Source: Pirellulales bacterium (lineage in GTDB: Bacteria; Planctomycetota; Planctomycetia; Pirellulales; JADZDJ01). Taken from it: a DNA stretch of 54,525 bases. Below the pieces are notes generated by a model. That model searched no databases. It was not told the DNA's origin and worked only from the letters and a program-made list of their open reading frames with translations. This document shows, in pieces, positions 1 to 54,525 of this stretch. How positions within the stretch are numbered: the first letter of the stretch is position 1; each line of letters begins with the position of its first letter. The stretch is taken from contig JADZDJ010000143.1 in NCBI GenBank assembly GCA_020851115.1, positions 1-54,525 on the forward strand, in the 5' to 3' direction. Made by a program: the position numbers and the translations under genes.

Positions 1-515
1 CTTCCCGTCCATGGCCCGACAGTACCAAATCCACGAAAATGACGCATCGGCAATTTGAGACCGTGAACGGTTACAAATTTCTTTAGCCGTGCTGCGACGA
101 CGTTGCCGCTGCCTTGGCCCTTGCGTCGAACCGTTCCTTGCCCGGAGCCTTTGCCTTTCTGCGCGCGCATTTTTTCCAGCGCGGCTTTGGCGGCGCGGAT
201 TTCGTTCGGATCAAGCGTTCCGTTGGCGTTGGCGTCGAACCTTTTTAAGAGCATTTGGTGAAACTTCGCGTTTCGGTGTCCGTTGCCGCCAAGGCCCGCT
301 CCTTGCCCCGTGCCGGCGGTGCGCTTGCCAAATCGGTCCCGGGCGGCGGTGGCTTCGGCAGGATCGATCTTCCCGTTGCCGTTGGTGTCGAACCGGTCTA
401 CAATCGCGTTCCCAAGAGAAGACTCTCCGGCTGCCGCTTTTTGTTCCGCCCAAGTTGCTCGGGCAAGAATCATCGAATTGGCGACAAAAAAGATGAAACA
501 CATGGAATGCTTCAT
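1..515 (-). CDS. Secreted EF-hand protein (3' end outside window)
   Basis: An open frame runs from ATG at 515 off the left edge with no stop, giving at least 171 residues. Residues 1-23 look like a signal peptide (hydrophobic core FIFFVANSMILA, cleavage plausible after TWA). Two canonical calcium-binding EF-hand loops are visible: DTNGNGKIDPAE at about 43-54 and DANANGTLDPNE at about 94-105. Both have Asp at position 1 and Glu at 12. The segment after the second loop is basic and rich in Gly, Lys and Gln. Short secreted EF-hand proteins are common in planctomycetes. A calcium-binding extracytoplasmic role is inferred from the loops; the partner is unknown. The reverse-frame reading at 211-522 and the plus-strand frames here lack these motifs and are shadows. 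Confidence 0.8.
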   Translation of the reverse strand, partial: MKHSMCFIFFVANSMILARATWAEQKAAAGESSLGNAIVDRFDTNGNGKIDPAEATAARDRFGKRTAGTGQGAGLGGNGHRNAKFHQMLLKRFDANANGTLDPNEIRAAKAALEKMRAQKGKGSGQGTVRRKGQGSGNVVAARLKKFVTVHGLKLPMRHFRGFGTVGPWTG

Positions 516-680
516 AAGGCACTTCGATGGATAATTAGAATAAGTCGGGGAAGCAATCGCCTACCGCCGACGCTCGGCTATTTTATCAAACCGCCAATCC
601 AATCGCAAAGTTTCGCGAGTTCCGAAAAAAAATTTGCGATGATGATAGCGATTGGCCTGCTGCACCAGGACGACCGACTC

Positions 681-1118
681 ATGACCACCGCCCGGCTCTT
701 GCACCTACTTCGCCGAGCGACTCCGCTGGTACTGGCGATCTATTGGCTCGGTCTGTTCGTCGGCACCCATATTCCAATTCCGGAAAGCGTTGGCATTGGG
801 AACAAAGACAAGTGGATCCATTTTTTCGCCTACGGCGGATTGGGGGCATTGGCGATGATCGCAACCGCTTGGCGGGTAAGCGCCAACGTGAAGGCGTGGC
901 ATCTCCTGCTGATCGTGGTTGCATTTGCCGCCTTCGGAGGCTTCGACGAACTGACGCAGCCACTGGTCGGTCGCGAAGCAGATAGGTTCGATTGGTTTGC
1001 CGATGTAGCCGGTGTGATCATCGGGGCGGCGGCGGGTGCGGCTGTGATGCGCCTGCTGCGTCGAACCGGAACGATTGCCGAAATAGATGCGGAATGTGAA
1101 TTACATCCGCAGGAGTAG
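681..1118 (+). CDS. VanZ-like family membrane protein
   Basis: This 145-residue protein has four hydrophobic segments. The pattern IYWLGLFVGTHIPIP, then DKWIHFFAYGGLGALA, then FGGFDELTQPLVGREADRFDWFADVAGVIIGA matches the VanZ-like fold. In that family a conserved DKxxHF motif and a later FDExxQ...R..D..D motif sit at helix ends. VanZ lowers teicoplanin sensitivity in enterococci, but most chromosomal homologues have no assigned role, so only the family is claimed. The frame is open far upstream (to 255), but ATG 681 is preferred because an AGGA lies about 10 bases before it. ATG 639 is an alternative. It converges on the UDP-glucuronate decarboxylase gene, with about 85 bases between the stops. 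Confidence 0.82.
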   Translation: MTTARLLHLLRRATPLVLAIYWLGLFVGTHIPIPESVGIGNKDKWIHFFAYGGLGALAMIATAWRVSANVKAWHLLLIVVAFAAFGGFDELTQPLVGREADRFDWFADVAGVIIGAAAGAAVMRLLRRTGTIAEIDAECELHPQE

Positions 1119-1203
1119 AACGAGCGGAAATCGAACATTCTCCGTCTACAACCTACATTCCACTGCCGCCGATTCCCAAGTCCGCGAAGTAATTCTTGAC
1201 TGT

Positions 1204-2178
1204 TCAATAATTTGGTGTCGGCGCTCGATAGTCGGCCATCTCGATCGAGCGAAACCATTCAATTGTTTTCGTCAATCCTTCTCGAAGTTTGACCCTCGGC
1301 GTCCAGCCGAGTTTCTCTCTGGCAAGGGTAATGTCGGGACGGCGTTGTTTCGGATCGTCCTCCGGCAATGGCTCGTAGATCAGTTTTGACTTCGACTGAG
1401 TCAACTCGATGACCAAACTGGCCAGTTCGAGCACGGTAAACTCGTCTGGGTTGCCCAGATTGATCGGGCCGATCGTTTCGTCCGGCGAGTTCATCATCTT
1501 CAGGATGCCCTCAACGAGGTCGTCGCGGTAACAGAACGAACGCGTCTGGCGGCCGTCCCCGTAGATCGTAATCGGTTCATGGACCAGTGCTTGCCGAATA
1601 AAGTTTGACACGACGCGGCCGTCGTAGGGATGCATTCGCGGCCCGTAGGTGTTGAAAATCCTCACGATCCGAATGTTAACGTGGTTCGACCGGTGGTAAT
1701 CCATGAACAGCGTTTCAGCAGCCCGCTTGCCTTCATCGTAGCAGGCCCGCGAGCCGATGGGATTCACCGAGCCGCGATAGGATTCCGGCTGCGGATGCAC
1801 CTCGGGGTCGCCGTAAACCTCGCTTGTCGAGGCTTGCAAGATCTTCGCCCGGCAGCGCTTCGCCATCCCGAGGAGATTGATCGAGCCGATCACCGATGTC
1901 TTGATCGTCTTAATGGGGTTGTATTGATAATGCCCGGGGGCCGCCGGACAAGCCAGATTGAAGATTTCGTCCACTTCCAGCCAAAGCGGATGAACAATGT
2001 CGTGTCGGATTAGCTCGAAATTCGGGCGATCGAGCAGGTGCGCGACATTGGTTTTCTGGCTGGTGAAGAAGTTGTCGGCGCAGATGACATCGTGCCCAGC
2101 TTCCACTAGGCGATCGCATAAATGGGAGCCAAGAAACCCAGCGCCGCCGGTGACGAGAATGCGTTTAATCGTGGCCAC
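1204..2178 (-). CDS. uxs: UDP-glucuronate decarboxylase (UDP-xylose synthase)
   Basis: This 324-residue extended short-chain dehydrogenase has the NAD-binding motif GGAGFLG at 11-17, [13 protein letters not shown] at about 118-130 and the catalytic YxxxK pair at Tyr147 and Lys151 (ACYDEGKR). The stretch [20 protein letters not shown] and the central [20 protein letters not shown] are typical of UDP-xylose synthases. These convert UDP-glucuronate to UDP-xylose and CO2 in the cytoplasm for polysaccharide or glycoprotein sugars. Length fits the bacterial family (about 310-325). The start is GTG at 2178, supported by GGAGG about 8 bases upstream. A dTDP-glucose 4,6-dehydratase is less likely given the sequence around the active site. 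Confidence 0.93.
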
Positions 2179-2723
2179 TGCTAACCTCCGCGAACTTCCT
2201 CAAGGGGGCGATACATGTTCCTGCAACCCAACGACTGCCAACGATAGGATAACAGAAAACAGGCTGTATGGCAGAGATGTGCTGGCACGACCTGCAGGTT
2301 TGCTATAAGCAGACCGAGAGCCAAGATAATTACAGCGATGACAGCGAATCTTTGCTGAAAATTATTGACATTGCCGGTCGAAATTCGCTACAGGGGAATT
2401 GTTCGCTGCGCCGTGGCGAAGTTTTTTTCTTCAGGCCACGTTGTTCGGCGCGTTGATCGGAGGGGGTATGGTCTACACATCTTTGGCATTGTGGTTTCGC
2501 GCTGAATCGCTGGTGGAAGTTGCCTTGATCGCGGCAGCAGCCGTGCTGACAATGGCTTACGGGATCGCGATCTGGCGGTTGCGTGCGTGCCCGCAAAATC
2601 GGTAATCGCGCTGCGACTTTAATCGTCTGATCGTGGGCGAACGCTCGTGTTGGCCTGAATGGGCAATCTATCCAGGCCATCCCGCAATGGTCTGCAGCGA
2701 TCTCTCGCCAATAGGTCCGATTC
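2179..2723. other. Mostly gene-free stretch of 545 bases
   Basis: Between the uxs start and the end of the PEP-CTERM-like gene I see no strongly supported gene. It holds one possible small membrane protein (2468-2605, listed separately). A TTGACA box at 2365-2370 has only a weak -10 match (TACAGG, 2389-2394). Other frames here have no recognisable protein features. Confidence 0.5.
2468..2605 (+). CDS. Possible small membrane protein
   Basis: A short frame encodes about 45 residues from ATG 2468, or 68 from TTG 2399. The longer reading has two hydrophobic stretches: FFLQATLFGALIGGGMVYTSLALWF and VALIAAAAVLTMAYGIAIW. ATG 2468 has a GGAGGGGG run ending only one base upstream, which is closer than ideal. 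TTG 2399 has AGGGGA even closer. The hydrophobic composition is unusual for a random frame, but I recognise no family. It may be a real two-helix peptide or chance. There is no partner on the same strand. Confidence 0.3.
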   Translation: MVYTSLALWFRAESLVEVALIAAAAVLTMAYGIAIWRLRACPQNR

Positions 2724-3476
2724 TTAACGTCCGCGACGTCGCACGGTCGCCACAACGACCGCGATGCTGGCGAGGCCCAACAAGCACGCACTCGGCTCGG
2801 CCACGATGAAGAAACTGCTATTGATAGTGGCCGAATCCCCCGGCGACAACGTGAAGTGATGGCGAATGCCAATTTCGGTCGTCAAGGCAGACGTTGTTAA
2901 CTCGCCCGAAAATGCCCGCGTCTCCGAATTGGTGCTTCCGGGTGGGCCAAACGCAGGCACCAGCGAGTAGACATGACTGTACAATTGACGCTGCACCACG
3001 CCATCCGCCAGCGCGTTGTAGACGGCGCTTCCCGCGATGGTCGAAAGCGACGCGGAGCTATCGAAGTTTGAATCCCCAACCGTAATCGACGATGAACCGA
3101 ACATCGTTGACCCCGCCGGATATACCCCCACCGTTGGCAGTAGCATGAACAGATTAAAGGTCGCGGGCACCGCGAAATTATTGGTCACCACAACTGGCCC
3201 AGAAATCCCCGGATCGGGATCGAGCTGCACATTCCAATCTAATTCCACCTTGCTCTCGGCATTCCAAGTCCCCGACCACAATTGCCGGCCATCTTCGAAC
3301 AGCTTGTCGTTGCGGGATTGATCGGAAGTCAAAACCCATTTCAACTCGGTACCTCCTGACGGCGTCGCTTCAATGCGAATCAGGGCTGCCGAAGCCGAAG
3401 TCGCTACAAAGCAGCAGGAAATGGCGGACAGTAGAAAATATTTCCGACAAATGCCCAACTTAAAATGTTGCCTCAT
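2724..3476 (-). CDS. PEP-CTERM-like secreted protein
   Basis: This 250-residue protein starts at ATG 3476 with a signal peptide (KYFLLSAISCCFVATSASA). The mature part is a beta-rich domain of unknown function with many Gly, Ser and Thr residues. It ends in a PEP-CTERM-like tail: AEPSACLLGLASIAVVVATV followed by RRRGR, that is a short motif, one hydrophobic helix and an arginine cluster. The first residue of the usual PEP triplet is Ala here. PEP-CTERM proteins are processed by exosortase (EpsH/XrtA-type) at the inner membrane and exported to the surface or matrix; no exosortase gene is in the window. The frame is open upstream to 3623, but the signal peptide fixes the start. Confidence 0.82.
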   Translation of the reverse strand: MRQHFKLGICRKYFLLSAISCCFVATSASAALIRIEATPSGGTELKWVLTSDQSRNDKLFEDGRQLWSGTWNAESKVELDWNVQLDPDPGISGPVVVTNNFAVPATFNLFMLLPTVGVYPAGSTMFGSSSITVGDSNFDSSASLSTIAGSAVYNALADGVVQRQLYSHVYSLVPAFGPPGSTNSETRAFSGELTTSALTTEIGIRHHFTLSPGDSATINSSFFIVAEPSACLLGLASIAVVVATVRRRGR

Positions 3477-3929
3477 TGGCGTAGGTTCCTCAAAGTTATC
3501 GGTCCATGAATTTCTTGCGCAGACACGAATTGGCCCGCAGCAGGCAATTTGATAACTCATAAATGCAACGAAGGCAACAACCTCTTTCCGACTTTTTTCC
3601 GCAATGGCAGCAGGTGGGAACATCGGCGAAAAACCGCGAGTCTATCGGAATGCGAACTGCAACCGTTGCTGGGGATACGGCTGGGGACGCAGCAATTCAT
3701 GCGATGGACACGGTCGATGCCATTACTGCTAGCAGTCCGCATTCAGAAAAATCCTCCCCGGCGGTCAAATTCGTCAAACCCGTACACCCGGAATTGCCGA
3801 TAGTAGTGGTCGCTGGAGCAGGGTGGGCGATCGTGCGCCGGTTCGGGTTTTCCGGCGGCGCAAACGGCGGCTATCGGCATACGAGGCCGAAAGCTCCCGA
3901 AACACCTCCCTCGTCAAGGATGACGCAAT
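3477..3929. other. Gene-free stretch of 453 bases
   Basis: This lies between a minus-strand gene start (3476) and a plus-strand gene start (3930), so it should hold divergent promoters. Overlapping frames at 3549-3803 and 3563-3952 have no domain, signal or family resemblance. I see no convincing promoter boxes, repeat or RNA structure. Confidence 0.4.
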
Positions 3930-4181
3930 ATGGGCGCAGCGCACCGATTTAGGGTCTATTACGGGCCGGAATCCGACACTCAGGCTGTCACGGGCAGCCG
4001 CGCGGATAACAATCCTCAGACCGTCACGGTCCCGCTCGGCGAAGTCTTGCCACTACTCGCCGATGCCGTCAACAGCCGACGCACCTGGCTACGTGACTTT
4101 GCCAACGACGAAATCAGCATTTCGACTGACCTTTACGAAGTGATTTTGGCCTACCAACACCACTTGCGGCCCGGAGCATAA
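3930..4181 (+). CDS. Small conserved-looking protein, function unknown
   Basis: This 83-residue cytoplasmic protein has no signal or membrane segment. It has a polar N-terminal half (RFRVYYGPESDTQ) and an ordered C-terminal half with helical character (VPLGEVLPLLADAVNSRRTW, then DEISISTDLYEVILAYQHH). Composition and acidic/hydrophobic periodicity are those of a real protein, and it resembles small unannotated proteins I associate with planctomycetes. It ends 119 bases before the P450 start on the same strand, so the two may be co-transcribed. No function is claimed. Confidence 0.65.
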   Translation: MGAAHRFRVYYGPESDTQAVTGSRADNNPQTVTVPLGEVLPLLADAVNSRRTWLRDFANDEISISTDLYEVILAYQHHLRPGA

Positions 4182-4300
4182 TCTGCTGAGGTCGTATCGC
4201 CCGATGCGATGATTTCGATCATCGGCCGCGAGGGTCGGATTTGTTGGGTGCAGGGCTCCATCGGCCGAGGAAGTACGGTTCTGTTTGGCGAGCAACTCCC

Positions 4301-5653
4301 ATGAGCGCCGCACCAAGTCCGCCTGGGCCAAAAGGGCATTGGGTCGTCGGCAATCTCCCGGAATTCCGCCGCGACTTGCTCGGTTTCTTTACGCATTGCG
4401 CACGGACCTATGGCGACCTGGTGGCTTTGAAGCTCGGCCCCCGCTTGGTTCATTTGGCCAGTCACCCCGATTTTGTCGAGCAGGTGTTGGTCACGGAAAA
4501 CCGCAGGTTCGGCAAGAGCTACGTCTTCGAGTTGCTTCGCCCGGTGCTAGGTAACGGCCTGCTCAACAGCGAAGGCGAATTCTGGCTGCGGCAGCGACGA
4601 CTGATGCAACCTGCTTTCAGCAAGGCCAGCGTCAATGGATATGCCGACATCATATCGGCTCAAACTTCCGAAGTGATTGCACGCTGGCACGACGGTCAGC
4701 AGATCGATCTGCACTACGAAATGAATCGCTTAGCGCTAGGTATCGTCGGCAAGGCGCTGATGGACATCGACCTCAGTGACGTCTCCAACGAGATTTTTGG
4801 CCCGATCAACTCCGCGATGCGCGATTTTAGCAATCGTTTTGAAGGCTGGTTTAACCCGCCGATGTGGATCCCCACGCCGCGCAACCTGCGAGCCAAACGC
4901 AATGTGCGGCAGCTCGATCGCGTGGTCAACCGCATCATTCACCAACGACGGGAAAGCGGCCGCGATCGCGGCGATTTGCTCTCGAAGTTGATTGCCGCTC
5001 GGGACGAAGTCGATCAGACCGGAATGACGGATCGCCAGCTTCGCGACGAAGTGATGACGCTGTTTCTTGCCGGCCACGAAACCTCCGCCAATGCGCTTAC
5101 CTGGACGTGGTTCCTGCTGTCACAAAACCCGCAATCCGAAGAGCGTTTGTTCGAAGAGTTGCGTCGCATTCTCGGCAGCCGACCGCCGCAGATCGACGAT
5201 GTGCCCAAGCTGATGTATACCGACGCGGTGGTCAAAGAATCGCTGCGCCTATATCCGCCAGCATTCGCTTTCAGTCGGCGAGTTCTCGCCGATGTCAAAA
5301 TTGGCGGCTACCACATTCCAGCCGATAGCGCGGTGATCATGAGCCAATGGGTTATCCATCGTGACTCGCGGTGGTGGGCAGAGCCGGAGCAGTTTCGCCC
5401 CGAGCGGTGGTTGAGCGGCCAAACCCAACCGCGACCCGATTACGCCTATTTCCCCTTTGGCGCTGGGCCGCGAGGTTGTATCGGCAATTTGTTCGCGATG
5501 CTCGAATTGGTTTTGGTGTTGGCTATCATCGCGCCGCGTTTTCGCTTTGAACTACTCGCCCCCGAAAAGGTCAAACCCTGGCCATCGGTCACCCTGCGCC
5601 CGGCAAGCGGCATTCCTGGATTGGTTCGCCGCCGCGACGGCGAGCGGGTGTGA
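4301..5653 (+). CDS. Cytochrome P450
   Basis: This 450-residue soluble bacterial P450 has every hallmark in order: the C-helix WLRQR at 95-99, the I-helix oxygen-binding AGHETS at 257-262 with acid-alcohol Glu/Thr, the K-helix ESLR at 313-316, and the haem loop FPFGAGPRGCIG with thiolate Cys393. P450s insert one oxygen atom into an organic substrate using electrons from a reductase partner. No ferredoxin or reductase gene is adjacent, so the redox partner is presumably elsewhere. The substrate cannot be read from sequence; the pattern resembles the CYP4/CYP102/CYP110-like group that often acts on fatty or terpenoid substrates. ATG 4301 is chosen because MSAAPSPPGPKG begins the usual proline-rich hinge. 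The frame is open upstream to 4241. Confidence 0.95.
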   Translation: MSAAPSPPGPKGHWVVGNLPEFRRDLLGFFTHCARTYGDLVALKLGPRLVHLASHPDFVEQVLVTENRRFGKSYVFELLRPVLGNGLLNSEGEFWLRQRRLMQPAFSKASVNGYADIISAQTSEVIARWHDGQQIDLHYEMNRLALGIVGKALMDIDLSDVSNEIFGPINSAMRDFSNRFEGWFNPPMWIPTPRNLRAKRNVRQLDRVVNRIIHQRRESGRDRGDLLSKLIAARDEVDQTGMTDRQLRDEVMTLFLAGHETSANALTWTWFLLSQNPQSEERLFEELRRILGSRPPQIDDVPKLMYTDAVVKESLRLYPPAFAFSRRVLADVKIGGYHIPADSAVIMSQWVIHRDSRWWAEPEQFRPERWLSGQTQPRPDYAYFPFGAGPRGCIGNLFAMLELVLVLAIIAPRFRFELLAPEKVKPWPSVTLRPASGIPGLVRRRDGERV

Positions 5654-5763
5654 CTGTGGCGATCCGGGAAACTCGGGATACAGGCGATTCCTGCCGAGTT
5701 CTCGCGAATCGGAAGATGCGATACTCGCCAGCTTTCAGATCGAATAGCGTCGTGCAAGAGGAT

Positions 5764-6408
5764 TCAGTGGACTCGCCGCCGATCTTCGCGCGCTTGAGCG
5801 TGACACATTCGGATGCGGCGTTCGATTTCGGCGATCAGTTCGTCATCGGACCAGTCGGTGAATTGCTCTGGAGATAACGGCTGGCCGATTTGAATGTGGA
5901 TCACGGCAGGTTGTGGCAACGGGTTTTTTCGAGGCCACGAATCGAAAGCGCCATCCATGCCAACCGGCAATAACGCCGCTCGCGATCGGCGCGCCAGTGC
6001 GAGAAACCCTGGCTTGATTTCCCCCACTTCTCCGTCGCGCGTGCGAGTTCCTTCGGGGAAAATCAACAGCGCTTCGCCGGCTTTGAGTCGCTTCAGGCTT
6101 TCCTTCAATCCACCCAAGCCGATCCCTTCACGGTCGAGCGGTATGGCGTCGAGCGAATGGATGAGCCAGCGAAACGGCACGAAATTGAAGAGCGTGTCCC
6201 GCGCCAAATAGTTCAACCGCCGGTCGAAGCTCAAACCCACGAGTACCGGATCGAGATGGCTTTGGTGGTTCGACAGCACGACAAGGCTGCCGGCGGCCGG
6301 AATGCGGTCTCGCCCCCGCACGCGAATGCGAAACATCAGGACCGACAGCATGCGGCAGGAGATTCGCAGGAAGTCGTACCACAGGCGTTTAGCAAGGGAG
6401 CGGGGCAT
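5764..6408 (-). CDS. plsC: 1-acyl-sn-glycerol-3-phosphate acyltransferase
   Basis: This 214-residue PlsC-family acyltransferase has the catalytic HX4D motif in NHQSHLD (His48, Asp53) and the substrate-binding FPEGTR at 117-122. It transfers an acyl chain to lysophosphatidic acid, giving phosphatidic acid for phospholipid synthesis at the inner membrane. ATG 6408 is preferred to a TTG at 6447, which would add 13 residues. It is the last gene of a minus-strand run tmk, cmk, plsC. A cmk-plsC neighbourhood is a common bacterial arrangement, which supports the call. Confidence 0.9.
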   Translation of the reverse strand: MPRSLAKRLWYDFLRISCRMLSVLMFRIRVRGRDRIPAAGSLVVLSNHQSHLDPVLVGLSFDRRLNYLARDTLFNFVPFRWLIHSLDAIPLDREGIGLGGLKESLKRLKAGEALLIFPEGTRTRDGEVGEIKPGFLALARRSRAALLPVGMDGAFDSWPRKNPLPQPAVIHIQIGQPLSPEQFTDWSDDELIAEIERRIRMCHAQAREDRRRVH

Positions 6409-6488
6409 GCAACGGCGGAGGCATTTTCGGGGAGTGGGGATGGGCAACTATAAGTGCGGCAAACCGGAACGGCTTCTCCAAAGATGGC

Positions 6489-7169
6489 TTATTCCGCCGT
6501 TTTCCGTCTCGATTTCAATTTCTTCAGACGTGTTCGCACCAACTCTTCCAGCCGCTCGATCACATCCCCCTCGCTCAGCCCATCGGTCGAAAGATGGATC
6601 GCGTCGACGGCCGGAATTAGCGGCCCCACGCTGCGGCTACAGTCGCTTTGATCGCGCTGGTTTTGCTGGCGAAGAACCTCGTCGAGCGATTCAAATTCGC
6701 CGCGAGCTTGCAAATCGCGCTGTCGGCGACGGGCGCGCTCTTCGGGCGTGGCGGTGATGAAGAATTTGCATTCCGCGTGTGGAAATACGACCGTGCCTTG
6801 ATCGCGACCTTCGGTGACAACATTCGCGCCGGCGGCCAGTTGGCGCTGTAATTCCACCAGATGCTCACGCACGCCGGGATTGCCGGCGGCATGGTGCGTC
6901 GCGGCAGTGATGTGCGAACGCCGGATTTCCGCGGTCACCTCGTGCCCATCGAGCAACACCTTGTCGCCGGGCAATTCAATCTTCAACCGTCGAGCCAGCG
7001 CTGCGAGCGCGTCGGAGTCATTCCAGTCAAGCCCCGCGTTGGCGGCGGCAAGTGCCACGGCTCGATACATCGCACCAGTGTCGAGGAAGCGAAAACCAAG
7101 CCGCTTCGCCAAGCCGCGAGCGGCAGTGCTCTTTCCAGCGCCAGCGGGGCCATCGAGGGTGACGATCAT
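6489..7169 (-). CDS. cmk: Cytidylate kinase
   Basis: This 226-residue protein starts MIVTLDGPAGAGKSTAARGL with a P-loop at about 7-15. It continues with FRFLDTGAMYRAVALAA, the diagnostic cytidylate kinase substrate motif. The later GRDQGTVVFPHAECKFFITA and the AxxRARRRQRDL lid region also fit. The enzyme phosphorylates CMP and dCMP to the diphosphates. ATG 7169 is chosen because the family normally begins two to seven residues before the P-loop; an upstream TTG (7217) would add 16 atypical residues. It lies between tmk and plsC, with gaps of about 90 and 80 bases, probably in one transcript. Confidence 0.94.
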   Translation of the reverse strand: MIVTLDGPAGAGKSTAARGLAKRLGFRFLDTGAMYRAVALAAANAGLDWNDSDALAALARRLKIELPGDKVLLDGHEVTAEIRRSHITAATHHAAGNPGVREHLVELQRQLAAGANVVTEGRDQGTVVFPHAECKFFITATPEERARRRQRDLQARGEFESLDEVLRQQNQRDQSDCSRSVGPLIPAVDAIHLSTDGLSEGDVIERLEELVRTRLKKLKSRRKTAE

Positions 7170-7258
7170 GGGTTGGTCAGCAGTCTGTGGTCGGTCGTCG
7201 ATCGTTCGATTTGGCAAGGGACACTTGGCGGCCGAAATCGACGGAGAATCAAGCTGAA

Positions 7259-7864
7259 TTATCCGACGAATTCGTTGGCCGCACGTCGAATATCCAGTTG
7301 CACTTCTTCGATCGACCGGCTGGCGTCGACGACGACGATCTTGTCCGGGCGTCGATTTGCTTCGGCGAGAAAGCCGCCGCGCAGTCGCTGGCGAAAATCA
7401 TCGCCAGAATTCTCCATTCGATCAAGCTCCCGTCGGATACGGCGGGTTGCCGCTTCCGGAGGCATGTCGAGCAGAAACGTCAGGTCAGGCTCCACGCCGC
7501 GCGTGATGAACCGGCCGAGTTTCCAGAGCTTTTCGATCTCCAACCCGCCGGCGTGACCTTGATAGACGACGTTGGCGAGCAGAAATCGATCGCTCACGAT
7601 CGCATTTCCTGTCGCGAGCGCGGGCCGAATGAGCTGTTCGACCAACTGCGCCCGGGCCGCCATGTAAAGCAGCATTTCCGCCATCCGGCCGAGCGAAAGG
7701 TCATTCCGCTGGAGCAAGAGATCGCGTACGGCTTCGCCGACGGCAGTACTACCAGGGTCGCGACATTCGACCACTTCTTGGCCGCGCTCGCGCAACCAAT
7801 CGCAGAACAGTTTAAGCTGCGTCGATTTGCCGACGCCGTCGATGCCGTCGAAACTGAAGAACAT
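7259..7864 (-). CDS. tmk: Thymidylate kinase
   Basis: This 201-residue kinase has the P-loop GIDGVGKST at 7-15, CRDPGST where most TMKs have REPGGT, the SDRF motif in the middle and a short arginine-rich lid (EAATRRIRRELDR). It phosphorylates dTMP to dTDP. Length is typical (about 200-215). Cysteine in place of the usual Glu in the second motif is a small deviation, while the Arg is retained. It follows the TIGR03790-like gene on the same strand by about 80 bases and precedes cmk by about 90, so two nucleoside monophosphate kinases sit side by side. Confidence 0.93.
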   Translation of the reverse strand: MFFSFDGIDGVGKSTQLKLFCDWLRERGQEVVECRDPGSTAVGEAVRDLLLQRNDLSLGRMAEMLLYMAARAQLVEQLIRPALATGNAIVSDRFLLANVVYQGHAGGLEIEKLWKLGRFITRGVEPDLTFLLDMPPEAATRRIRRELDRMENSGDDFRQRLRGGFLAEANRRPDKIVVVDASRSIEEVQLDIRRAANEFVG

Positions 7865-7942
7865 GAGGTCGAGTGCTTGGGGCGGATAGTCTGGCTGCCG
7901 ATCACCAGACTACCAGACCGTCGGCGGCCCGTCACCCTCGTT

Positions 7943-9766
7943 TCATTTCCCGCCGAGCCCGTTGGAAATCAGCAGCTTAATCGGCTGAGCCGCGACGACT
8001 TCGCGGCCGTCCTTCCAGCCCATTGCCGAAAGTGTTACTGGGCCGTCGCCGAGCGGCACAGAGTCGATATCCGCCGTGCCGTTCTCCCCTTGGATCGTGG
8101 CGATCGTTTGACCGTTATGATAGACGACGACGCCATCAATGTCGGCGCACTTGATGGAAACGTGAATTTTCCGTCCGCCGCTGATGCGCAGTGGACTGGC
8201 AGCGAATTCCAGCGTCCGGCCGAAGTTGTTGAACTGCGCATCGATCGTGGCGACGCCTTGCGTCTCGATCGGACTGCGTTCGAAGCCGACGACGCGAATC
8301 TGGTGATAGCCATCGCAGCATTTTGCCGAATCAAACTCCAGCGTACCGCCGGCGGCACAGGCGGCCAAGCGCTGGCCATCGATCACTAGTTCGAATCGGT
8401 CGCATTCTCCGCCACGAGGCAACGTTGCCGAAGGTTTCAGCGCAAGCACGCGGCTGAGCGGCTTCTGCGGCTCGATGCCGTCTACTTTGACCTTCGGAAT
8501 ATTGGCCCACGGCCGACAGAGCGGATCGCCCAAGATCAGCAATTGATAAGGCATGTAAATCGATTGATAAAACGCCTCCACCAGGTCGCAGCCACGGGCA
8601 TAATGCACCTGGATCATGGCGTGCGGAAACTTAGCTTGTTGGGCGTAAGGCTCTGCGACAGTTCCGGAGGTGCCCGTAGCGCCATATTTCAAGAATTCGG
8701 TGCAAGGCGTTTGTTCATTGATATCAAAGATCGCACCGTAGCTGGTAAGATTCTCGCAGATTGCTCCGCGGAGGATTGAACTGCCGGATCGCTGCCAATC
8801 GACGATCGGCGCTCCGGTCAGCAATCCTTGGACATCGGCTCGCAATTGCGGGACGACTCCCGGCACGATTTGCGCCTTGACCCCCAGTTCATCTAATTGA
8901 TCGACAGCCATCTCGAAGCCCGCCCTGCGGGTGGTCGAGCGAATGTCGGCAGCGTTGTCCATGAAATAAATCGTGCCCCTCGGATACGAGCCGTCGGCCG
9001 GCGGGCTGTCGCGCAGGTAGCGTACGATTTCACCGACGGTATTTCCGCGGCCGCTGGTGACGCCGAGCATGGCCGACAGGGCGTATTGCATTCCGCCTGC
9101 TTCGAGCAATTCACCACGGGGCCCCCAGCCGTACCAATTGCGAAATCCGTGTGAACCGACCGACGTGGGGTCGATACCCACTTCCTCGAGCAGCTTGAAT
9201 CCTTGTCGTTGATCGTATTGACCGTCGGACATAATGGGAAGTTCAAAGATGCCTCCCCCTTTTGATTCGCGCAGGCGCATGTAGAAGTTGGAGTGAAATG
9301 CGCGCCCTCCATACTTGGTGGCGTCTTTCGACAGCACCGCTCGATACAAGAAAGTCAAACCCGTGAGCGAACCGGTGGAAAACTTGTTGTATTGATCGTT
9401 GGCCAACTGCGGGGGTATATCGGCGCTGAAATTTACCCCATAGGGAAACCCGGACGAGTAGACGATGCAGTCGATTTGCGCGATCAGCTTTCGCTTCGCC
9501 AGAAACTTGAATATTTGCGACAGCAACTCGTCCCGAAATTGGTCGACGGTGATGTATGTGTCGCCCAGTTTCCAGTCCAGATACAAGACATTGTTCGCCG
9601 GGATTTGCCGCGCTTCGACATAATAATTCGCCACGGTTTTCGAGCTGGGGTCATTTTTGTTGACCACCAGTAGCACGTACTCGGGGCCGCCACCCGCGCA
9701 GGCAGGTTGTGTCCATAGCAGCACAATCAGGGCGAATAAAATGGAGACGGGCGTCGTTCGCAGCAT
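7943..9766 (-). CDS. TIGR03790-like secreted protein
   Basis: This 607-residue protein has a signal peptide (MLRTTPVSILFALIVLLWTQ then ACAGGG). Its N-terminal part begins EYVLLVVNKNDPSSKTVANY, followed by YVEARQIPANNVLYLDW and IDCIVYSSGFPYGVNF. That is the recognisable opening of the TIGR03790 family, an uncharacterised secreted family of planctomycetes and other bacteria. The remaining 250 residues are beta-rich. ATG 9766 is chosen for the signal peptide, although the frame is open to 9862. The gene is the first of a minus-strand set with tmk, cmk and plsC, with no obvious functional link. Function is unknown and a periplasmic location is inferred. Confidence 0.82.
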   Translation of the reverse strand: MLRTTPVSILFALIVLLWTQPACAGGGPEYVLLVVNKNDPSSKTVANYYVEARQIPANNVLYLDWKLGDTYITVDQFRDELLSQIFKFLAKRKLIAQIDCIVYSSGFPYGVNFSADIPPQLANDQYNKFSTGSLTGLTFLYRAVLSKDATKYGGRAFHSNFYMRLRESKGGGIFELPIMSDGQYDQRQGFKLLEEVGIDPTSVGSHGFRNWYGWGPRGELLEAGGMQYALSAMLGVTSGRGNTVGEIVRYLRDSPPADGSYPRGTIYFMDNAADIRSTTRRAGFEMAVDQLDELGVKAQIVPGVVPQLRADVQGLLTGAPIVDWQRSGSSILRGAICENLTSYGAIFDINEQTPCTEFLKYGATGTSGTVAEPYAQQAKFPHAMIQVHYARGCDLVEAFYQSIYMPYQLLILGDPLCRPWANIPKVKVDGIEPQKPLSRVLALKPSATLPRGGECDRFELVIDGQRLAACAAGGTLEFDSAKCCDGYHQIRVVGFERSPIETQGVATIDAQFNNFGRTLEFAASPLRISGGRKIHVSIKCADIDGVVVYHNGQTIATIQGENGTADIDSVPLGDGPVTLSAMGWKDGREVVAAQPIKLLISNGLGGK

Positions 9767-10067
9767 GGAAGAAAAATCGCGACTTCGCAATGGGTTATGC
9801 ACGACAATGGCATTCGCAACGGCGGCCTGCCTGACGCTGTCGCGACAAGCTTCAGCCCACAATTATAGGCGAAAATGCGGCGGCTTGGCATTGCTCGGTC
9901 GGCGCATGTCTCGGCCGGCAAAGTCTGCCAATCCGTCACAGCCCTCACCGCCGACGCGATTGTCGCTGCCCTTGGATTTGGAAGATTGCTGATTCTTAAT
10001 GCCCTTCGCCGATGCAATCTTAGAGGACAGGTTCGCCATTTTTCTATTGGCAAAGGATTGCCTGCTG
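9767..10067. other. Divergent intergenic region
   Basis: About 300 bases separate the TIGR03790-like gene (minus) from the FadL-type gene (plus), so it must carry promoters for both. Several overlapping frames cross it without any protein feature. I see no strong -35/-10 pair. The only clear site is AAGGA at about 10053-10057, the ribosome-binding site for the gene at 10068. Confidence 0.4.
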
Positions 10068-11324
10068 ATGTCGCATTTTTTACGCCTCTGGGGTGGTTTC
10101 TTCGTCTGGTTGGCATCGGCAAGCATTGCCCTGGCCGATGGCGTGATGCTAAACAGCGTTTCGCCGCGGTCCCTATCGCGCGGCGGCACGAATCTGGCGT
10201 TTGCCGACAACGGGGCCATTCTGTTCGACAATCCTGCGGGGATGACGAACATCGACGGCGGCCAACTCTGCGAACTGGGTTTGATTTTGCCGATCACCAC
10301 GTTTCATTACACCGATGCGCAGAACAACGTGTGGGACACCGGCGCCACTCCGCTGCCGCAGGCCAGCTACATTCGCAGAAGCGCCGACGGCGTGTGGGCT
10401 TTTGGCATCGGCTTTTTCGTCCCGGCGGGGTTCGACGAAAGCTACACGATGCAAGGCCCGCCGCAGCTTCCCGGTTCACGGCGGTTTGAATCGTTTGGCG
10501 CACTGGCGAAGATTCTGCCGGGCATCGCTTGCCGGGTGACCGATGAACTGTCGATTGGCGCCACCTTGGGGGTCGGGTACAGCTACGCCAAGTTCGAAGC
10601 CCCCTACATTTTACAAGGCCCGACGCTTCCCGGCCTTCCCGTGATCTTGAATACCCATGGGGCTGGCGCGTCCTTGCTCTGGTCGGTTGGTGCGCAATAT
10701 CGCTGGAGCGATGCAACCATGCTGGGCGCGGCCTATACCAGCCCGGCGCAATTCACGCTGAATGGAAATACCGATCTGCAGGTACCTGGCATTGGACAAA
10801 GCAGCTACGATTCAACGATCGACATGACTTGGCCGCAGACGGTAGGCATCGGCCTGCGACACGAGTTCTGCCCTCATCGCATCGGGTCTGTCGATGTGGT
10901 GTGGTACGACTGGGCGAGCGCGCTCGACGACTTCAGCGTCCGCATTCGCGACCCCTCGAATCCAGCCTTTCCCCCACAAGTGACCGAGAATTTTCCGATG
11001 GGCTGGCACGGCAGCGTGGCAGCAAAGTTTGGCTACGAGCAGATGCTCCCTCGTGGAACAATGCTTCGACTCGGCTATATCTACAACAACAATCCGCTGC
11101 CAGTCGGCACGCTGACGCCCTTGCTGCAAGCCTTCTTTCAACATGCGGTTTCGGTCGGTTTGGGCTGGCAATACTGCGATTGGGACATCGACCTGGGCTA
11201 CATGCACATGTTCGCCCCCGATCAACGCGTCGGCACGAGCGACTTTGTCGGCGGGCAATTCAGCAATGCGGACCATCAAGCGGCAGTCGACGCGATTTTC
11301 CTTGGGTTAATCCATCATCGATAG
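10068..11324 (+). CDS. FadL/OMPP1-type outer-membrane transport protein
   Basis: This 418-residue protein has a signal peptide (MSHFLRLWGGFFVWLASASI then ALADG). The FadL-family N-terminal pattern SLSRGGTNLAFADNGAILFD, then NPAGMTN, follows. The rest alternates amphipathic beta strands and short loops and ends with an aromatic-rich strand, as expected of a 14-stranded barrel. FadL proteins carry hydrophobic compounds such as long-chain fatty acids or aromatic hydrocarbons across the outer membrane. The substrate here is unknown. ATG 10068 is supported by AAGGA 10 bases upstream and by the signal peptide. A hydrophobic-substrate porin fits a diderm cell envelope. Confidence 0.88.
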   Translation: MSHFLRLWGGFFVWLASASIALADGVMLNSVSPRSLSRGGTNLAFADNGAILFDNPAGMTNIDGGQLCELGLILPITTFHYTDAQNNVWDTGATPLPQASYIRRSADGVWAFGIGFFVPAGFDESYTMQGPPQLPGSRRFESFGALAKILPGIACRVTDELSIGATLGVGYSYAKFEAPYILQGPTLPGLPVILNTHGAGASLLWSVGAQYRWSDATMLGAAYTSPAQFTLNGNTDLQVPGIGQSSYDSTIDMTWPQTVGIGLRHEFCPHRIGSVDVVWYDWASALDDFSVRIRDPSNPAFPPQVTENFPMGWHGSVAAKFGYEQMLPRGTMLRLGYIYNNNPLPVGTLTPLLQAFFQHAVSVGLGWQYCDWDIDLGYMHMFAPDQRVGTSDFVGGQFSNADHQAAVDAIFLGLIHHR

Positions 11325-11558
11325 GTGCAGCGCGTTCCGAGGTCGGGATTCAGCATCGCGGGTTCCCGGCAAAGTTCGCCGATGATCTCGCTGAAATCTC
11401 AGCTCCGAACCCTTTTATGTTGACAGACCCTACTCGTCGATTGGACAATAGAAGGTGCAACAGGGTGCGGGCATCTTCGTGTCGAATCGAGCCGATCTAT
11501 GCAGTGCTGGATCACTGGGAATGGGCAGCGCCGACCGCCGCGAAATCGGCGGGCTGGA

Positions 11559-13766
11559 ATGGTCGGCATACGCCTGTTGGCGATTGCCGCCATCGCCGCT
11601 ATATGCGCTGCCTGGACGCCGGACTCTATTGCGGGCGTCGTTCGAGACGACGTAGCCGACACTGCTTACACCTCGCTGGCGGCGCAGCCGGAATACGCTT
11701 CGGTCGGGCGAATTAAGTTTTCGACGTTCAACGGCAGCGGTGCGCTGGTCAGTTCGCGCTGGGTGCTTGCTGCCGCCCATCTCGTCAATGCCGCGCCGAC
11801 GACCTTTATGCTCGTCGGCGAATCGCCGGTGAATGTCTCCCAGAAAGTTTTGTTTCCTGGCGATACGACGCTCGGATCCGGATATGACCTGGCGTTGATG
11901 CGGCTTGATCTCCCAATCACCACGGCTGCGCCGGCCGTGCGATCGACCGGCGCTGCACCCACGGGGGCGACTGTCACCGTGGTCGGATTTGGCGCTACTG
12001 GCACGGGGCTGACGGGGGCGACGGAGGCGGCGGGAACCAAACGTGCCGGCACGAATGTGCTGGAACTCCTTGGCAACCAACAATCGGTGATTAACAACGT
12101 GAGCGCGAACTATTTGCTTGCCGATTTCGACAATCCGCACAATGCGGCCGACAGCACTTGGGGATCGAGCGCTCCATTGCCCTTGGAGTATTTGTCGGCG
12201 GTTGGGGACAGCGGCGGCGGCGCATTTGTCAATGTTCAAGGGAATGTTCGACTGGCGGCGGTGACTTCGTTTATTGTCTCGGGCGGCGTTACTTCGACCG
12301 GCGCTGGCTACGACTACGGCGACCTCATGGCATTCATGCGGATTTCGATGCCAACCGCCACCTACGACCCCAATGATTGGATCGACGACACAATTGCCGC
12401 GGCTTGGAAAAATGCCGCGGGCGGGTCGGCACAGACCGCCAGCAATTGGCAAATCGGTAACGCGGCCAATACGCTCTTGCCCGATAACACCGATATCTTG
12501 AAATTCAACATCAGCGGTACTTACACGGTGAGTTTTGCCGGGGCAAACACCTACAACAAGATCTTGGCGCGGCAAGGCTCGGTGACGCTCGACCTGGGTG
12601 GCACGACGCAGTCGCTCTCATCTCTGATGCAATACGGCTCGGTTACGGTGGGACGCAGCAATCTCGACCTGGCAAATTTGACGTTGACCAACGGCACGCT
12701 CTCGTCAACCGACGCGTTTCTTGCTCGCGGCACCGGCAGCACCGGCAGCGTCACGCTGAGCGGCGCAGGCACTCTATGGAACCTGTCCGATTCGCTCTAC
12801 GTTGGCGGCGGCAGTTCCGCCAGCGGCGGCACTGCAGCGCTGACGGTCAATGCCGGCACGGCCCTCCAAGTCGCTGGGGCCTTGAAGGTTTGGGCGAATG
12901 GCAGCGTGATGATTAACGGCGGCTCGGTCACTGCGGCCAAACTTCAATTGAACAACGGAATGGTCACGGGAACCGGAGGCACGCTGACGGCCGGCTCGAT
13001 AGAAGGCAATGGCACCATCAATTTTGACGTGCAAACCGCCGGCATAATCTCGCCAGGCTTTTCCACCGGTCAGCTAAATTTTGCTCAAGACCTTGTGCTG
13101 CAAAGTGGCGCAAGCTTAGTGATGGACCTGGGCGGCCTCAATCCGGGCCTGAATTGCGACCGACTCAATGTCACGGGCGCCATGCAGGCCGCCGGCGCGC
13201 TGCAAATCAAGTTTATCAATGGGTTTGGAATGCAGATGAATGGCGAAGCTGCGTTGACAATCGTCAACGGCACGTCGACGATCGCCGGTTCGTTCGTCAA
13301 TGCGCCCAACAATGCGCGCGTGTTGACGACGGACTTGCTCGGTTCGTTTATCGTACATTACGGCGCAAACAGCACGCTTGCCCCCGAAGACGTCGTGCTT
13401 ACCAATTATGTGCCGTACATTCCGGGCGACTTCGACGCCGACGGCGACGTCGATGGGGCGGATTTCGTCGCCTGGCAAATTCATTTTCCATCCGCCGCCG
13501 GAGCAACAATGAGTATGGGGGACGCCGATGCCGACGGCGACGTGGATGGCGCCGATTTTGTCGCGTGGCAAACGCATTTTCTAACCGTTCCAGCGCAGGG
13601 GTTTGCCGCCGTGCCAGAGCCGGCAGGCTGGATTTTGGGCGTGTTTTCTCTTGCTGCGCTGGTCCTAATGCGCCGCATTGGTAAGGAGATGCGCCAACTG
13701 ATTTTCAGCCGCGTTTGCGTCGTCGCCGTGTCGACGCAGCGGATGAATCGGCGGACGCATCCTTGA
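11559..13766 (+). CDS. Trypsin-like protease with dockerin and PEP-CTERM anchor
   Basis: The protein is 735 residues and modular. A signal segment (GIRLLAIAAIAAICAAW) leads to a chymotrypsin-fold domain with His74 in VLAAAHLV, Asp110 in GYDLALMRL and Ser218 in GDSGGGAF, a complete catalytic triad. Residues about 270-610 are Gly/Ser/Thr/Asn-rich, autotransporter-like beta repeats. Two dockerin type I repeats follow at about 622-680 (GDFDADGDVDGADFVAWQ and GDADADGDVDGADFVAWQ), each a calcium-binding loop. The C-terminus has VPEPAGWILGVFSLAALVLM and RR, a PEP-CTERM tail, with an unusual extra 30 residues after it. It is probably a cell-surface or matrix protease. The target and any cohesin partner are not visible here. 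ATG 11559 is fixed by the signal peptide. Confidence 0.87.
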   Translation: MVGIRLLAIAAIAAICAAWTPDSIAGVVRDDVADTAYTSLAAQPEYASVGRIKFSTFNGSGALVSSRWVLAAAHLVNAAPTTFMLVGESPVNVSQKVLFPGDTTLGSGYDLALMRLDLPITTAAPAVRSTGAAPTGATVTVVGFGATGTGLTGATEAAGTKRAGTNVLELLGNQQSVINNVSANYLLADFDNPHNAADSTWGSSAPLPLEYLSAVGDSGGGAFVNVQGNVRLAAVTSFIVSGGVTSTGAGYDYGDLMAFMRISMPTATYDPNDWIDDTIAAAWKNAAGGSAQTASNWQIGNAANTLLPDNTDILKFNISGTYTVSFAGANTYNKILARQGSVTLDLGGTTQSLSSLMQYGSVTVGRSNLDLANLTLTNGTLSSTDAFLARGTGSTGSVTLSGAGTLWNLSDSLYVGGGSSASGGTAALTVNAGTALQVAGALKVWANGSVMINGGSVTAAKLQLNNGMVTGTGGTLTAGSIEGNGTINFDVQTAGIISPGFSTGQLNFAQDLVLQSGASLVMDLGGLNPGLNCDRLNVTGAMQAAGALQIKFINGFGMQMNGEAALTIVNGTSTIAGSFVNAPNNARVLTTDLLGSFIVHYGANSTLAPEDVVLTNYVPYIPGDFDADGDVDGADFVAWQIHFPSAAGATMSMGDADADGDVDGADFVAWQTHFLTVPAQGFAAVPEPAGWILGVFSLAALVLMRRIGKEMRQLIFSRVCVVAVSTQRMNRRTHP

Positions 13767-13855
13767 CAGTTGATCGATCAAGTCTCACAATCGCGCTGGG
13801 CTGCTCGTCGCACTCGCTTGCACGGACCTCAATTTTCGCGCCGGAAACTCCCGGG

Positions 13856-14530
13856 ATGGCCACTGCTCGCGCGCTGAAGCCGAAACGGACGGCACTCAAG
13901 ATCGCCAAACTGCTGGCGGCTGAATATCCCAACGCCGTTTGCGCGCTGCAGTTTTCCAATCCGTTCGAATTGCTCATTGCCACCATTCTATCGGCTCAAT
14001 GCACCGATGTGCGCGTCAATATGGTTACGCCCCGTCTGTTTCGCAAGTACCGGACCGCAGCGGCCTTCGCGGCAGCGCCGCGCGACGACCTTGAGCGTCA
14101 GATTCAAAGCACCGGGTTTTTTCGCAGCAAGGCCAAGAACATTCAGGAATGTTGCCGCAAACTGGCGGAAGAATTCGATGGAAATGTCCCCAAAAGCCTA
14201 GATAAACTAGTGGAACTTTCCGGCGTAGGACGGAAGACGGCGAATGTCGTCCTCGGCACGGCATACGGCATTCCTTCCGGGGTGGTCGTCGATACGCACG
14301 TCAGCCGTCTGGCTCAGCGACTTGGCCTCACGAAGCAGCAAGACGCGGTCAAAATCGAGCGCGATTTGATGGCCCAATTACCGCCGCGCGAGTGGATCGA
14401 CTTCAGCCATCGCTTGATCCACCACGGCCGTAAGATCTGCGTGGCCCGAAAACCTCGCTGCCCCGATTGCGTTTTGCAAGCGATTTGCCCCAAAATTGGA
14501 GTCACGGAGAAAGCGAGCAAACCAACATGA
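13856..14530 (+). CDS. nth: Endonuclease III
   Basis: This 224-residue DNA glycosylase/AP lyase of base-excision repair removes oxidised pyrimidines. The helix-hairpin-helix LSGVGRKTANVVLG carries catalytic Lys127, and VVDTHVSRL carries Asp146. The [4Fe-4S] cluster cysteines are seen as C-X6-C-X2-C-X5-C in CVARKPRCPDCVLQAIC near the C-terminus. Length matches E. coli Nth (211) with a short N-terminal extension. ATG 13856 is chosen; the frame is open further upstream but overlaps the protease gene and has no family resemblance there. The dCTP deaminase gene follows 95 bases downstream. Confidence 0.95.
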   Translation: MATARALKPKRTALKIAKLLAAEYPNAVCALQFSNPFELLIATILSAQCTDVRVNMVTPRLFRKYRTAAAFAAAPRDDLERQIQSTGFFRSKAKNIQECCRKLAEEFDGNVPKSLDKLVELSGVGRKTANVVLGTAYGIPSGVVVDTHVSRLAQRLGLTKQQDAVKIERDLMAQLPPREWIDFSHRLIHHGRKICVARKPRCPDCVLQAICPKIGVTEKASKPT

Positions 14531-14625
14531 AGAAGCATGAATTTTGGAGTGACGCTTTTTTCGGTCGTGGTCCTTCGTCGATCGTTCATACCTGCCATTA
14601 GACAATTTGCCGTTCCCCAATTCCC

Positions 14626-15204
14626 ATGATTCTCTCCGGTCACGAAATCGTCAGGCATCTCGATCGCAACATTGTGATTGAGCCATTCGAATCGCGGCTG
14701 CTTAATCCGAACAGCTACAACTTGACGCTGCACCACGAGTTGATGACCTACGAGGAAGTCGTGCTCGACATGCGGAAGGCGAACCGCGTGCGCCGGGTTG
14801 AAATCCCCGAGGAAGGCTTGGTGCTAAGCCCCAGTCAATTGTATTTGGGCCGCACCGTGGAGCGCACCGAAACACACAATTTGGTGCCGATGATCGAAGG
14901 CCGATCGAGCATCGCGCGGCTGGGACTGTTTGTGCATGTGACGGCCGGTTTTGGCGACGTCGGATTTTGCGGCTATTGGACGCTGGAAATGTTCGCCGTC
15001 CAACCAGTGCGGATCTATCCCGGCGTGCCGATCTGCCAGATTTTCTATCACGAAATCTGCGGCGATATTACCGAGTATCAGAGCGATAAGTACCAACACA
15101 ATCGCGGCATTCAGCCCAGTTTGCTGTTCAAGGAATTAAATCCGGACGAAGCAAACGATCCGCAATTGCAACTCGAATTCGGCATGGAACGGTCGCACGC
15201 ATAG
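14626..15204 (+). CDS. dcd: dCTP deaminase
   Basis: This 192-residue trimeric-type deaminase converts dCTP to dUTP, feeding dTTP synthesis. It starts MILSGHEIVRHLDRN, has NPNSYNLTLHHEL at about 27-39, the nucleotide-binding EGRSSIARLGL at about 91-101 and the catalytic Glu in WTLEM (Glu121, by alignment to the family). The usual IDPGW-type loop between these is replaced by a shorter GFGDVGFCG. That places it in the wider Dcd/Dut superfamily, where bifunctional deaminase/dUTPases also occur. dcd is still the best call. It is the last gene of the plus-strand run after nth. Confidence 0.9.
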   Translation: MILSGHEIVRHLDRNIVIEPFESRLLNPNSYNLTLHHELMTYEEVVLDMRKANRVRRVEIPEEGLVLSPSQLYLGRTVERTETHNLVPMIEGRSSIARLGLFVHVTAGFGDVGFCGYWTLEMFAVQPVRIYPGVPICQIFYHEICGDITEYQSDKYQHNRGIQPSLLFKELNPDEANDPQLQLEFGMERSHA

Positions 15205-15286
15205 AGTCTGCCAATAGGCGGATGCCGTGCGTTGTTGGCAGTCACGATGGCTGACCGAACCTGGAACGATCGGTTCTGGTGTTCGA

Positions 15287-16270
15287 TCAAACCCCCAGAG
15301 GCGAGATGAACGTCGTTGGCGCCGCTGCGGGCGGCGTCCAAACGTCGTTGGCGGGCTGGATGTCGTCGGCGAACATCACGCAATTGCGGTGGTTGTCTTT
15401 GGCTCGATACAGCGCCACATCGGCGGCGCGCATTAGCCGCAGTGCATCGGTCTCGATCCCCGGTGTCGCCGTCGAAACGCCGGCGCTGGCGGTGACGGTC
15501 ACGGGGCCTGCATCGGAGGGGACGGCGATGCTGGCGATCGCCGCCCGCATTCGTTCGGCGTGACTGACGGCGTTGGTCCGGTCGCAGCCTGGCAGCACGA
15601 CCACGAATTCTTCGCCGCCGAGTCGGCCGACGGCATCGTAGGGGCGAGAAATCAAGCGCATCGCCCTGGAGACTTCTCGCAGCACGGCGTCGCCGATCAA
15701 ATGGCCGTGGATGTCGTTGACTTGCTTGAAGCGATCCACGTCGATCAGCACCAACCCCAGCGATCCGCCGTGGCGTTGCTGGCGGGCCAGTTCGTTTTCC
15801 AAGATTTCTAATATCGCCGCGCGATTGAACAGGCCGGTCAGCGAATCGTGCGTGGCTTGTTCGCGGAGCGCTTCGCGAGCGGAAATCAACTGGTCTTGCA
15901 GGTAGAGAATCCGCTTGCCGGTGCGCAAGCGAACGCGCAGCTCGTCGGGTTCGAACGGCTTAATCACATAGTCGTCGGCGCCGGCATCGAGCCCTTCAAC
16001 GACGTCGCTTCGTTGCTGTTTGCCGGTCAGCAGCACGATATATCGATAAGGCTCGCCTTGTCGCTCGCGAATCCTGCGGCAGACCTCCAAGCCATCCATG
16101 CGCGGCATCAGCCAATCGAGCACGGCCAGTTTTGGCGCGTCGGGTTGCTGCAAGATTTCCAGCGCCTCGTTGCCATCCTGTGCGACCAGGACTTCGTATT
16201 GCCATCGCAGCAACGAGGCTTCGATCAGACGGCGCGACATCGGCTCGTCGTCAGCCACTAATATCTTCAT
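15287..16270 (-). CDS. Response regulator with GGDEF diguanylate cyclase domain
   Basis: This 327-residue protein has a CheY-like receiver with acidic pair Asp8/Asp9, phospho-acceptor Asp52 (VLDWLMPRMDG) and Lys104 in IKPFEP. A GGDEF domain follows from about 138 (HDSLTGLFNRAAILE). The active site reads GGEEF at 218-222, which is competent, and an inhibitory I-site RxxD (Arg209-Asp212) sits exactly five residues before it. It should make cyclic-di-GMP when phosphorylated and be subject to product inhibition. Its ATG overlaps the stop of the upstream hybrid kinase (ATGA at 16270-16267), so the two are translationally coupled and very likely work together. A GTG six bases earlier is an alternative start. 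Confidence 0.94.
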   Translation of the reverse strand: MKILVADDEPMSRRLIEASLLRWQYEVLVAQDGNEALEILQQPDAPKLAVLDWLMPRMDGLEVCRRIRERQGEPYRYIVLLTGKQQRSDVVEGLDAGADDYVIKPFEPDELRVRLRTGKRILYLQDQLISAREALREQATHDSLTGLFNRAAILEILENELARQQRHGGSLGLVLIDVDRFKQVNDIHGHLIGDAVLREVSRAMRLISRPYDAVGRLGGEEFVVVLPGCDRTNAVSHAERMRAAIASIAVPSDAGPVTVTASAGVSTATPGIETDALRLMRAADVALYRAKDNHRNCVMFADDIQPANDVWTPPAAAPTTFISPLGV

Positions 16271-19200
16271 GCGCACACCTCGCTGGACCAGTGAGTAAGC
16301 TCCTGTTGCAAACGGCTTAATTCATAGCGCAGCGCGTTTAAATGAACGTCGGCGGAATCGAGTTCGCCGGCACGACCGTCGGCCTCCAATTGCCGTGCGA
16401 CGTCGGCTCCGGGCAACGCGCTTAAATTCAGTAGCGCGCCTTTGAGCGCATGAGCGGCTTTTTGGACGATCGCTGCCTCGCGCCGTTGACCGCCGGCTTC
16501 GATTTCCGTCAGCAATTGCGGCGCGGACTGCAAATATAATTCGATCATCTCGGCCATCAGCGTGCCGTCGTGCTCGACGCGCTTCAACAAAGAATCGAAA
16601 TCGATCGCCGAGGGCGCTTCTGGCGAGATTGATTCGCGAGGGCCGTCGGGGCCTCCGTCGACCTTGCGGGTGGAGGTATCGCGGCGTGTTGATTCATCCG
16701 CGGGCGAACGCGACAACTTCGCTGCCAAGGCTTGTTCGATCGCGTCGAACAATTGCTGGGCGTACAGCGGTTTTGAGAGATAACCGTCCATGCCCGCCGC
16801 CAGGCACGCTTCGCGATCTCCTTTCATGGCACGGGCGGTCATCGCAATAATCGGCAGGTGCTCGGCGGTTGTTCGCTCGCGTTCTCGAATCGCCGCGGTC
16901 GCGGCGAAGCCGTCCATCTCCGGCATCTGCACATCCATCAACACCAGGTCAAAGTCACCGTTCTGGAGAGCTTCGAGCGCCGCGCGGCCATGATCGACCG
17001 CCGTCACTTCGTAGTGGTGCTTTCGCAAAATTCCCATCGCCACGCGCTGATTCACCGGATTGTCTTCCGCCAGCAGAATCTTGGTGTGCTTGGAGGGTTC
17101 CACTTCACAGCGCTGGTTGATTGCTGTCGTGGCATCGAGTCGATCGGCGGCGTCGCGCGGCGTCTTGACTGCGCTGAGTGCATTGACGATCGCATTGTAC
17201 AGTTCCGATTGCTTGATCGGCTTGGTCAAGCATGCGGCGATGCCTAAATCACGGCAGCGCTTCGAGTCGAGCAATTGCCCCACCGAGGTCAGCATCATCA
17301 CCGTTGCGCCCAGGGTGTGTTGCCGCCGTTGCATTTCTTCGGCGACGGTAAAGCCATCCATCCGCGGCATCTGCGCGTCGAGCAAAATCAGCGAAAAAGG
17401 CTCGCCGTCCTGCGCCGCCGTTTTCAGGTCCGCCAGCGCCGTCGGACCATCGCCGGCGACGGTCGGCTTCATTTTCCAATTGGTCAAGATTTCATCCAGA
17501 ATTCGGCGATTGGTCGCGTTGTCATCGACGACCAACACGCGGAGGCCGATTAATTCGTCGGCAGCATCTCGCCCGCAAACGTGGGATGCGCCATGTCCCA
17601 CGGCGAAGCGCGCCGTAAAGTGAAACTTGCTCCCTGCGCCCGGCGCGCTTTCCACCCAGATCTTGCCTCCCATCAGTTGCACCAGTTGCGACGTAATGGC
17701 CAAGCCCAGGCCGGTGCCGCCGTAGACGCGAGTGATCGATGTATCGGCCTGCTCAAATGCCTTGAACACGACCGCTTGCTTTTCGGGCGGAATGCCAATG
17801 CCGGTGTCGGTGATGCAAAAATGCAGGACCACTTCCTGCTCGCCATGCGACTCAACTTGGACGCGGACGACCACTTCGCCAACTTCCGTGAATTTCAGCG
17901 CATTGCCCACGAGGTTGACGACGATCTGCCGCAATCGGCCGGCGTCGCCAAACAACTGATGGGGCACGTCGCTGTGCATGTGGCACGCCAGTTCGAGATT
18001 TTTCTGATGCGCGCGAAAACCCAGCGATTTGCAGACATGGCCCAGCAGATCGGCAAGGTCGAAGTCGCTGTCGTCCAAAGTGAGCTTTCCGGCTTCGATC
18101 TTCGAAAAATCGAGGATGTCGTTGATCACCGTCAATAGCGAATCGGCGCACGTCGAGACGGTCTGCAAATATTCTCGTTGCGCGTCCGTCAACTCGGTGT
18201 CGAGCGCCAATTCGGTCATGCCGATAATGCCGTTCATCGGCGTGCGAATTTCGTGGCTCATGTTTGCCAGAAAGTCGCTCTTGGCCCGATTGGCCGCTTC
18301 GGCGGCCTCTTTGGCCCGTTGTAGCTCGGATTCCACTCGCTTGCGAACGGTAATGTCGCGAACGAACGCGCTGAACATCCAGGCCGAGTCGATTTGGAAG
18401 GCGGAGATCGTCAATTCCACGGGCAATTCGCCGCCGTCGCGGCGCCGTGCCACGATTTCCACCGGTCGGCCAAGTACCGAGCCTTCTCTCGTGATCAGGA
18501 AACGGTGGAATCCGGCGCAGTGGGCGTCGATGTAGCGATCGGGGATGATCGTTTCGGTGATTGGTTTCCCCGTCACTTCCTCGGCCGACCAACCGAACAT
18601 CGACTCCGCCTGACCGTTCCACTCGACGATCAGGCCTCGCTGGTTAATGGCGACAAAGGCGTCGGTGGCGGTTCGCAAAATGTTGCGTGCGCGCTCGTCG
18701 CTGGCATGCAATTGTTCGCTCCGCCTGATCGCGAGTTGCTCGATCGAAGCGTTCGTAGCTTCCATCTCAGCGGTCCGCTGGGCGATTTCCTGCATCTCGC
18801 GGACGCCGAGGATACAAGCGCGAATCAGAAATACGTCTTCAAACACGATCCAGCCGGTGTGTTCGAGCGACCGTAGCCAGGAGGCCGTCAGTACGCCAAA
18901 AACAGACTGCGGCCAGTAGATGCCACGGAAAAAATGATCGATGGCGACCACCGCGGAGGCCGTAATCAACACCTTCCAATCGCGGTAAAACGCCAGAAAC
19001 GCCAGCGAGCCGAAGACGTGGAAATGCGTTTCAATCCGTCCGCCGGTCAGATGAATCAGTAGCGCCGACATCAACATTTGGGCCGCGGCGATGATGTGTC
19101 GCGTGAGCACTCGCCCCGGTGCCCACACGGCAAGTGCCACAGGCCCGGCCGTAAGGAGGCCGCCCAGTACAATGGCGGCCCAAACATGAATGTGAACGTT

Positions 19201-19401
19201 GCTCGTCGCGCCTGCCCACGTCCGCGGCGAAAGCCAAAACGCCGTGGCAATGCTCGCCGCCCATTGCACGATCAGCAGCGCGGCGAACATGTGGTCGGTG
19301 CGCACGAACACTTTCTGCTGGTGCCGATGAAACAACTCGTCCGATCGTTGATGGACGAGCGATTGAAATTCGCCCGATGGAGAGGTGGTTTCCGCGGTCA
19401 T
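16267..19401 (-). CDS. Hybrid sensor histidine kinase (PAS, HisKA, two receivers, HPt)
   Basis: This 1044-residue membrane sensor starts at ATG 19401. Residues about 35-200 form hydrophobic helices with the sequence [18 protein letters not shown], an input module I have seen in planctomycete kinases. A PAS domain spans about 235-355. HisKA has His383 in SHEIRTPMN and the HATPase has TDTGIGIP and GGTGLGLAI. Receiver 1 has Asp675 ([11 protein letters not shown]), receiver 2 has Asp823 ([11 protein letters not shown]), and the HPt has His984 ([10 protein letters not shown]). The full phosphorelay suggests that HPt His984 passes phosphate to the GGDEF regulator encoded immediately downstream. The signal is unknown. 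The frame is open to 19464 through a TTG, which is less likely. Confidence 0.93.
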
Positions 19402-19432
19402 GGCGTGAAGTTTTTTAGTCGATGAACGATAG

Positions 19433-20050
19433 TCAGTTGCGATCTTCAACGATCGGGCATCCAAACACCGCGGCCCGCTCGACGCTCGCTTGGCCGCCAG
19501 TCAGTAGCGAAACAATCGCCGATTTGCCCACATTTTCGCCTTCGTGTCCGCGCGATAGCGTAATGCCGCCGCTAAAGAGCAGTTCACCGGCCGAATCGTA
19601 CAGCAGTGCGTGGCCCGAAGTGATGACGTGAAACGTCTGTGCGAGCTTGCCATCGGGATCGAACACCAGATGCACGCCGGGAATCTCCTCGGCGCGATGC
19701 ACAAGGTCGGTTTGCTGCCACGAGCTGTCCGCGTCCGGTGGCTCGAACACGACCGCATAGCCAGTAAATCGCTCCACGGCTTTTGCTCTGATCCGCGCCA
19801 GCTCGGCGATGCTGGCCCGGGTGCAGGGACACTTCGGATGGACGAACAGCAGCAACGTTGGTCCGTCAGGATTCAGCGTCATCTGCGAGTTGGCGGGCCA
19901 GTGTGCAGGTGGCTCAATGGCGCGGGCGGGCGTATTGGCATATCGCCATAGCACAACCACGCCAGTCAACACGGCGGCCGACCAAACGGTAGCCAAGACA
20001 TACGCCCAACACGGTGTGCGAGCCGAAGTTGCGAGCTTTTGTGTTTGCAC
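19433..20050 (-). CDS. RedB-like membrane-anchored thioredoxin-fold protein
   Basis: This 205-residue protein has one N-terminal helix (YVLATVWSAAVLTGVVVLW) and a periplasmic thioredoxin-like domain. The active-site region reads LLLFVHPKCPCTRASIAELA, with Cys74 and Cys76 as a CxC in place of CxxC. This HPxCPCTRAS signature is what I associate with RedB-type proteins. Near the end AVFGCPI holds a third cysteine. A redox or peroxiredoxin-like function is inferred, not shown. The start appears to be GTG 20050 with no clear ribosome-binding site. It lies 31 bases upstream of the hybrid kinase gene, so it may be the first gene of that operon and could report envelope redox state, which is speculative. 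Confidence 0.72.
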   Translation of the reverse strand: MQTQKLATSARTPCWAYVLATVWSAAVLTGVVVLWRYANTPARAIEPPAHWPANSQMTLNPDGPTLLLFVHPKCPCTRASIAELARIRAKAVERFTGYAVVFEPPDADSSWQQTDLVHRAEEIPGVHLVFDPDGKLAQTFHVITSGHALLYDSAGELLFSGGITLSRGHEGENVGKSAIVSLLTGGQASVERAAVFGCPIVEDRN

Positions 20051-20417
20051 GATTGATTGCCGAATTCAGCGCCGCCCTGATCGCCGGACGGCCTAGGGTA
20101 AGAACCGTTCTGCGGGAAATGCCGATTTCCGCCTATCATTCAATAGCTCACGGCGTCGGCACGAGCGATCGGCAGCAGCCCGTCGGTAAGAATTACGCTG
20201 GAAAAGTTCTGCGCTAAATCGCTGCCGCGATGGAACAAGCCGAAAACGCTCGCTCGATCAAAGCGAGGCGGCTCGATCTAGATTTGCTCGCTATAGCGAA
20301 TAACGCGATTGCAACGAGCGGTCGATTCGAGAGTCTCTGAGCTGGGTCGGGATGGCGCGCCGATTGCCGCCGCCGCGCGTCTCCGTGGGCCGTCGCACAG
20401 CACTCGCGCGCGACCTG
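20051..20417. other. Intergenic stretch of 367 bases
   Basis: This lies between the AAA+ ATPase stop (20418) and the RedB-like start (20050), both on the minus strand, and should hold a terminator and the promoter of the signalling operon. I see no clear hairpin with a T run, no consensus promoter and no supported gene. Confidence 0.4.
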
Positions 20418-21974
20418 CTACATGACCGCAAAATAATTCTCTACCGCGAAATCGAAATACTCGGCGGTCAATTCGAGCGGCTGCTTTTTAAACCGACAAA
20501 AATTCCGCACTTGCATGAGCAAGTCGCGCGGCTGACAACAGCGGAATTTTCGGTTCGCCGCACGGTAGTGCGTTTCGATCAAATAGTCGACCGATTCGTC
20601 GCAGTATTCAAAGCCGACTTTGGGGCACATCAGCTTGAACAGGTCGCGAAATTCCTCTTCCGTCGGATCGACAACTTCAATCTTGTATGGAATTCGTCGC
20701 AAAAAGGCGTCGTCGACCAATTCTCTCGGCTCTAGATTCGTCGAGAAGATAATCAACTGATCGAAGGGAACCTGGATTTTCTTGCCGCTGGGCAGGTTCA
20801 AATAGTCGTAGCGCTTCTCGAGCGGCACGATCCAGCGATTGAGCAATTCATCGGTGCTCATTTTCTGTCGACCGAAGTCGTCGATCACCAGCGTTCCGCA
20901 GTTGCTTTTCAGTTGCAGCGGCGCCTCGCTGGTTCCGGTCGATGTATTGAGGGCGACTTCCAAGTTGTCCATCGTTAATTCACCCCCGGCGACGATCGTC
21001 GGTCGGCGGATACGGATCCACCGCCGATCGATTCTTCGGCTGTCGAGCAGTTCGCCGCGGTCTTCCAGCGGCGCTTCCTGATGATTGCTGGGATCGAACA
21101 GCCGGATGATCTCGCCATCAATGGCGATCGCCCGCGGAATCCAGATGAATTGCCCGAACGCCCGCGTGACTCGTTCCGCGATGCTCGTCTTGCCGTTGCC
21201 GGGCGCGCCGTACAGGAACAAGCCGCGGCCCGAATTGATCGCCGGACCCAGCCGCGACATCATCCGCTGGCTGATCAGCAGATCGTCGAACGCCCGCTGC
21301 AAGTCTTCCGGCGTGGGATGTTGCTTGGTCAGCGATTGAGCGGAGACGCTGTCGATATAATCGGTGAGATGCACCGGCGCGGAACCAAAATACGTGCAAT
21401 GTTCCGCGTGACGCCGCGCCCGTTCGCGGCCTAAGTCGGTGAGCTGAAATTGATAATCGTTCATCGGCGCAGAGCTGCGGTGAACCAACAGTTGATCTTG
21501 CTTCATCTGCCGCAGCAGTTCTTCGATCAGCCCGAAGGGAAGGCGGACCTGCTCGGCCACGTCTCGGCCTGAAGCATCGCCGCGCGCGAGCAGAAACTTC
21601 AGCACGAGCGATTCCACTTCGCTTTCCGCGAGTTGGGCACTGTGAAACGAAGCTGGCTCCGTGGGATAATAGTCGTCGGCCAATTCGCCGCCGGGCACGT
21701 CGTCGGCTTCGCCGGGCTGCGCATCGGAATCGCGTTTGCCGAAGCTCCGGGCGGCCGCGGGCGACGCTCCCTCTCCGGCTTGACCGGTCAATCGCGAGAT
21801 GCGCGACAGCAATTGATCCAATTTTTCCTGCCGTTCGCGTTCGACCTGCGCCGCGGCGGCCGATTTGGCTTCTTCATAATTGGGTGTCGTCGCGGCCACG
21901 GCCGACCAGGAATCGGCCGCAGCGCCCCCTTCGGAGAGACGAGTCAACAGTTCTGGCGCAACTTGATCCGGCAT
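20418..21974 (-). CDS. AAA+ ATPase with winged-helix-like N-terminal region
   Basis: This 518-residue cytoplasmic protein has residues 35-60 as a short coiled coil and 60-110 low in complexity. Residues about 112-190 look like a winged helix ([20 protein letters not shown], then [19 protein letters not shown]). The AAA+ core follows with Walker A GAPGNGKT at 256-263, Walker B TLVIDDF at about 361-367, a sensor-like [15 protein letters not shown] and an arginine-finger region [11 protein letters not shown]. It resembles a planctomycete-wide group of predicted ATPases without assigned function. It is neither ClpX- nor RuvB-like in its flanks. ATG 21974 is preferred to TTG or ATG codons further upstream. 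folC lies upstream on the same strand with a 234-base gap. Confidence 0.85.
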
Positions 21975-22208
21975 CATCGTACTCGCGGTGCAAGGAACGA
22001 AAAACGACGGACGAGAAACCAACAGACCAAGTCCGCCAAAGCAACCATACGTCGCCATTGGCATGGGTCAAATGAGGGGGTCATGTCCGATGAAAAGGAC
22101 GTCCCTCTGGCCGTTCGCCGAGCATTTCCTACAGACATCGGCGGCGATGGGGCGCTCGGCGCCCGCCGCGAGGTCGAGTCCGGCAAATGATTCCCGCTCA
22201 CGAGCGAA

Positions 22209-23627
22209 TCATGCCGCAGCGAATTTGCGTCCCAATTGGAGCGGCCGTCGCGCGATTTCGGCTCGCATTTCCGCGGCCAAAAAGAACGAGCCGGTGGCGC
22301 AAATCAGATGGTTGGGCGTCGCCAGCCGATGGACGACGTCCCAAGCCGCGGCCGGGTTTTCGCACTCGAAGCGCGGTATCGACGAAATCTCCGCGGCACA
22401 CAGTCCGAGCTGTTCCAGGCCGACGGCGCGTGGATTGTTCTCGTACCGCGTAAGGATGACCGTTTCGAATTGCGGCAATAGCCGTCGCAGCATGCCGCCG
22501 ACATCTTTGTCTTGCGTGGTGGCGAACACCAGCAAGCGGTGCGGCGCGGTGAAACTTTCGTTCAGCGTTTCGATCAGCGATTCAATCGAAGCCAAATTAT
22601 GCGCAGCATCGACAACCACCGTGGGTTGCCGCGACACGATTTCGATCCGACCAGGCCAGCGCAATTCGGCCAGACCGCGTCGCACCGCATGTTCCGACAA
22701 ATTCCAGCCTTGTGCGCGAAGCTCGTCGAGCGTGGCCAGTGCCACGGCGGCGTTGGACGCTTGATGCCGTCCCAAGAGTCCAAGTTCGATCTGTCCGATT
22801 CGTTGCGGCGCGACGCGGTTGCGCGATTCAAAATCCATCACGCCGTGCGCAGCGTCCTGTGAATTTACCTCCCGCGGAGGCGCGTAGTGATACGAAAAAT
22901 CGACGCCCAGTTGAACAAGCCGGCTGCCACTTTCCTGGGCAACGCGCTCGATGACGCGTCGAGGTTCGGCGTCTACGACTCCGCTCACCACCGGCACGCC
23001 GGGCTTGATAATGCCCGCTTTTTCTTCCGCGATCGCCGCCAGCGTGTTGCCGAGTTGCTTGGTGTGGTCGAAGCTGATGCTGGTGATGGCCGAGACCATC
23101 GGCCGGCAGACGTTGGTGCTGTCGAGTCGCCCGCCAAGGCCCACTTCCAAGACGGCAGCGTCGGTGTTGACGTTGGCGAAATGCAGCATGGCGAGCGCCG
23201 TCGTGATTTCAAAATAGGTTGGGCCGCACTCCATCGGTTCGTGCCGTGCGGCTGCTTGATCCATTTGCTCGACGATCGGTTGCGCCTGGCGGACGAGTGC
23301 CACAAACTCCACTGGCGCGCACATTTGGCAATCAACTTGGATTCGCTCCTCAATCCGTTCCAAATGTGGCGACGTGTACAACCCGGTGCGGTAGCCGGCG
23401 GCCGTCAATGCCGCGGCAATCATCGCCGAGGTGGAGCCTTTGCCTTTGGTACCGGCGACATGCACGATTCGCAGCTTTTCCTGCGGATTGCCAAGCCGAG
23501 CTAGTAAGTCGCGCATTCGGTCGAGCCGAAACTCCCGCCGGTGGTAGGGAATCCAAAGCGCCCGCTCGTAGTCGATTCGACCGAAGAGAAATGCCAGCGC
23601 TTCAGCATGGCCCGGTGAGTCGTTCAT
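22209..23627 (-). CDS. folC: Folylpolyglutamate/dihydrofolate synthase
   Basis: This 472-residue Mur-ligase-family enzyme has the P-loop GTKGKGST at 59-66, TSPHLERIEERIQVD, the Mur-family LGGRLDSTN and a C-terminal DAAHN motif (VVVDAAHNLASIE). It adds glutamate to folates and, in most bacteria, makes dihydrofolate from dihydropteroate. Length is slightly above the usual 420-430 residues. The start at ATG 23627 gives the standard EALAFLFGRIDYE opening. It stands alone, with the AAA+ gene downstream on the same strand. Confidence 0.93.
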   Translation of the reverse strand: MNDSPGHAEALAFLFGRIDYERALWIPYHRREFRLDRMRDLLARLGNPQEKLRIVHVAGTKGKGSTSAMIAAALTAAGYRTGLYTSPHLERIEERIQVDCQMCAPVEFVALVRQAQPIVEQMDQAAARHEPMECGPTYFEITTALAMLHFANVNTDAAVLEVGLGGRLDSTNVCRPMVSAITSISFDHTKQLGNTLAAIAEEKAGIIKPGVPVVSGVVDAEPRRVIERVAQESGSRLVQLGVDFSYHYAPPREVNSQDAAHGVMDFESRNRVAPQRIGQIELGLLGRHQASNAAVALATLDELRAQGWNLSEHAVRRGLAELRWPGRIEIVSRQPTVVVDAAHNLASIESLIETLNESFTAPHRLLVFATTQDKDVGGMLRRLLPQFETVILTRYENNPRAVGLEQLGLCAAEISSIPRFECENPAAAWDVVHRLATPNHLICATGSFFLAAEMRAEIARRPLQLGRKFAAA

Positions 23628-23882
23628 AGGTTCGCATGGCCCGCCAAGCGGATCGGGGCCTGCAATGGATTTTAAGCGGCGGAATTCCAGCCCGCCAGTT
23701 TAATCACGGGGGTGAAATATGTCGCGGGGCGGTCGATAGAAAGCGAGAACGACTCGCGGCCAGAAACATCGAAAATCGGCTGCCGGCCGCAGGCAAACGC
23801 GGTCCCCGGCGGCAAGCCGTGCTGCGGCGCTTGGCCGCAAAATCAATGACGCGACACTACCATCGGCCTCAGAAAGCCGTCA

Positions 23883-24065
23883 CTAGGTGCGGCAAACCCC
23901 TTCAACCCGCAGTTTTTCGCAGAGTTGACGTAACTCGTCGAGATCGCGACGGACTGCTTCGGCCCAAATTCCATCGCCAGCGCGGCTGGTTTGCCACTGG
24001 TCGGCACACGTCCTCAAGTGCTCGACAATGTCTTTCATCCACATGAATGTGTTGCGGCGGTCCAT
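23883..24065 (-). CDS. Small conserved-looking protein, function unknown
   Basis: This 60-residue protein starts at ATG 24065 (MDRRNTFMWMKDIVEHLRTC). It continues with helical, charged sequence containing GIWAEAVRRDLDELRQLCEK. GGA lies 10 bases before the ATG. Composition and helical periodicity argue for a real gene, and it resembles small planctomycete proteins of no known role. There are three cysteines but no zinc-finger spacing. A longer frame to 24161 adds unrelated sequence. It is isolated between folC and a gene-poor region. Confidence 0.6.
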   Translation of the reverse strand: MDRRNTFMWMKDIVEHLRTCADQWQTSRAGDGIWAEAVRRDLDELRQLCEKLRVEGVCRT

Positions 24066-24788
24066 CGCAGGGATCCTTGTTTTGATGCTTGCCCAAAGGC
24101 GAGTTGTCCTGGGTATTGAGAGTTGGAAAGCATCTGTTGTGCCAGACGGGTGCTGGAGCATATATTAATGGAGAAAATAGAATGTAAGTCATTGATCTCA
24201 TATCACTTACAGCAATAGCGCTACGGTTGGATTCCGACGGTTTACTAGTTGAAAATGATTGCATCGTCACGATTCCAATTGCAAAAGGTACAATCGCTTC
24301 GCCGATTGCGGACCAAAGACATTTAGCGCGCGGGTGGCCAGATGCCGTTGTGCCGCAACCCTTCGTTTCGTACGCCGTGGAAGCTGCGCCTGAAAATCAT
24401 TTCGAATCCGCGTTTTTTCGCTGAATGGACTCTTGTGGAATGTTGGTTCCTTGAAAACTCCGACGAATTCATCGTATAGTGCGATTTCACAAGGCTTTGA
24501 TGCATCGATCCACGAACCATTTCCGGCCGTGCGGCGTAAAAAGGCGGGGCAATCGGCGGAGTCTTTTCGCGCGCCGTGGGCGTTGCCGCCAATGCATCTC
24601 CGTAGGCTCAATCGCTCATACTTTGATGAGGGGGGACTGACGCAGGCAACGTCGCTGAACTGACAACCATTCAGCCGATCGACGTTCAATTCAATTTCCG
24701 GCCCATATCCCCGTGCGTGCATCCTGATTCCCAGGATTTTTGCCTTTTTCAATCCAATTCTCAGTTCATATCGCAGGAGCGAACGAAA
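24066..24788. other. Gene-poor region of 723 bases before the ABC operon
   Basis: I see no supported gene here. It contains a plausible promoter (24451-24480, listed separately), and the ABC ATPase ribosome-binding site AGGAG lies at its right end. A 499-codon antisense frame at 24267-25766 mainly mirrors the ABC ATPase gene and has no domain. Confidence 0.5.
24451..24480 (+). promoter_or_regulatory. Possible sigma-70-type promoter of the ABC operon
   Basis: TTGAAA at 24451-24456 is separated by 18 bases from TATAGT at 24475-24480. Both are close to the TTGACA/TATAAT consensus. It is about 310 bases before the ABC ATPase ATG, which would give a long leader. It could be a chance match. Confidence 0.35.
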
Positions 24789-25724
24789 ATGTCGACAGCG
24801 GCGGCCCCAGCTCCCCAAGCTTCTCCCGCGGCAACGCCCGGCCCAGAGCCGGTCATCGAAACCCGGAATCTTTCCAAGACTTACCGCGATTTTTGGGGCC
24901 GTCAAAAAGTACGAGCTTTGCGTGCGCTCGATCTGACGGTCTATCGCGGAGAAGTTTTCGGCCTGCTCGGCCCGAATGGATCGGGAAAATCGACGACCAT
25001 CAAGCTGCTGCTCGGCTTGCTGTTTCCGACCACCGGTCGGGCAATCGTGCTGGGAAAAGATGCCACCGAAGTGCGAAAGAACGAGCGTATCGGATATTTG
25101 CCGGAGGAAACCTATCTTTATAAGTTTTTGAATGCCGAAGAGACCCTCGATTTCTATGGCCGATTGTTCGACATGCCGCCGGCCATTCGCAAACAGCGAT
25201 CGAACGAATTGATTCACAAAGTCGGATTGGCGGGCGCTCGCCGCCGGCAGATGCGCGAGTATTCCAAGGGGATGGCCCGTCGATTGGGCCTGGCTCAAGC
25301 GCTGATCAACAACCCCGACCTCATCTTGCTCGACGAGCCGACCAGTGGTCTCGATCCGATCGGGACTCGCGAGATGAAAGACCTGATTCTCAGCCTCAAA
25401 GCTCAAGGCAAAACCGTCGTCATGTGCAGCCATTTGCTGGCCGACGTGCAAGACGTTTGCGACCGAATTGCGATTCTTCATCAGGGCGAATTGAAAGAAC
25501 TCGGCCGCGTCGATAGTTTGCTCAAATTGCGCGATGTCACGCAAATTCGCACGAGCGCCTTGACCGATGCGTGCAAGGCCGAAATTCAATCCGTCGTCGA
25601 GCGCCATCACGGCCAAGTGTTCGGCATGGAAAACCCCACAACGACGCTTGAAGAACTGTTCCTCAGCATCGTCCACGACAGCGAAGCGCGACCGGGACGC
25701 AGAGCGCCTTCGGAATCTGCCTAA
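24789..25724 (+). CDS. ABC transporter ATP-binding protein
   Basis: This 311-residue protein starts at ATG 24789 with AGGAG nine bases upstream. After an Ala/Pro-rich lead of 20 residues come Walker [10 protein letters not shown] at 61-69, signature [15 protein letters not shown] from about 158, and Walker [14 protein letters not shown] at about 178-190. The H-loop is in [14 protein letters not shown]. It fits the CcmA/YhbG-like export class that works with a separate ABC-2-type permease, here the next gene (50 bases downstream). It would power transport at the inner membrane. The substrate is not readable from sequence. Confidence 0.95.
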
Positions 25725-25752
25725 CGCTCGAATTTGTTTCGAATTCATTTTT

Positions 25753-25769
25753 TCGTCATTCGTCATTCG
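25753..25769. repeat. Heptanucleotide tandem repeat
   Basis: TCGTCATTCGTCATTCG is 2.4 copies of CGTCATT in period 7. It lies a few bases before the permease ATG, so it may affect translation spacing. Similar period-7 runs occur at 37860, 37891, 38195 and 41237. Confidence 0.8.
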
Positions 25770-25774
25770 CCCCC

Positions 25775-27631
25775 ATGGTTCTCTACGAGGAAGTCCCGCA
25801 CTATTCCAACTGGCTACAGTCGGCGCTGCAACAATTCGGCATGACGTCGCTGATCGTCGTGTTGGTCGCGGTGGTGTTGGGATACATCGTGTCGGCGTTT
25901 CGTTATGGGCCGATGCAGGCCGGCGATGTTTTGTATCGCAGCGTGCTAGGCGCAGCGATTGATTTGGTGCGGATGTCGCCGCGGCGCGTGTGGGCCTTAA
26001 CGCGACTAGCGGTGCAGGAGTCGATGCGACGCCGGGTTTGGATCGCGCTCGTCGCCTTCGCCGTGATATTGACCTTCGCCGGTTGGTTTCTCGATCCGAC
26101 CAGCCCAGCGCCGGGGCCGCTGTATCTTTCGTTCGTGTTATCGTGGACGACCTACTTGGTCCTAATTCTGGCGCTCTTTATGAGTGCCTTCAGCCTACCG
26201 GCCGATGTTAAAAACCGCACGATCACCACGGTGGTCACCAAGCCGGTGCGTTCGAGCGAGATTGTGTTGGGCCGCATCTTGGGCTTCACATTGATCGGCA
26301 CCGTGTTGCTGGCGGTGATGGGGTTGGGGAGCTATTTGTTTGTCATTCGATCTCTCAGCCACACCCACGCGTTTACTGCGGAAGACCTCACGGTCGCTGG
26401 TAAGAAAATCGCGATCGGCCAGACCAAGTCCGGCATCGTGGGCAGGACGCAGATTGGTCAGCATCATCAGCACGACGTCATCCTGAATGACGACGGCACG
26501 CTGGAAACCGATATCAAACACGGCCACAAGCACCACGTCACCATGACCGAAATCGACGGCAAACAGCAATTCGCCGTCGGCCCACACGAAGACTTGCTGG
26601 TCGCCCGCGTCCCGGTGCGTGGCAAATTGAAAATCATCGACCGCGATGGCAATTTGAAGGAAAAAGGTATTAGTGTCGGAAAAGAATGGGATTACCGCGG
26701 TTTCATCGACGGCGGTACGCTTGCCAAGGCGGTTTGGATCTTCGACGGCGTCGATGAAAAGGTGCTGTTCGGCGATCGGCCGGAAGAAGACCGCGGCCTG
26801 CCCTTGGAAATGACAATTCGTGTGTTTCGTACACATAAGGGGAAGATCGAGCAGGGTATCACCAGCCGCTTGTGGCTCAAGAACCCTTCGACGCAGGCCG
26901 AGAGCGAACCGCAAATTTTCCCCACGAAAGACGCGGAGACGAACCTGCGGTTTTTCCCCCGCGAGCTGGCGAAGATGAGCGCCGGCGAGAACGAGCCGCC
27001 GATCGATCTATTCAAAGACTTGGTTCACGACGGCCAGCTCGAAGTCCATTTGCAGTGCGTCGAACCGGGGCAATATCTCGGCATGGCCCCGCCAGATCTC
27101 TACATTCGCGCCGGCAACGCGTCGTTCGCCATGAACTTCGTCAAAGGATACCTGAGCATCTGGATGCAGATGGTGCTGGTCGTCTCCCTCGGAGTAATGT
27201 TCAGCACTTTCGTCAGTGGCCCTGTGGCGATGGTGGCCACGCTGGGTTGCATTGTGATGGGCTTCTTTGCGGAAAGCATCGCCAAGCTGTTCCGCAGTCT
27301 GATGGAAAACAACCGCAAGCTGGTTCCCGGCGGCGGGCCGGTGGAGTCGTTCATTCGCTTGATTACTCAGAAGTCGATCACCGCCGAATACAACGACAGT
27401 GCCGGCATCCAGATCGTCTATTGGATCGATAAGGTTGCGCTAAATGTCATGAAAGCGTTCACCGATCTCTTGCCCGATTTCACCACATTCAGCAATGTGA
27501 ACTTCGTCGCCAGCGGGTTCAATATCCCCGGCGATCTCGTCTTGGAGCAAGCGACCAAGATGGCGGCCTTCGTGTTTGCGACTTGTCTGGCCGGCCTAAT
27601 CTTCTTCCGCATGCGAGAGGTGGCGCAATGA
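25775..27631 (+). CDS. ABC-2-type permease with large His-rich extracytoplasmic loop
   Basis: This 618-residue permease has helices at about 22-42, 85-105, 115-140 and 170-195, then four or more towards the C-terminus (about 460-520 and 590-612). Between helix sets, residues about 200-455 form a large soluble domain. It begins with a histidine-rich stretch near residues 227-250 (GQHHQHDVI, then DIKHGHKHHV). Such a loop is much larger than in ordinary ABC-2 permeases. The ATP-binding gene is 50 bases upstream, and the next gene overlaps its stop by an ATGA, so the three form one unit. Metal binding by the His cluster is inferred only. The substrate is unknown. Confidence 0.85.
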   Translation: MVLYEEVPHYSNWLQSALQQFGMTSLIVVLVAVVLGYIVSAFRYGPMQAGDVLYRSVLGAAIDLVRMSPRRVWALTRLAVQESMRRRVWIALVAFAVILTFAGWFLDPTSPAPGPLYLSFVLSWTTYLVLILALFMSAFSLPADVKNRTITTVVTKPVRSSEIVLGRILGFTLIGTVLLAVMGLGSYLFVIRSLSHTHAFTAEDLTVAGKKIAIGQTKSGIVGRTQIGQHHQHDVILNDDGTLETDIKHGHKHHVTMTEIDGKQQFAVGPHEDLLVARVPVRGKLKIIDRDGNLKEKGISVGKEWDYRGFIDGGTLAKAVWIFDGVDEKVLFGDRPEEDRGLPLEMTIRVFRTHKGKIEQGITSRLWLKNPSTQAESEPQIFPTKDAETNLRFFPRELAKMSAGENEPPIDLFKDLVHDGQLEVHLQCVEPGQYLGMAPPDLYIRAGNASFAMNFVKGYLSIWMQMVLVVSLGVMFSTFVSGPVAMVATLGCIVMGFFAESIAKLFRSLMENNRKLVPGGGPVESFIRLITQKSITAEYNDSAGIQIVYWIDKVALNVMKAFTDLLPDFTTFSNVNFVASGFNIPGDLVLEQATKMAAFVFATCLAGLIFFRMREVAQ

Positions 27632-29409
27632 CCGAACGCCGTAGTTTTTACCGCAAAATTGCCTATATTGTGGCGATTGCCGTCCTCATTGTTCCGCTCT
27701 ACGTGCTTGGCCGACCGGCGTCGCTCGATGTCAATGGCGCGCTGACCAAGGGGGGCACGCTTGCGCAGGAGCGCGATACGCACGGCTTGGCCCAGGCCTC
27801 GCTGGGCGAAATCGACCCGGCCAGCGAAACTGCCAAGCTGGCCACGCTCGGTCTGCGCGGCGTCGCGGTGGTGATGCTCTGGAACCGCGCTCAGCACTAT
27901 CAGATGGTCGAAGATTGGATGAGCCTGCGTGCCGTGCTGGAACAAATCACCCGCTTGCAGCCAAACTTCTTCAGCATCTGGGATTTTCAAGCCCACAATC
28001 TGTCGTACAACATTTCCGTCGAGTTCGACGACTACCGCGACCGCTTCACCTGGGTCATGGACGGCATTGAGTTTTTGAAAAAAGGCCTCGATTACAACCA
28101 GTCCGACCCGCGGTTTCCCGCTAAAATCGGCTGGTTCTACGGCAACAAAATTGGCCGTGCCGACGAAAAGGTGCAATATCGCCGTTTGTTCAAGAAGCTG
28201 CAGGAAGAAAAAGGAGCAAAGCTCACCGATAACTGGCTAGTGAGCTACGAGTGGTATCGAAACGGACAAAAGCTCGTCGATTCAGGCAAGCGGCTTCGCG
28301 TTTACATCACCGGCCATCCGGGCGCCAGTCAAACAAAGCCGGGCGAACGTGCGCCAGGTCCACTGCTCTTCCACGACAGCATACCAATGGCCCTCATCTC
28401 CTACGCGGAAAATCTAGAAGAAGACGGCGTGATTGGCGACCAGGCCAAGACCGCTTGGGAAAATGCCGCGGCCAGTTGGGATGCATATAAGAAGCGCGAT
28501 CTCATGACGTCCTACGGCTACTCGGTGCATCTGGAAGATCTGGAAGCGCTTCGCGGCCAGATTGAAAGCTTGGGAAAGAAGCTGGAAGATCTCCTCCCCG
28601 GCGAGCGCGAATCAATCTTTCAAGAAAAGCGGGCCAAGCTCAGCGAGGCGCAGCGCGCCATCCTCGATAAGAAGCCAGCCGAGCGAACGGCCGATGAAAG
28701 CCAAATCGGCTACGCCTTCGAGCAGCAAACAAAAGTCACTTGGGAAGAAGTCGCGCTGCGCGCCCCGGCCGAACAGCGCGCGGCCGCCCGCGAAATCTCC
28801 GCCGAGATCGCCGACCTCGAGCAGAAAGCCAACACGATCGATACCTATCGCGACATCGTCAACTTCAACTACTGGAACGAACGCTGCCGCGTTGAGCCTA
28901 CCGACGCCTGCATCGAAGCCCGCACACTGCTGCGCGACGCGGCCAAGGCCTATTACCCCGAAAGCGACCTGGTCAAGTCCGCCGAATTGTACGAACAGGC
29001 GTTCAAAAAATGGGACGAAGTACTGAAAATTTCGCCGATCTTGCGCACCAACTCGATCATGGCCGATGATCTGGTCGAGGAGATCAACAAGTATAAAAAA
29101 GTCCTCGGTCAATCGACCGGTGCCGACTTGCCCACGGATTTCGTACTGCAAGATCTGATCGATTTGCAGGCAGGAAAACAGCCCGCTTCCACGCCGGCCG
29201 TCGATCAGCACGACGAAAGCGAGCACGACAAAACTAAGAGTCACGATCCGGAAAAGAGCGGTCAGCATTCAGAAGAGGGTCATCAATCGCAAGACAAACG
29301 TGACGAGGGCGGCCAACAAGACGGTGGCATCCAAGCTGAGGAAAAGAAGGCCGACTCTCCCATGCCAATTTCCGCCTTCCGTCTACCCTGCGTTCATCGC
29401 AATGGATAA
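27628..29409 (+). CDS. Membrane-anchored helical protein linked to ABC transporter
   Basis: This 593-residue protein starts at ATG 27628, overlapping the permease stop (ATGA). One N-terminal helix ([18 protein letters not shown]) anchors a large, mainly helical soluble domain. Its conserved-looking core includes [20 protein letters not shown] and [20 protein letters not shown], followed by [14 protein letters not shown], reminiscent of tetratricopeptide-like packing. Residues 340-440 are charged coiled coil, and the C-terminus is a Lys/Glu/Asp/His/Gln-rich tail. I recognise no named family. Position argues that it is the third component of this transporter, perhaps a periplasmic adaptor. Its stop overlaps the start of the NADH dehydrogenase gene by eight bases. 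Confidence 0.8.
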
Positions 29410-30691
29410 CGCACCTCGCGTCGTCGTTGTCGGTGGTGGATTCGGCGGCCTCAACGTCGCCCGCAAGCTGCGTAAAGCCCCGGTTCAAGTGACGCTAGTC
29501 GATCGCCGAAATTTCCACCTCTTTCAGCCGCTGCTGTATCAAGTCGCCACCGGCGGCCTCTCGCCGGCGAACATTGCCGCGCCGCTGCGTGCGTTGCTCA
29601 AGCGTCAAGCAAACTGCGAAGTGCTGTTGGGAGAAGTGACCGGCGTCGATGTCGCCGAGCGTCGCATCCTACTCGGCGACGGCCAATTGCCCTACGACAC
29701 GCTCGTTGTCGCCACGGGTGTCCGCCACCAATACTTCGGCCGCGACGATTGGGAGCCGCTCGCGCCAGGGCTGAAAACCGTCGAAGACGCCACCCTAATT
29801 CGCGGCCGCATCCTCTCCGCTTTCGAACAGGCCGAGCGCGAAACCGATCTTGCCGCCGTCCGCGCCTGGCTCACCTTTGTGATTGTCGGCGGCGGGCCGA
29901 CCGGCGTTGAGCTAGCCGGCATGGTCAGCGAATTGTCGCGCGAAACGCTCCGCGGCAACTTTCGTCGCATCAATCCGGCCGATGCCGAGGTCATCATCGT
30001 CGAGGCCGCCGGCCGGATGCTACAATCGTTTCCCGAACAGCTTTCCGCCAAGGCGCTTGCTTCGCTGGAAAAGTTGGCCGTCGTGGTGCGCACGAATTGC
30101 CAGGTGACCGATGTGAAGCCGCACCAGGTCACCGTGCAATGCGGCCAGCAACTGGAAACGATCGCCGCGCGCACCGTCCTTTGGGCCGCCGGCGTTGCGG
30201 CATCACCACTCGGCCGATCGATCGCCCAACTCACCGGTGCCGAAATCGACCGCGCCGGCCGTGTCGTCGTCGCCTCCGACTGCAGCATCCCTGGCCATCC
30301 AGAACTCTTCATCATCGGCGACCTTGCCCACTTCAACGACCCTTCCGGCCGGCCGCTCCCCGGCGTTGCTCAAACCGCCATCCAACAAGGCCGCTACGTT
30401 GGCAAGCTGATCGCCGCGCGCCTTCAAGGTCGGTCCTTGCCTCCGTTTCGCTATAAAAATCGGGGCAGTCTCGCCACGATCGGTCGTCACGCGGCAGTGG
30501 CCGAAATCGGCAAATGGAAATTCTCCGGCTGGTTGGCCTGGTGGATCTGGCTCTTGATCCACCTCATCAACATCGTGCAGTTCCAAAACCGCCTCTTGGT
30601 TCTGGTCCAATGGGCCTGGATGTATTTCACGCGCAATCGATCGGCGCGACTGATTACTGAAGTGCCCGCGGAAAAAGCCATGCGCAGTTAA
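29402..30691 (+). CDS. ndh: Type II NADH dehydrogenase
   Basis: This 429-residue FAD enzyme has a first dinucleotide fold [12 protein letters not shown] at about 7-18, a second at [15 protein letters not shown] and the FAD-binding [13 protein letters not shown]-terminal amphipathic/hydrophobic region ([18 protein letters not shown]) attaches it to the membrane. It oxidises NADH and reduces quinone without pumping protons. ATG 29402 overlaps the previous stop, so it is probably translated from the same mRNA as the ABC trio. Other members of this flavoprotein group are possible, but the C-terminal Wxx[12 protein letters not shown] pattern is that of NDH-2. Confidence 0.9.
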
Positions 30692-30944
30692 GCCGGGCGA
30701 CCACTTTTGCGCTGGTTGCAACCTATCTTGCGTATCGCCCCAACATCCTCATGTAATTTGAATGTCTTCCCACAAGCAAGAGCGACCGGTGATCCGATCA
30801 GATGTGCGCATTTCTTAGTGGCCGATGCTCGATTGCAAAGGTGCCTTGCCGGATGAGAGGGGCTGTTTCAATGCGGTGAGTGCCAGCTATGCTGGTCGAG
30901 GGTCCGAGCATCGAAGGCGACTGAATTTTCCTCAAGGCATCCAG

Positions 30945-32651
30945 ATGCGATACCTGGCGCTTGTTACCGACTATGACGGCACGATTGCCACCGACGGCAA
31001 GTTGGCGGATGCCACGGTCAAGGCAATCGAGCGCCTGCGGACGTCTGGCCGTCGAGCGATTCTCGTCACCGGTAGGCGGCTGGAAGAACTGCTCGCGATC
31101 TTGCCCCGCGCTCACCTGTTCGATTACATCGTGGCCGAAAACGGGGCCGTCATCTACGAGCCGCGCACGCGGCAGGAAACGTTGCTGGCCAACCCGCCTT
31201 CGCCGGAGTTTACCGAGCGATTGAAAGCGCTCGACGTTCCGTTCGAGACTGGGCGAGTGGTGGTCGCCACCTGGCTACCCTATCACAATGCGGTGCTGCA
31301 GGCGATTCAGGAAACGGGGCTTGAATTGCATGTGATCTTCAACAGGGCGGCAGTCATGGTGCTTCCCACCGGTGTGAACAAGGCGACGGGAATGGACCAT
31401 GCGCTACGGAAGCTCGGCCTTTCTCCGCACGAGACGGTCGGCGTCGTCTACGCCGAGAACGATCACTCCTTCCTCAACCGCTGCGAATGCGCGGTGGCGG
31501 TGGCAAACGCAGCGCCCTCCATTCAAAAACTCGCCGCCTTCGTGACGAAAGGAGAAGCCGGCCAGGGAGTTGTCGAGCTGATCGACGAATTGATCGACGA
31601 CGACCTCTCTCATACGCATGGGCGGTTGGACAAGAACTTGATTACGATCGGCACGCGCGCGGATGGGACGGCCGTCAGCGTCGCGCCCTACGGCATCAAC
31701 ATCCTGATCGCCGGGCCTTCCGGCAGCGGCAAATCGACTTTTGCCTGTGCCGTCATCGAACGGCTGATGGAACGGGCGTATCAACTCTGCATCGTCGATC
31801 CTGAAGGAGATTACGGCGCACTGCCGGAAGTATTTACGATCGGCAACCAGTGCCACGCCGTCACCGTGAGCGAGGTGCTTGCTTTCCTGGAAGACCGGAA
31901 GGTCAATATCAACGTGAATCTGCTGGGAATCCCATTGGCGGATCGGCCGCTATTCTTCGCGCAACTCTTGCCGAACCTGCAAGCCATGCGGACGCGAACC
32001 GGCCGCCCGCACTGGATCGTCCTCGACGAGGCGCATCACATGATCCCTGCCGAGTGGTCGCATCTCGGCAAGCTGCTGCCCCACAAGCTGGGAGAGACGG
32101 TGCTAGTAACCGTTCACCCCGACCATCTTGCGCCTCTGACCCTTTCGCTGGTCGATGTGGTGATTGCGGTCGGGAGTTCGCCGCGCGACACTTTGAAGCA
32201 AGTTGGCGATGCGATTGGTGAGACGCTGGTATGGCCCGAGGGGCTTTCGTACCAAAGAGGAAAGGTCGTCGTCTGGTTTCCGCATCGCGGCCAACCGCCA
32301 TTTTCCATGGATGCCGCGGCCGGCCGCGCCGAGCGCCTACGGCACCGTCGCAAGTACGCCGAAGGGGATATGCGCCATCACAGCTTCTATTTCCGCGGAC
32401 CCAAGGGGCGTCAGAATCTCAAGGCCCAGAACCTGGTTGTTTTTTCGCAGATCGCCGATGGCGTCGATGAGGAAACCTGGCTGTTTCACTTGCGCCAAGG
32501 AGACTATTCCCGCTGGTTTCGAGACGCGGTCAAGGACAAGTACCTGGCCGACCAGGCCGAGCGAATCGAACAGCGTCGGGATCTGCGACCGGCCGAAACC
32601 CGCAAACTGATCCGCAGCCTCGTCGAAGCGCGCTACACGCTACCGGAATAA
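30945..32651 (+). CDS. HAD phosphatase fused to P-loop ATPase
   Basis: This 568-residue protein starts at ATG 30945. Residues 1-215 are a HAD-IIB (Cof-like) hydrolase: motif I DYDGT with Asp9/Asp11, motif II VTGR at about 41, Lys146 in NKATG, and an altered acidic motif AENDHS where GDGEND is usual. Residues about 228-460 are a HerA/DUF87-like ATPase with Walker A GPSGSGKS at 257-264 and Walker B HWIVLDEAHHM at about 356-366. The C-terminal 100 residues are basic and helical (WLFHLRQGDYSRWFRD). It is apparently cytoplasmic. How the two activities cooperate is unknown. The fusion is clear from one open frame with no stop. Neighbours are NDH-2 upstream and an IS remnant downstream. Confidence 0.87.
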   Translation: MRYLALVTDYDGTIATDGKLADATVKAIERLRTSGRRAILVTGRRLEELLAILPRAHLFDYIVAENGAVIYEPRTRQETLLANPPSPEFTERLKALDVPFETGRVVVATWLPYHNAVLQAIQETGLELHVIFNRAAVMVLPTGVNKATGMDHALRKLGLSPHETVGVVYAENDHSFLNRCECAVAVANAAPSIQKLAAFVTKGEAGQGVVELIDELIDDDLSHTHGRLDKNLITIGTRADGTAVSVAPYGINILIAGPSGSGKSTFACAVIERLMERAYQLCIVDPEGDYGALPEVFTIGNQCHAVTVSEVLAFLEDRKVNINVNLLGIPLADRPLFFAQLLPNLQAMRTRTGRPHWIVLDEAHHMIPAEWSHLGKLLPHKLGETVLVTVHPDHLAPLTLSLVDVVIAVGSSPRDTLKQVGDAIGETLVWPEGLSYQRGKVVVWFPHRGQPPFSMDAAAGRAERLRHRRKYAEGDMRHHSFYFRGPKGRQNLKAQNLVVFSQIADGVDEETWLFHLRQGDYSRWFRDAVKDKYLADQAERIEQRRDLRPAETRKLIRSLVEARYTLPE

Positions 32652-32717
32652 CATCGGAAAAACTAGCTGGCAGGCTGCCCATGCTTGAAGAAGGGACTCG
32701 ATCGCATCAATCAATGT

Positions 32718-32873
32718 AAATTTCCATGCCGCCCTGCTCCCCGACGGTGGCGATTGGATGGCAACCACGATCGCCGCCAAGTCCTTCCCGGCGTTCAGCA
32801 TCGCATCGGCATCTCGAAGCTTTCGAACCACTTGCTGCGGATGGTGCCGTTTTCTACGTTTCGCCGTCATCAA
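32718..32873 (-). pseudogene. Remnant of IS3-family transposase OrfA
   Basis: The minus-strand frame from 32873 reads KRRKRHHPQQVVRKLRDADA and MLNAGKDLAA, the N-terminal helix-turn-helix of IS3-type OrfA. After that the frame loses similarity, but the neighbouring frame continues with ...EQGGME, matching the OrfA motif WRxQYGGMK. A frameshift and a stop therefore split the match, and the rest of OrfA and all of OrfB are absent. It lies between the HAD-ATPase and rhodanese genes, a trace of past insertion. No terminal inverted repeats could be assigned. Confidence 0.6.
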
Positions 32874-32955
32874 GAGTCCTCTTGGCCCTCCAGGCCGGCT
32901 AGACTCTCATCACCATTGGATCCGCGATTGGGGGGCAGGCCAGCGGCGCACGAGG

Positions 32956-33504
32956 CTATGTGCAGCATGCAGTTCCGTCGCCGCCGCTGGCCTGATTCCA
33001 GGGCATGCGAGCGAGCACAAGCGCCATTCCGCAGGTGTCCGTGACCCCGGCAAACACGAGACCGGCGCCTACGAATGCGGCCAATCCGGCGAAATAAGGG
33101 TGTACCAGCAGCGCCAAGATGGAACTGATCAGCACGATCGAACCGGCAGCGATGCGGACTTGCCGTTCCAGCGAGAGTGTCTTCTTGCCGCGCACGACCG
33201 GCAGGCCGGCATCGGCCCACGCCAGGGTGCCCCCCTCGACGTTGATCGCGTTCAGCCCCGCCGCCGAAAGTCGCTCGCAGGCTTGCTTTCCCCGACTGCC
33301 CGACCGGCAAATGAAGTACACGGGCCGATCGGCCTGAGCGACCTCTTTCACGGCATCGGCCGTCAGGCGGTCGAGTGGAATGTTGCGGGCAAAATCGACG
33401 TGTACTTCGCGGAACTCGGCCGGAGTGCGAACGTCAATCAGTTGCACCCCTTGCCCGGCGGCCGGCAATTCGGCAAGTTCTTTGGGAGAAATCGTGGCAA
33501 TCAT
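32956..33504 (-). CDS. Rhodanese-domain membrane protein
   Basis: This 182-residue protein has a rhodanese domain at residues 1-108 with QLIDVRTPAEFREVHV and active-site Cys66 in CRSGSRG, a complete loop. A DUF2892-like pair of helices follows at about 118-165 (IAAGSIVLISSILALLV and GLAAFVGAGLVFAGVTDTCG), ending in a short tail with two cysteines. It probably transfers sulfur at the membrane. ATG 33504 is supported by GGAGG about six bases upstream. Rhodanese plus DUF2892 is a known arrangement in bacteria. It stands next to the IS3 remnant. Confidence 0.88.
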   Translation of the reverse strand: MIATISPKELAELPAAGQGVQLIDVRTPAEFREVHVDFARNIPLDRLTADAVKEVAQADRPVYFICRSGSRGKQACERLSAAGLNAINVEGGTLAWADAGLPVVRGKKTLSLERQVRIAAGSIVLISSILALLVHPYFAGLAAFVGAGLVFAGVTDTCGMALVLARMPWNQASGGDGTACCT

Positions 33505-33688
33505 TCCATCCTCCGTCGATGGGGAATATCGCATGGCCGAATCCGGGCCGCGCCCTTGAGGAAGCCATGGCCAACCCAACTTGGCAGTGCGTCAACCTCC
33601 GCTGGTCAGATCGTCGTCGCGGCCGCGGATTCGCACTAGCGCCGCGTCATCGTCGCGCCACCGGCCGGATAATCCTGGGCAGGCAATG

Positions 33689-33991
33689 TTAGCCTTGCTC
33701 CAGCAGGCATTCCATCGAAAGCTGGATCGCTTGACGCCGAAGGTCTTCCGCCTCATCCATCAGCCGCTCGAGCTCGGTCTGATCGTGCCGCTTGTTGAAC
33801 ATCGACTTGGCCAACGTTTCGTGAATGGCGTTCCAGCGGAGCCAGAGGCGCAGTGCATCGTGTGCGCCCGTCTTGGCCCGATCCAGCCGGGACAACTCCT
33901 GCATGCTTGCGACCAATCGTTGAGGCGTCGGCGATTTTTCGGGCGTTTCAACGATCGCGCGAGGATCGACGGTGGGGGGTGACTTCGCCAC
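33689..33991 (-). CDS. Small helical protein, function unknown
   Basis: This 100-residue protein starts at GTG 33991, supported by AAAGGAG seven bases upstream. Residues 30-100 are strongly helical and charged (SMQELSRLDRAKTGAHDALR, then LWLRWNAIHETLAKSMFNKR, then EDLRRQAIQLSMECLLEQ) and may form a coiled coil. There is no signal or membrane helix. A longer frame to 34045 has a weaker start. I recognise no family. Confidence 0.6.
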   Translation of the reverse strand: MAKSPPTVDPRAIVETPEKSPTPQRLVASMQELSRLDRAKTGAHDALRLWLRWNAIHETLAKSMFNKRHDQTELERLMDEAEDLRRQAIQLSMECLLEQG

Positions 33992-34430
33992 AATTCGCTC
34001 CTTTATCAAAAAAATGGCCCGAAAACCTGTAAATCCCCTCAGCAAGCATCGTGCCGCGGAATTTCAATTAGCATAAACTGCCACGAGTTGTCGAGAGCAA
34101 AATCAAAATTGTCGTTGTAACGAATCTTTAGCGGCTCCTATTGCATAATACGGAGTTGTGGTGCGTAATAAAGCGACCGCGCTGTGAAAGCTGTTCTTCC
34201 TCCGGTTTCAAGATCCAGCCCACAATTTACTCGGAACGACCGCTTCGGTGTGATTGTAAGTAATTCTGTAATCGAGAGTTATGACGATACGGAAAGAAAA
34301 TTTTGCCATTTTCGCGTTTCCAATTGTCAGGAATTGACGGCTGGCGGGAAATAAGTGGTAGGCACTTAGGAATTTGAGACGCCTATCAGATCGAAAAAAC
34401 CATACCTAATTTTTAGGAAAGGGATTAGCC
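33992..34430. other. AT-rich intergenic region between divergent genes
   Basis: This stretch is clearly more AT-rich than its surroundings. It lies between a minus-strand start (33991) and a plus-strand start (34431). Near its end CCTAATTTTTAGG (34405-34417) is a short palindrome just ahead of the ribosome-binding site AGGAAAGGG. I see no clear promoter or RNA. Confidence 0.45.
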
Positions 34431-35093
34431 ATGAAACGAATTCGGACAATAGGAACATTGGCTTTGCTGGCGAGTGTCGTAACTCTTTTCTCGGCGAGTG
34501 CAAACGCTGCCTTCCGAGTGTTTACGACGAGTGAATTGTTGGGAATGGATATTTATTCTTCGTCTGGCTACATTAATGTTTATGGTAATCCACTCACCGC
34601 AAGCCCTACATACGCAGATGGTGTAAAACCGATGACCGGTGATGCCGGAGCGACAAATATCTTAGGCGTTGGTGGAAATATTTACTACACATTGAATGCG
34701 ATTGATTTGGCGGCGTTCATTTCCAGCGTTTCGTCTGGTGATATTTTGGCTGAACTAAACACAAATGACAATAATCAGACCTGGAAAATCGGAATTTGGT
34801 ATGACGCCGGGAGCGGAATTGTCGAAGATTCTGTAACACTCGCTAATAATCCATTGTTCCCGCCAGGGGTGTCAGGCGCTACATTCCTTGCCTTGCCCAC
34901 GCCCAGTTCCCTTGTAGGGGTTGGGGTTTTCGTCGAGAATATAATTACTCAGCCTGATCAATACCATGCCTCGTGGTCACCTCCCGGTGGCACCGCTGTT
35001 CCAGAAGCATCTAGCATGCTCGTGTGGAGTGGTTTAATTTTGGTTGGTGCCCTAGTTTCTGTTCGCCATAGACGGAAATACGTCACGACATGA
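34431..35093 (+). CDS. PEP-CTERM-like secreted protein, AT-rich gene
   Basis: This 220-residue protein has a signal peptide (IGTLALLASVVTLFSASANA) and a mature domain of about 150 residues without recognised family. It ends in a PEP-CTERM tail, VPEASSMLVWSGLILVGALV plus RHRRK, where the usual PEP is followed by Ala-Ser-Ser. ATG 34431 has AGGAAAGGG upstream. The gene uses AT-ending codons far more than its neighbours, which suggests a recent arrival or weak selection. An intrinsic terminator follows about 55 bases after the stop (listed separately). Confidence 0.83.
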   Translation: MKRIRTIGTLALLASVVTLFSASANAAFRVFTTSELLGMDIYSSSGYINVYGNPLTASPTYADGVKPMTGDAGATNILGVGGNIYYTLNAIDLAAFISSVSSGDILAELNTNDNNQTWKIGIWYDAGSGIVEDSVTLANNPLFPPGVSGATFLALPTPSSLVGVGVFVENIITQPDQYHASWSPPGGTAVPEASSMLVWSGLILVGALVSVRHRRKYVTT

Positions 35094-35149
35094 TGGCGAT
35101 CTGATATTTGCGGTGTTTGAGGTACACATCAACAGCAAGGTATTGCGAA

Positions 35150-35176
35150 AACGGCCACTTTGTGGCCGTTTTTTTT
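35150..35176. terminator. Bidirectional intrinsic terminator
   Basis: AACGGCCAC (35150-35158), a TTT loop and GTGGCCGTT (35162-35170) form a perfect 9-bp stem followed on the plus strand by six more T residues. On the minus strand the stem is followed by TTTT (AAAA on plus, 35147-35150). It sits between the convergent PEP-CTERM and calpain-like genes, stopping both. Confidence 0.9.
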
Positions 35177-35192
35177 GCACCCGACGTTCATC

Positions 35193-37469
35193 TTATATCG
35201 TGCGATCAAAATACTGGAAGCTGCTTTGGATCTGTGTCCAGGTCAGCGTTAGTATGCCGCCATTGGAACTCCCGACGCCCCAAGGGTTAAAGAGAGTTAC
35301 CGTCTGAGAAGCTGAGTTATAGCCAATGACTGCATAAGCGTGATTGGCAACGACACCAGATTGCGTTCCGCTCGATTTCGACAGGACGCAGATCAGTTCG
35401 CCGGCATTATAGGCAGTTGCGAAAGTATTCAGACCCGATGCATCAATCACATACGTAAACGCGGTGGTCGATTGTCCGGTTACGTTCTCCAGCGTCATGA
35501 ATGCGAACTGCCATTCAATTGAGCTATAACTGTTAGTCGCTCCGAGAAACCAGCTCATTTCTTTTGCTTGTGCATAGGCCTTCTCGGCTAACGCAACCCA
35601 CAACTCGCCGCCGATGACACGGGCATACCTTGTCCCGCCAGCCGGAAGGTAAGAATCGACAGTGACAAATTCTGCTACGCCATCATGATAGAACCGCACA
35701 GTATACGTGCCATCGCCGTTGACGATGAACATGCTGGTGATCGTCGCGTTGCTGCGCAGGGCCGTCTCTGCCAACGACGCTAAAAATGCACAGTCGTTCA
35801 GACTGCCTTGCGCTACGTCCGTATATGCTGCGCCGTTGACAAATAAGCTTCCCGAAACGAGCGAGTAGCTGGCTCCGGCAGTCGGACGATCTAGCCCCAA
35901 GAACCATTTGTTGACCAAGTTGCCCAACTGCGCTGCGGTCGAGCCTGCCGCTAGATTGCCTAAGGTTGCTCCTTGATACTTCGCGTTGGCGGAGTTGCCC
36001 TGGACGATGTAGCTCGATAGTTTTTGCACGTAGCCAAGGCTGCCAAACAGCGACACGGTGGTCACCATCGCCGTCAAATCCGTGAATTCGGTGGAACTCA
36101 CGCCGCCAGCCGCGACGGCCTGGAAGATCGAAATCATATCGGTGCGGTCCAGCTTGCCGTCGTCGTAGAAGTCTTCAGCAAGACTGATCAGCGCCGCGTC
36201 GTGCAAGTTCTCGTCGAACCAAGTCGGCGGATCGGGGTCTGTCGGCGTCGGATCGTCATCGTTATTGGTGACCGCGACATCGGCGGCATCCAAGCCGTTA
36301 TAGTTGGCATCGGCGCTGGTGGCGGCCCCGGTGCGAATCGTATAGGCCACATTGCCGTCATCGACCGCGTCGTTCACACCGGTGACGGTCACGGTCTGCG
36401 CGGTATTCCAGTTCTGCGGCGTAAACACCAGGGAGGAAGTCGAGACCGTTCCTTCCGCCGCATTGCTGGTGCTGATGCCGATCGTGACATTGGCGGTGGG
36501 CTGGCTGTTGAGCTTCACGGTGAAGGCAGCCGTGCCGCCGGCTTCGGTCGTTACCAGGCCCGAGGTGGGCGTGACCGTGATCCCTGCTGTGTCGTTGTCC
36601 GTGTTGCTGACCGAGACGTCCAGAGCGTTCAAGCCGCTATAGTTGGCATCGGCGCTGGTGGCGGCCCCGGTGCGAATCGTATAGGCCACATTGCCGTCAT
36701 CGACCGCGTCGTTCACACCGGTGACGGTCACGGTCTGCGCCGTATTCCAGTTCTGCGGCGTAAACACCAAGGAGGAAGTCGAGACCGTTCCTTCCGCGGC
36801 ATTGCTGGTGCTGATGCCGATCGTGACATTGGCGGTGGGCTGGCTGTTGAGCACCACCGAGAAGGCGGCGGCCGCGCCGGCTTCGCTGGTCGTTAGCCCC
36901 GAGGTGGGCGTGACCGTGATTCCGGCCGCGTCGGGAGGAGGCTGCGGAACTGGTGGATTCGGAGGATTGGGAATCGGGTCAATTCCTGGGGTGGGTGGCT
37001 GCGGACCAGGATCGACGGGCGGCTCGGCCGCTTGCGTATCGACGGGGTCGCCATCCAAGGTCACGCCGCTTTTCTTGACCACCAGTTGATGTCCAGTCCC
37101 CTTGAAATAGATATCGATCGGGCCGGCAAGCCGAACTCGTTCCTGGCCGCCGCCCGAGTTGATGCGGAATATTTCAGTGATGTCTTGGCGTCCGCCATTG
37201 GCTTTGCTATTCAGCGAAATGTAGTCGTCGCCGCCGCGCAAATCGACCCGAACAGCACTGATTCTGGACGTCGACCAATGCCCGCTGATGCCCTTTACGC
37301 TGATCTTGCCGTCCGATTGCCGGACAAAAATCCGATCGTCGTCGTTCGTGCCGACGATTTTCAATAGCCCGTGGGAGTTCATCGAAGCGGTCACGCCGTT
37401 AGCCAGCATTTGCCGCGGCTCAAGGGCTTCAAAGTGGATGGGTCGAGAGCGTTTTTTTCTTGGCGACAT
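35193..37469 (-). CDS. Calpain-like cysteine protease with LEPR motif and beta repeats
   Basis: The protein is 758 residues. The N-terminus has a basic start and FEALEPRQMLA at 13-23, the LEPR-type export/anchor motif of planctomycete surface proteins. Residues about 30-155 form a domain with DDRIF and GGDDYI. A Pro-rich linker leads to two near-identical beta-sandwich repeats of about 113 residues (about 180-405; AGITVTPTSGL openings, Calx-beta-like). Residues 405-530 include an acidic helix pair. The C-terminal calpain (C2) domain has Cys560 in GSLNDCAFLASLA, His710 in NHAYAVIGY and Asn728 in LFNPWG, the full triad. Bacterial calpains are mostly uncharacterised; a surface or secreted protease is inferred. 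Stop 35193 lies next to the bidirectional terminator. Confidence 0.85.
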   Translation of the reverse strand: MSPRKKRSRPIHFEALEPRQMLANGVTASMNSHGLLKIVGTNDDDRIFVRQSDGKISVKGISGHWSTSRISAVRVDLRGGDDYISLNSKANGGRQDITEIFRINSGGGQERVRLAGPIDIYFKGTGHQLVVKKSGVTLDGDPVDTQAAEPPVDPGPQPPTPGIDPIPNPPNPPVPQPPPDAAGITVTPTSGLTTSEAGAAAAFSVVLNSQPTANVTIGISTSNAAEGTVSTSSLVFTPQNWNTAQTVTVTGVNDAVDDGNVAYTIRTGAATSADANYSGLNALDVSVSNTDNDTAGITVTPTSGLVTTEAGGTAAFTVKLNSQPTANVTIGISTSNAAEGTVSTSSLVFTPQNWNTAQTVTVTGVNDAVDDGNVAYTIRTGAATSADANYNGLDAADVAVTNNDDDPTPTDPDPPTWFDENLHDAALISLAEDFYDDGKLDRTDMISIFQAVAAGGVSSTEFTDLTAMVTTVSLFGSLGYVQKLSSYIVQGNSANAKYQGATLGNLAAGSTAAQLGNLVNKWFLGLDRPTAGASYSLVSGSLFVNGAAYTDVAQGSLNDCAFLASLAETALRSNATITSMFIVNGDGTYTVRFYHDGVAEFVTVDSYLPAGGTRYARVIGGELWVALAEKAYAQAKEMSWFLGATNSYSSIEWQFAFMTLENVTGQSTTAFTYVIDASGLNTFATAYNAGELICVLSKSSGTQSGVVANHAYAVIGYNSASQTVTLFNPWGVGSSNGGILTLTWTQIQSSFQYFDRTI
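36292..36513 (-). repeat. Direct repeat, copy A within calpain-like gene
   Basis: These 222 bases are almost identical to 36631-36852 with an offset of 339 bases (113 codons), exactly in frame. Only a few substitutions are visible. Each copy encodes most of one beta-sandwich repeat. The high DNA identity suggests recent duplication or gene conversion. Confidence 0.9.
36631..36852 (-). repeat. Direct repeat, copy B within calpain-like gene
   Basis: This is the second copy of the 222-base unit; see 36292-36513. The flanks differ between the copies (EAGAAAAFSVVL against EAGGTAAFTVKL at the protein level), so homogenisation covers only the central part. Confidence 0.9.
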
Positions 37470-37787
37470 GATGCAGAATGGGGCAGAAGTGGGGCAGAGT
37501 TCGCAATCGAACCAAGCGCCATCGACGCGCGCACGCCGAGCGCGGCACCTTGCGAAAGCAGACGATTCGAGGCAAATCCAACGCGAGTGCTGATATTGAC
37601 GAGAGGCGCTTCCGAGGACTTTGGAACGCCTGGTACTTGAACCCTAGGTCAACTTTTTCGCTTCGTCAAATGGAAGCGTATCGTCGGCATGTTCCTCGCA
37701 GATTCCGCGTCGCAGTCTTGCCAGCCGCGGTTTCATCCCCCGCAGCGCCTGCCGCTTGCCTCACGCCAAATCGCTCCGACTTGCCCC

Positions 37788-37815
37788 TTGACAGATCTTT
37801 GAACGCCTGTATACT
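37788..37815 (+). promoter_or_regulatory. Consensus-like sigma-70 promoter
   Basis: TTGACA (37788-37793, exact consensus) is followed by a 16-base spacer and TATACT (37810-37815, five of six to TATAAT). No gene starts within 700 bases downstream except nuoI at 38575, so a long leader or a small RNA is implied. Confidence 0.55.
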
Positions 37816-37859
37816 TGGTGACGCAGCGTCCGACGGAGGCAGCATTCGCGAGAACCTCT

Positions 37860-37907
37860 GCATGAAGCATGAAGCAATGAGTGTTTTGCCCCTGAACCCT
37901 GAACCCT
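37860..37907. repeat. Heptanucleotide tandem repeats (two motifs)
   Basis: GCATGAAGCATGAAGCA (37860-37876) is 2.4 copies of GCATGAA. CCTGAACCCTGAACCCT (37891-37907) is 2.4 copies of CCTGAAC. Both have period 7 and lie downstream of the promoter at 37788. Confidence 0.8.
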
Positions 37908-38194
37908 CGCTCCCAGCCACCCCCTTATTTTCCATCGACCCTCGCCACGCCTCAAACCTCAAAAACACTCGTAAATTCTCGATCCATTTCGCTTCCGCCC
38001 GCCGTTTTTTTGCGCACCCCCCCGGAAATGAACCGGAAATGAATTCCGCAAGAATCCGCATAGCGCTCGGGAAAAACGCACTTTTCCGATTCCTTCATTT
38101 CCAACACAAAAATTTTTTTTCGAAAATCACACCACCGCGCCAAACGCAAATGCCCCGAGATCAACCAACCGCCCAGCGAGGAACACCGCGCTAG

Positions 38195-38214
38195 CCGCTC
38201 ACCGCTCACCGGTC
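38195..38214. repeat. Heptanucleotide tandem repeat
   Basis: CCGCTCACCGCTCACCGGTC is nearly three copies of CCGCTCA, the third imperfect. It directly abuts the intergenic repeat at 38211. Confidence 0.7.
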
Positions 38215-38240
38215 GGAACCGCGACCGTCAGGAAGCGGTT
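38211..38240 (-). repeat. REP-like intergenic repeat (frame reads LPDGRGSD)
   Basis: Read on the minus strand, the element CCGCTTCCTGACGGTCGCGG translates in one frame as PLPDGRGSD. I recall this sequence as recurring in intergenic DNA of planctomycetes and related phyla, where it is often mis-annotated as the end of short proteins. Only one copy is in the window. Confidence 0.5.
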
Positions 38241-38574
38241 GAGCCGGCTCCTTTTGCCGACAGACGCGGCTCGGAAACGCATCGACTCGCAAGGGGCAGT
38301 GCAAGCGCGATCGCCGAAAGAGCGGTTTGGCAGGCCTGCCGTGGCAGCCGGAACGAACGGAGAAAACACCGGAAAATCGACTTTGCCGCCGCCGTCGCTG
38401 GCGATTCAGGCTGCCATCCAGAATGCCCAAGAGGACAAGGGGATTTGCCTTGGATCCGCGGAAGCTGTCGCTTGCGGGAATAGCACTTCTGCTTATAATT
38501 TGAGGAGTGTTCGAACGTGACGTGTCGGCATCGATCGGGCGAAATCTTCGCCGCCGCTTGGAAGGTTTGTGACC

Positions 38575-39102
38575 ATGATTCGCTGGTTGAAAGACATTTG
38601 GGATGCTGTGTTTACCGTGGCCCAGGGCATGTGGGTGACGCTGCGGTATTGGATCAAGACCTACGAGCCGGAGCGGGGCACGTTTACCCATCAGTTCGAG
38701 TATCCGGAGAAGCCGGTGCCGGTGGCCTCGCGCTATCGCGGCTTTCATCGCTTCGATCTCACGACGTGCATCGCCTGCGATCAATGCGCCAAGGCGTGCC
38801 CAGTCGATTGCATCTATATTGGCAAAGAGCGGGTCACCAACGGCAAAGGGTTCAAGGTCACGGGTTATACGATCGATTATTCCAAGTGCATGTTTTGCGC
38901 ATTATGTGTCGAACCTTGTCCGGTCGATTGTATCTTTATGGGGGCGTCGCACGATTTGAGCTGCTATAGCCGCGATGGGTGTATTGTCGATTTCTCGCGG
39001 CTGCCGCTCGATGTGGCCTGGGGGCGCGCAACCTTGAATCCAACAGCCGTGGCGGAATCGAAAGTGATTGTCGAGCCGGTGCATGGAGGGCCGAATCAGT
39101 AG
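38575..39102 (+). CDS. nuoI: NADH-quinone oxidoreductase subunit I
   Basis: This 175-residue iron-sulfur subunit of complex I carries two [4Fe-4S] motifs, CIACDQCAKACPVDC and CMFCALCVEPCPVDC. These hold clusters N6a and N6b, which pass electrons toward quinone. Its N-terminal amphipathic part (IRWLKDIWDAVFTVAQGMWV) packs on the membrane arm. ATG 38575 is chosen, with GAAGG upstream; GTG 38569 is two codons earlier. It is separated from nuoA by DUF2203 and GNAT genes, so the nuo genes are split. Length fits the family (about 160-180). Confidence 0.93.
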   Translation: MIRWLKDIWDAVFTVAQGMWVTLRYWIKTYEPERGTFTHQFEYPEKPVPVASRYRGFHRFDLTTCIACDQCAKACPVDCIYIGKERVTNGKGFKVTGYTIDYSKCMFCALCVEPCPVDCIFMGASHDLSCYSRDGCIVDFSRLPLDVAWGRATLNPTAVAESKVIVEPVHGGPNQ

Positions 39103-39195
39103 CAGATTTGTCGGTTGGCCGTTTGGCGCTAGATTTGCTTGAACCATGGAATTTGCATCTTTGACCGGTCAATTTGACCACCGAGGTATACGAAC

Positions 39196-39690
39196 ATGAG
39201 CAGCAACACCCGCGATGCCGAACGCAAGAAGTACTTTACCATCGACGAAGCCAACGCCATGCTGCCATTGGTGCGGGCGATCGTCAGAGACCTCACCGAT
39301 TTATCGCGCGACGTCTATGAACGCCGCCAACGGCTGACGCAGCTTCTGGCCGGGCGAAACGGCGACAAAGACGACGTTTACGGCGAAGAGCTAAACCAAA
39401 TCGAAGAGGAGTTGGAAAAAGATGGCCAGCGGCTGCGAGACTACGTCGAAGAGCTGCAACGTCTCGGCGTCGAGCCGAAAAACGGGCTGGAAGGGCTGGT
39501 CGATTTCCCCACCCTGATCGACGATCAGCCAGCCTATCTATGCTGGAAGCTGGGAGAGCCGGAAGTGCTGTTTTGGCATGAATTGGAAGCGGGCTTCGCG
39601 GGTCGGCAGTCGCTGACGGCGGATGCATCGGTCGATGCTGGCGGAGAATCGCACGGTCACGAGGTTGTTGACGATCGCACCGGCCACTAA
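39196..39690 (+). CDS. DUF2203 domain protein
   Basis: This 164-residue cytoplasmic protein begins KKYFTIDEANAMLPLVRAIV and ends in GLVDFPTLIDDQPAYLCWKL, then GEPEVLFWHELEAGFAGRQ. These are the diagnostic blocks of DUF2203. The middle is a charged coiled coil. Function is unknown; the HE and WHELE motifs might bind metal. GAGG lies 10 bases before ATG. It sits 93 bases after nuoI and 45 before the GNAT gene on the same strand. Confidence 0.88.
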   Translation: MSSNTRDAERKKYFTIDEANAMLPLVRAIVRDLTDLSRDVYERRQRLTQLLAGRNGDKDDVYGEELNQIEEELEKDGQRLRDYVEELQRLGVEPKNGLEGLVDFPTLIDDQPAYLCWKLGEPEVLFWHELEAGFAGRQSLTADASVDAGGESHGHEVVDDRTGH

Positions 39691-39735
39691 CTCCTGTAGC
39701 GTTTTCTGGCTTGCCGCTCGGCACGCCCCGAGAAC

Positions 39736-40260
39736 ATGTCGATCAAGATCGTTTCCTGCGGCATCGAATATGCACCGCAAATCCTGGCGATTTTGAACGA
39801 AGCCATTGTGAATACGCGGGCGCTGTACGAATATCATCCGCGCACCCTGGAATCGATGACCGAATGGTTCGCCGAAAAGGCGGCGGGCAAGTATCCGGTG
39901 ATTGGGGCCGTCAACGACGACGACGTGCTGATGGGATTCGCCACGTACGGGAGTTTCCGCTGGCGGCCGGCGTATAAGTATACCGTCGAAGATTCGCTCT
40001 ATGTCGAGAAGCGTTTCCGCGGCCAAGGCGTCGCCACTCGCTTGATGCAGGAACTGATCGACGCGGCCAAGTCGCAAGACTATCACGTCGTGGTCGGTGG
40101 CATCGACTCGACCAACGAGCCTAGCATCGCCCTGCACAAGAAGTTCGGCTTCCGCTTCTGCGGCCGGATCGAGCACGCCGGGTTCAAATTTGGCCAGTGG
40201 ATGGATTTGGATTTCTATCAATTGATCCTGCCGACCCCGGCAATGCCGGTGGATGGATGA
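39736..40260 (+). CDS. GNAT N-acetyltransferase
   Basis: This 174-residue GNAT resembles phosphinothricin-type acetyltransferases: it opens IVSCGIEYAPQILAILNEAI and has FRWRPAYKYTVEDSLYVEKR. The acetyl-CoA loop RGQGVATRLMQELI follows, then NEPSIALHKKFGFRFCGR. It moves an acetyl group from acetyl-CoA to an amine; the substrate is unknown. Length is typical. No resistance role is claimed. Confidence 0.88.
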   Translation: MSIKIVSCGIEYAPQILAILNEAIVNTRALYEYHPRTLESMTEWFAEKAAGKYPVIGAVNDDDVLMGFATYGSFRWRPAYKYTVEDSLYVEKRFRGQGVATRLMQELIDAAKSQDYHVVVGGIDSTNEPSIALHKKFGFRFCGRIEHAGFKFGQWMDLDFYQLILPTPAMPVDG

Positions 40261-40512
40261 CGTTGGCTTGGCTGTTTACCGCGGGGAACAATTCCTCCTC
40301 CTCGAAATGCGTCGGTCGCATAGGGCCTCGACCGAAGTTCTCCGAAGGTCAGCCAGTATCCGGATAAGCCAGAAACCTCTGGGCCGGCCAGCGGCCCGAA
40401 AACTTCGCATCGTTTGCTGAAGTGGCCGCAATCACCCCGATTTCACGCTTGAAAACCTGCGGCAGAGCCTTAGAATGGCGGTTTCCTCGATTTCGCGAGA
40501 GTCTTGCCACTT

Positions 40513-41181
40513 ATGACCACACCCACCGCAATTGCCGGCTATCTGGCGCTGTTTGTCGCCTTCGGCTTTATCTTTTTGTTTGTGAACCTGGTGGTCGGAA
40601 AGTTTCTGCGCCCCAAAGCGCCCAATGCGGAGAAGCTGGAGATCTACGAATGCGGCGAGCCGACGATCGGTTCCAGCTTCGTGCAATTCGATATTCGGTT
40701 TTATGTGGTCGCGCTGCTGTTTATCATTTTCGATGTCGAAGTGGCGTTTTTCTTTCCTTGGGCCAGCGTGTTTGGCAAAGCGACGAACTTGAAGGCAGAA
40801 AGCTTGCAAGTAGTCAACGAAGTGTCGTCTGCAGGCGGAGCAGAAACGGTGCTGACGCCGGCGGTCGCCGGGTTGTTTCGCGAATTGGGTGTGCCCGCTT
40901 CGGCGGTGCCGCAGGGGAGCGAGTTGGGTGCGGCGGCCAGCGATATGACGCCGGCCGAGGCGACCACGGCGGCAGTTCATGCTTCGGCCGATACGCTTGC
41001 TCGGCTTGCGCTGATCGACATTTTCGTGTTCTTCGCGGTACTGATGGTTGGCTTCGCCTATGTTTGGCGTCGCGGCGATTTGGATTGGGTCCGTGCCGTC
41101 ACCGCCGAACGGGCCGAAACGAGTCCAACGAGAACGCCGCCGAGCATGACGATCGAGCGCGAAGCGGCGCTTTCGGTGTGA
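40513..41181 (+). CDS. nuoA: NADH-quinone oxidoreductase subunit A with insert
   Basis: This 222-residue subunit has three helices: residues 7-28, about 60-85 and 165-184. Between helices 1 and 2 lies the conserved EIYECGEPTIGSSFVQFDIR (43-62). Helix 2 ends FDVEVAFFFPWASVFG. NuoA is normally 110-150 residues with a short loop here. This one has an insert of about 70 residues (89-162) that is Ala/Ser/Thr-rich and without obvious domain. The subunit belongs to the proton-pumping membrane arm of complex I. ATG 40513 is chosen. nuoC follows, but no nuoB lies between them. Confidence 0.9.
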   Translation: MTTPTAIAGYLALFVAFGFIFLFVNLVVGKFLRPKAPNAEKLEIYECGEPTIGSSFVQFDIRFYVVALLFIIFDVEVAFFFPWASVFGKATNLKAESLQVVNEVSSAGGAETVLTPAVAGLFRELGVPASAVPQGSELGAAASDMTPAEATTAAVHASADTLARLALIDIFVFFAVLMVGFAYVWRRGDLDWVRAVTAERAETSPTRTPPSMTIEREAALSV

Positions 41182-41236
41182 ATTCGATGGAACTGCTATC
41201 ACTTCGGACGCTAACGTTCCCACCTTGCCTCGACTT

Positions 41237-41257
41237 CTGAACCCTGAACCCCGAATC
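41237..41257. repeat. Heptanucleotide tandem repeat
   Basis: CTGAACCCTGAACC plus a degenerate third unit (CCGAATC) has period 7 and shares the CTGAACC motif with 37891-37907. It lies just upstream of nuoC (41266). Confidence 0.75.
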
Positions 41258-41265
41258 TTCCACTC

Positions 41266-41796
41266 ATGCGTGGCCAATCGTTTCTCGATCGACTGAAATC
41301 GAAGTTCGGTGACAAAATCACGGGTTCGAATCTGGAGGCAATCGATCCTTGGATCGAAGTCTCGCCGGCGGGGCTTATCGAAGTCGCCACCTATCTGCGC
41401 GACGACGCCGATTTGCGATTCAATATGCTCAACTGCATCACAGCCGTTGACTATTTCGAGCCGGATGAGAAAAAGGCGGCAAAGGTCGCTTGGCAACCTC
41501 ATCTCGAATTGGTGTATCACCTGTGGAGCGTGCCCAATCGAGTGAGCCTGGTGCTCAAGGTCATGTTGCCGCGGTGGAAGCACGATGAGGTTGGTGAACT
41601 GCCCGAAGTGCCCAGCGTGAGCGATGTGTGGCGCACCGCCGATTGGCACGAGCGTGAAGTATTCGACCTTTGTGGCGTGCGATTTGTCGGCCATCCCGCC
41701 CTGCGGCGAATTCTGTGCCCCGAGGATTGGGTCGGCCACCCGCTGCGAAAAGATTACGAAATGCCGCTGGAGTACCACGGCATCCGCGGTCGTTAA
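41266..41796 (+). CDS. nuoC: NADH-quinone oxidoreductase subunit C
   Basis: This 176-residue 30-kDa subunit has the family motif WHEREVFDLCGVRFVGHPAL and RILCPEDWVGHPLRKDYE at about 126-165. It belongs to the peripheral arm of complex I. It lies 84 bases after nuoA. In most bacteria nuoB sits between nuoA and nuoC, and that gene is absent here. The start at ATG 41266 is directly downstream of a heptamer repeat. C and D are separate, since no NuoD sequence follows. Confidence 0.93.
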   Translation: MRGQSFLDRLKSKFGDKITGSNLEAIDPWIEVSPAGLIEVATYLRDDADLRFNMLNCITAVDYFEPDEKKAAKVAWQPHLELVYHLWSVPNRVSLVLKVMLPRWKHDEVGELPEVPSVSDVWRTADWHEREVFDLCGVRFVGHPALRRILCPEDWVGHPLRKDYEMPLEYHGIRGR

Positions 41797-41980
41797 AAGG
41801 GCCGCCACGGTCGACAATTTGTCTGTTCTCCTCCGTTCTACGGCCTGCCGGCCTGCCGTCGATTCTCCATTTTGACATCGACGTTTTCTGGTCGAATCGC
41901 TATGCTTCGCGGCCCTGGTCTAACCACGTTGCCGAGCCGAATTCTGGCCGGGCAGACCCCGCCTCGCAAGTGTTCTTGGT

Positions 41981-44900
41981 ATGAAGATTTCCAACCGAAC
42001 TCCTGCTGCACGTTGGCAAATCCTTGCCTGCTTTGTTTCGACGATGGTGGCTATCCGTGGTTTGGCAGCCACCACCGATGCTAGCGAACCTTCCAAGGAA
42101 TCGTCGGCGAACCCGCCGCAAATCGCGACCACTAAAGGCGAATCTAACGCGCCGTCTCGCGATTCGGTAGCCGCGCGGCTCAAGGAGTTGGATTTCGCGC
42201 CCGACGATACGCCCGACAAGGCCAAGCTCATTGAACTCTATCGCACCGCTGCTGAAGATCTAAGACAAGCGGACGAGCAGGCGGCTCGGTTGGCAGATTT
42301 TGAGAAGAAGTTATCCAATGCCGACGCGCGCATTGAAACCCTGAACTGCGAGTCGGGTGAACCAACGAGTGTCGAACAGCCCCTAGCCCCGCTTGCTCCA
42401 CTCTCGGCGTGGGAACAACGGCTGGCCGACGTTGAACAACGGTTGACCGAATCACGAAAGACACTTGCGGCGAAGAAGGACGAACCGCAGCGGCGCGGCC
42501 GCAGGCGACTTGAGATACCGCCGGCGATTGCGACGGCGCGGACGGCTTTGGAGAAGTTAATTTCCGACGGCGAGACAGCCAATAGCGACGAACCGTCTTC
42601 GCTGGCAAAGGCAAGGAGGGTGCAACGAGAGGCCCGCCGAAAGTCTCTCGAACTGGAGGTCACTGCGCTCGAGAAAGAGTTGCGGTGGTACGACGGCCCG
42701 GCCGCCGAAGTGCTCCGGCTTGAGGGCGAAGAGGCCGCACGCAAGGTCGCGGCGCTCGACGGATTCGCGGCCGAGCTTCGCGAAGCGGTGAATTCGCGCC
42801 GCCGCGAGGAAGCCGCGAAGCAGGCAGCCGATGCCCGCCGCGCAGTCGTGACGGCCGACTCGTCGGTTCGTCGTCTCGCCGATAAAAACAGCGAACTGGC
42901 GAACGAGCGAAAACAACTTGCCGAAAAGCTCGAACAGCTTGGCGGCATGGCCGAAACCGTGCGAATTGCGCTAGATAATTTGCGTTCTGAACATAAGCGC
43001 ATCGTGGAAAAAGTCGAGGCCGCCGGATTGACAAATCCCGTTGGGCAGATGCTGCGAAAGCAACGCAGTGGCCTGGCGTCGGTCGTCGCCCATCGTCGCG
43101 CCATTGACCAGCGGCGCGACGAAATTTCCGCGGTCCAATGGAAGTTGTTCGATTTGGAGGAGCAGCTTGCCGATTTTCGCGACCTACGGTCGCGCGCCCG
43201 CGAAATCTGCGATCAATCTCCCGCCGCATGTCCCATCGGCCCGGACGACTTGGTGCCGCTGCTCACCACGCGGAAAGAGTACCTGGAATCGCTCCGCGGC
43301 GACTACGACGTCTATTTTCGCAAGCTCGTGGAAGTCGATTCGGACCAACGAGTATTGGTGCAAGAAGCAGCAGACTATCGCAATTTTATCGACGAGCGCG
43401 TGCTCTGGATTCGCAGCGTCGAGCCGCTTTCGCCAGTGGACGTGAAAAAGTCAGTCGGAGCAATCGGTTGGCTCGCCAATCCACAAAACTGGTGGAATGC
43501 AGCGCAATCGGCACTGTATGAAGCCGACGAAGAACCAATTCTTGCGGGACTGGCCGTTGCCGCGTTGGCCTTCGTACTATTCACTCGCCGACGTTTGAAG
43601 CAAGCCATCAGGTCGCTGGGAAGTCCGGCCGCGGAGTTCAGCGGCAATGCGCATGCTTCGATCCGGCGCGCATTGAAAGCCGCGTTGGCGACACTGCTGA
43701 TTTCCATCCCCACGCCGGCGCTGCTTTGGATGCTGGGATGGTTCGTGTCCGGCGGCAGCCATATTCGCGACGAGTTCAGCGAAGCGCTCGGCGATTCGCT
43801 TCAAGTTACGGCAGTGGTCTTGCTGCCGCTGCTGGTGGCCCGTCAAATCTGTCGCCGCGATGGGCTGGCCGAAGCTCACTTTGGCTGGCCGGCCGAAGCG
43901 CTGGCGGCATTGCGGCGACAGGTCAGTTGGTTGGCGATGTTGGGCGCGCCGGTCGTTGCCATGGTGGCATTGCTCGAAGCACAAGCCAACGAGGCCTGGA
44001 GCGAATCGTTCGGCCGCGCGCTCTTTCTGGTCAGTCAGGGATTGCTCGCGGTGTTCCTGTTTCGATCGCTTCAGCCGCCTCACGGCGCGCTGCATCGATT
44101 GCTCGTAATGCGGGCGGGTAGCTGGCTCGATCGGCTTTCCACGCCGCTGTATTTCGTGCTACTGGCCATTCCGATGGTCGTCGGCGGCCTGGCGGCAGCG
44201 GGATACTATTACACGGCGCTGCGATTGGCATGGCGGCTAGAATTAACTTTGTGGCTGGTAATGGGCTTGGTCGTCGGGCAATCGCTGCTAAGGCGCTGGC
44301 TAACCGCGGTTTACCGGCGATGCGCGATTGAATCGGCCGTTCGGCTGGTTGGCGATGCAGGAACGGCCGGCAGGCCCGCCGAAACGCTGGACGCTGCGGC
44401 CGAAGCGCCATCCGAGGTGGATCTCGAAAAAGTTGACGTGCAGACCGAGCGGCTCTTGCACAGCATTACCGTTACGGCGCTTGTTTTTGGTCTCGGTTGG
44501 GTTTGGTCGGAAGTGTTGCCGGCACTGCAAATCTTTAATCAAGTAACGTTGCTGCACGATTCCCGCGGAATGGCGCTGCTCACCTTGGCCAATATGTTGA
44601 ACGCGGCGATCGCAGTCGCTTTGACCGTGGTGGCGGTCCACAATCTACCGGGCCTGTTGGAAGCGGCAATTTTGCACCGTCTACCGCTCGACGCCGGGGT
44701 GCGATATGCCGTCGCTGCCGTCTTGCGTTATGCGATCGGAATCGCGGGAGTCACCGTTGCCGCGGGTTTTGTCGGCATCGGCTGGCCCAAGGTGCAATGG
44801 CTGGTAGCAGCAGTCACCTTTGGCCTGGGCTTTGGATTGCAAGAGATTTTCGCGAATTTTGTGTCTGGTTTGATCGTGCTGTTTGAGCGCCCAGTTCGTG

Positions 44901-45439
44901 TCGGCGATACGGTGACGGTTGGTGAGATAACCGGCACGGTATCGCGAATCCACATGCGGGCGACCACGATTACCGATGGGGATCGCAAAGAGCTGATCGT
45001 GCCGAACAAAGAATTCATCACGGCTCGGCTCGTGAACTGGACGCTGTCCGATCCCGTCAGCCGGATCATGATTCCGATCGGCATCGCCTACGGCTCCGAC
45101 ACGGAACAAGTGCAACGGCTATTGCTCAAAGTCGCCAGAACTACGCCGCACGTACTCCGCGAACCGCCGGCAGGGGCGTTTTTTATGGGCTTCGGGGAAA
45201 GCGCGTTGAATTTTGAATTGCGCGCATTCGTGGCCCATGTCGAACATCGGATGAATGTGTTGCATGAGCTAAACACGAGGATCGATCGCGCCTTCCGCGA
45301 GGCAGGTATCGAAATTGCTTTCCCGCAGCGGGATTTGCGCATTCGGCCGATCGCTGGCCTGCCGAGTGCGGATAGCCTGCTGGCGCCGTCGTTGACGTCG
45401 CAAAAAAACAGCGCCGATCGGTCGCGAAACGCAGCATAG
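41981..45439 (+). CDS. Large MscS-family mechanosensitive channel
   Basis: The protein is 1152 residues. It has a signal peptide (ARWQILACFVSTMVAIRGL) and a large periplasmic coiled-coil region to about 510, rich in Glu/Arg/Ala. At least eight predicted helices lie between about 517 and 930. The C-terminal MscS core (about 945-1140) begins GLGFGLQEIFANFVSGLIVL, then ERPVRVGDTVTVGEITGTVS and DGDRKELIVPNKEFITARL. The architecture matches the MscK (KefA)-type channels that release ions under membrane tension. corA follows 57 bases downstream. Confidence 0.92.
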   Translation: MKISNRTPAARWQILACFVSTMVAIRGLAATTDASEPSKESSANPPQIATTKGESNAPSRDSVAARLKELDFAPDDTPDKAKLIELYRTAAEDLRQADEQAARLADFEKKLSNADARIETLNCESGEPTSVEQPLAPLAPLSAWEQRLADVEQRLTESRKTLAAKKDEPQRRGRRRLEIPPAIATARTALEKLISDGETANSDEPSSLAKARRVQREARRKSLELEVTALEKELRWYDGPAAEVLRLEGEEAARKVAALDGFAAELREAVNSRRREEAAKQAADARRAVVTADSSVRRLADKNSELANERKQLAEKLEQLGGMAETVRIALDNLRSEHKRIVEKVEAAGLTNPVGQMLRKQRSGLASVVAHRRAIDQRRDEISAVQWKLFDLEEQLADFRDLRSRAREICDQSPAACPIGPDDLVPLLTTRKEYLESLRGDYDVYFRKLVEVDSDQRVLVQEAADYRNFIDERVLWIRSVEPLSPVDVKKSVGAIGWLANPQNWWNAAQSALYEADEEPILAGLAVAALAFVLFTRRRLKQAIRSLGSPAAEFSGNAHASIRRALKAALATLLISIPTPALLWMLGWFVSGGSHIRDEFSEALGDSLQVTAVVLLPLLVARQICRRDGLAEAHFGWPAEALAALRRQVSWLAMLGAPVVAMVALLEAQANEAWSESFGRALFLVSQGLLAVFLFRSLQPPHGALHRLLVMRAGSWLDRLSTPLYFVLLAIPMVVGGLAAAGYYYTALRLAWRLELTLWLVMGLVVGQSLLRRWLTAVYRRCAIESAVRLVGDAGTAGRPAETLDAAAEAPSEVDLEKVDVQTERLLHSITVTALVFGLGWVWSEVLPALQIFNQVTLLHDSRGMALLTLANMLNAAIAVALTVVAVHNLPGLLEAAILHRLPLDAGVRYAVAAVLRYAIGIAGVTVAAGFVGIGWPKVQWLVAAVTFGLGFGLQEIFANFVSGLIVLFERPVRVGDTVTVGEITGTVSRIHMRATTITDGDRKELIVPNKEFITARLVNWTLSDPVSRIMIPIGIAYGSDTEQVQRLLLKVARTTPHVLREPPAGAFFMGFGESALNFELRAFVAHVEHRMNVLHELNTRIDRAFREAGIEIAFPQRDLRIRPIAGLPSADSLLAPSLTSQKNSADRSRNAA

Positions 45440-45496
45440 AATTGTTCAGTCCATCAGCCGCCCGCTTGGCTTTGCCGCAACCGCCTGCCGCCTACC

Positions 45497-46636
45497 ATGT
45501 CCCGCAAACACCGCCGCCGGAACAAGTTTCATCGCCGCACGTTGCCCGGCGCGTCGCCAGGCATGATCGTGCCCGATCCGTCCTCGCCGCCGCCCGTTGT
45601 GACCGTGATGGCTTACGGCCCCGATCGACTCGCAGAGCGGACGGTGGCAAATATCGAAAGCCTGCAGGAATTCGTCGGCCAATGGCCCGTCACATGGATC
45701 AACATCGACGGCCTTGGAGATGCCGACACGATTCGCCAATTGGGCGAAATGTTCAAGCTGCACCCGCTGGCCTTGGAAGACGTCGTCAATCTGCATCAGC
45801 GGGCCAAGGTGGAACAATACGACGATCAGATTTTCATGGTCGTGCGAATGGCTCACGGTGGCGAACGGCTGGAAAGCGAGCAGGTGAGTATGTTTTTGAG
45901 TAAGAGCTTCATCCTGACATTTCAAGAAACATTGCCGGGAGACAGTTTCGAGCCGGTGCGGCAGCGCATTCGAGCCGCGCGCGGACAGATTCGCAACCGC
46001 GGGTGCGATTATCTGGCTTACGCGCTGATGGATTCCGCCATCGACAGCTTTTTTCCGATCCTGGAGTTGCTCGGCGAACAAGTCGAAAGCCTGGAAGAGG
46101 AGGCCCTCGTCCACGCCTCTCGTGGCACCATCACGCGGATACATGACGTGAAGCACGATTTGCTCACGCTGCGGCGGGCGATTTGGCCGGCGCGCGAAGC
46201 GCTGCACGCCTTGGCGCGCGATCCTTGTTCGCTGATTTCCAACGACACGCGAATTTACTTCCGCGATTGCTACGATCACACGATTCAGTTGCTCGATTTG
46301 CTGGAAACGTATCGCGAGCTAGGCGCCGACTTGCGCGATCTGTATGTGTCGGCCGTCAGCAACCGGATGAACGAAATCATGAAAGTGTTGACGATTATCG
46401 CCACGATCTTCATTCCGCTTTCGTTCATCGTCGGCCTCTACGGGATGAATTTTAAGTACATTCCTGAATTGGAATGGAAGTACGGTTATGCGTTTGTCTG
46501 GATCGTCATGGCCGCGGTCGTCGTCTCGATGCTCTACTATTTCCACCGCAAAGGTTGGATCGGTGCCGCCGCTCGAGAGCGACGCTGGGAAGAAGAGCGC
46601 GCCCAGGCGTGGAACAATCGCGACAAGCTGCGGTAA
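45497..46636 (+). CDS. corA: Magnesium/cobalt transport protein CorA
   Basis: This 379-residue channel has a large cytoplasmic N-terminal domain and two C-terminal helices at about 295-317 and 330-350. The diagnostic YGMNF (in GLYGMNF) lies between them, with an acidic EWKYGY loop. It forms pentameric channels for Mg2+ uptake at the inner membrane. The basic start SRKHRRRNKFHRR is unusual for the family and may be a local extension. The upstream gene is the MscS channel on the same strand. Confidence 0.94.
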   Translation: MSRKHRRRNKFHRRTLPGASPGMIVPDPSSPPPVVTVMAYGPDRLAERTVANIESLQEFVGQWPVTWINIDGLGDADTIRQLGEMFKLHPLALEDVVNLHQRAKVEQYDDQIFMVVRMAHGGERLESEQVSMFLSKSFILTFQETLPGDSFEPVRQRIRAARGQIRNRGCDYLAYALMDSAIDSFFPILELLGEQVESLEEEALVHASRGTITRIHDVKHDLLTLRRAIWPAREALHALARDPCSLISNDTRIYFRDCYDHTIQLLDLLETYRELGADLRDLYVSAVSNRMNEIMKVLTIIATIFIPLSFIVGLYGMNFKYIPELEWKYGYAFVWIVMAAVVVSMLYYFHRKGWIGAAARERRWEEERAQAWNNRDKLR

Positions 46637-46647
46637 GCTGCGCAGTG

Positions 46648-47625
46648 CTACGGAATCACATACAGCGACGGATCGTCAATGATCCACGGCGTGGACCAAT
46701 CGCCGTGATTGCCGCAGACGATGTCGAAGAAAAACGTGTCGAGCCGATCGCAGCGGAAGCCGTAGGGGTATTGCGAGGCAAGGTGGTCGGCGGCCGTCAA
46801 GTTTTCGACGCCCTGTTTGGCAAAATAGTGGACGCAGCCGTCGCGGCCAATGGACATCCCTAGCGTCCACCAGCCCGTTTCCTTGATTTCCGGGCCGCGG
46901 AAATCGGCCCCGTTGGGTCCGGCCCGCATCAGCAGTGTCGCCGAATTGCCGCCTGCTTTGCCGTCGCCGCCCTGGTTGTAGTAGATGAACATGCCGGGCC
47001 AATAGGTTTCCAGCTTGCGTTTTCGCGACGATCCAGCGCCGATGGCCTTGATGCCGAATAGGCCGCTCGTTTTCTCCTTCTCCGTCGTCCAGGCTTGGCA
47101 GGCGACCCGAAAGCCGAAGGAATTGCCTCGCCGCTGCTCCCATTTTTCCCACGGTGGTAGAAAGATGCGGACGACGATGCTGGGAGATTTGGCAACCGAA
47201 ATTTGATGGCCCAACCGCGTGGCGACATTTGCAATAAAATCATCCTGCTCGCTCTTTCCGCTAAACTGGCCTGGCACGCCAGCGTGGAGCGAGGCCAACA
47301 GCAGCGAACCTTCGCTTCCCGGCAGCCCTTCGGGTGGCGTGGCGACTCGCTCAATCGTGTCTGGTTGGCCCCGCAGCAGCGCCTCCGCCCAGCGGCCGTT
47401 GGATGCGTAGCCGCCGGGAAGCCGCTGCTGCTGGTCGTTTTCTTCGCTACTTTTGGGTAATTGAAAGCGATACGACCATTGGGAATCCTCGAAATTGTCG
47501 CCGACTTGGCTTACTTTAACGCCGGTTCCCGGAATCACGAGCTGCTCGGCACTGGCCCAATGAATCGTGGTCGTGGCGAGCAGCAATGCCAGCGCCAGGC
47601 GACGTCCGCCGAACAACCATTTCAT
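46648..47625 (-). CDS. Secreted protein, function unknown
   Basis: This 325-residue protein has a signal peptide (FGGRRLALALLLATTTIHWA, then SAEQ). The mature part is beta-rich with many Trp, Tyr and Gly, e.g. GNSFGFRVACQAWTTEKEK and YWPGMFIYYNQGGDGKAGG, then GPEIKETGWWTLGMSIGRDG. That suggests a jelly-roll or concanavalin-like fold. There is no known catalytic signature. GAGG is seen before ATG 47625. It resembles unannotated planctomycete proteins. It is convergent with corA and divergent from the CBS gene. Confidence 0.75.
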   Translation of the reverse strand: MKWLFGGRRLALALLLATTTIHWASAEQLVIPGTGVKVSQVGDNFEDSQWSYRFQLPKSSEENDQQQRLPGGYASNGRWAEALLRGQPDTIERVATPPEGLPGSEGSLLLASLHAGVPGQFSGKSEQDDFIANVATRLGHQISVAKSPSIVVRIFLPPWEKWEQRRGNSFGFRVACQAWTTEKEKTSGLFGIKAIGAGSSRKRKLETYWPGMFIYYNQGGDGKAGGNSATLLMRAGPNGADFRGPEIKETGWWTLGMSIGRDGCVHYFAKQGVENLTAADHLASQYPYGFRCDRLDTFFFDIVCGNHGDWSTPWIIDDPSLYVIP

Positions 47626-47724
47626 ATGAATCCTCGAAGATTGCAGCACAGCAATGGATGGGCTTGGCCGGTTAGACCTCCAGATCGGCCTATCTTCGTG
47701 TTATCGACCTCTGCTCGACTACTT

Positions 47725-47804
47725 TGTGAAGTTTTTCACAGATCGGGTTTTGCGAAAAAACCTTGACAATCGCTTTGACATCTTACCCATCGTTGCGCTA
47801 TGCT
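47725..47804 (+). promoter_or_regulatory. Promoter with CRP/FNR-like palindrome upstream of CBS gene
   Basis: TGTGAAGTTTTTCACA (47725-47740) matches the CRP-family consensus TGTGA-N6-TCACA perfectly. About 35 bases further, TTGACA (47775-47780) and TATGCT (47799-47804) form a promoter with 18-base spacing. The site centre lies about 78 bases before the predicted transcript start, in the usual range for an activator. It also lies about 100 bases before the divergent gene at 47625. Confidence 0.55.
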
Positions 47805-47892
47805 TTTAGAGTTGCGGCAGATTTTTTGCCGGCGCATGCCGCAATCCTCGGGGGAGGTTTACTCGTCTCGCTGGCCAACTCGGAGTGGATCA

Positions 47893-48330
47893 ATGTCGTT
47901 GCACGAAATCCTCCGGAACAAAGGGCATCAGGTTTTCAGCATTTCTCCTCGTGCCACACTCGGCGATGTGGTGCAAAAGCTGCTGCGTAACAATTGCGGT
48001 TCGTTGGTCGTCTGCGAAGACGAAGACCCGTGCCGCATGGTGGGCATCATTACCGAGCGTGATATTTTGCGGGCCTGTGCGGCGAAACAATCGCCGCTCG
48101 ATCAATTGCTTGTCGCGGATTGTATGACGCGTAATCCGATGACCGGCCTGCCCGACGAAAGCGTGCAAAGTGCAATGGGGCTAATGACGGAGCGGCGCAT
48201 CCGCCACTTGCCGATTTTGAACTACGACGGTCAATTGGTCGGCCTGATATCCATTGGCGACTTGGTGAAACAGCAGCACGACGAACTGTCGCGCGAGAAT
48301 CACTATTTGAAGAGCTACATTCACGGCTAG
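47893..48330 (+). CDS. CBS-domain pair protein
   Basis: This 145-residue protein consists of two CBS motifs: residues about 10-70 (GHQVFSISPRATLGDVVQKL, then NNCGSLVVCEDEDP) and about 78-135 (CMTRNPMTGLPDESVQSAMG, then LMTERRIRHLPILNYDGQLV). CBS pairs bind adenosine nucleotides such as AMP, ATP or SAM and regulate other proteins. As a stand-alone module it is probably a sensor. GGAG lies seven bases before ATG 47893. Frames starting upstream at 47800 are excluded by the site and the family start. Confidence 0.9.
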   Translation: MSLHEILRNKGHQVFSISPRATLGDVVQKLLRNNCGSLVVCEDEDPCRMVGIITERDILRACAAKQSPLDQLLVADCMTRNPMTGLPDESVQSAMGLMTERRIRHLPILNYDGQLVGLISIGDLVKQQHDELSRENHYLKSYIHG

Positions 48331-48474
48331 CCTTCGCCGACCGCTGCCTGACGGGCGCGACTCGGATTTGAAAATGCCTGGAGTATAGTTCTTGGGCCGC
48401 CTCATGCTGCGCGCTCGGGCACCTGTTGCCAATGGATCCTGCTTAACTTACAGGTGTTCATGCCGGCGCGATCC

Positions 48475-50130
48475 TTAGAGTGCCTGCACGACTTCGCCGC
48501 CGGCACGGGTAATTAGCTTTTTCAACAACTCCGGTTCAATAAAGTTCGTCAGCGCGGCGACGTGGCCGTCGACAAAGACGGCATTGAAGATGCCGCCTTC
48601 CCAAAGACCGCCGAACTCGCTGACGTCAACGTCTTTCTCCGGATCGAACTCCCAATCTTCGGGCTTGGTCCAGGGGACTGCTTTTTCGGGCGCCACTTCG
48701 ACGACCATGATCGTGTTGCTCGTGCCGTCGGTGAAATTTTGCAACGAGAGGCCGTCGTTTCCCTCAAACGCAGCACCTTCGCCGACGACGGCCAGATAAA
48801 CCGTCTTTCCAACTTCGTGCAACTTCGGGTGCTTGTAAACGGCGGGCATCCGGTCGATGAGCTTTTTATTGTGGTCGCTGTCCCAGGGTTCATCGAGGTG
48901 AAATTCCTTGTAAAGCGCCGCCTCCTCCGCTTCCGGGAGCAGGTGAACTCGCCAGCTCAAAAGCGGCTTACCCTGCTTGTCGAAGTTGGCGACCGCCGGC
49001 AGGTGTTTGTGCTTGTCTGCATAATTCAACAGACCGAGCGCAATTTGCTTGAGATTGTTTTGCGAGGCATTGCGATGGGCCGCTTCGCGCGAAGCTTGTA
49101 TTGCAGGCATCAGCAAACTGGCGAGCATCCCCCATTGAGCCGTGCCAATTTGCACGTCGGCATGCATCGCCACCTGATTGCCGGTCGCTTTCGGTCCCAT
49201 GGCCGCCAGAATGCCATCGCTCAGTCGCTCGACATACTTTATGGCGGCAACTTTAATCTCAAGATCTTCGGCGCTCCCTTTCTCCATGTCCTCAGAAATT
49301 TGCGCCAGCAGCAGCGCTCGGCCCGCGCGGAAACCGCGTTCGATTACCGCGGCCACATTGCCGGCCGTCTCTGCATCGCGCGTGCCAAGGGTGAGGTCAA
49401 AAACGACTCCGTCTCCTCCTTCGGTCTTGAGGTTCGCCGTCAATTTCGCCGTATCGACGGTCATCGGCAGGTCAAACAAATCCTTCAGTCCTTCGGGCGC
49501 GAAGTGCTGCATCATTGGAAGAGCCTCCACCAGCATCGGGCGTATCGGCTCGATCACAAAATAAACGGCCACGTCGGGCGAGCCATCGGCCGATTTGAGC
49601 AGCTTGTGCAGTGGATCCTCCCCCGGCTTGGCGGCCAACAGCACGGCCAGGTTTTCGCGAGTGGCTAGAACCGCGGTGCGGTCGTCGGGAAATGCAACGC
49701 TGGGCTGATATTCCGAAGCGCCAACGACAGCGCGATGCCCGTCGATTTTTTCTTCTTTCCCGCGCGGTACGATTTTAGCCGCGACCGCCTCTGCGTTGAG
49801 TGGCGCTCGGAACTTCAAAATACAGCCGAGCGGATTGCCTGCGCCTGGCCGGGGCAGGCTAACGATGCCGATCGCCTGCTCGACTTCGAGCGGGTCGAAA
49901 CCAAACTCCTTTTTACCGAGTGCCGAGAGAATCTCTGTCGGCCACCATTGGGTCTGCGGCGAAGTCAGCATACGATGCGGCTGGACGACGGCGGCCGCGA
50001 TGGCGTCGCCGGGGATGTAGTGAAGGTCGAGCGGCGCGAGCCGTGGCTTCGTTGCGCCGGCCTCTTGAGCAAGCAATTGGCCCGAACCTCCGATGAGCAG
50101 AGCGACGGCAGCCATCCAGCGGCAACGCAT
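48475..50130 (-). CDS. DUF1559-type secreted protein
   Basis: This 551-residue protein starts MRCRWMAAVALLIGGSGQLL, a signal peptide, with AAGGAG before ATG 50130. The first 330 residues are unlike known families. The C-terminal part from about 340 has LLMPAIQASREAAHRNASQN, NLKQIALGLLNYADKH and DGTSNTIMVVEVAPE, and ends in FVDGHVAALTN. These are the landmark blocks of DUF1559 (SBP_bac_10), which planctomycetes encode in many copies. The usual N-terminal pilin-like methylation helix is replaced here by an extra domain and a standard signal peptide, so the protein is an atypical member. Function is unknown. Confidence 0.82.
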   Translation of the reverse strand: MRCRWMAAVALLIGGSGQLLAQEAGATKPRLAPLDLHYIPGDAIAAAVVQPHRMLTSPQTQWWPTEILSALGKKEFGFDPLEVEQAIGIVSLPRPGAGNPLGCILKFRAPLNAEAVAAKIVPRGKEEKIDGHRAVVGASEYQPSVAFPDDRTAVLATRENLAVLLAAKPGEDPLHKLLKSADGSPDVAVYFVIEPIRPMLVEALPMMQHFAPEGLKDLFDLPMTVDTAKLTANLKTEGGDGVVFDLTLGTRDAETAGNVAAVIERGFRAGRALLLAQISEDMEKGSAEDLEIKVAAIKYVERLSDGILAAMGPKATGNQVAMHADVQIGTAQWGMLASLLMPAIQASREAAHRNASQNNLKQIALGLLNYADKHKHLPAVANFDKQGKPLLSWRVHLLPEAEEAALYKEFHLDEPWDSDHNKKLIDRMPAVYKHPKLHEVGKTVYLAVVGEGAAFEGNDGLSLQNFTDGTSNTIMVVEVAPEKAVPWTKPEDWEFDPEKDVDVSEFGGLWEGGIFNAVFVDGHVAALTNFIEPELLKKLITRAGGEVVQAL

Positions 50131-50467
50131 GAAATACTCCTTGTTGAAAGTTGATTCGGCGACCTTTCTTTCCGTTCATGGCCTCGTTGCGGCCGAAATG
50201 CCACAGGGTCGCAGGTGATCGTTTCCATTGGTTTAGTCGCTCTGACTGGGGGTGTCAAACTGAGCGAGGCAGATTTTTCAGGGAGTTTCACTCCAGGAGC
50301 CGTCGGCAACCGCTTTCGCTGGATGGCTCGATATGCCAAAATCCGCCTGCGGTTTTGGTCCGATCATTCCCGGCATCGGCCGAAACAGAACCTATTTTTG
50401 TTGATGACTGCTCGATGATCTCACCGCCAAGGGCCGACCGCCAACGGCCAGACGCCTACCAGATTCC
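50131..50467. other. Divergent intergenic region before pntAA
   Basis: This 337-base region lies between the minus-strand DUF1559 start and the plus-strand pntAA start. A degenerate period-7 sequence occurs at about 50423-50450 (ACCGCCA, AGGGCCG, ACCGCCA, ACGGCCA). No gene is supported. Confidence 0.45.
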
Positions 50468-51616
50468 ATGAAAATCGGCATCCCCAAGGAGACCTTTCCC
50501 GGCGAACGGCGCGTGGCGATGGTTCCTGCGCTCGTGCCAGCGCTGGTCAAAGCAGGGCACGAAGTGCTGGTGCAAACTGGGGCCGGTGATGCAGCCGGTT
50601 TTACGGACGCACAGTACACCGAAAAAGGCGCCCGCACGGTGGATCGGCATGTTGCGTTTGACGCCGACGTGATCTTGCAGGTGCGTTCGCTTGGGGCCAA
50701 TCCGGTAGCCGGACGCGACGAGTTGCAGCTCTTGCGGCCAAGACAGATCGTGATCGGACTGTGCGATCCGCTCAGCGCGCCAGGCCTTGCGCAGGATATG
50801 GCCGCGAAGCAAGTGAAGTTGTTTTCGTTGGAGTTAATGCCGCGGATTACGCGCGCTCAGAGCATGGATGTGCTGTCGAGCATGGCGACCGTCGCGGGCT
50901 ACCGCGCCGTGCTGCTGGCGGCGAGCGCGTTGCCAAAACTGTTTCCCATGATGACGACGGCGGCAGGAACGATCTCGCCCGCCAAGGTGTTCGTGATGGG
51001 AGCCGGCGTGGCCGGATTGCAAGCGATCGCCAGTGCGCGGCGCTTGGGGGCCGTGGTGTCGGCGACCGATGTGCGGTCGGCGGTGAAGGATCAAATACAA
51101 AGCTTGGGAGCCAAGTTCGTCGAGTCCCCCGTTGATTCCGCCAAAGCCGAGGGAGCCGGGGGCTATGCGAAAGAACTCGACGCTGAGGCGCAGCAAAAGC
51201 AGCGTGAGGCGTTGGCCAAGGTCGTCGCCGAGAGTGACGTCGTGATTACGACCGCGGCGATTCCCGGCCGTAAAGCACCGATTTTAGTGACGTCCGAGAT
51301 GGCGCAGCGGATGCAGCCAGGCTCGGTGATCGTGGATTTGGCCGCCGAACGGGGCGGAAATTGCGAGCTGACGACGCCCGGTGAGACGATCGTCAACCAC
51401 GGCGTCACGATCATTGGATCGACGAATTTGCCCAGCGAGGTGCCCTATCACGCCAGCCAGATGTTCGCCAAGAACGTGCTGACCTTTTTGCAGCACCTAT
51501 TGAAAGAGGGCTTGCCGGACAAGATCAATCTGGAGGACGAGATTACGCGAGAAACGCTAATTTGCGCCGATGGCAATGTCGTACATCCGCGGGTGAAGCA
51601 GTTGTTGGAAAGTTGA
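50468..51616 (+). CDS. pntAA: NAD(P) transhydrogenase subunit alpha part 1
   Basis: This 382-residue NAD-binding domain I opens MKIGIPKETFPGERRVAMVP, has GAGVAGLQAIASARRLGAVV at about 178 and the mobile loop GGYAKELDAE. It is the soluble NAD(H) unit of the proton-translocating transhydrogenase, which makes NADPH from NADH using the proton gradient. It is the first gene of a three-gene arrangement like that of Rhodospirillum rubrum, in which alpha is split into AA and AB. Confidence 0.95.
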   Translation: MKIGIPKETFPGERRVAMVPALVPALVKAGHEVLVQTGAGDAAGFTDAQYTEKGARTVDRHVAFDADVILQVRSLGANPVAGRDELQLLRPRQIVIGLCDPLSAPGLAQDMAAKQVKLFSLELMPRITRAQSMDVLSSMATVAGYRAVLLAASALPKLFPMMTTAAGTISPAKVFVMGAGVAGLQAIASARRLGAVVSATDVRSAVKDQIQSLGAKFVESPVDSAKAEGAGGYAKELDAEAQQKQREALAKVVAESDVVITTAAIPGRKAPILVTSEMAQRMQPGSVIVDLAAERGGNCELTTPGETIVNHGVTIIGSTNLPSEVPYHASQMFAKNVLTFLQHLLKEGLPDKINLEDEITRETLICADGNVVHPRVKQLLES

Positions 51617-51772
51617 CGGAACCGCGCAAGCACGAATACATAATGACAAAATTCGATGGACGAACGACGAATGAGATTCCAGCTTTCAATAGTCAATGAC
51701 TAAAGGGCGCTTCGAGTGTAGTGCTCGGAACTTCATTCGTCATTCCACGGCTTCAAGGGCCTAAGTGTCTCT

Positions 51773-52156
51773 ATGGATATTTCACGACCAATCATGCTGT
51801 TCGCGCAATCCGATGCGACGGCCGAAGTCGCGAAGGCCGTCGGCCGGCAAGTCGCGCAGCCCGATTATGCTTCGCTGCTGTTTGTGTTCATGCTTGCCAC
51901 CTTTATCGGCATCGGCGTCATTATGCGCGTGTCTCGGCTGCTGCATACGCCGCTGATGTCGCTCACCAATGCGATTTCAGCGATTGCGGTGGTTGGGGCG
52001 ATTCTGGTGGTGGGGAATGAAGAGCACTCCACAGGCATTCGGATCCTTGGCGGCGTTGCACTGTTTGCGTCGATGACCAATATCGTCAGCGGCTTTCTGA
52101 TTACCGACCGGATGCTGAAGATGTTCAAGTCGCCCGGCACGGGAGGCAAACGCTAA
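51773..52156 (+). CDS. pntAB: NAD(P) transhydrogenase subunit alpha part 2
   Basis: This 127-residue protein carries the alpha-subunit membrane helices: LLFVFMLATFIGIGVIMRVS, LMSLTNAISAIAVVGAILVV and ILGGVALFASMTNIVSGFLI. It is part of domain II, the proton channel. It follows pntAA by 156 bases, and its stop overlaps the start of pntB (TAATG at 52154-52158). Short period-7-like sequence precedes it. Confidence 0.93.
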   Translation: MDISRPIMLFAQSDATAEVAKAVGRQVAQPDYASLLFVFMLATFIGIGVIMRVSRLLHTPLMSLTNAISAIAVVGAILVVGNEEHSTGIRILGGVALFASMTNIVSGFLITDRMLKMFKSPGTGGKR

Positions 52157-53568
52157 TGCACTTTGCGCTTCAGCAAGTCGCCTATTTGTTGGCCACCGCG
52201 CTGTTCATCTTTTCGTTGCACTGGATGAACGACCCAAAGTCCGCTCGGCGCGGCGTGTTCGCCGGTGTGGCGGCGATGGTGCTGGCCGTCTCGGCCACGT
52301 GGTTCTTATCGGGCGTGACCGGGCACGGCTGGATTTTGGTGGCGATCATCGCCGGGTTTGCCGTCGGCATACCGCTCTCGCGCGTGCCGCTGACCGCGGT
52401 GCCGCAGCGAACGGCTTTGTCGCATGCCTTTGGCGGATTGGCCGCGGGGCTGGTGGGCGTGGCGGAGTTCTATATGCGGAACGACCACGCCGAGCCGCTT
52501 AGCAAGCTGACGATGTTCGCGATCGTTGCCGAAGTAATTTTAGGATTCTTGACGTTTACGGGAAGCCTGTTGGCGACCGGCAAATTGCAAGGGGTGAATT
52601 GGATTCCCCAGCGGCCCGTCACCTATCGGTTCCAGAATTTCAGCAATCTCGGTCTGCTCTTGCTGGCGGTGATTTTAGGCTTGCTGGTTGTCTTCTATTT
52701 AGATCCCGCCCGGATTTGGATTGCGCTGGCTTTTCATGCGATCGTTCTACTCGCCTTGGTGTTCGGCGTGCTGCTGATCATTCCCATCGGCGGGGCCGAT
52801 ATGCCGACGGTGATTTCGATCTTGAACTCCTACGCTGGTCTGTCGGCCGTGGCGATGGGGTTTGTGTTGAATAATAACTTGCTGATCACGGCGGGGGCGC
52901 TCGATGGTTCCAGCGGCTTGATTTTGTCGATCATCATGTGCCGGGCGATGAACCGCTCGTTCACGAATGTGCTCTTCGGCGCCTTCGGCCAAGTGCAAGC
53001 GGCGGCGGCGACAACCGAAGAGCGCGCCTACAAGGAAGAAACCGTGGACGGGGCGGCTCAACTGCTCGAACAGGCATCGTTGGTCGTCATTATCCCCGGA
53101 TATGGCATGGCGGTTGCTCAGGCGCAGCATCGGATCCGCGAATTGTACGATCAGCTCACCAAACGGGGCATCACGGTGAAATTTGCCATCCATCCGGTCG
53201 CCGGGCGGATGCCGGGTCATATGAATGTGCTGCTGGCTGAAGCGGACATTCCCTATGCCGACTTGGTGGAAATGGATGAAATCAACCCCGATCTGCCGCA
53301 GTGCGATGTGGCGCTCGTCGTGGGAGCCAACGACGTGGTAAACCCGGCGGCGCGGTATGATAAGAGCACGCCGATTTACGGCATGCCAATCATCGACGCC
53401 GACAAGGCCAAGACGGTGTTGTCGATCAAGCGCAGCAAAAGTCCCGGCTTCGCGGGGATCGACAACGAGTTGTATTTCAAAGACAACTCGTTCATGCTAT
53501 TTGGCGACGCCAAGGCGGTGATTGGCGAACTGGTCAAGCAGCTTTCGCGCGGCGCGGGCGTCCACTAG
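52156..53568 (+). CDS. pntB: NAD(P) transhydrogenase subunit beta
   Basis: This 470-residue protein has nine or so helices to about residue 265 (domain II) and a soluble NADP-binding domain III from about 290. Domain III has IIPGYGMAVAQAQ at about 311-323, PVAGRMPGHMNVLLAEADIP, VGANDVVNPAA and the final SIKRSKSPGFAGIDNELYF. Together with AA and AB it forms the complete pump. Start and upstream stop overlap (TAATG), giving translational coupling. Confidence 0.96.
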   Translation: MHFALQQVAYLLATALFIFSLHWMNDPKSARRGVFAGVAAMVLAVSATWFLSGVTGHGWILVAIIAGFAVGIPLSRVPLTAVPQRTALSHAFGGLAAGLVGVAEFYMRNDHAEPLSKLTMFAIVAEVILGFLTFTGSLLATGKLQGVNWIPQRPVTYRFQNFSNLGLLLLAVILGLLVVFYLDPARIWIALAFHAIVLLALVFGVLLIIPIGGADMPTVISILNSYAGLSAVAMGFVLNNNLLITAGALDGSSGLILSIIMCRAMNRSFTNVLFGAFGQVQAAAATTEERAYKEETVDGAAQLLEQASLVVIIPGYGMAVAQAQHRIRELYDQLTKRGITVKFAIHPVAGRMPGHMNVLLAEADIPYADLVEMDEINPDLPQCDVALVVGANDVVNPAARYDKSTPIYGMPIIDADKAKTVLSIKRSKSPGFAGIDNELYFKDNSFMLFGDAKAVIGELVKQLSRGAGVH

Positions 53569-53615
53569 TCGCGGAATTCGCAGAGATTTCCGCTGGTTGG
53601 CAGTTCGGTCGATTC

Positions 53616-53645
53616 GCGGAGTTCTCCAGAATTCCGCGGTAGTTT
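53616..53645 (+). terminator. Probable intrinsic terminator of pnt operon
   Basis: GCGGAGTTCT (53616-53625) pairs with AGAATTCCGC (53628-53637), one G-T wobble, around a tiny loop. It is followed by GGTAGTTTTCTTT. The hairpin lies about 50 bases after the pntB stop. Confidence 0.5.
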
Positions 53646-53670
53646 TCTTTGACGGTGGCATTTCAATCCC

Positions 53671-54378
53671 ATGGCGGACACACCTCATAAATCGGCGCCC
53701 CATCTCGTCGGCGCGATGGACGCGCGACCTGAATTTCTCGTGACGCTGGGACTCATCCCACCCTGCACCGTCGAAGACGTAAAGCAAGCGTACTTGGCAA
53801 AAGTTAAGTCGGCGCATCCCGATGTGGGGGGCAATCCTGCCGAATTTCATCAGTTGCAGGAAGCCTACGAGCGGGCAACGGAGTGGGCCAAGTTTCGCGC
53901 TAGCCGCATTGCCTGGCTGGGAAACTGGGTCGAAAAATATGCCGAGCAAGAGACCCTCACCACGGAAATTCAGCGCCGCGGCGGCCAAGTTCATGTCGAA
54001 GGAGTCGATTGGTTGCGTCGCTCGTTTGGCGACGATTTTTCGCAAGTTGCCGCGAAAATCCAGGGCATTGAACTTACCGGCTCAGCCGTGGACGATAATA
54101 CGCTTTCGTGGCTGGGAAGCTTTCGGCATTTGCTGACCTCGCTCCGGTCGATCAGCCTGGCGCGAAGTGCCGTGACCGACGCAGGCGTACAGCATCTGGC
54201 CGCGTTCCCTTCACTTCGCGAAGTGGATCTCTCGGAGACCAAAATCTCTGGTAGTGCTTTGATTGTCTTAGAACGGCTGCCCGAATTGGAATGGATCGGC
54301 TTGCGCGGCGCTACCATTGGCATGATCGCCCGAATGAAGCTGAAATTCAAATATCCGGGGCTACAGGTCGAAACGTAG
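53671..54378 (+). CDS. J-domain protein with leucine-rich-repeat-like tail
   Basis: This 235-residue protein has a J domain at residues about 22-70: GLIPPCTVEDVKQAYLAKVK, then HPD in SAHPDVGGNPAEFHQLQEAY, the motif that triggers Hsp70 ATPase. The C-terminal 110 residues have repeats like SLRSISLARSAVTDAGVQHL and SLREVDLSETKISGSALIVL, then LPELEWIGLRGATI, a leucine-rich-repeat ladder. A DnaJ-LRR fusion is unusual; the LRR may bind a client. There are no zinc fingers. It follows the pnt genes on the same strand after a terminator. Confidence 0.85.
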   Translation: MADTPHKSAPHLVGAMDARPEFLVTLGLIPPCTVEDVKQAYLAKVKSAHPDVGGNPAEFHQLQEAYERATEWAKFRASRIAWLGNWVEKYAEQETLTTEIQRRGGQVHVEGVDWLRRSFGDDFSQVAAKIQGIELTGSAVDDNTLSWLGSFRHLLTSLRSISLARSAVTDAGVQHLAAFPSLREVDLSETKISGSALIVLERLPELEWIGLRGATIGMIARMKLKFKYPGLQVET

Positions 54379-54397
54379 CTGCGATAGCCCAGGACTT

Positions 54398-54525
54398 GCG
54401 ATCGGCGGCGGCTCCATCGGCTCCCCCACCAAGCAGGCCGACTGGGCGCTCGACGGCCTGGGGAACTGGTCGGGCTACGTCGAGAAAACCTCCGGTTCGA
54501 CCACGCTCGATCAGACTCGAGCCCA
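54398..54525 (+). other. RHS-like coding fragment at right edge
   Basis: In frame with 54404, the sequence reads IGGGSIGSPTKQADWALDGL, then GNWSGYVEKTSGSTTLDQTR. The W-x-L-D-x-L-G-N-W-S and QTR pattern is typical of RHS/YD-repeat proteins of planctomycetes. No start codon or ribosome-binding site precedes it in the 20 bases after the J-LRR stop, so it may be a broken or rearranged piece. The frame continues off the window. Confidence 0.5.

Follow-up and report, generated by a model that had tools for sequence, protein, structure and literature searches.

The DNA analysed here, a 54,525-nucleotide contig of a Pirellulales bacterium (GenBank assembly GCA_020851115.1, JADZDJ010000143.1; the window), encodes a protein in which a HAD-IIB hydrolase domain is joined to a HerA-like ATPase core, a fusion that is old and widespread, followed by a third domain of the DUF5752/OrfY type. 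We read the family as a HAD-IIB small-molecule phosphatase built on a HerA-type ATPase ring subunit, carrying a docking module from trehalose and carbohydrate regulators. The OrfY repeat, together with a kinase encoded next to the gene in relatives, is the strongest clue to its function.

Three domains in one reading frame

The gene reads from ATG to stop without interruption (Table 1), confirming that a single frame joins the HAD-IIB and ATPase parts. An alternative in-frame ATG at 30825 would give a longer product; homologues begin at the 30945 position instead. The gene is single-copy in its host genome, and its GC content of 60% is ordinary for the window.

Table 1 Features of the three-domain protein gene and its neighbours in the window.
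Feature	Position	Strand	Evidence or remark
Three-domain HAD-IIB / HerA-like ATPase / OrfY-repeat protein gene	30945..32651	+	568 aa; start and end common to homologues
HAD-IIB phosphatase domain, aa 1–220	30945..31604	+	Pfam/NCBIfam; Foldseek E 9.8e-17; VIA Z 27.2 over 220 residues
Degenerate HAD motif IV, aa 168–173	31446..31463	+	VYAEND replaces GDxEND
HerA-like RecA-fold ATPase core, aa about 225–470	31617..32351	+	DUF87 1.5e-6; VIA Z about 20
Single DUF5752/OrfY repeat, aa 475–565	32367..32639	+	hhalign prob 95.7, E 8.5e-9; Foldseek OrfY 4cso
NDH-2-like pyridine nucleotide-disulphide oxidoreductase, upstream neighbour	29402..30691	+	Pfam; context, outside system
Rhodanese and YgaP-like membrane protein, downstream neighbour	32956..33579	-	Pfam; context

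At the N terminus, the HAD-IIB signatures recognised in the first-pass annotation (DYDGT, VTGR and NKATG, motifs I–III) are all present in frame. Pfam assigns the region to Hydrolase_3 (4.5e-21), and with the TIGR01484 profile of the HAD-IIB subfamily it scores 72.2 bits, above the profile's cut-off of 41.8. The C2-capped domain matches sugar-phosphatase and phosphoglycolate phosphatase models, while falling under the cut-off of every specific HAD-IIB equivalog family in NCBIfam, including the phosphoglycolate phosphatases TIGR01487 (76.3 against 122.75) and NF002245 (83.1 against 198). Trehalose_PPase (PF02358) is absent among the best 25 Pfam families listed, the weakest of which has an E-value of 0.088. 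The closest solved fold to model residues 1–223 is PH1421 (1wr8; rmsd 2.6, 26% identity), annotated as a phosphoglycolate phosphatase, and trehalose-6-phosphate phosphatase folds rank lower in the structure comparison.

The second domain proved to be a P-loop ATPase of the HerA/DUF87 kind, as annotated, with intact Walker A (GPSGSGKS, aa 257–264) and Walker B (IVLDEAHH, aa 357–364) motifs, a DUF87/HerA Pfam match above its cut-off, and residues K263, D361 and E362 conserved in the alignment. In an AlphaFold2 model built from 22 sequences, with those from plasmid records left out (mean pLDDT 88.1), residues 229–476 superpose on the HerA structures 8xav, 4d2i and 9x1m (VIA Z 20.5, 20.2 and 20.1, respectively). 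These alignments begin at HerA residues 118–152, that is, past the HAS barrel; no HAS-barrel family is listed by Pfam for the window protein, whose N terminus is occupied by the HAD domain, with just two short strands between HAD and P-loop in the model.

The C-terminal region, first described as basic and helical, exists and is really a defined third domain. Profile–profile comparison of the tail with 19 planctomycete DUF5752 proteins gave the hhalign match in Table 1, and the tail profile matches OrfY of Thermoproteus tenax (4cso) at 1.6e-5. DUF5752 is matched by 23 of 28 homologues (best 2.7e-6), whereas the window sequence alone, at 13.1 bits, lies under the Pfam cut-off of 23. Modelled alone, the domain reaches a pLDDT of 86.3, and its top three Foldseek matches are all OrfY (prob 0.85–0.97, E 0.24–0.59). 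The tail aligns with the first half of DUF5752, in which, by inspection, the same pattern occurs twice, so the fusion carries one repeat rather than the two tandem repeats (about 208 positions) of full DUF5752/OrfY. A single DUF5752-type repeat was also seen on two other planctomycete contigs (L102 and L103), where it follows an apparent receiver-like region and precedes a PEP-synthase/PPDK-like (pyruvate-phosphate-dikinase) domain.

The fourth HAD motif had been noted as altered, and the change is real: the window reads VGVVYAENDHS where relatives read GVGDAENDHS, codons 168–169 being GTC TAC (GD to VY). It is, however, private to the window copy and does not characterise the architecture. 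Among 53 aligned proteins, 52 have G at position 168, the exception being V in the window; at position 169, 48 have D and four have N, with Y in the window alone, which rules the change out as a family trait; N172 and D173 are invariant among the 53. In established HAD chemistry, Mg is coordinated by the first Asp of motif IV, and with this residue missing the phosphatase of the window copy is probably weak or dead, to judge from its sequence, while the ATPase and tail look intact.

Distribution and reduced forms of the family

Searches of whole genomes and plasmids yielded full-length homologues in Planctomycetota (the phylum being inferred from named relatives and gene content), in metagenome-assembled genomes and isolates labelled Acidobacteria, Bdellovibrionales, Cyanobacteria, Bacteroidetes and Proteobacteria, and in plasmid records of Synechococcus, Sinorhizobium, Aminobacter, Paraburkholderia, Caballeronia, Agrobacterium and Nonomuraea. 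Taxon labels of metagenome-assembled genomes are possibly wrong for single contigs, a caveat that leaves cultured isolates unaffected. The three-domain family includes Actinobacteria and spans at least six bacterial phyla, with identities to the window protein of 38–71% in the first alignment; several members already carry the bare label 'HAD-IIB family hydrolase'. The Nonomuraea entry (NZ_LT559118.1), listed as a plasmid in PLSDB, is an 11.85 Mb record that looks like a chromosome.

Full-length homologues in so many genomes reject a sequencing or assembly join as the origin of the fusion. Separately encoded halves did not turn up either: the flanking sequence of the HAD-only genes checked contains no ATPase/tail half. 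A phage or viral origin is rejected by zero matches in phage records or IMG/VR. In the openly accessible literature searched, we found nothing relevant on a HAD–HerA fusion, on DUF5752 or on OrfY, and the fusion does not appear there as one already known.

Of the 43 proteins with an ATPase region not truncated at the edge of a contig, 37 retain both the Walker A lysine and the C-terminal domain. The two are kept or lost jointly (tail repeat in 37/37 with the lysine, 0/6 without), an association whose Fisher p of 1.6e-7 counts sequences, beneath which lie about two independent losses. In the two lineages concerned, Steroidobacter with its relatives and the genomes G016 and G032, the ATPase region is still recognisable without Walker A and without the tail, and in Steroidobacter the HAD nucleophile has gone as well (D9 to G). 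The Steroidobacter and Peristeroidobacter proteins (L036–L039) are thus conserved double pseudoenzymes, lacking HAD nucleophile and Walker A alike, and are encoded near apparent polysaccharide export and glycosyltransferase genes.

Eight further relatives, in Planctomycetota and Nostoc, consist of the HAD domain only (221–247 aa). They fall among the fusions in a HAD tree built without branch-support values, and this placement suggests that the HAD-only state arose by loss rather than being ancestral. The HAD part of the window protein has no unusual branch length in the same tree.

Gene neighbourhoods and the proposed role

Around the window gene, the IS remnant reported at first pass was not found: the flanks hold an oxidoreductase and a rhodanese/YgaP-like protein (Table 1), flanking ORFs tested with Pfam gave no match to transposase families, and no IS-like ends clearly flank the gene on both sides. 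Promoter or terminator signals of note were absent around the gene, and an Rfam search of the window gave zero matches. Elsewhere in the window, two overlapping ORFs at 25775–29409 (618 and 608 aa) have nearly no Pfam matches, the first weakly resembling the gliding ABC permease GldF (0.00063), and a protein with a PEP-CTERM-type C-terminal anchor (VPEASS, a hydrophobic stretch and RHRRK; 34431–35093) is encoded beside a calpain-family protease gene on the opposite strand (35193–37469).

Conservation of the neighbours had been proposed as a check, and clustering of full-fusion neighbourhoods alone gave no conserved partner. A linkage surfaced in the wider family: in ten genomes of the window's order, the family gene has a ROK-family kinase gene as a close neighbour, 0–172 nt away and with few exceptions on the same strand. 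The adjoining family genes are fusions in G050 and G014, copies with a dead ATPase in G016 and G032, and HAD-only genes in G002, G010, G015, G020, G037 and G046. The ROK kinase resembles polyphosphate glucokinase NF045942 (41–46 bits, under the cut-off of 250), its solved relatives include the polyP/ATP glucomannokinase 1woq, and a homologue is fused to phosphoglucose isomerase in G054 and, by frame length, also in G020 and G044. The isomerase fusion indicates that the kinase handles glucose and, taken with the other two likenesses, that it very likely makes glucose-6-phosphate. In G054 the fusion occupies one open frame (L127:506-2878; PGI 5.2e-222, ROK 3.5e-7), apparently a bifunctional enzyme leading from glucose to fructose-6-phosphate, and L128 and L129 hold similar long frames. 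An orthologue of the ROK kinase is absent from the window's own genome, and none of the fusions closest to the window protein has one next door.

The tail points in a related direction. Among the neighbours of free DUF5752 genes at 15 planctomycete loci (L107–L121), we counted 13 matches to TreT, 11 to GT20 and 10 to trehalose-phosphatase, and this steady presence in trehalose clusters suggests a role for an unnamed Pfam family. The trehalose complex of T. tenax has been described (PMC3634074); OrfY did not come up for that paper. The Aminobacter fusion adjoins genes for GT4, amylo-alpha-1,6-glucosidase and trehalose-6-phosphate synthase, the Paraburkholderia and Caballeronia plasmid fusions have GT4 genes among their neighbours, and the neighbours of plasmid-record fusions are mostly stress and carbohydrate genes; full-fusion neighbours are otherwise not conserved between genomes. 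Trehalose genes co-occur weakly with the fusion (6/12 versus 3/24 genomes, p = 0.036, the genomes being related), and GT20 and TreT, like the ROK kinase, are missing from the window's genome, so a sugar phosphate is favoured as a class of substrate and not trehalose-6-phosphate specifically.

The kinase neighbour in relatives and the OrfY module thus point towards control of sugars or osmolytes and away from a task on DNA, and of the sugar phosphate, nucleotide or DNA end first proposed as target of an ATP-gated phosphatase, functional linkage favours the first and not the other two. The most likely role for the family, to which we give roughly even odds, is that of an ATP-controlled hexose-phosphate phosphatase or a regulator of glucose or osmolyte metabolism. 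The C2-capped HAD domain would hydrolyse a hexose phosphate, presumably glucose-6-phosphate or a related sugar phosphate and in some hosts possibly trehalose-6-phosphate. The ATPase core, which like HerA probably forms oligomers and putatively a ring, would bind and hydrolyse ATP and so gate or organise the phosphatase domains, predicted to sit where HerA has its N-terminal HAS barrel, and the OrfY repeat may couple both activities to a partner in sugar or osmolyte metabolism. More tentatively, a HerA-type motor core, a kind familiar from DNA translocation and defence, may have been co-opted to control a sugar-phosphate phosphatase as an ATP-driven or ATP-sensing ring, docked through the OrfY-type module to osmolyte or glucose metabolism. 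The window copy itself may act as a regulator, or its motif IV change may be recent damage.

The loss of GD from motif IV, the absence of ROK and trehalose partners from the genome and the loss of catalytic residues in other lineages (D9 to G and no Walker A in Steroidobacter) could also mean that the window gene is a remnant, either decaying or of purely structural value, the fusion being non-enzymatic in this genome. We consider this unlikely, as the frame is intact, the remaining catalytic and ATPase motifs are all present, and the HAD part is no less conserved than the ATPase part against close homologues (66–70% versus 64–71%).

HerA ATPases with known partners work on DNA, and the HerA-like core could accordingly be pictured as a ring translocating DNA while HAD strips phosphate groups from DNA ends or from nucleotides, a picture with which LigD-like genes near three Bacteroidetes copies and near the solo gene in G002 would agree. 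It is nonetheless improbable: the C2-capped HAD-IIB domain is closest to small-molecule phosphatases, neither a HAS barrel nor a conserved NurA-like neighbour was found, trehalose operons contain members of the tail family, and the kinase linked to relatives resembles glucokinases. An anti-phage protein of the HerA-plus-effector kind, with HAD as effector, is very improbable: HerA drives several defence pairs (8xav, 8woc) and the best PADLOC match is mad8 of the MADS system (7e-12), but that match spans the P-loop region alone, the annotated neighbours include no obvious defence gene, phage relatives are absent and the genes of relatives have sugar and stress genes next to them. DNA-end processing and defence are both less likely than the sugar-phosphate role.

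Comparison with known systems

A sugar-phosphate role would represent a metabolic use of a HerA-type ATPase. In this family the unexplained OrfY/DUF5752 module shares one chain with a phosphatase and an ATPase, and the forms that occur in nature, whether intact, lacking a working ATPase or phosphatase, or reduced to HAD, make the division of labour between the domains directly testable.

With the PH1421/TA0175 phosphoglycolate phosphatases and the sucrose-6-phosphate phosphatase group, the window protein shares the fold, the C2 cap and motifs I–III; it differs in its fusion to an ATPase, in lacking the GD of motif IV and in scoring under specific HAD-IIB equivalog cut-offs. With HerA, a DNA translocase of the FtsK–HerA superfamily, it has in common the RecA-like core, Walker A and B and DEAHH, whereas HAD takes the place of a detectable HAS barrel, no NurA or other nuclease is encoded alongside and the C-terminal domain is another one. 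Trehalose operons of the order GT20 – DUF5752 – TreT – trehalose-phosphatase likewise combine an OrfY-type module with a HAD-fold sugar phosphatase; the fusion, by contrast, is one gene, most genomes lack those enzymes beside it and its HAD domain misses Trehalose_PPase. Compared with DUF5752/OrfY itself (4cso), the tail has one repeat instead of two, is fused at the C terminus and, for the window sequence alone, stays under the Pfam cut-off, while the repeat shares the FxF, H, (N)D-F/Y-S-x-W and LA positions.
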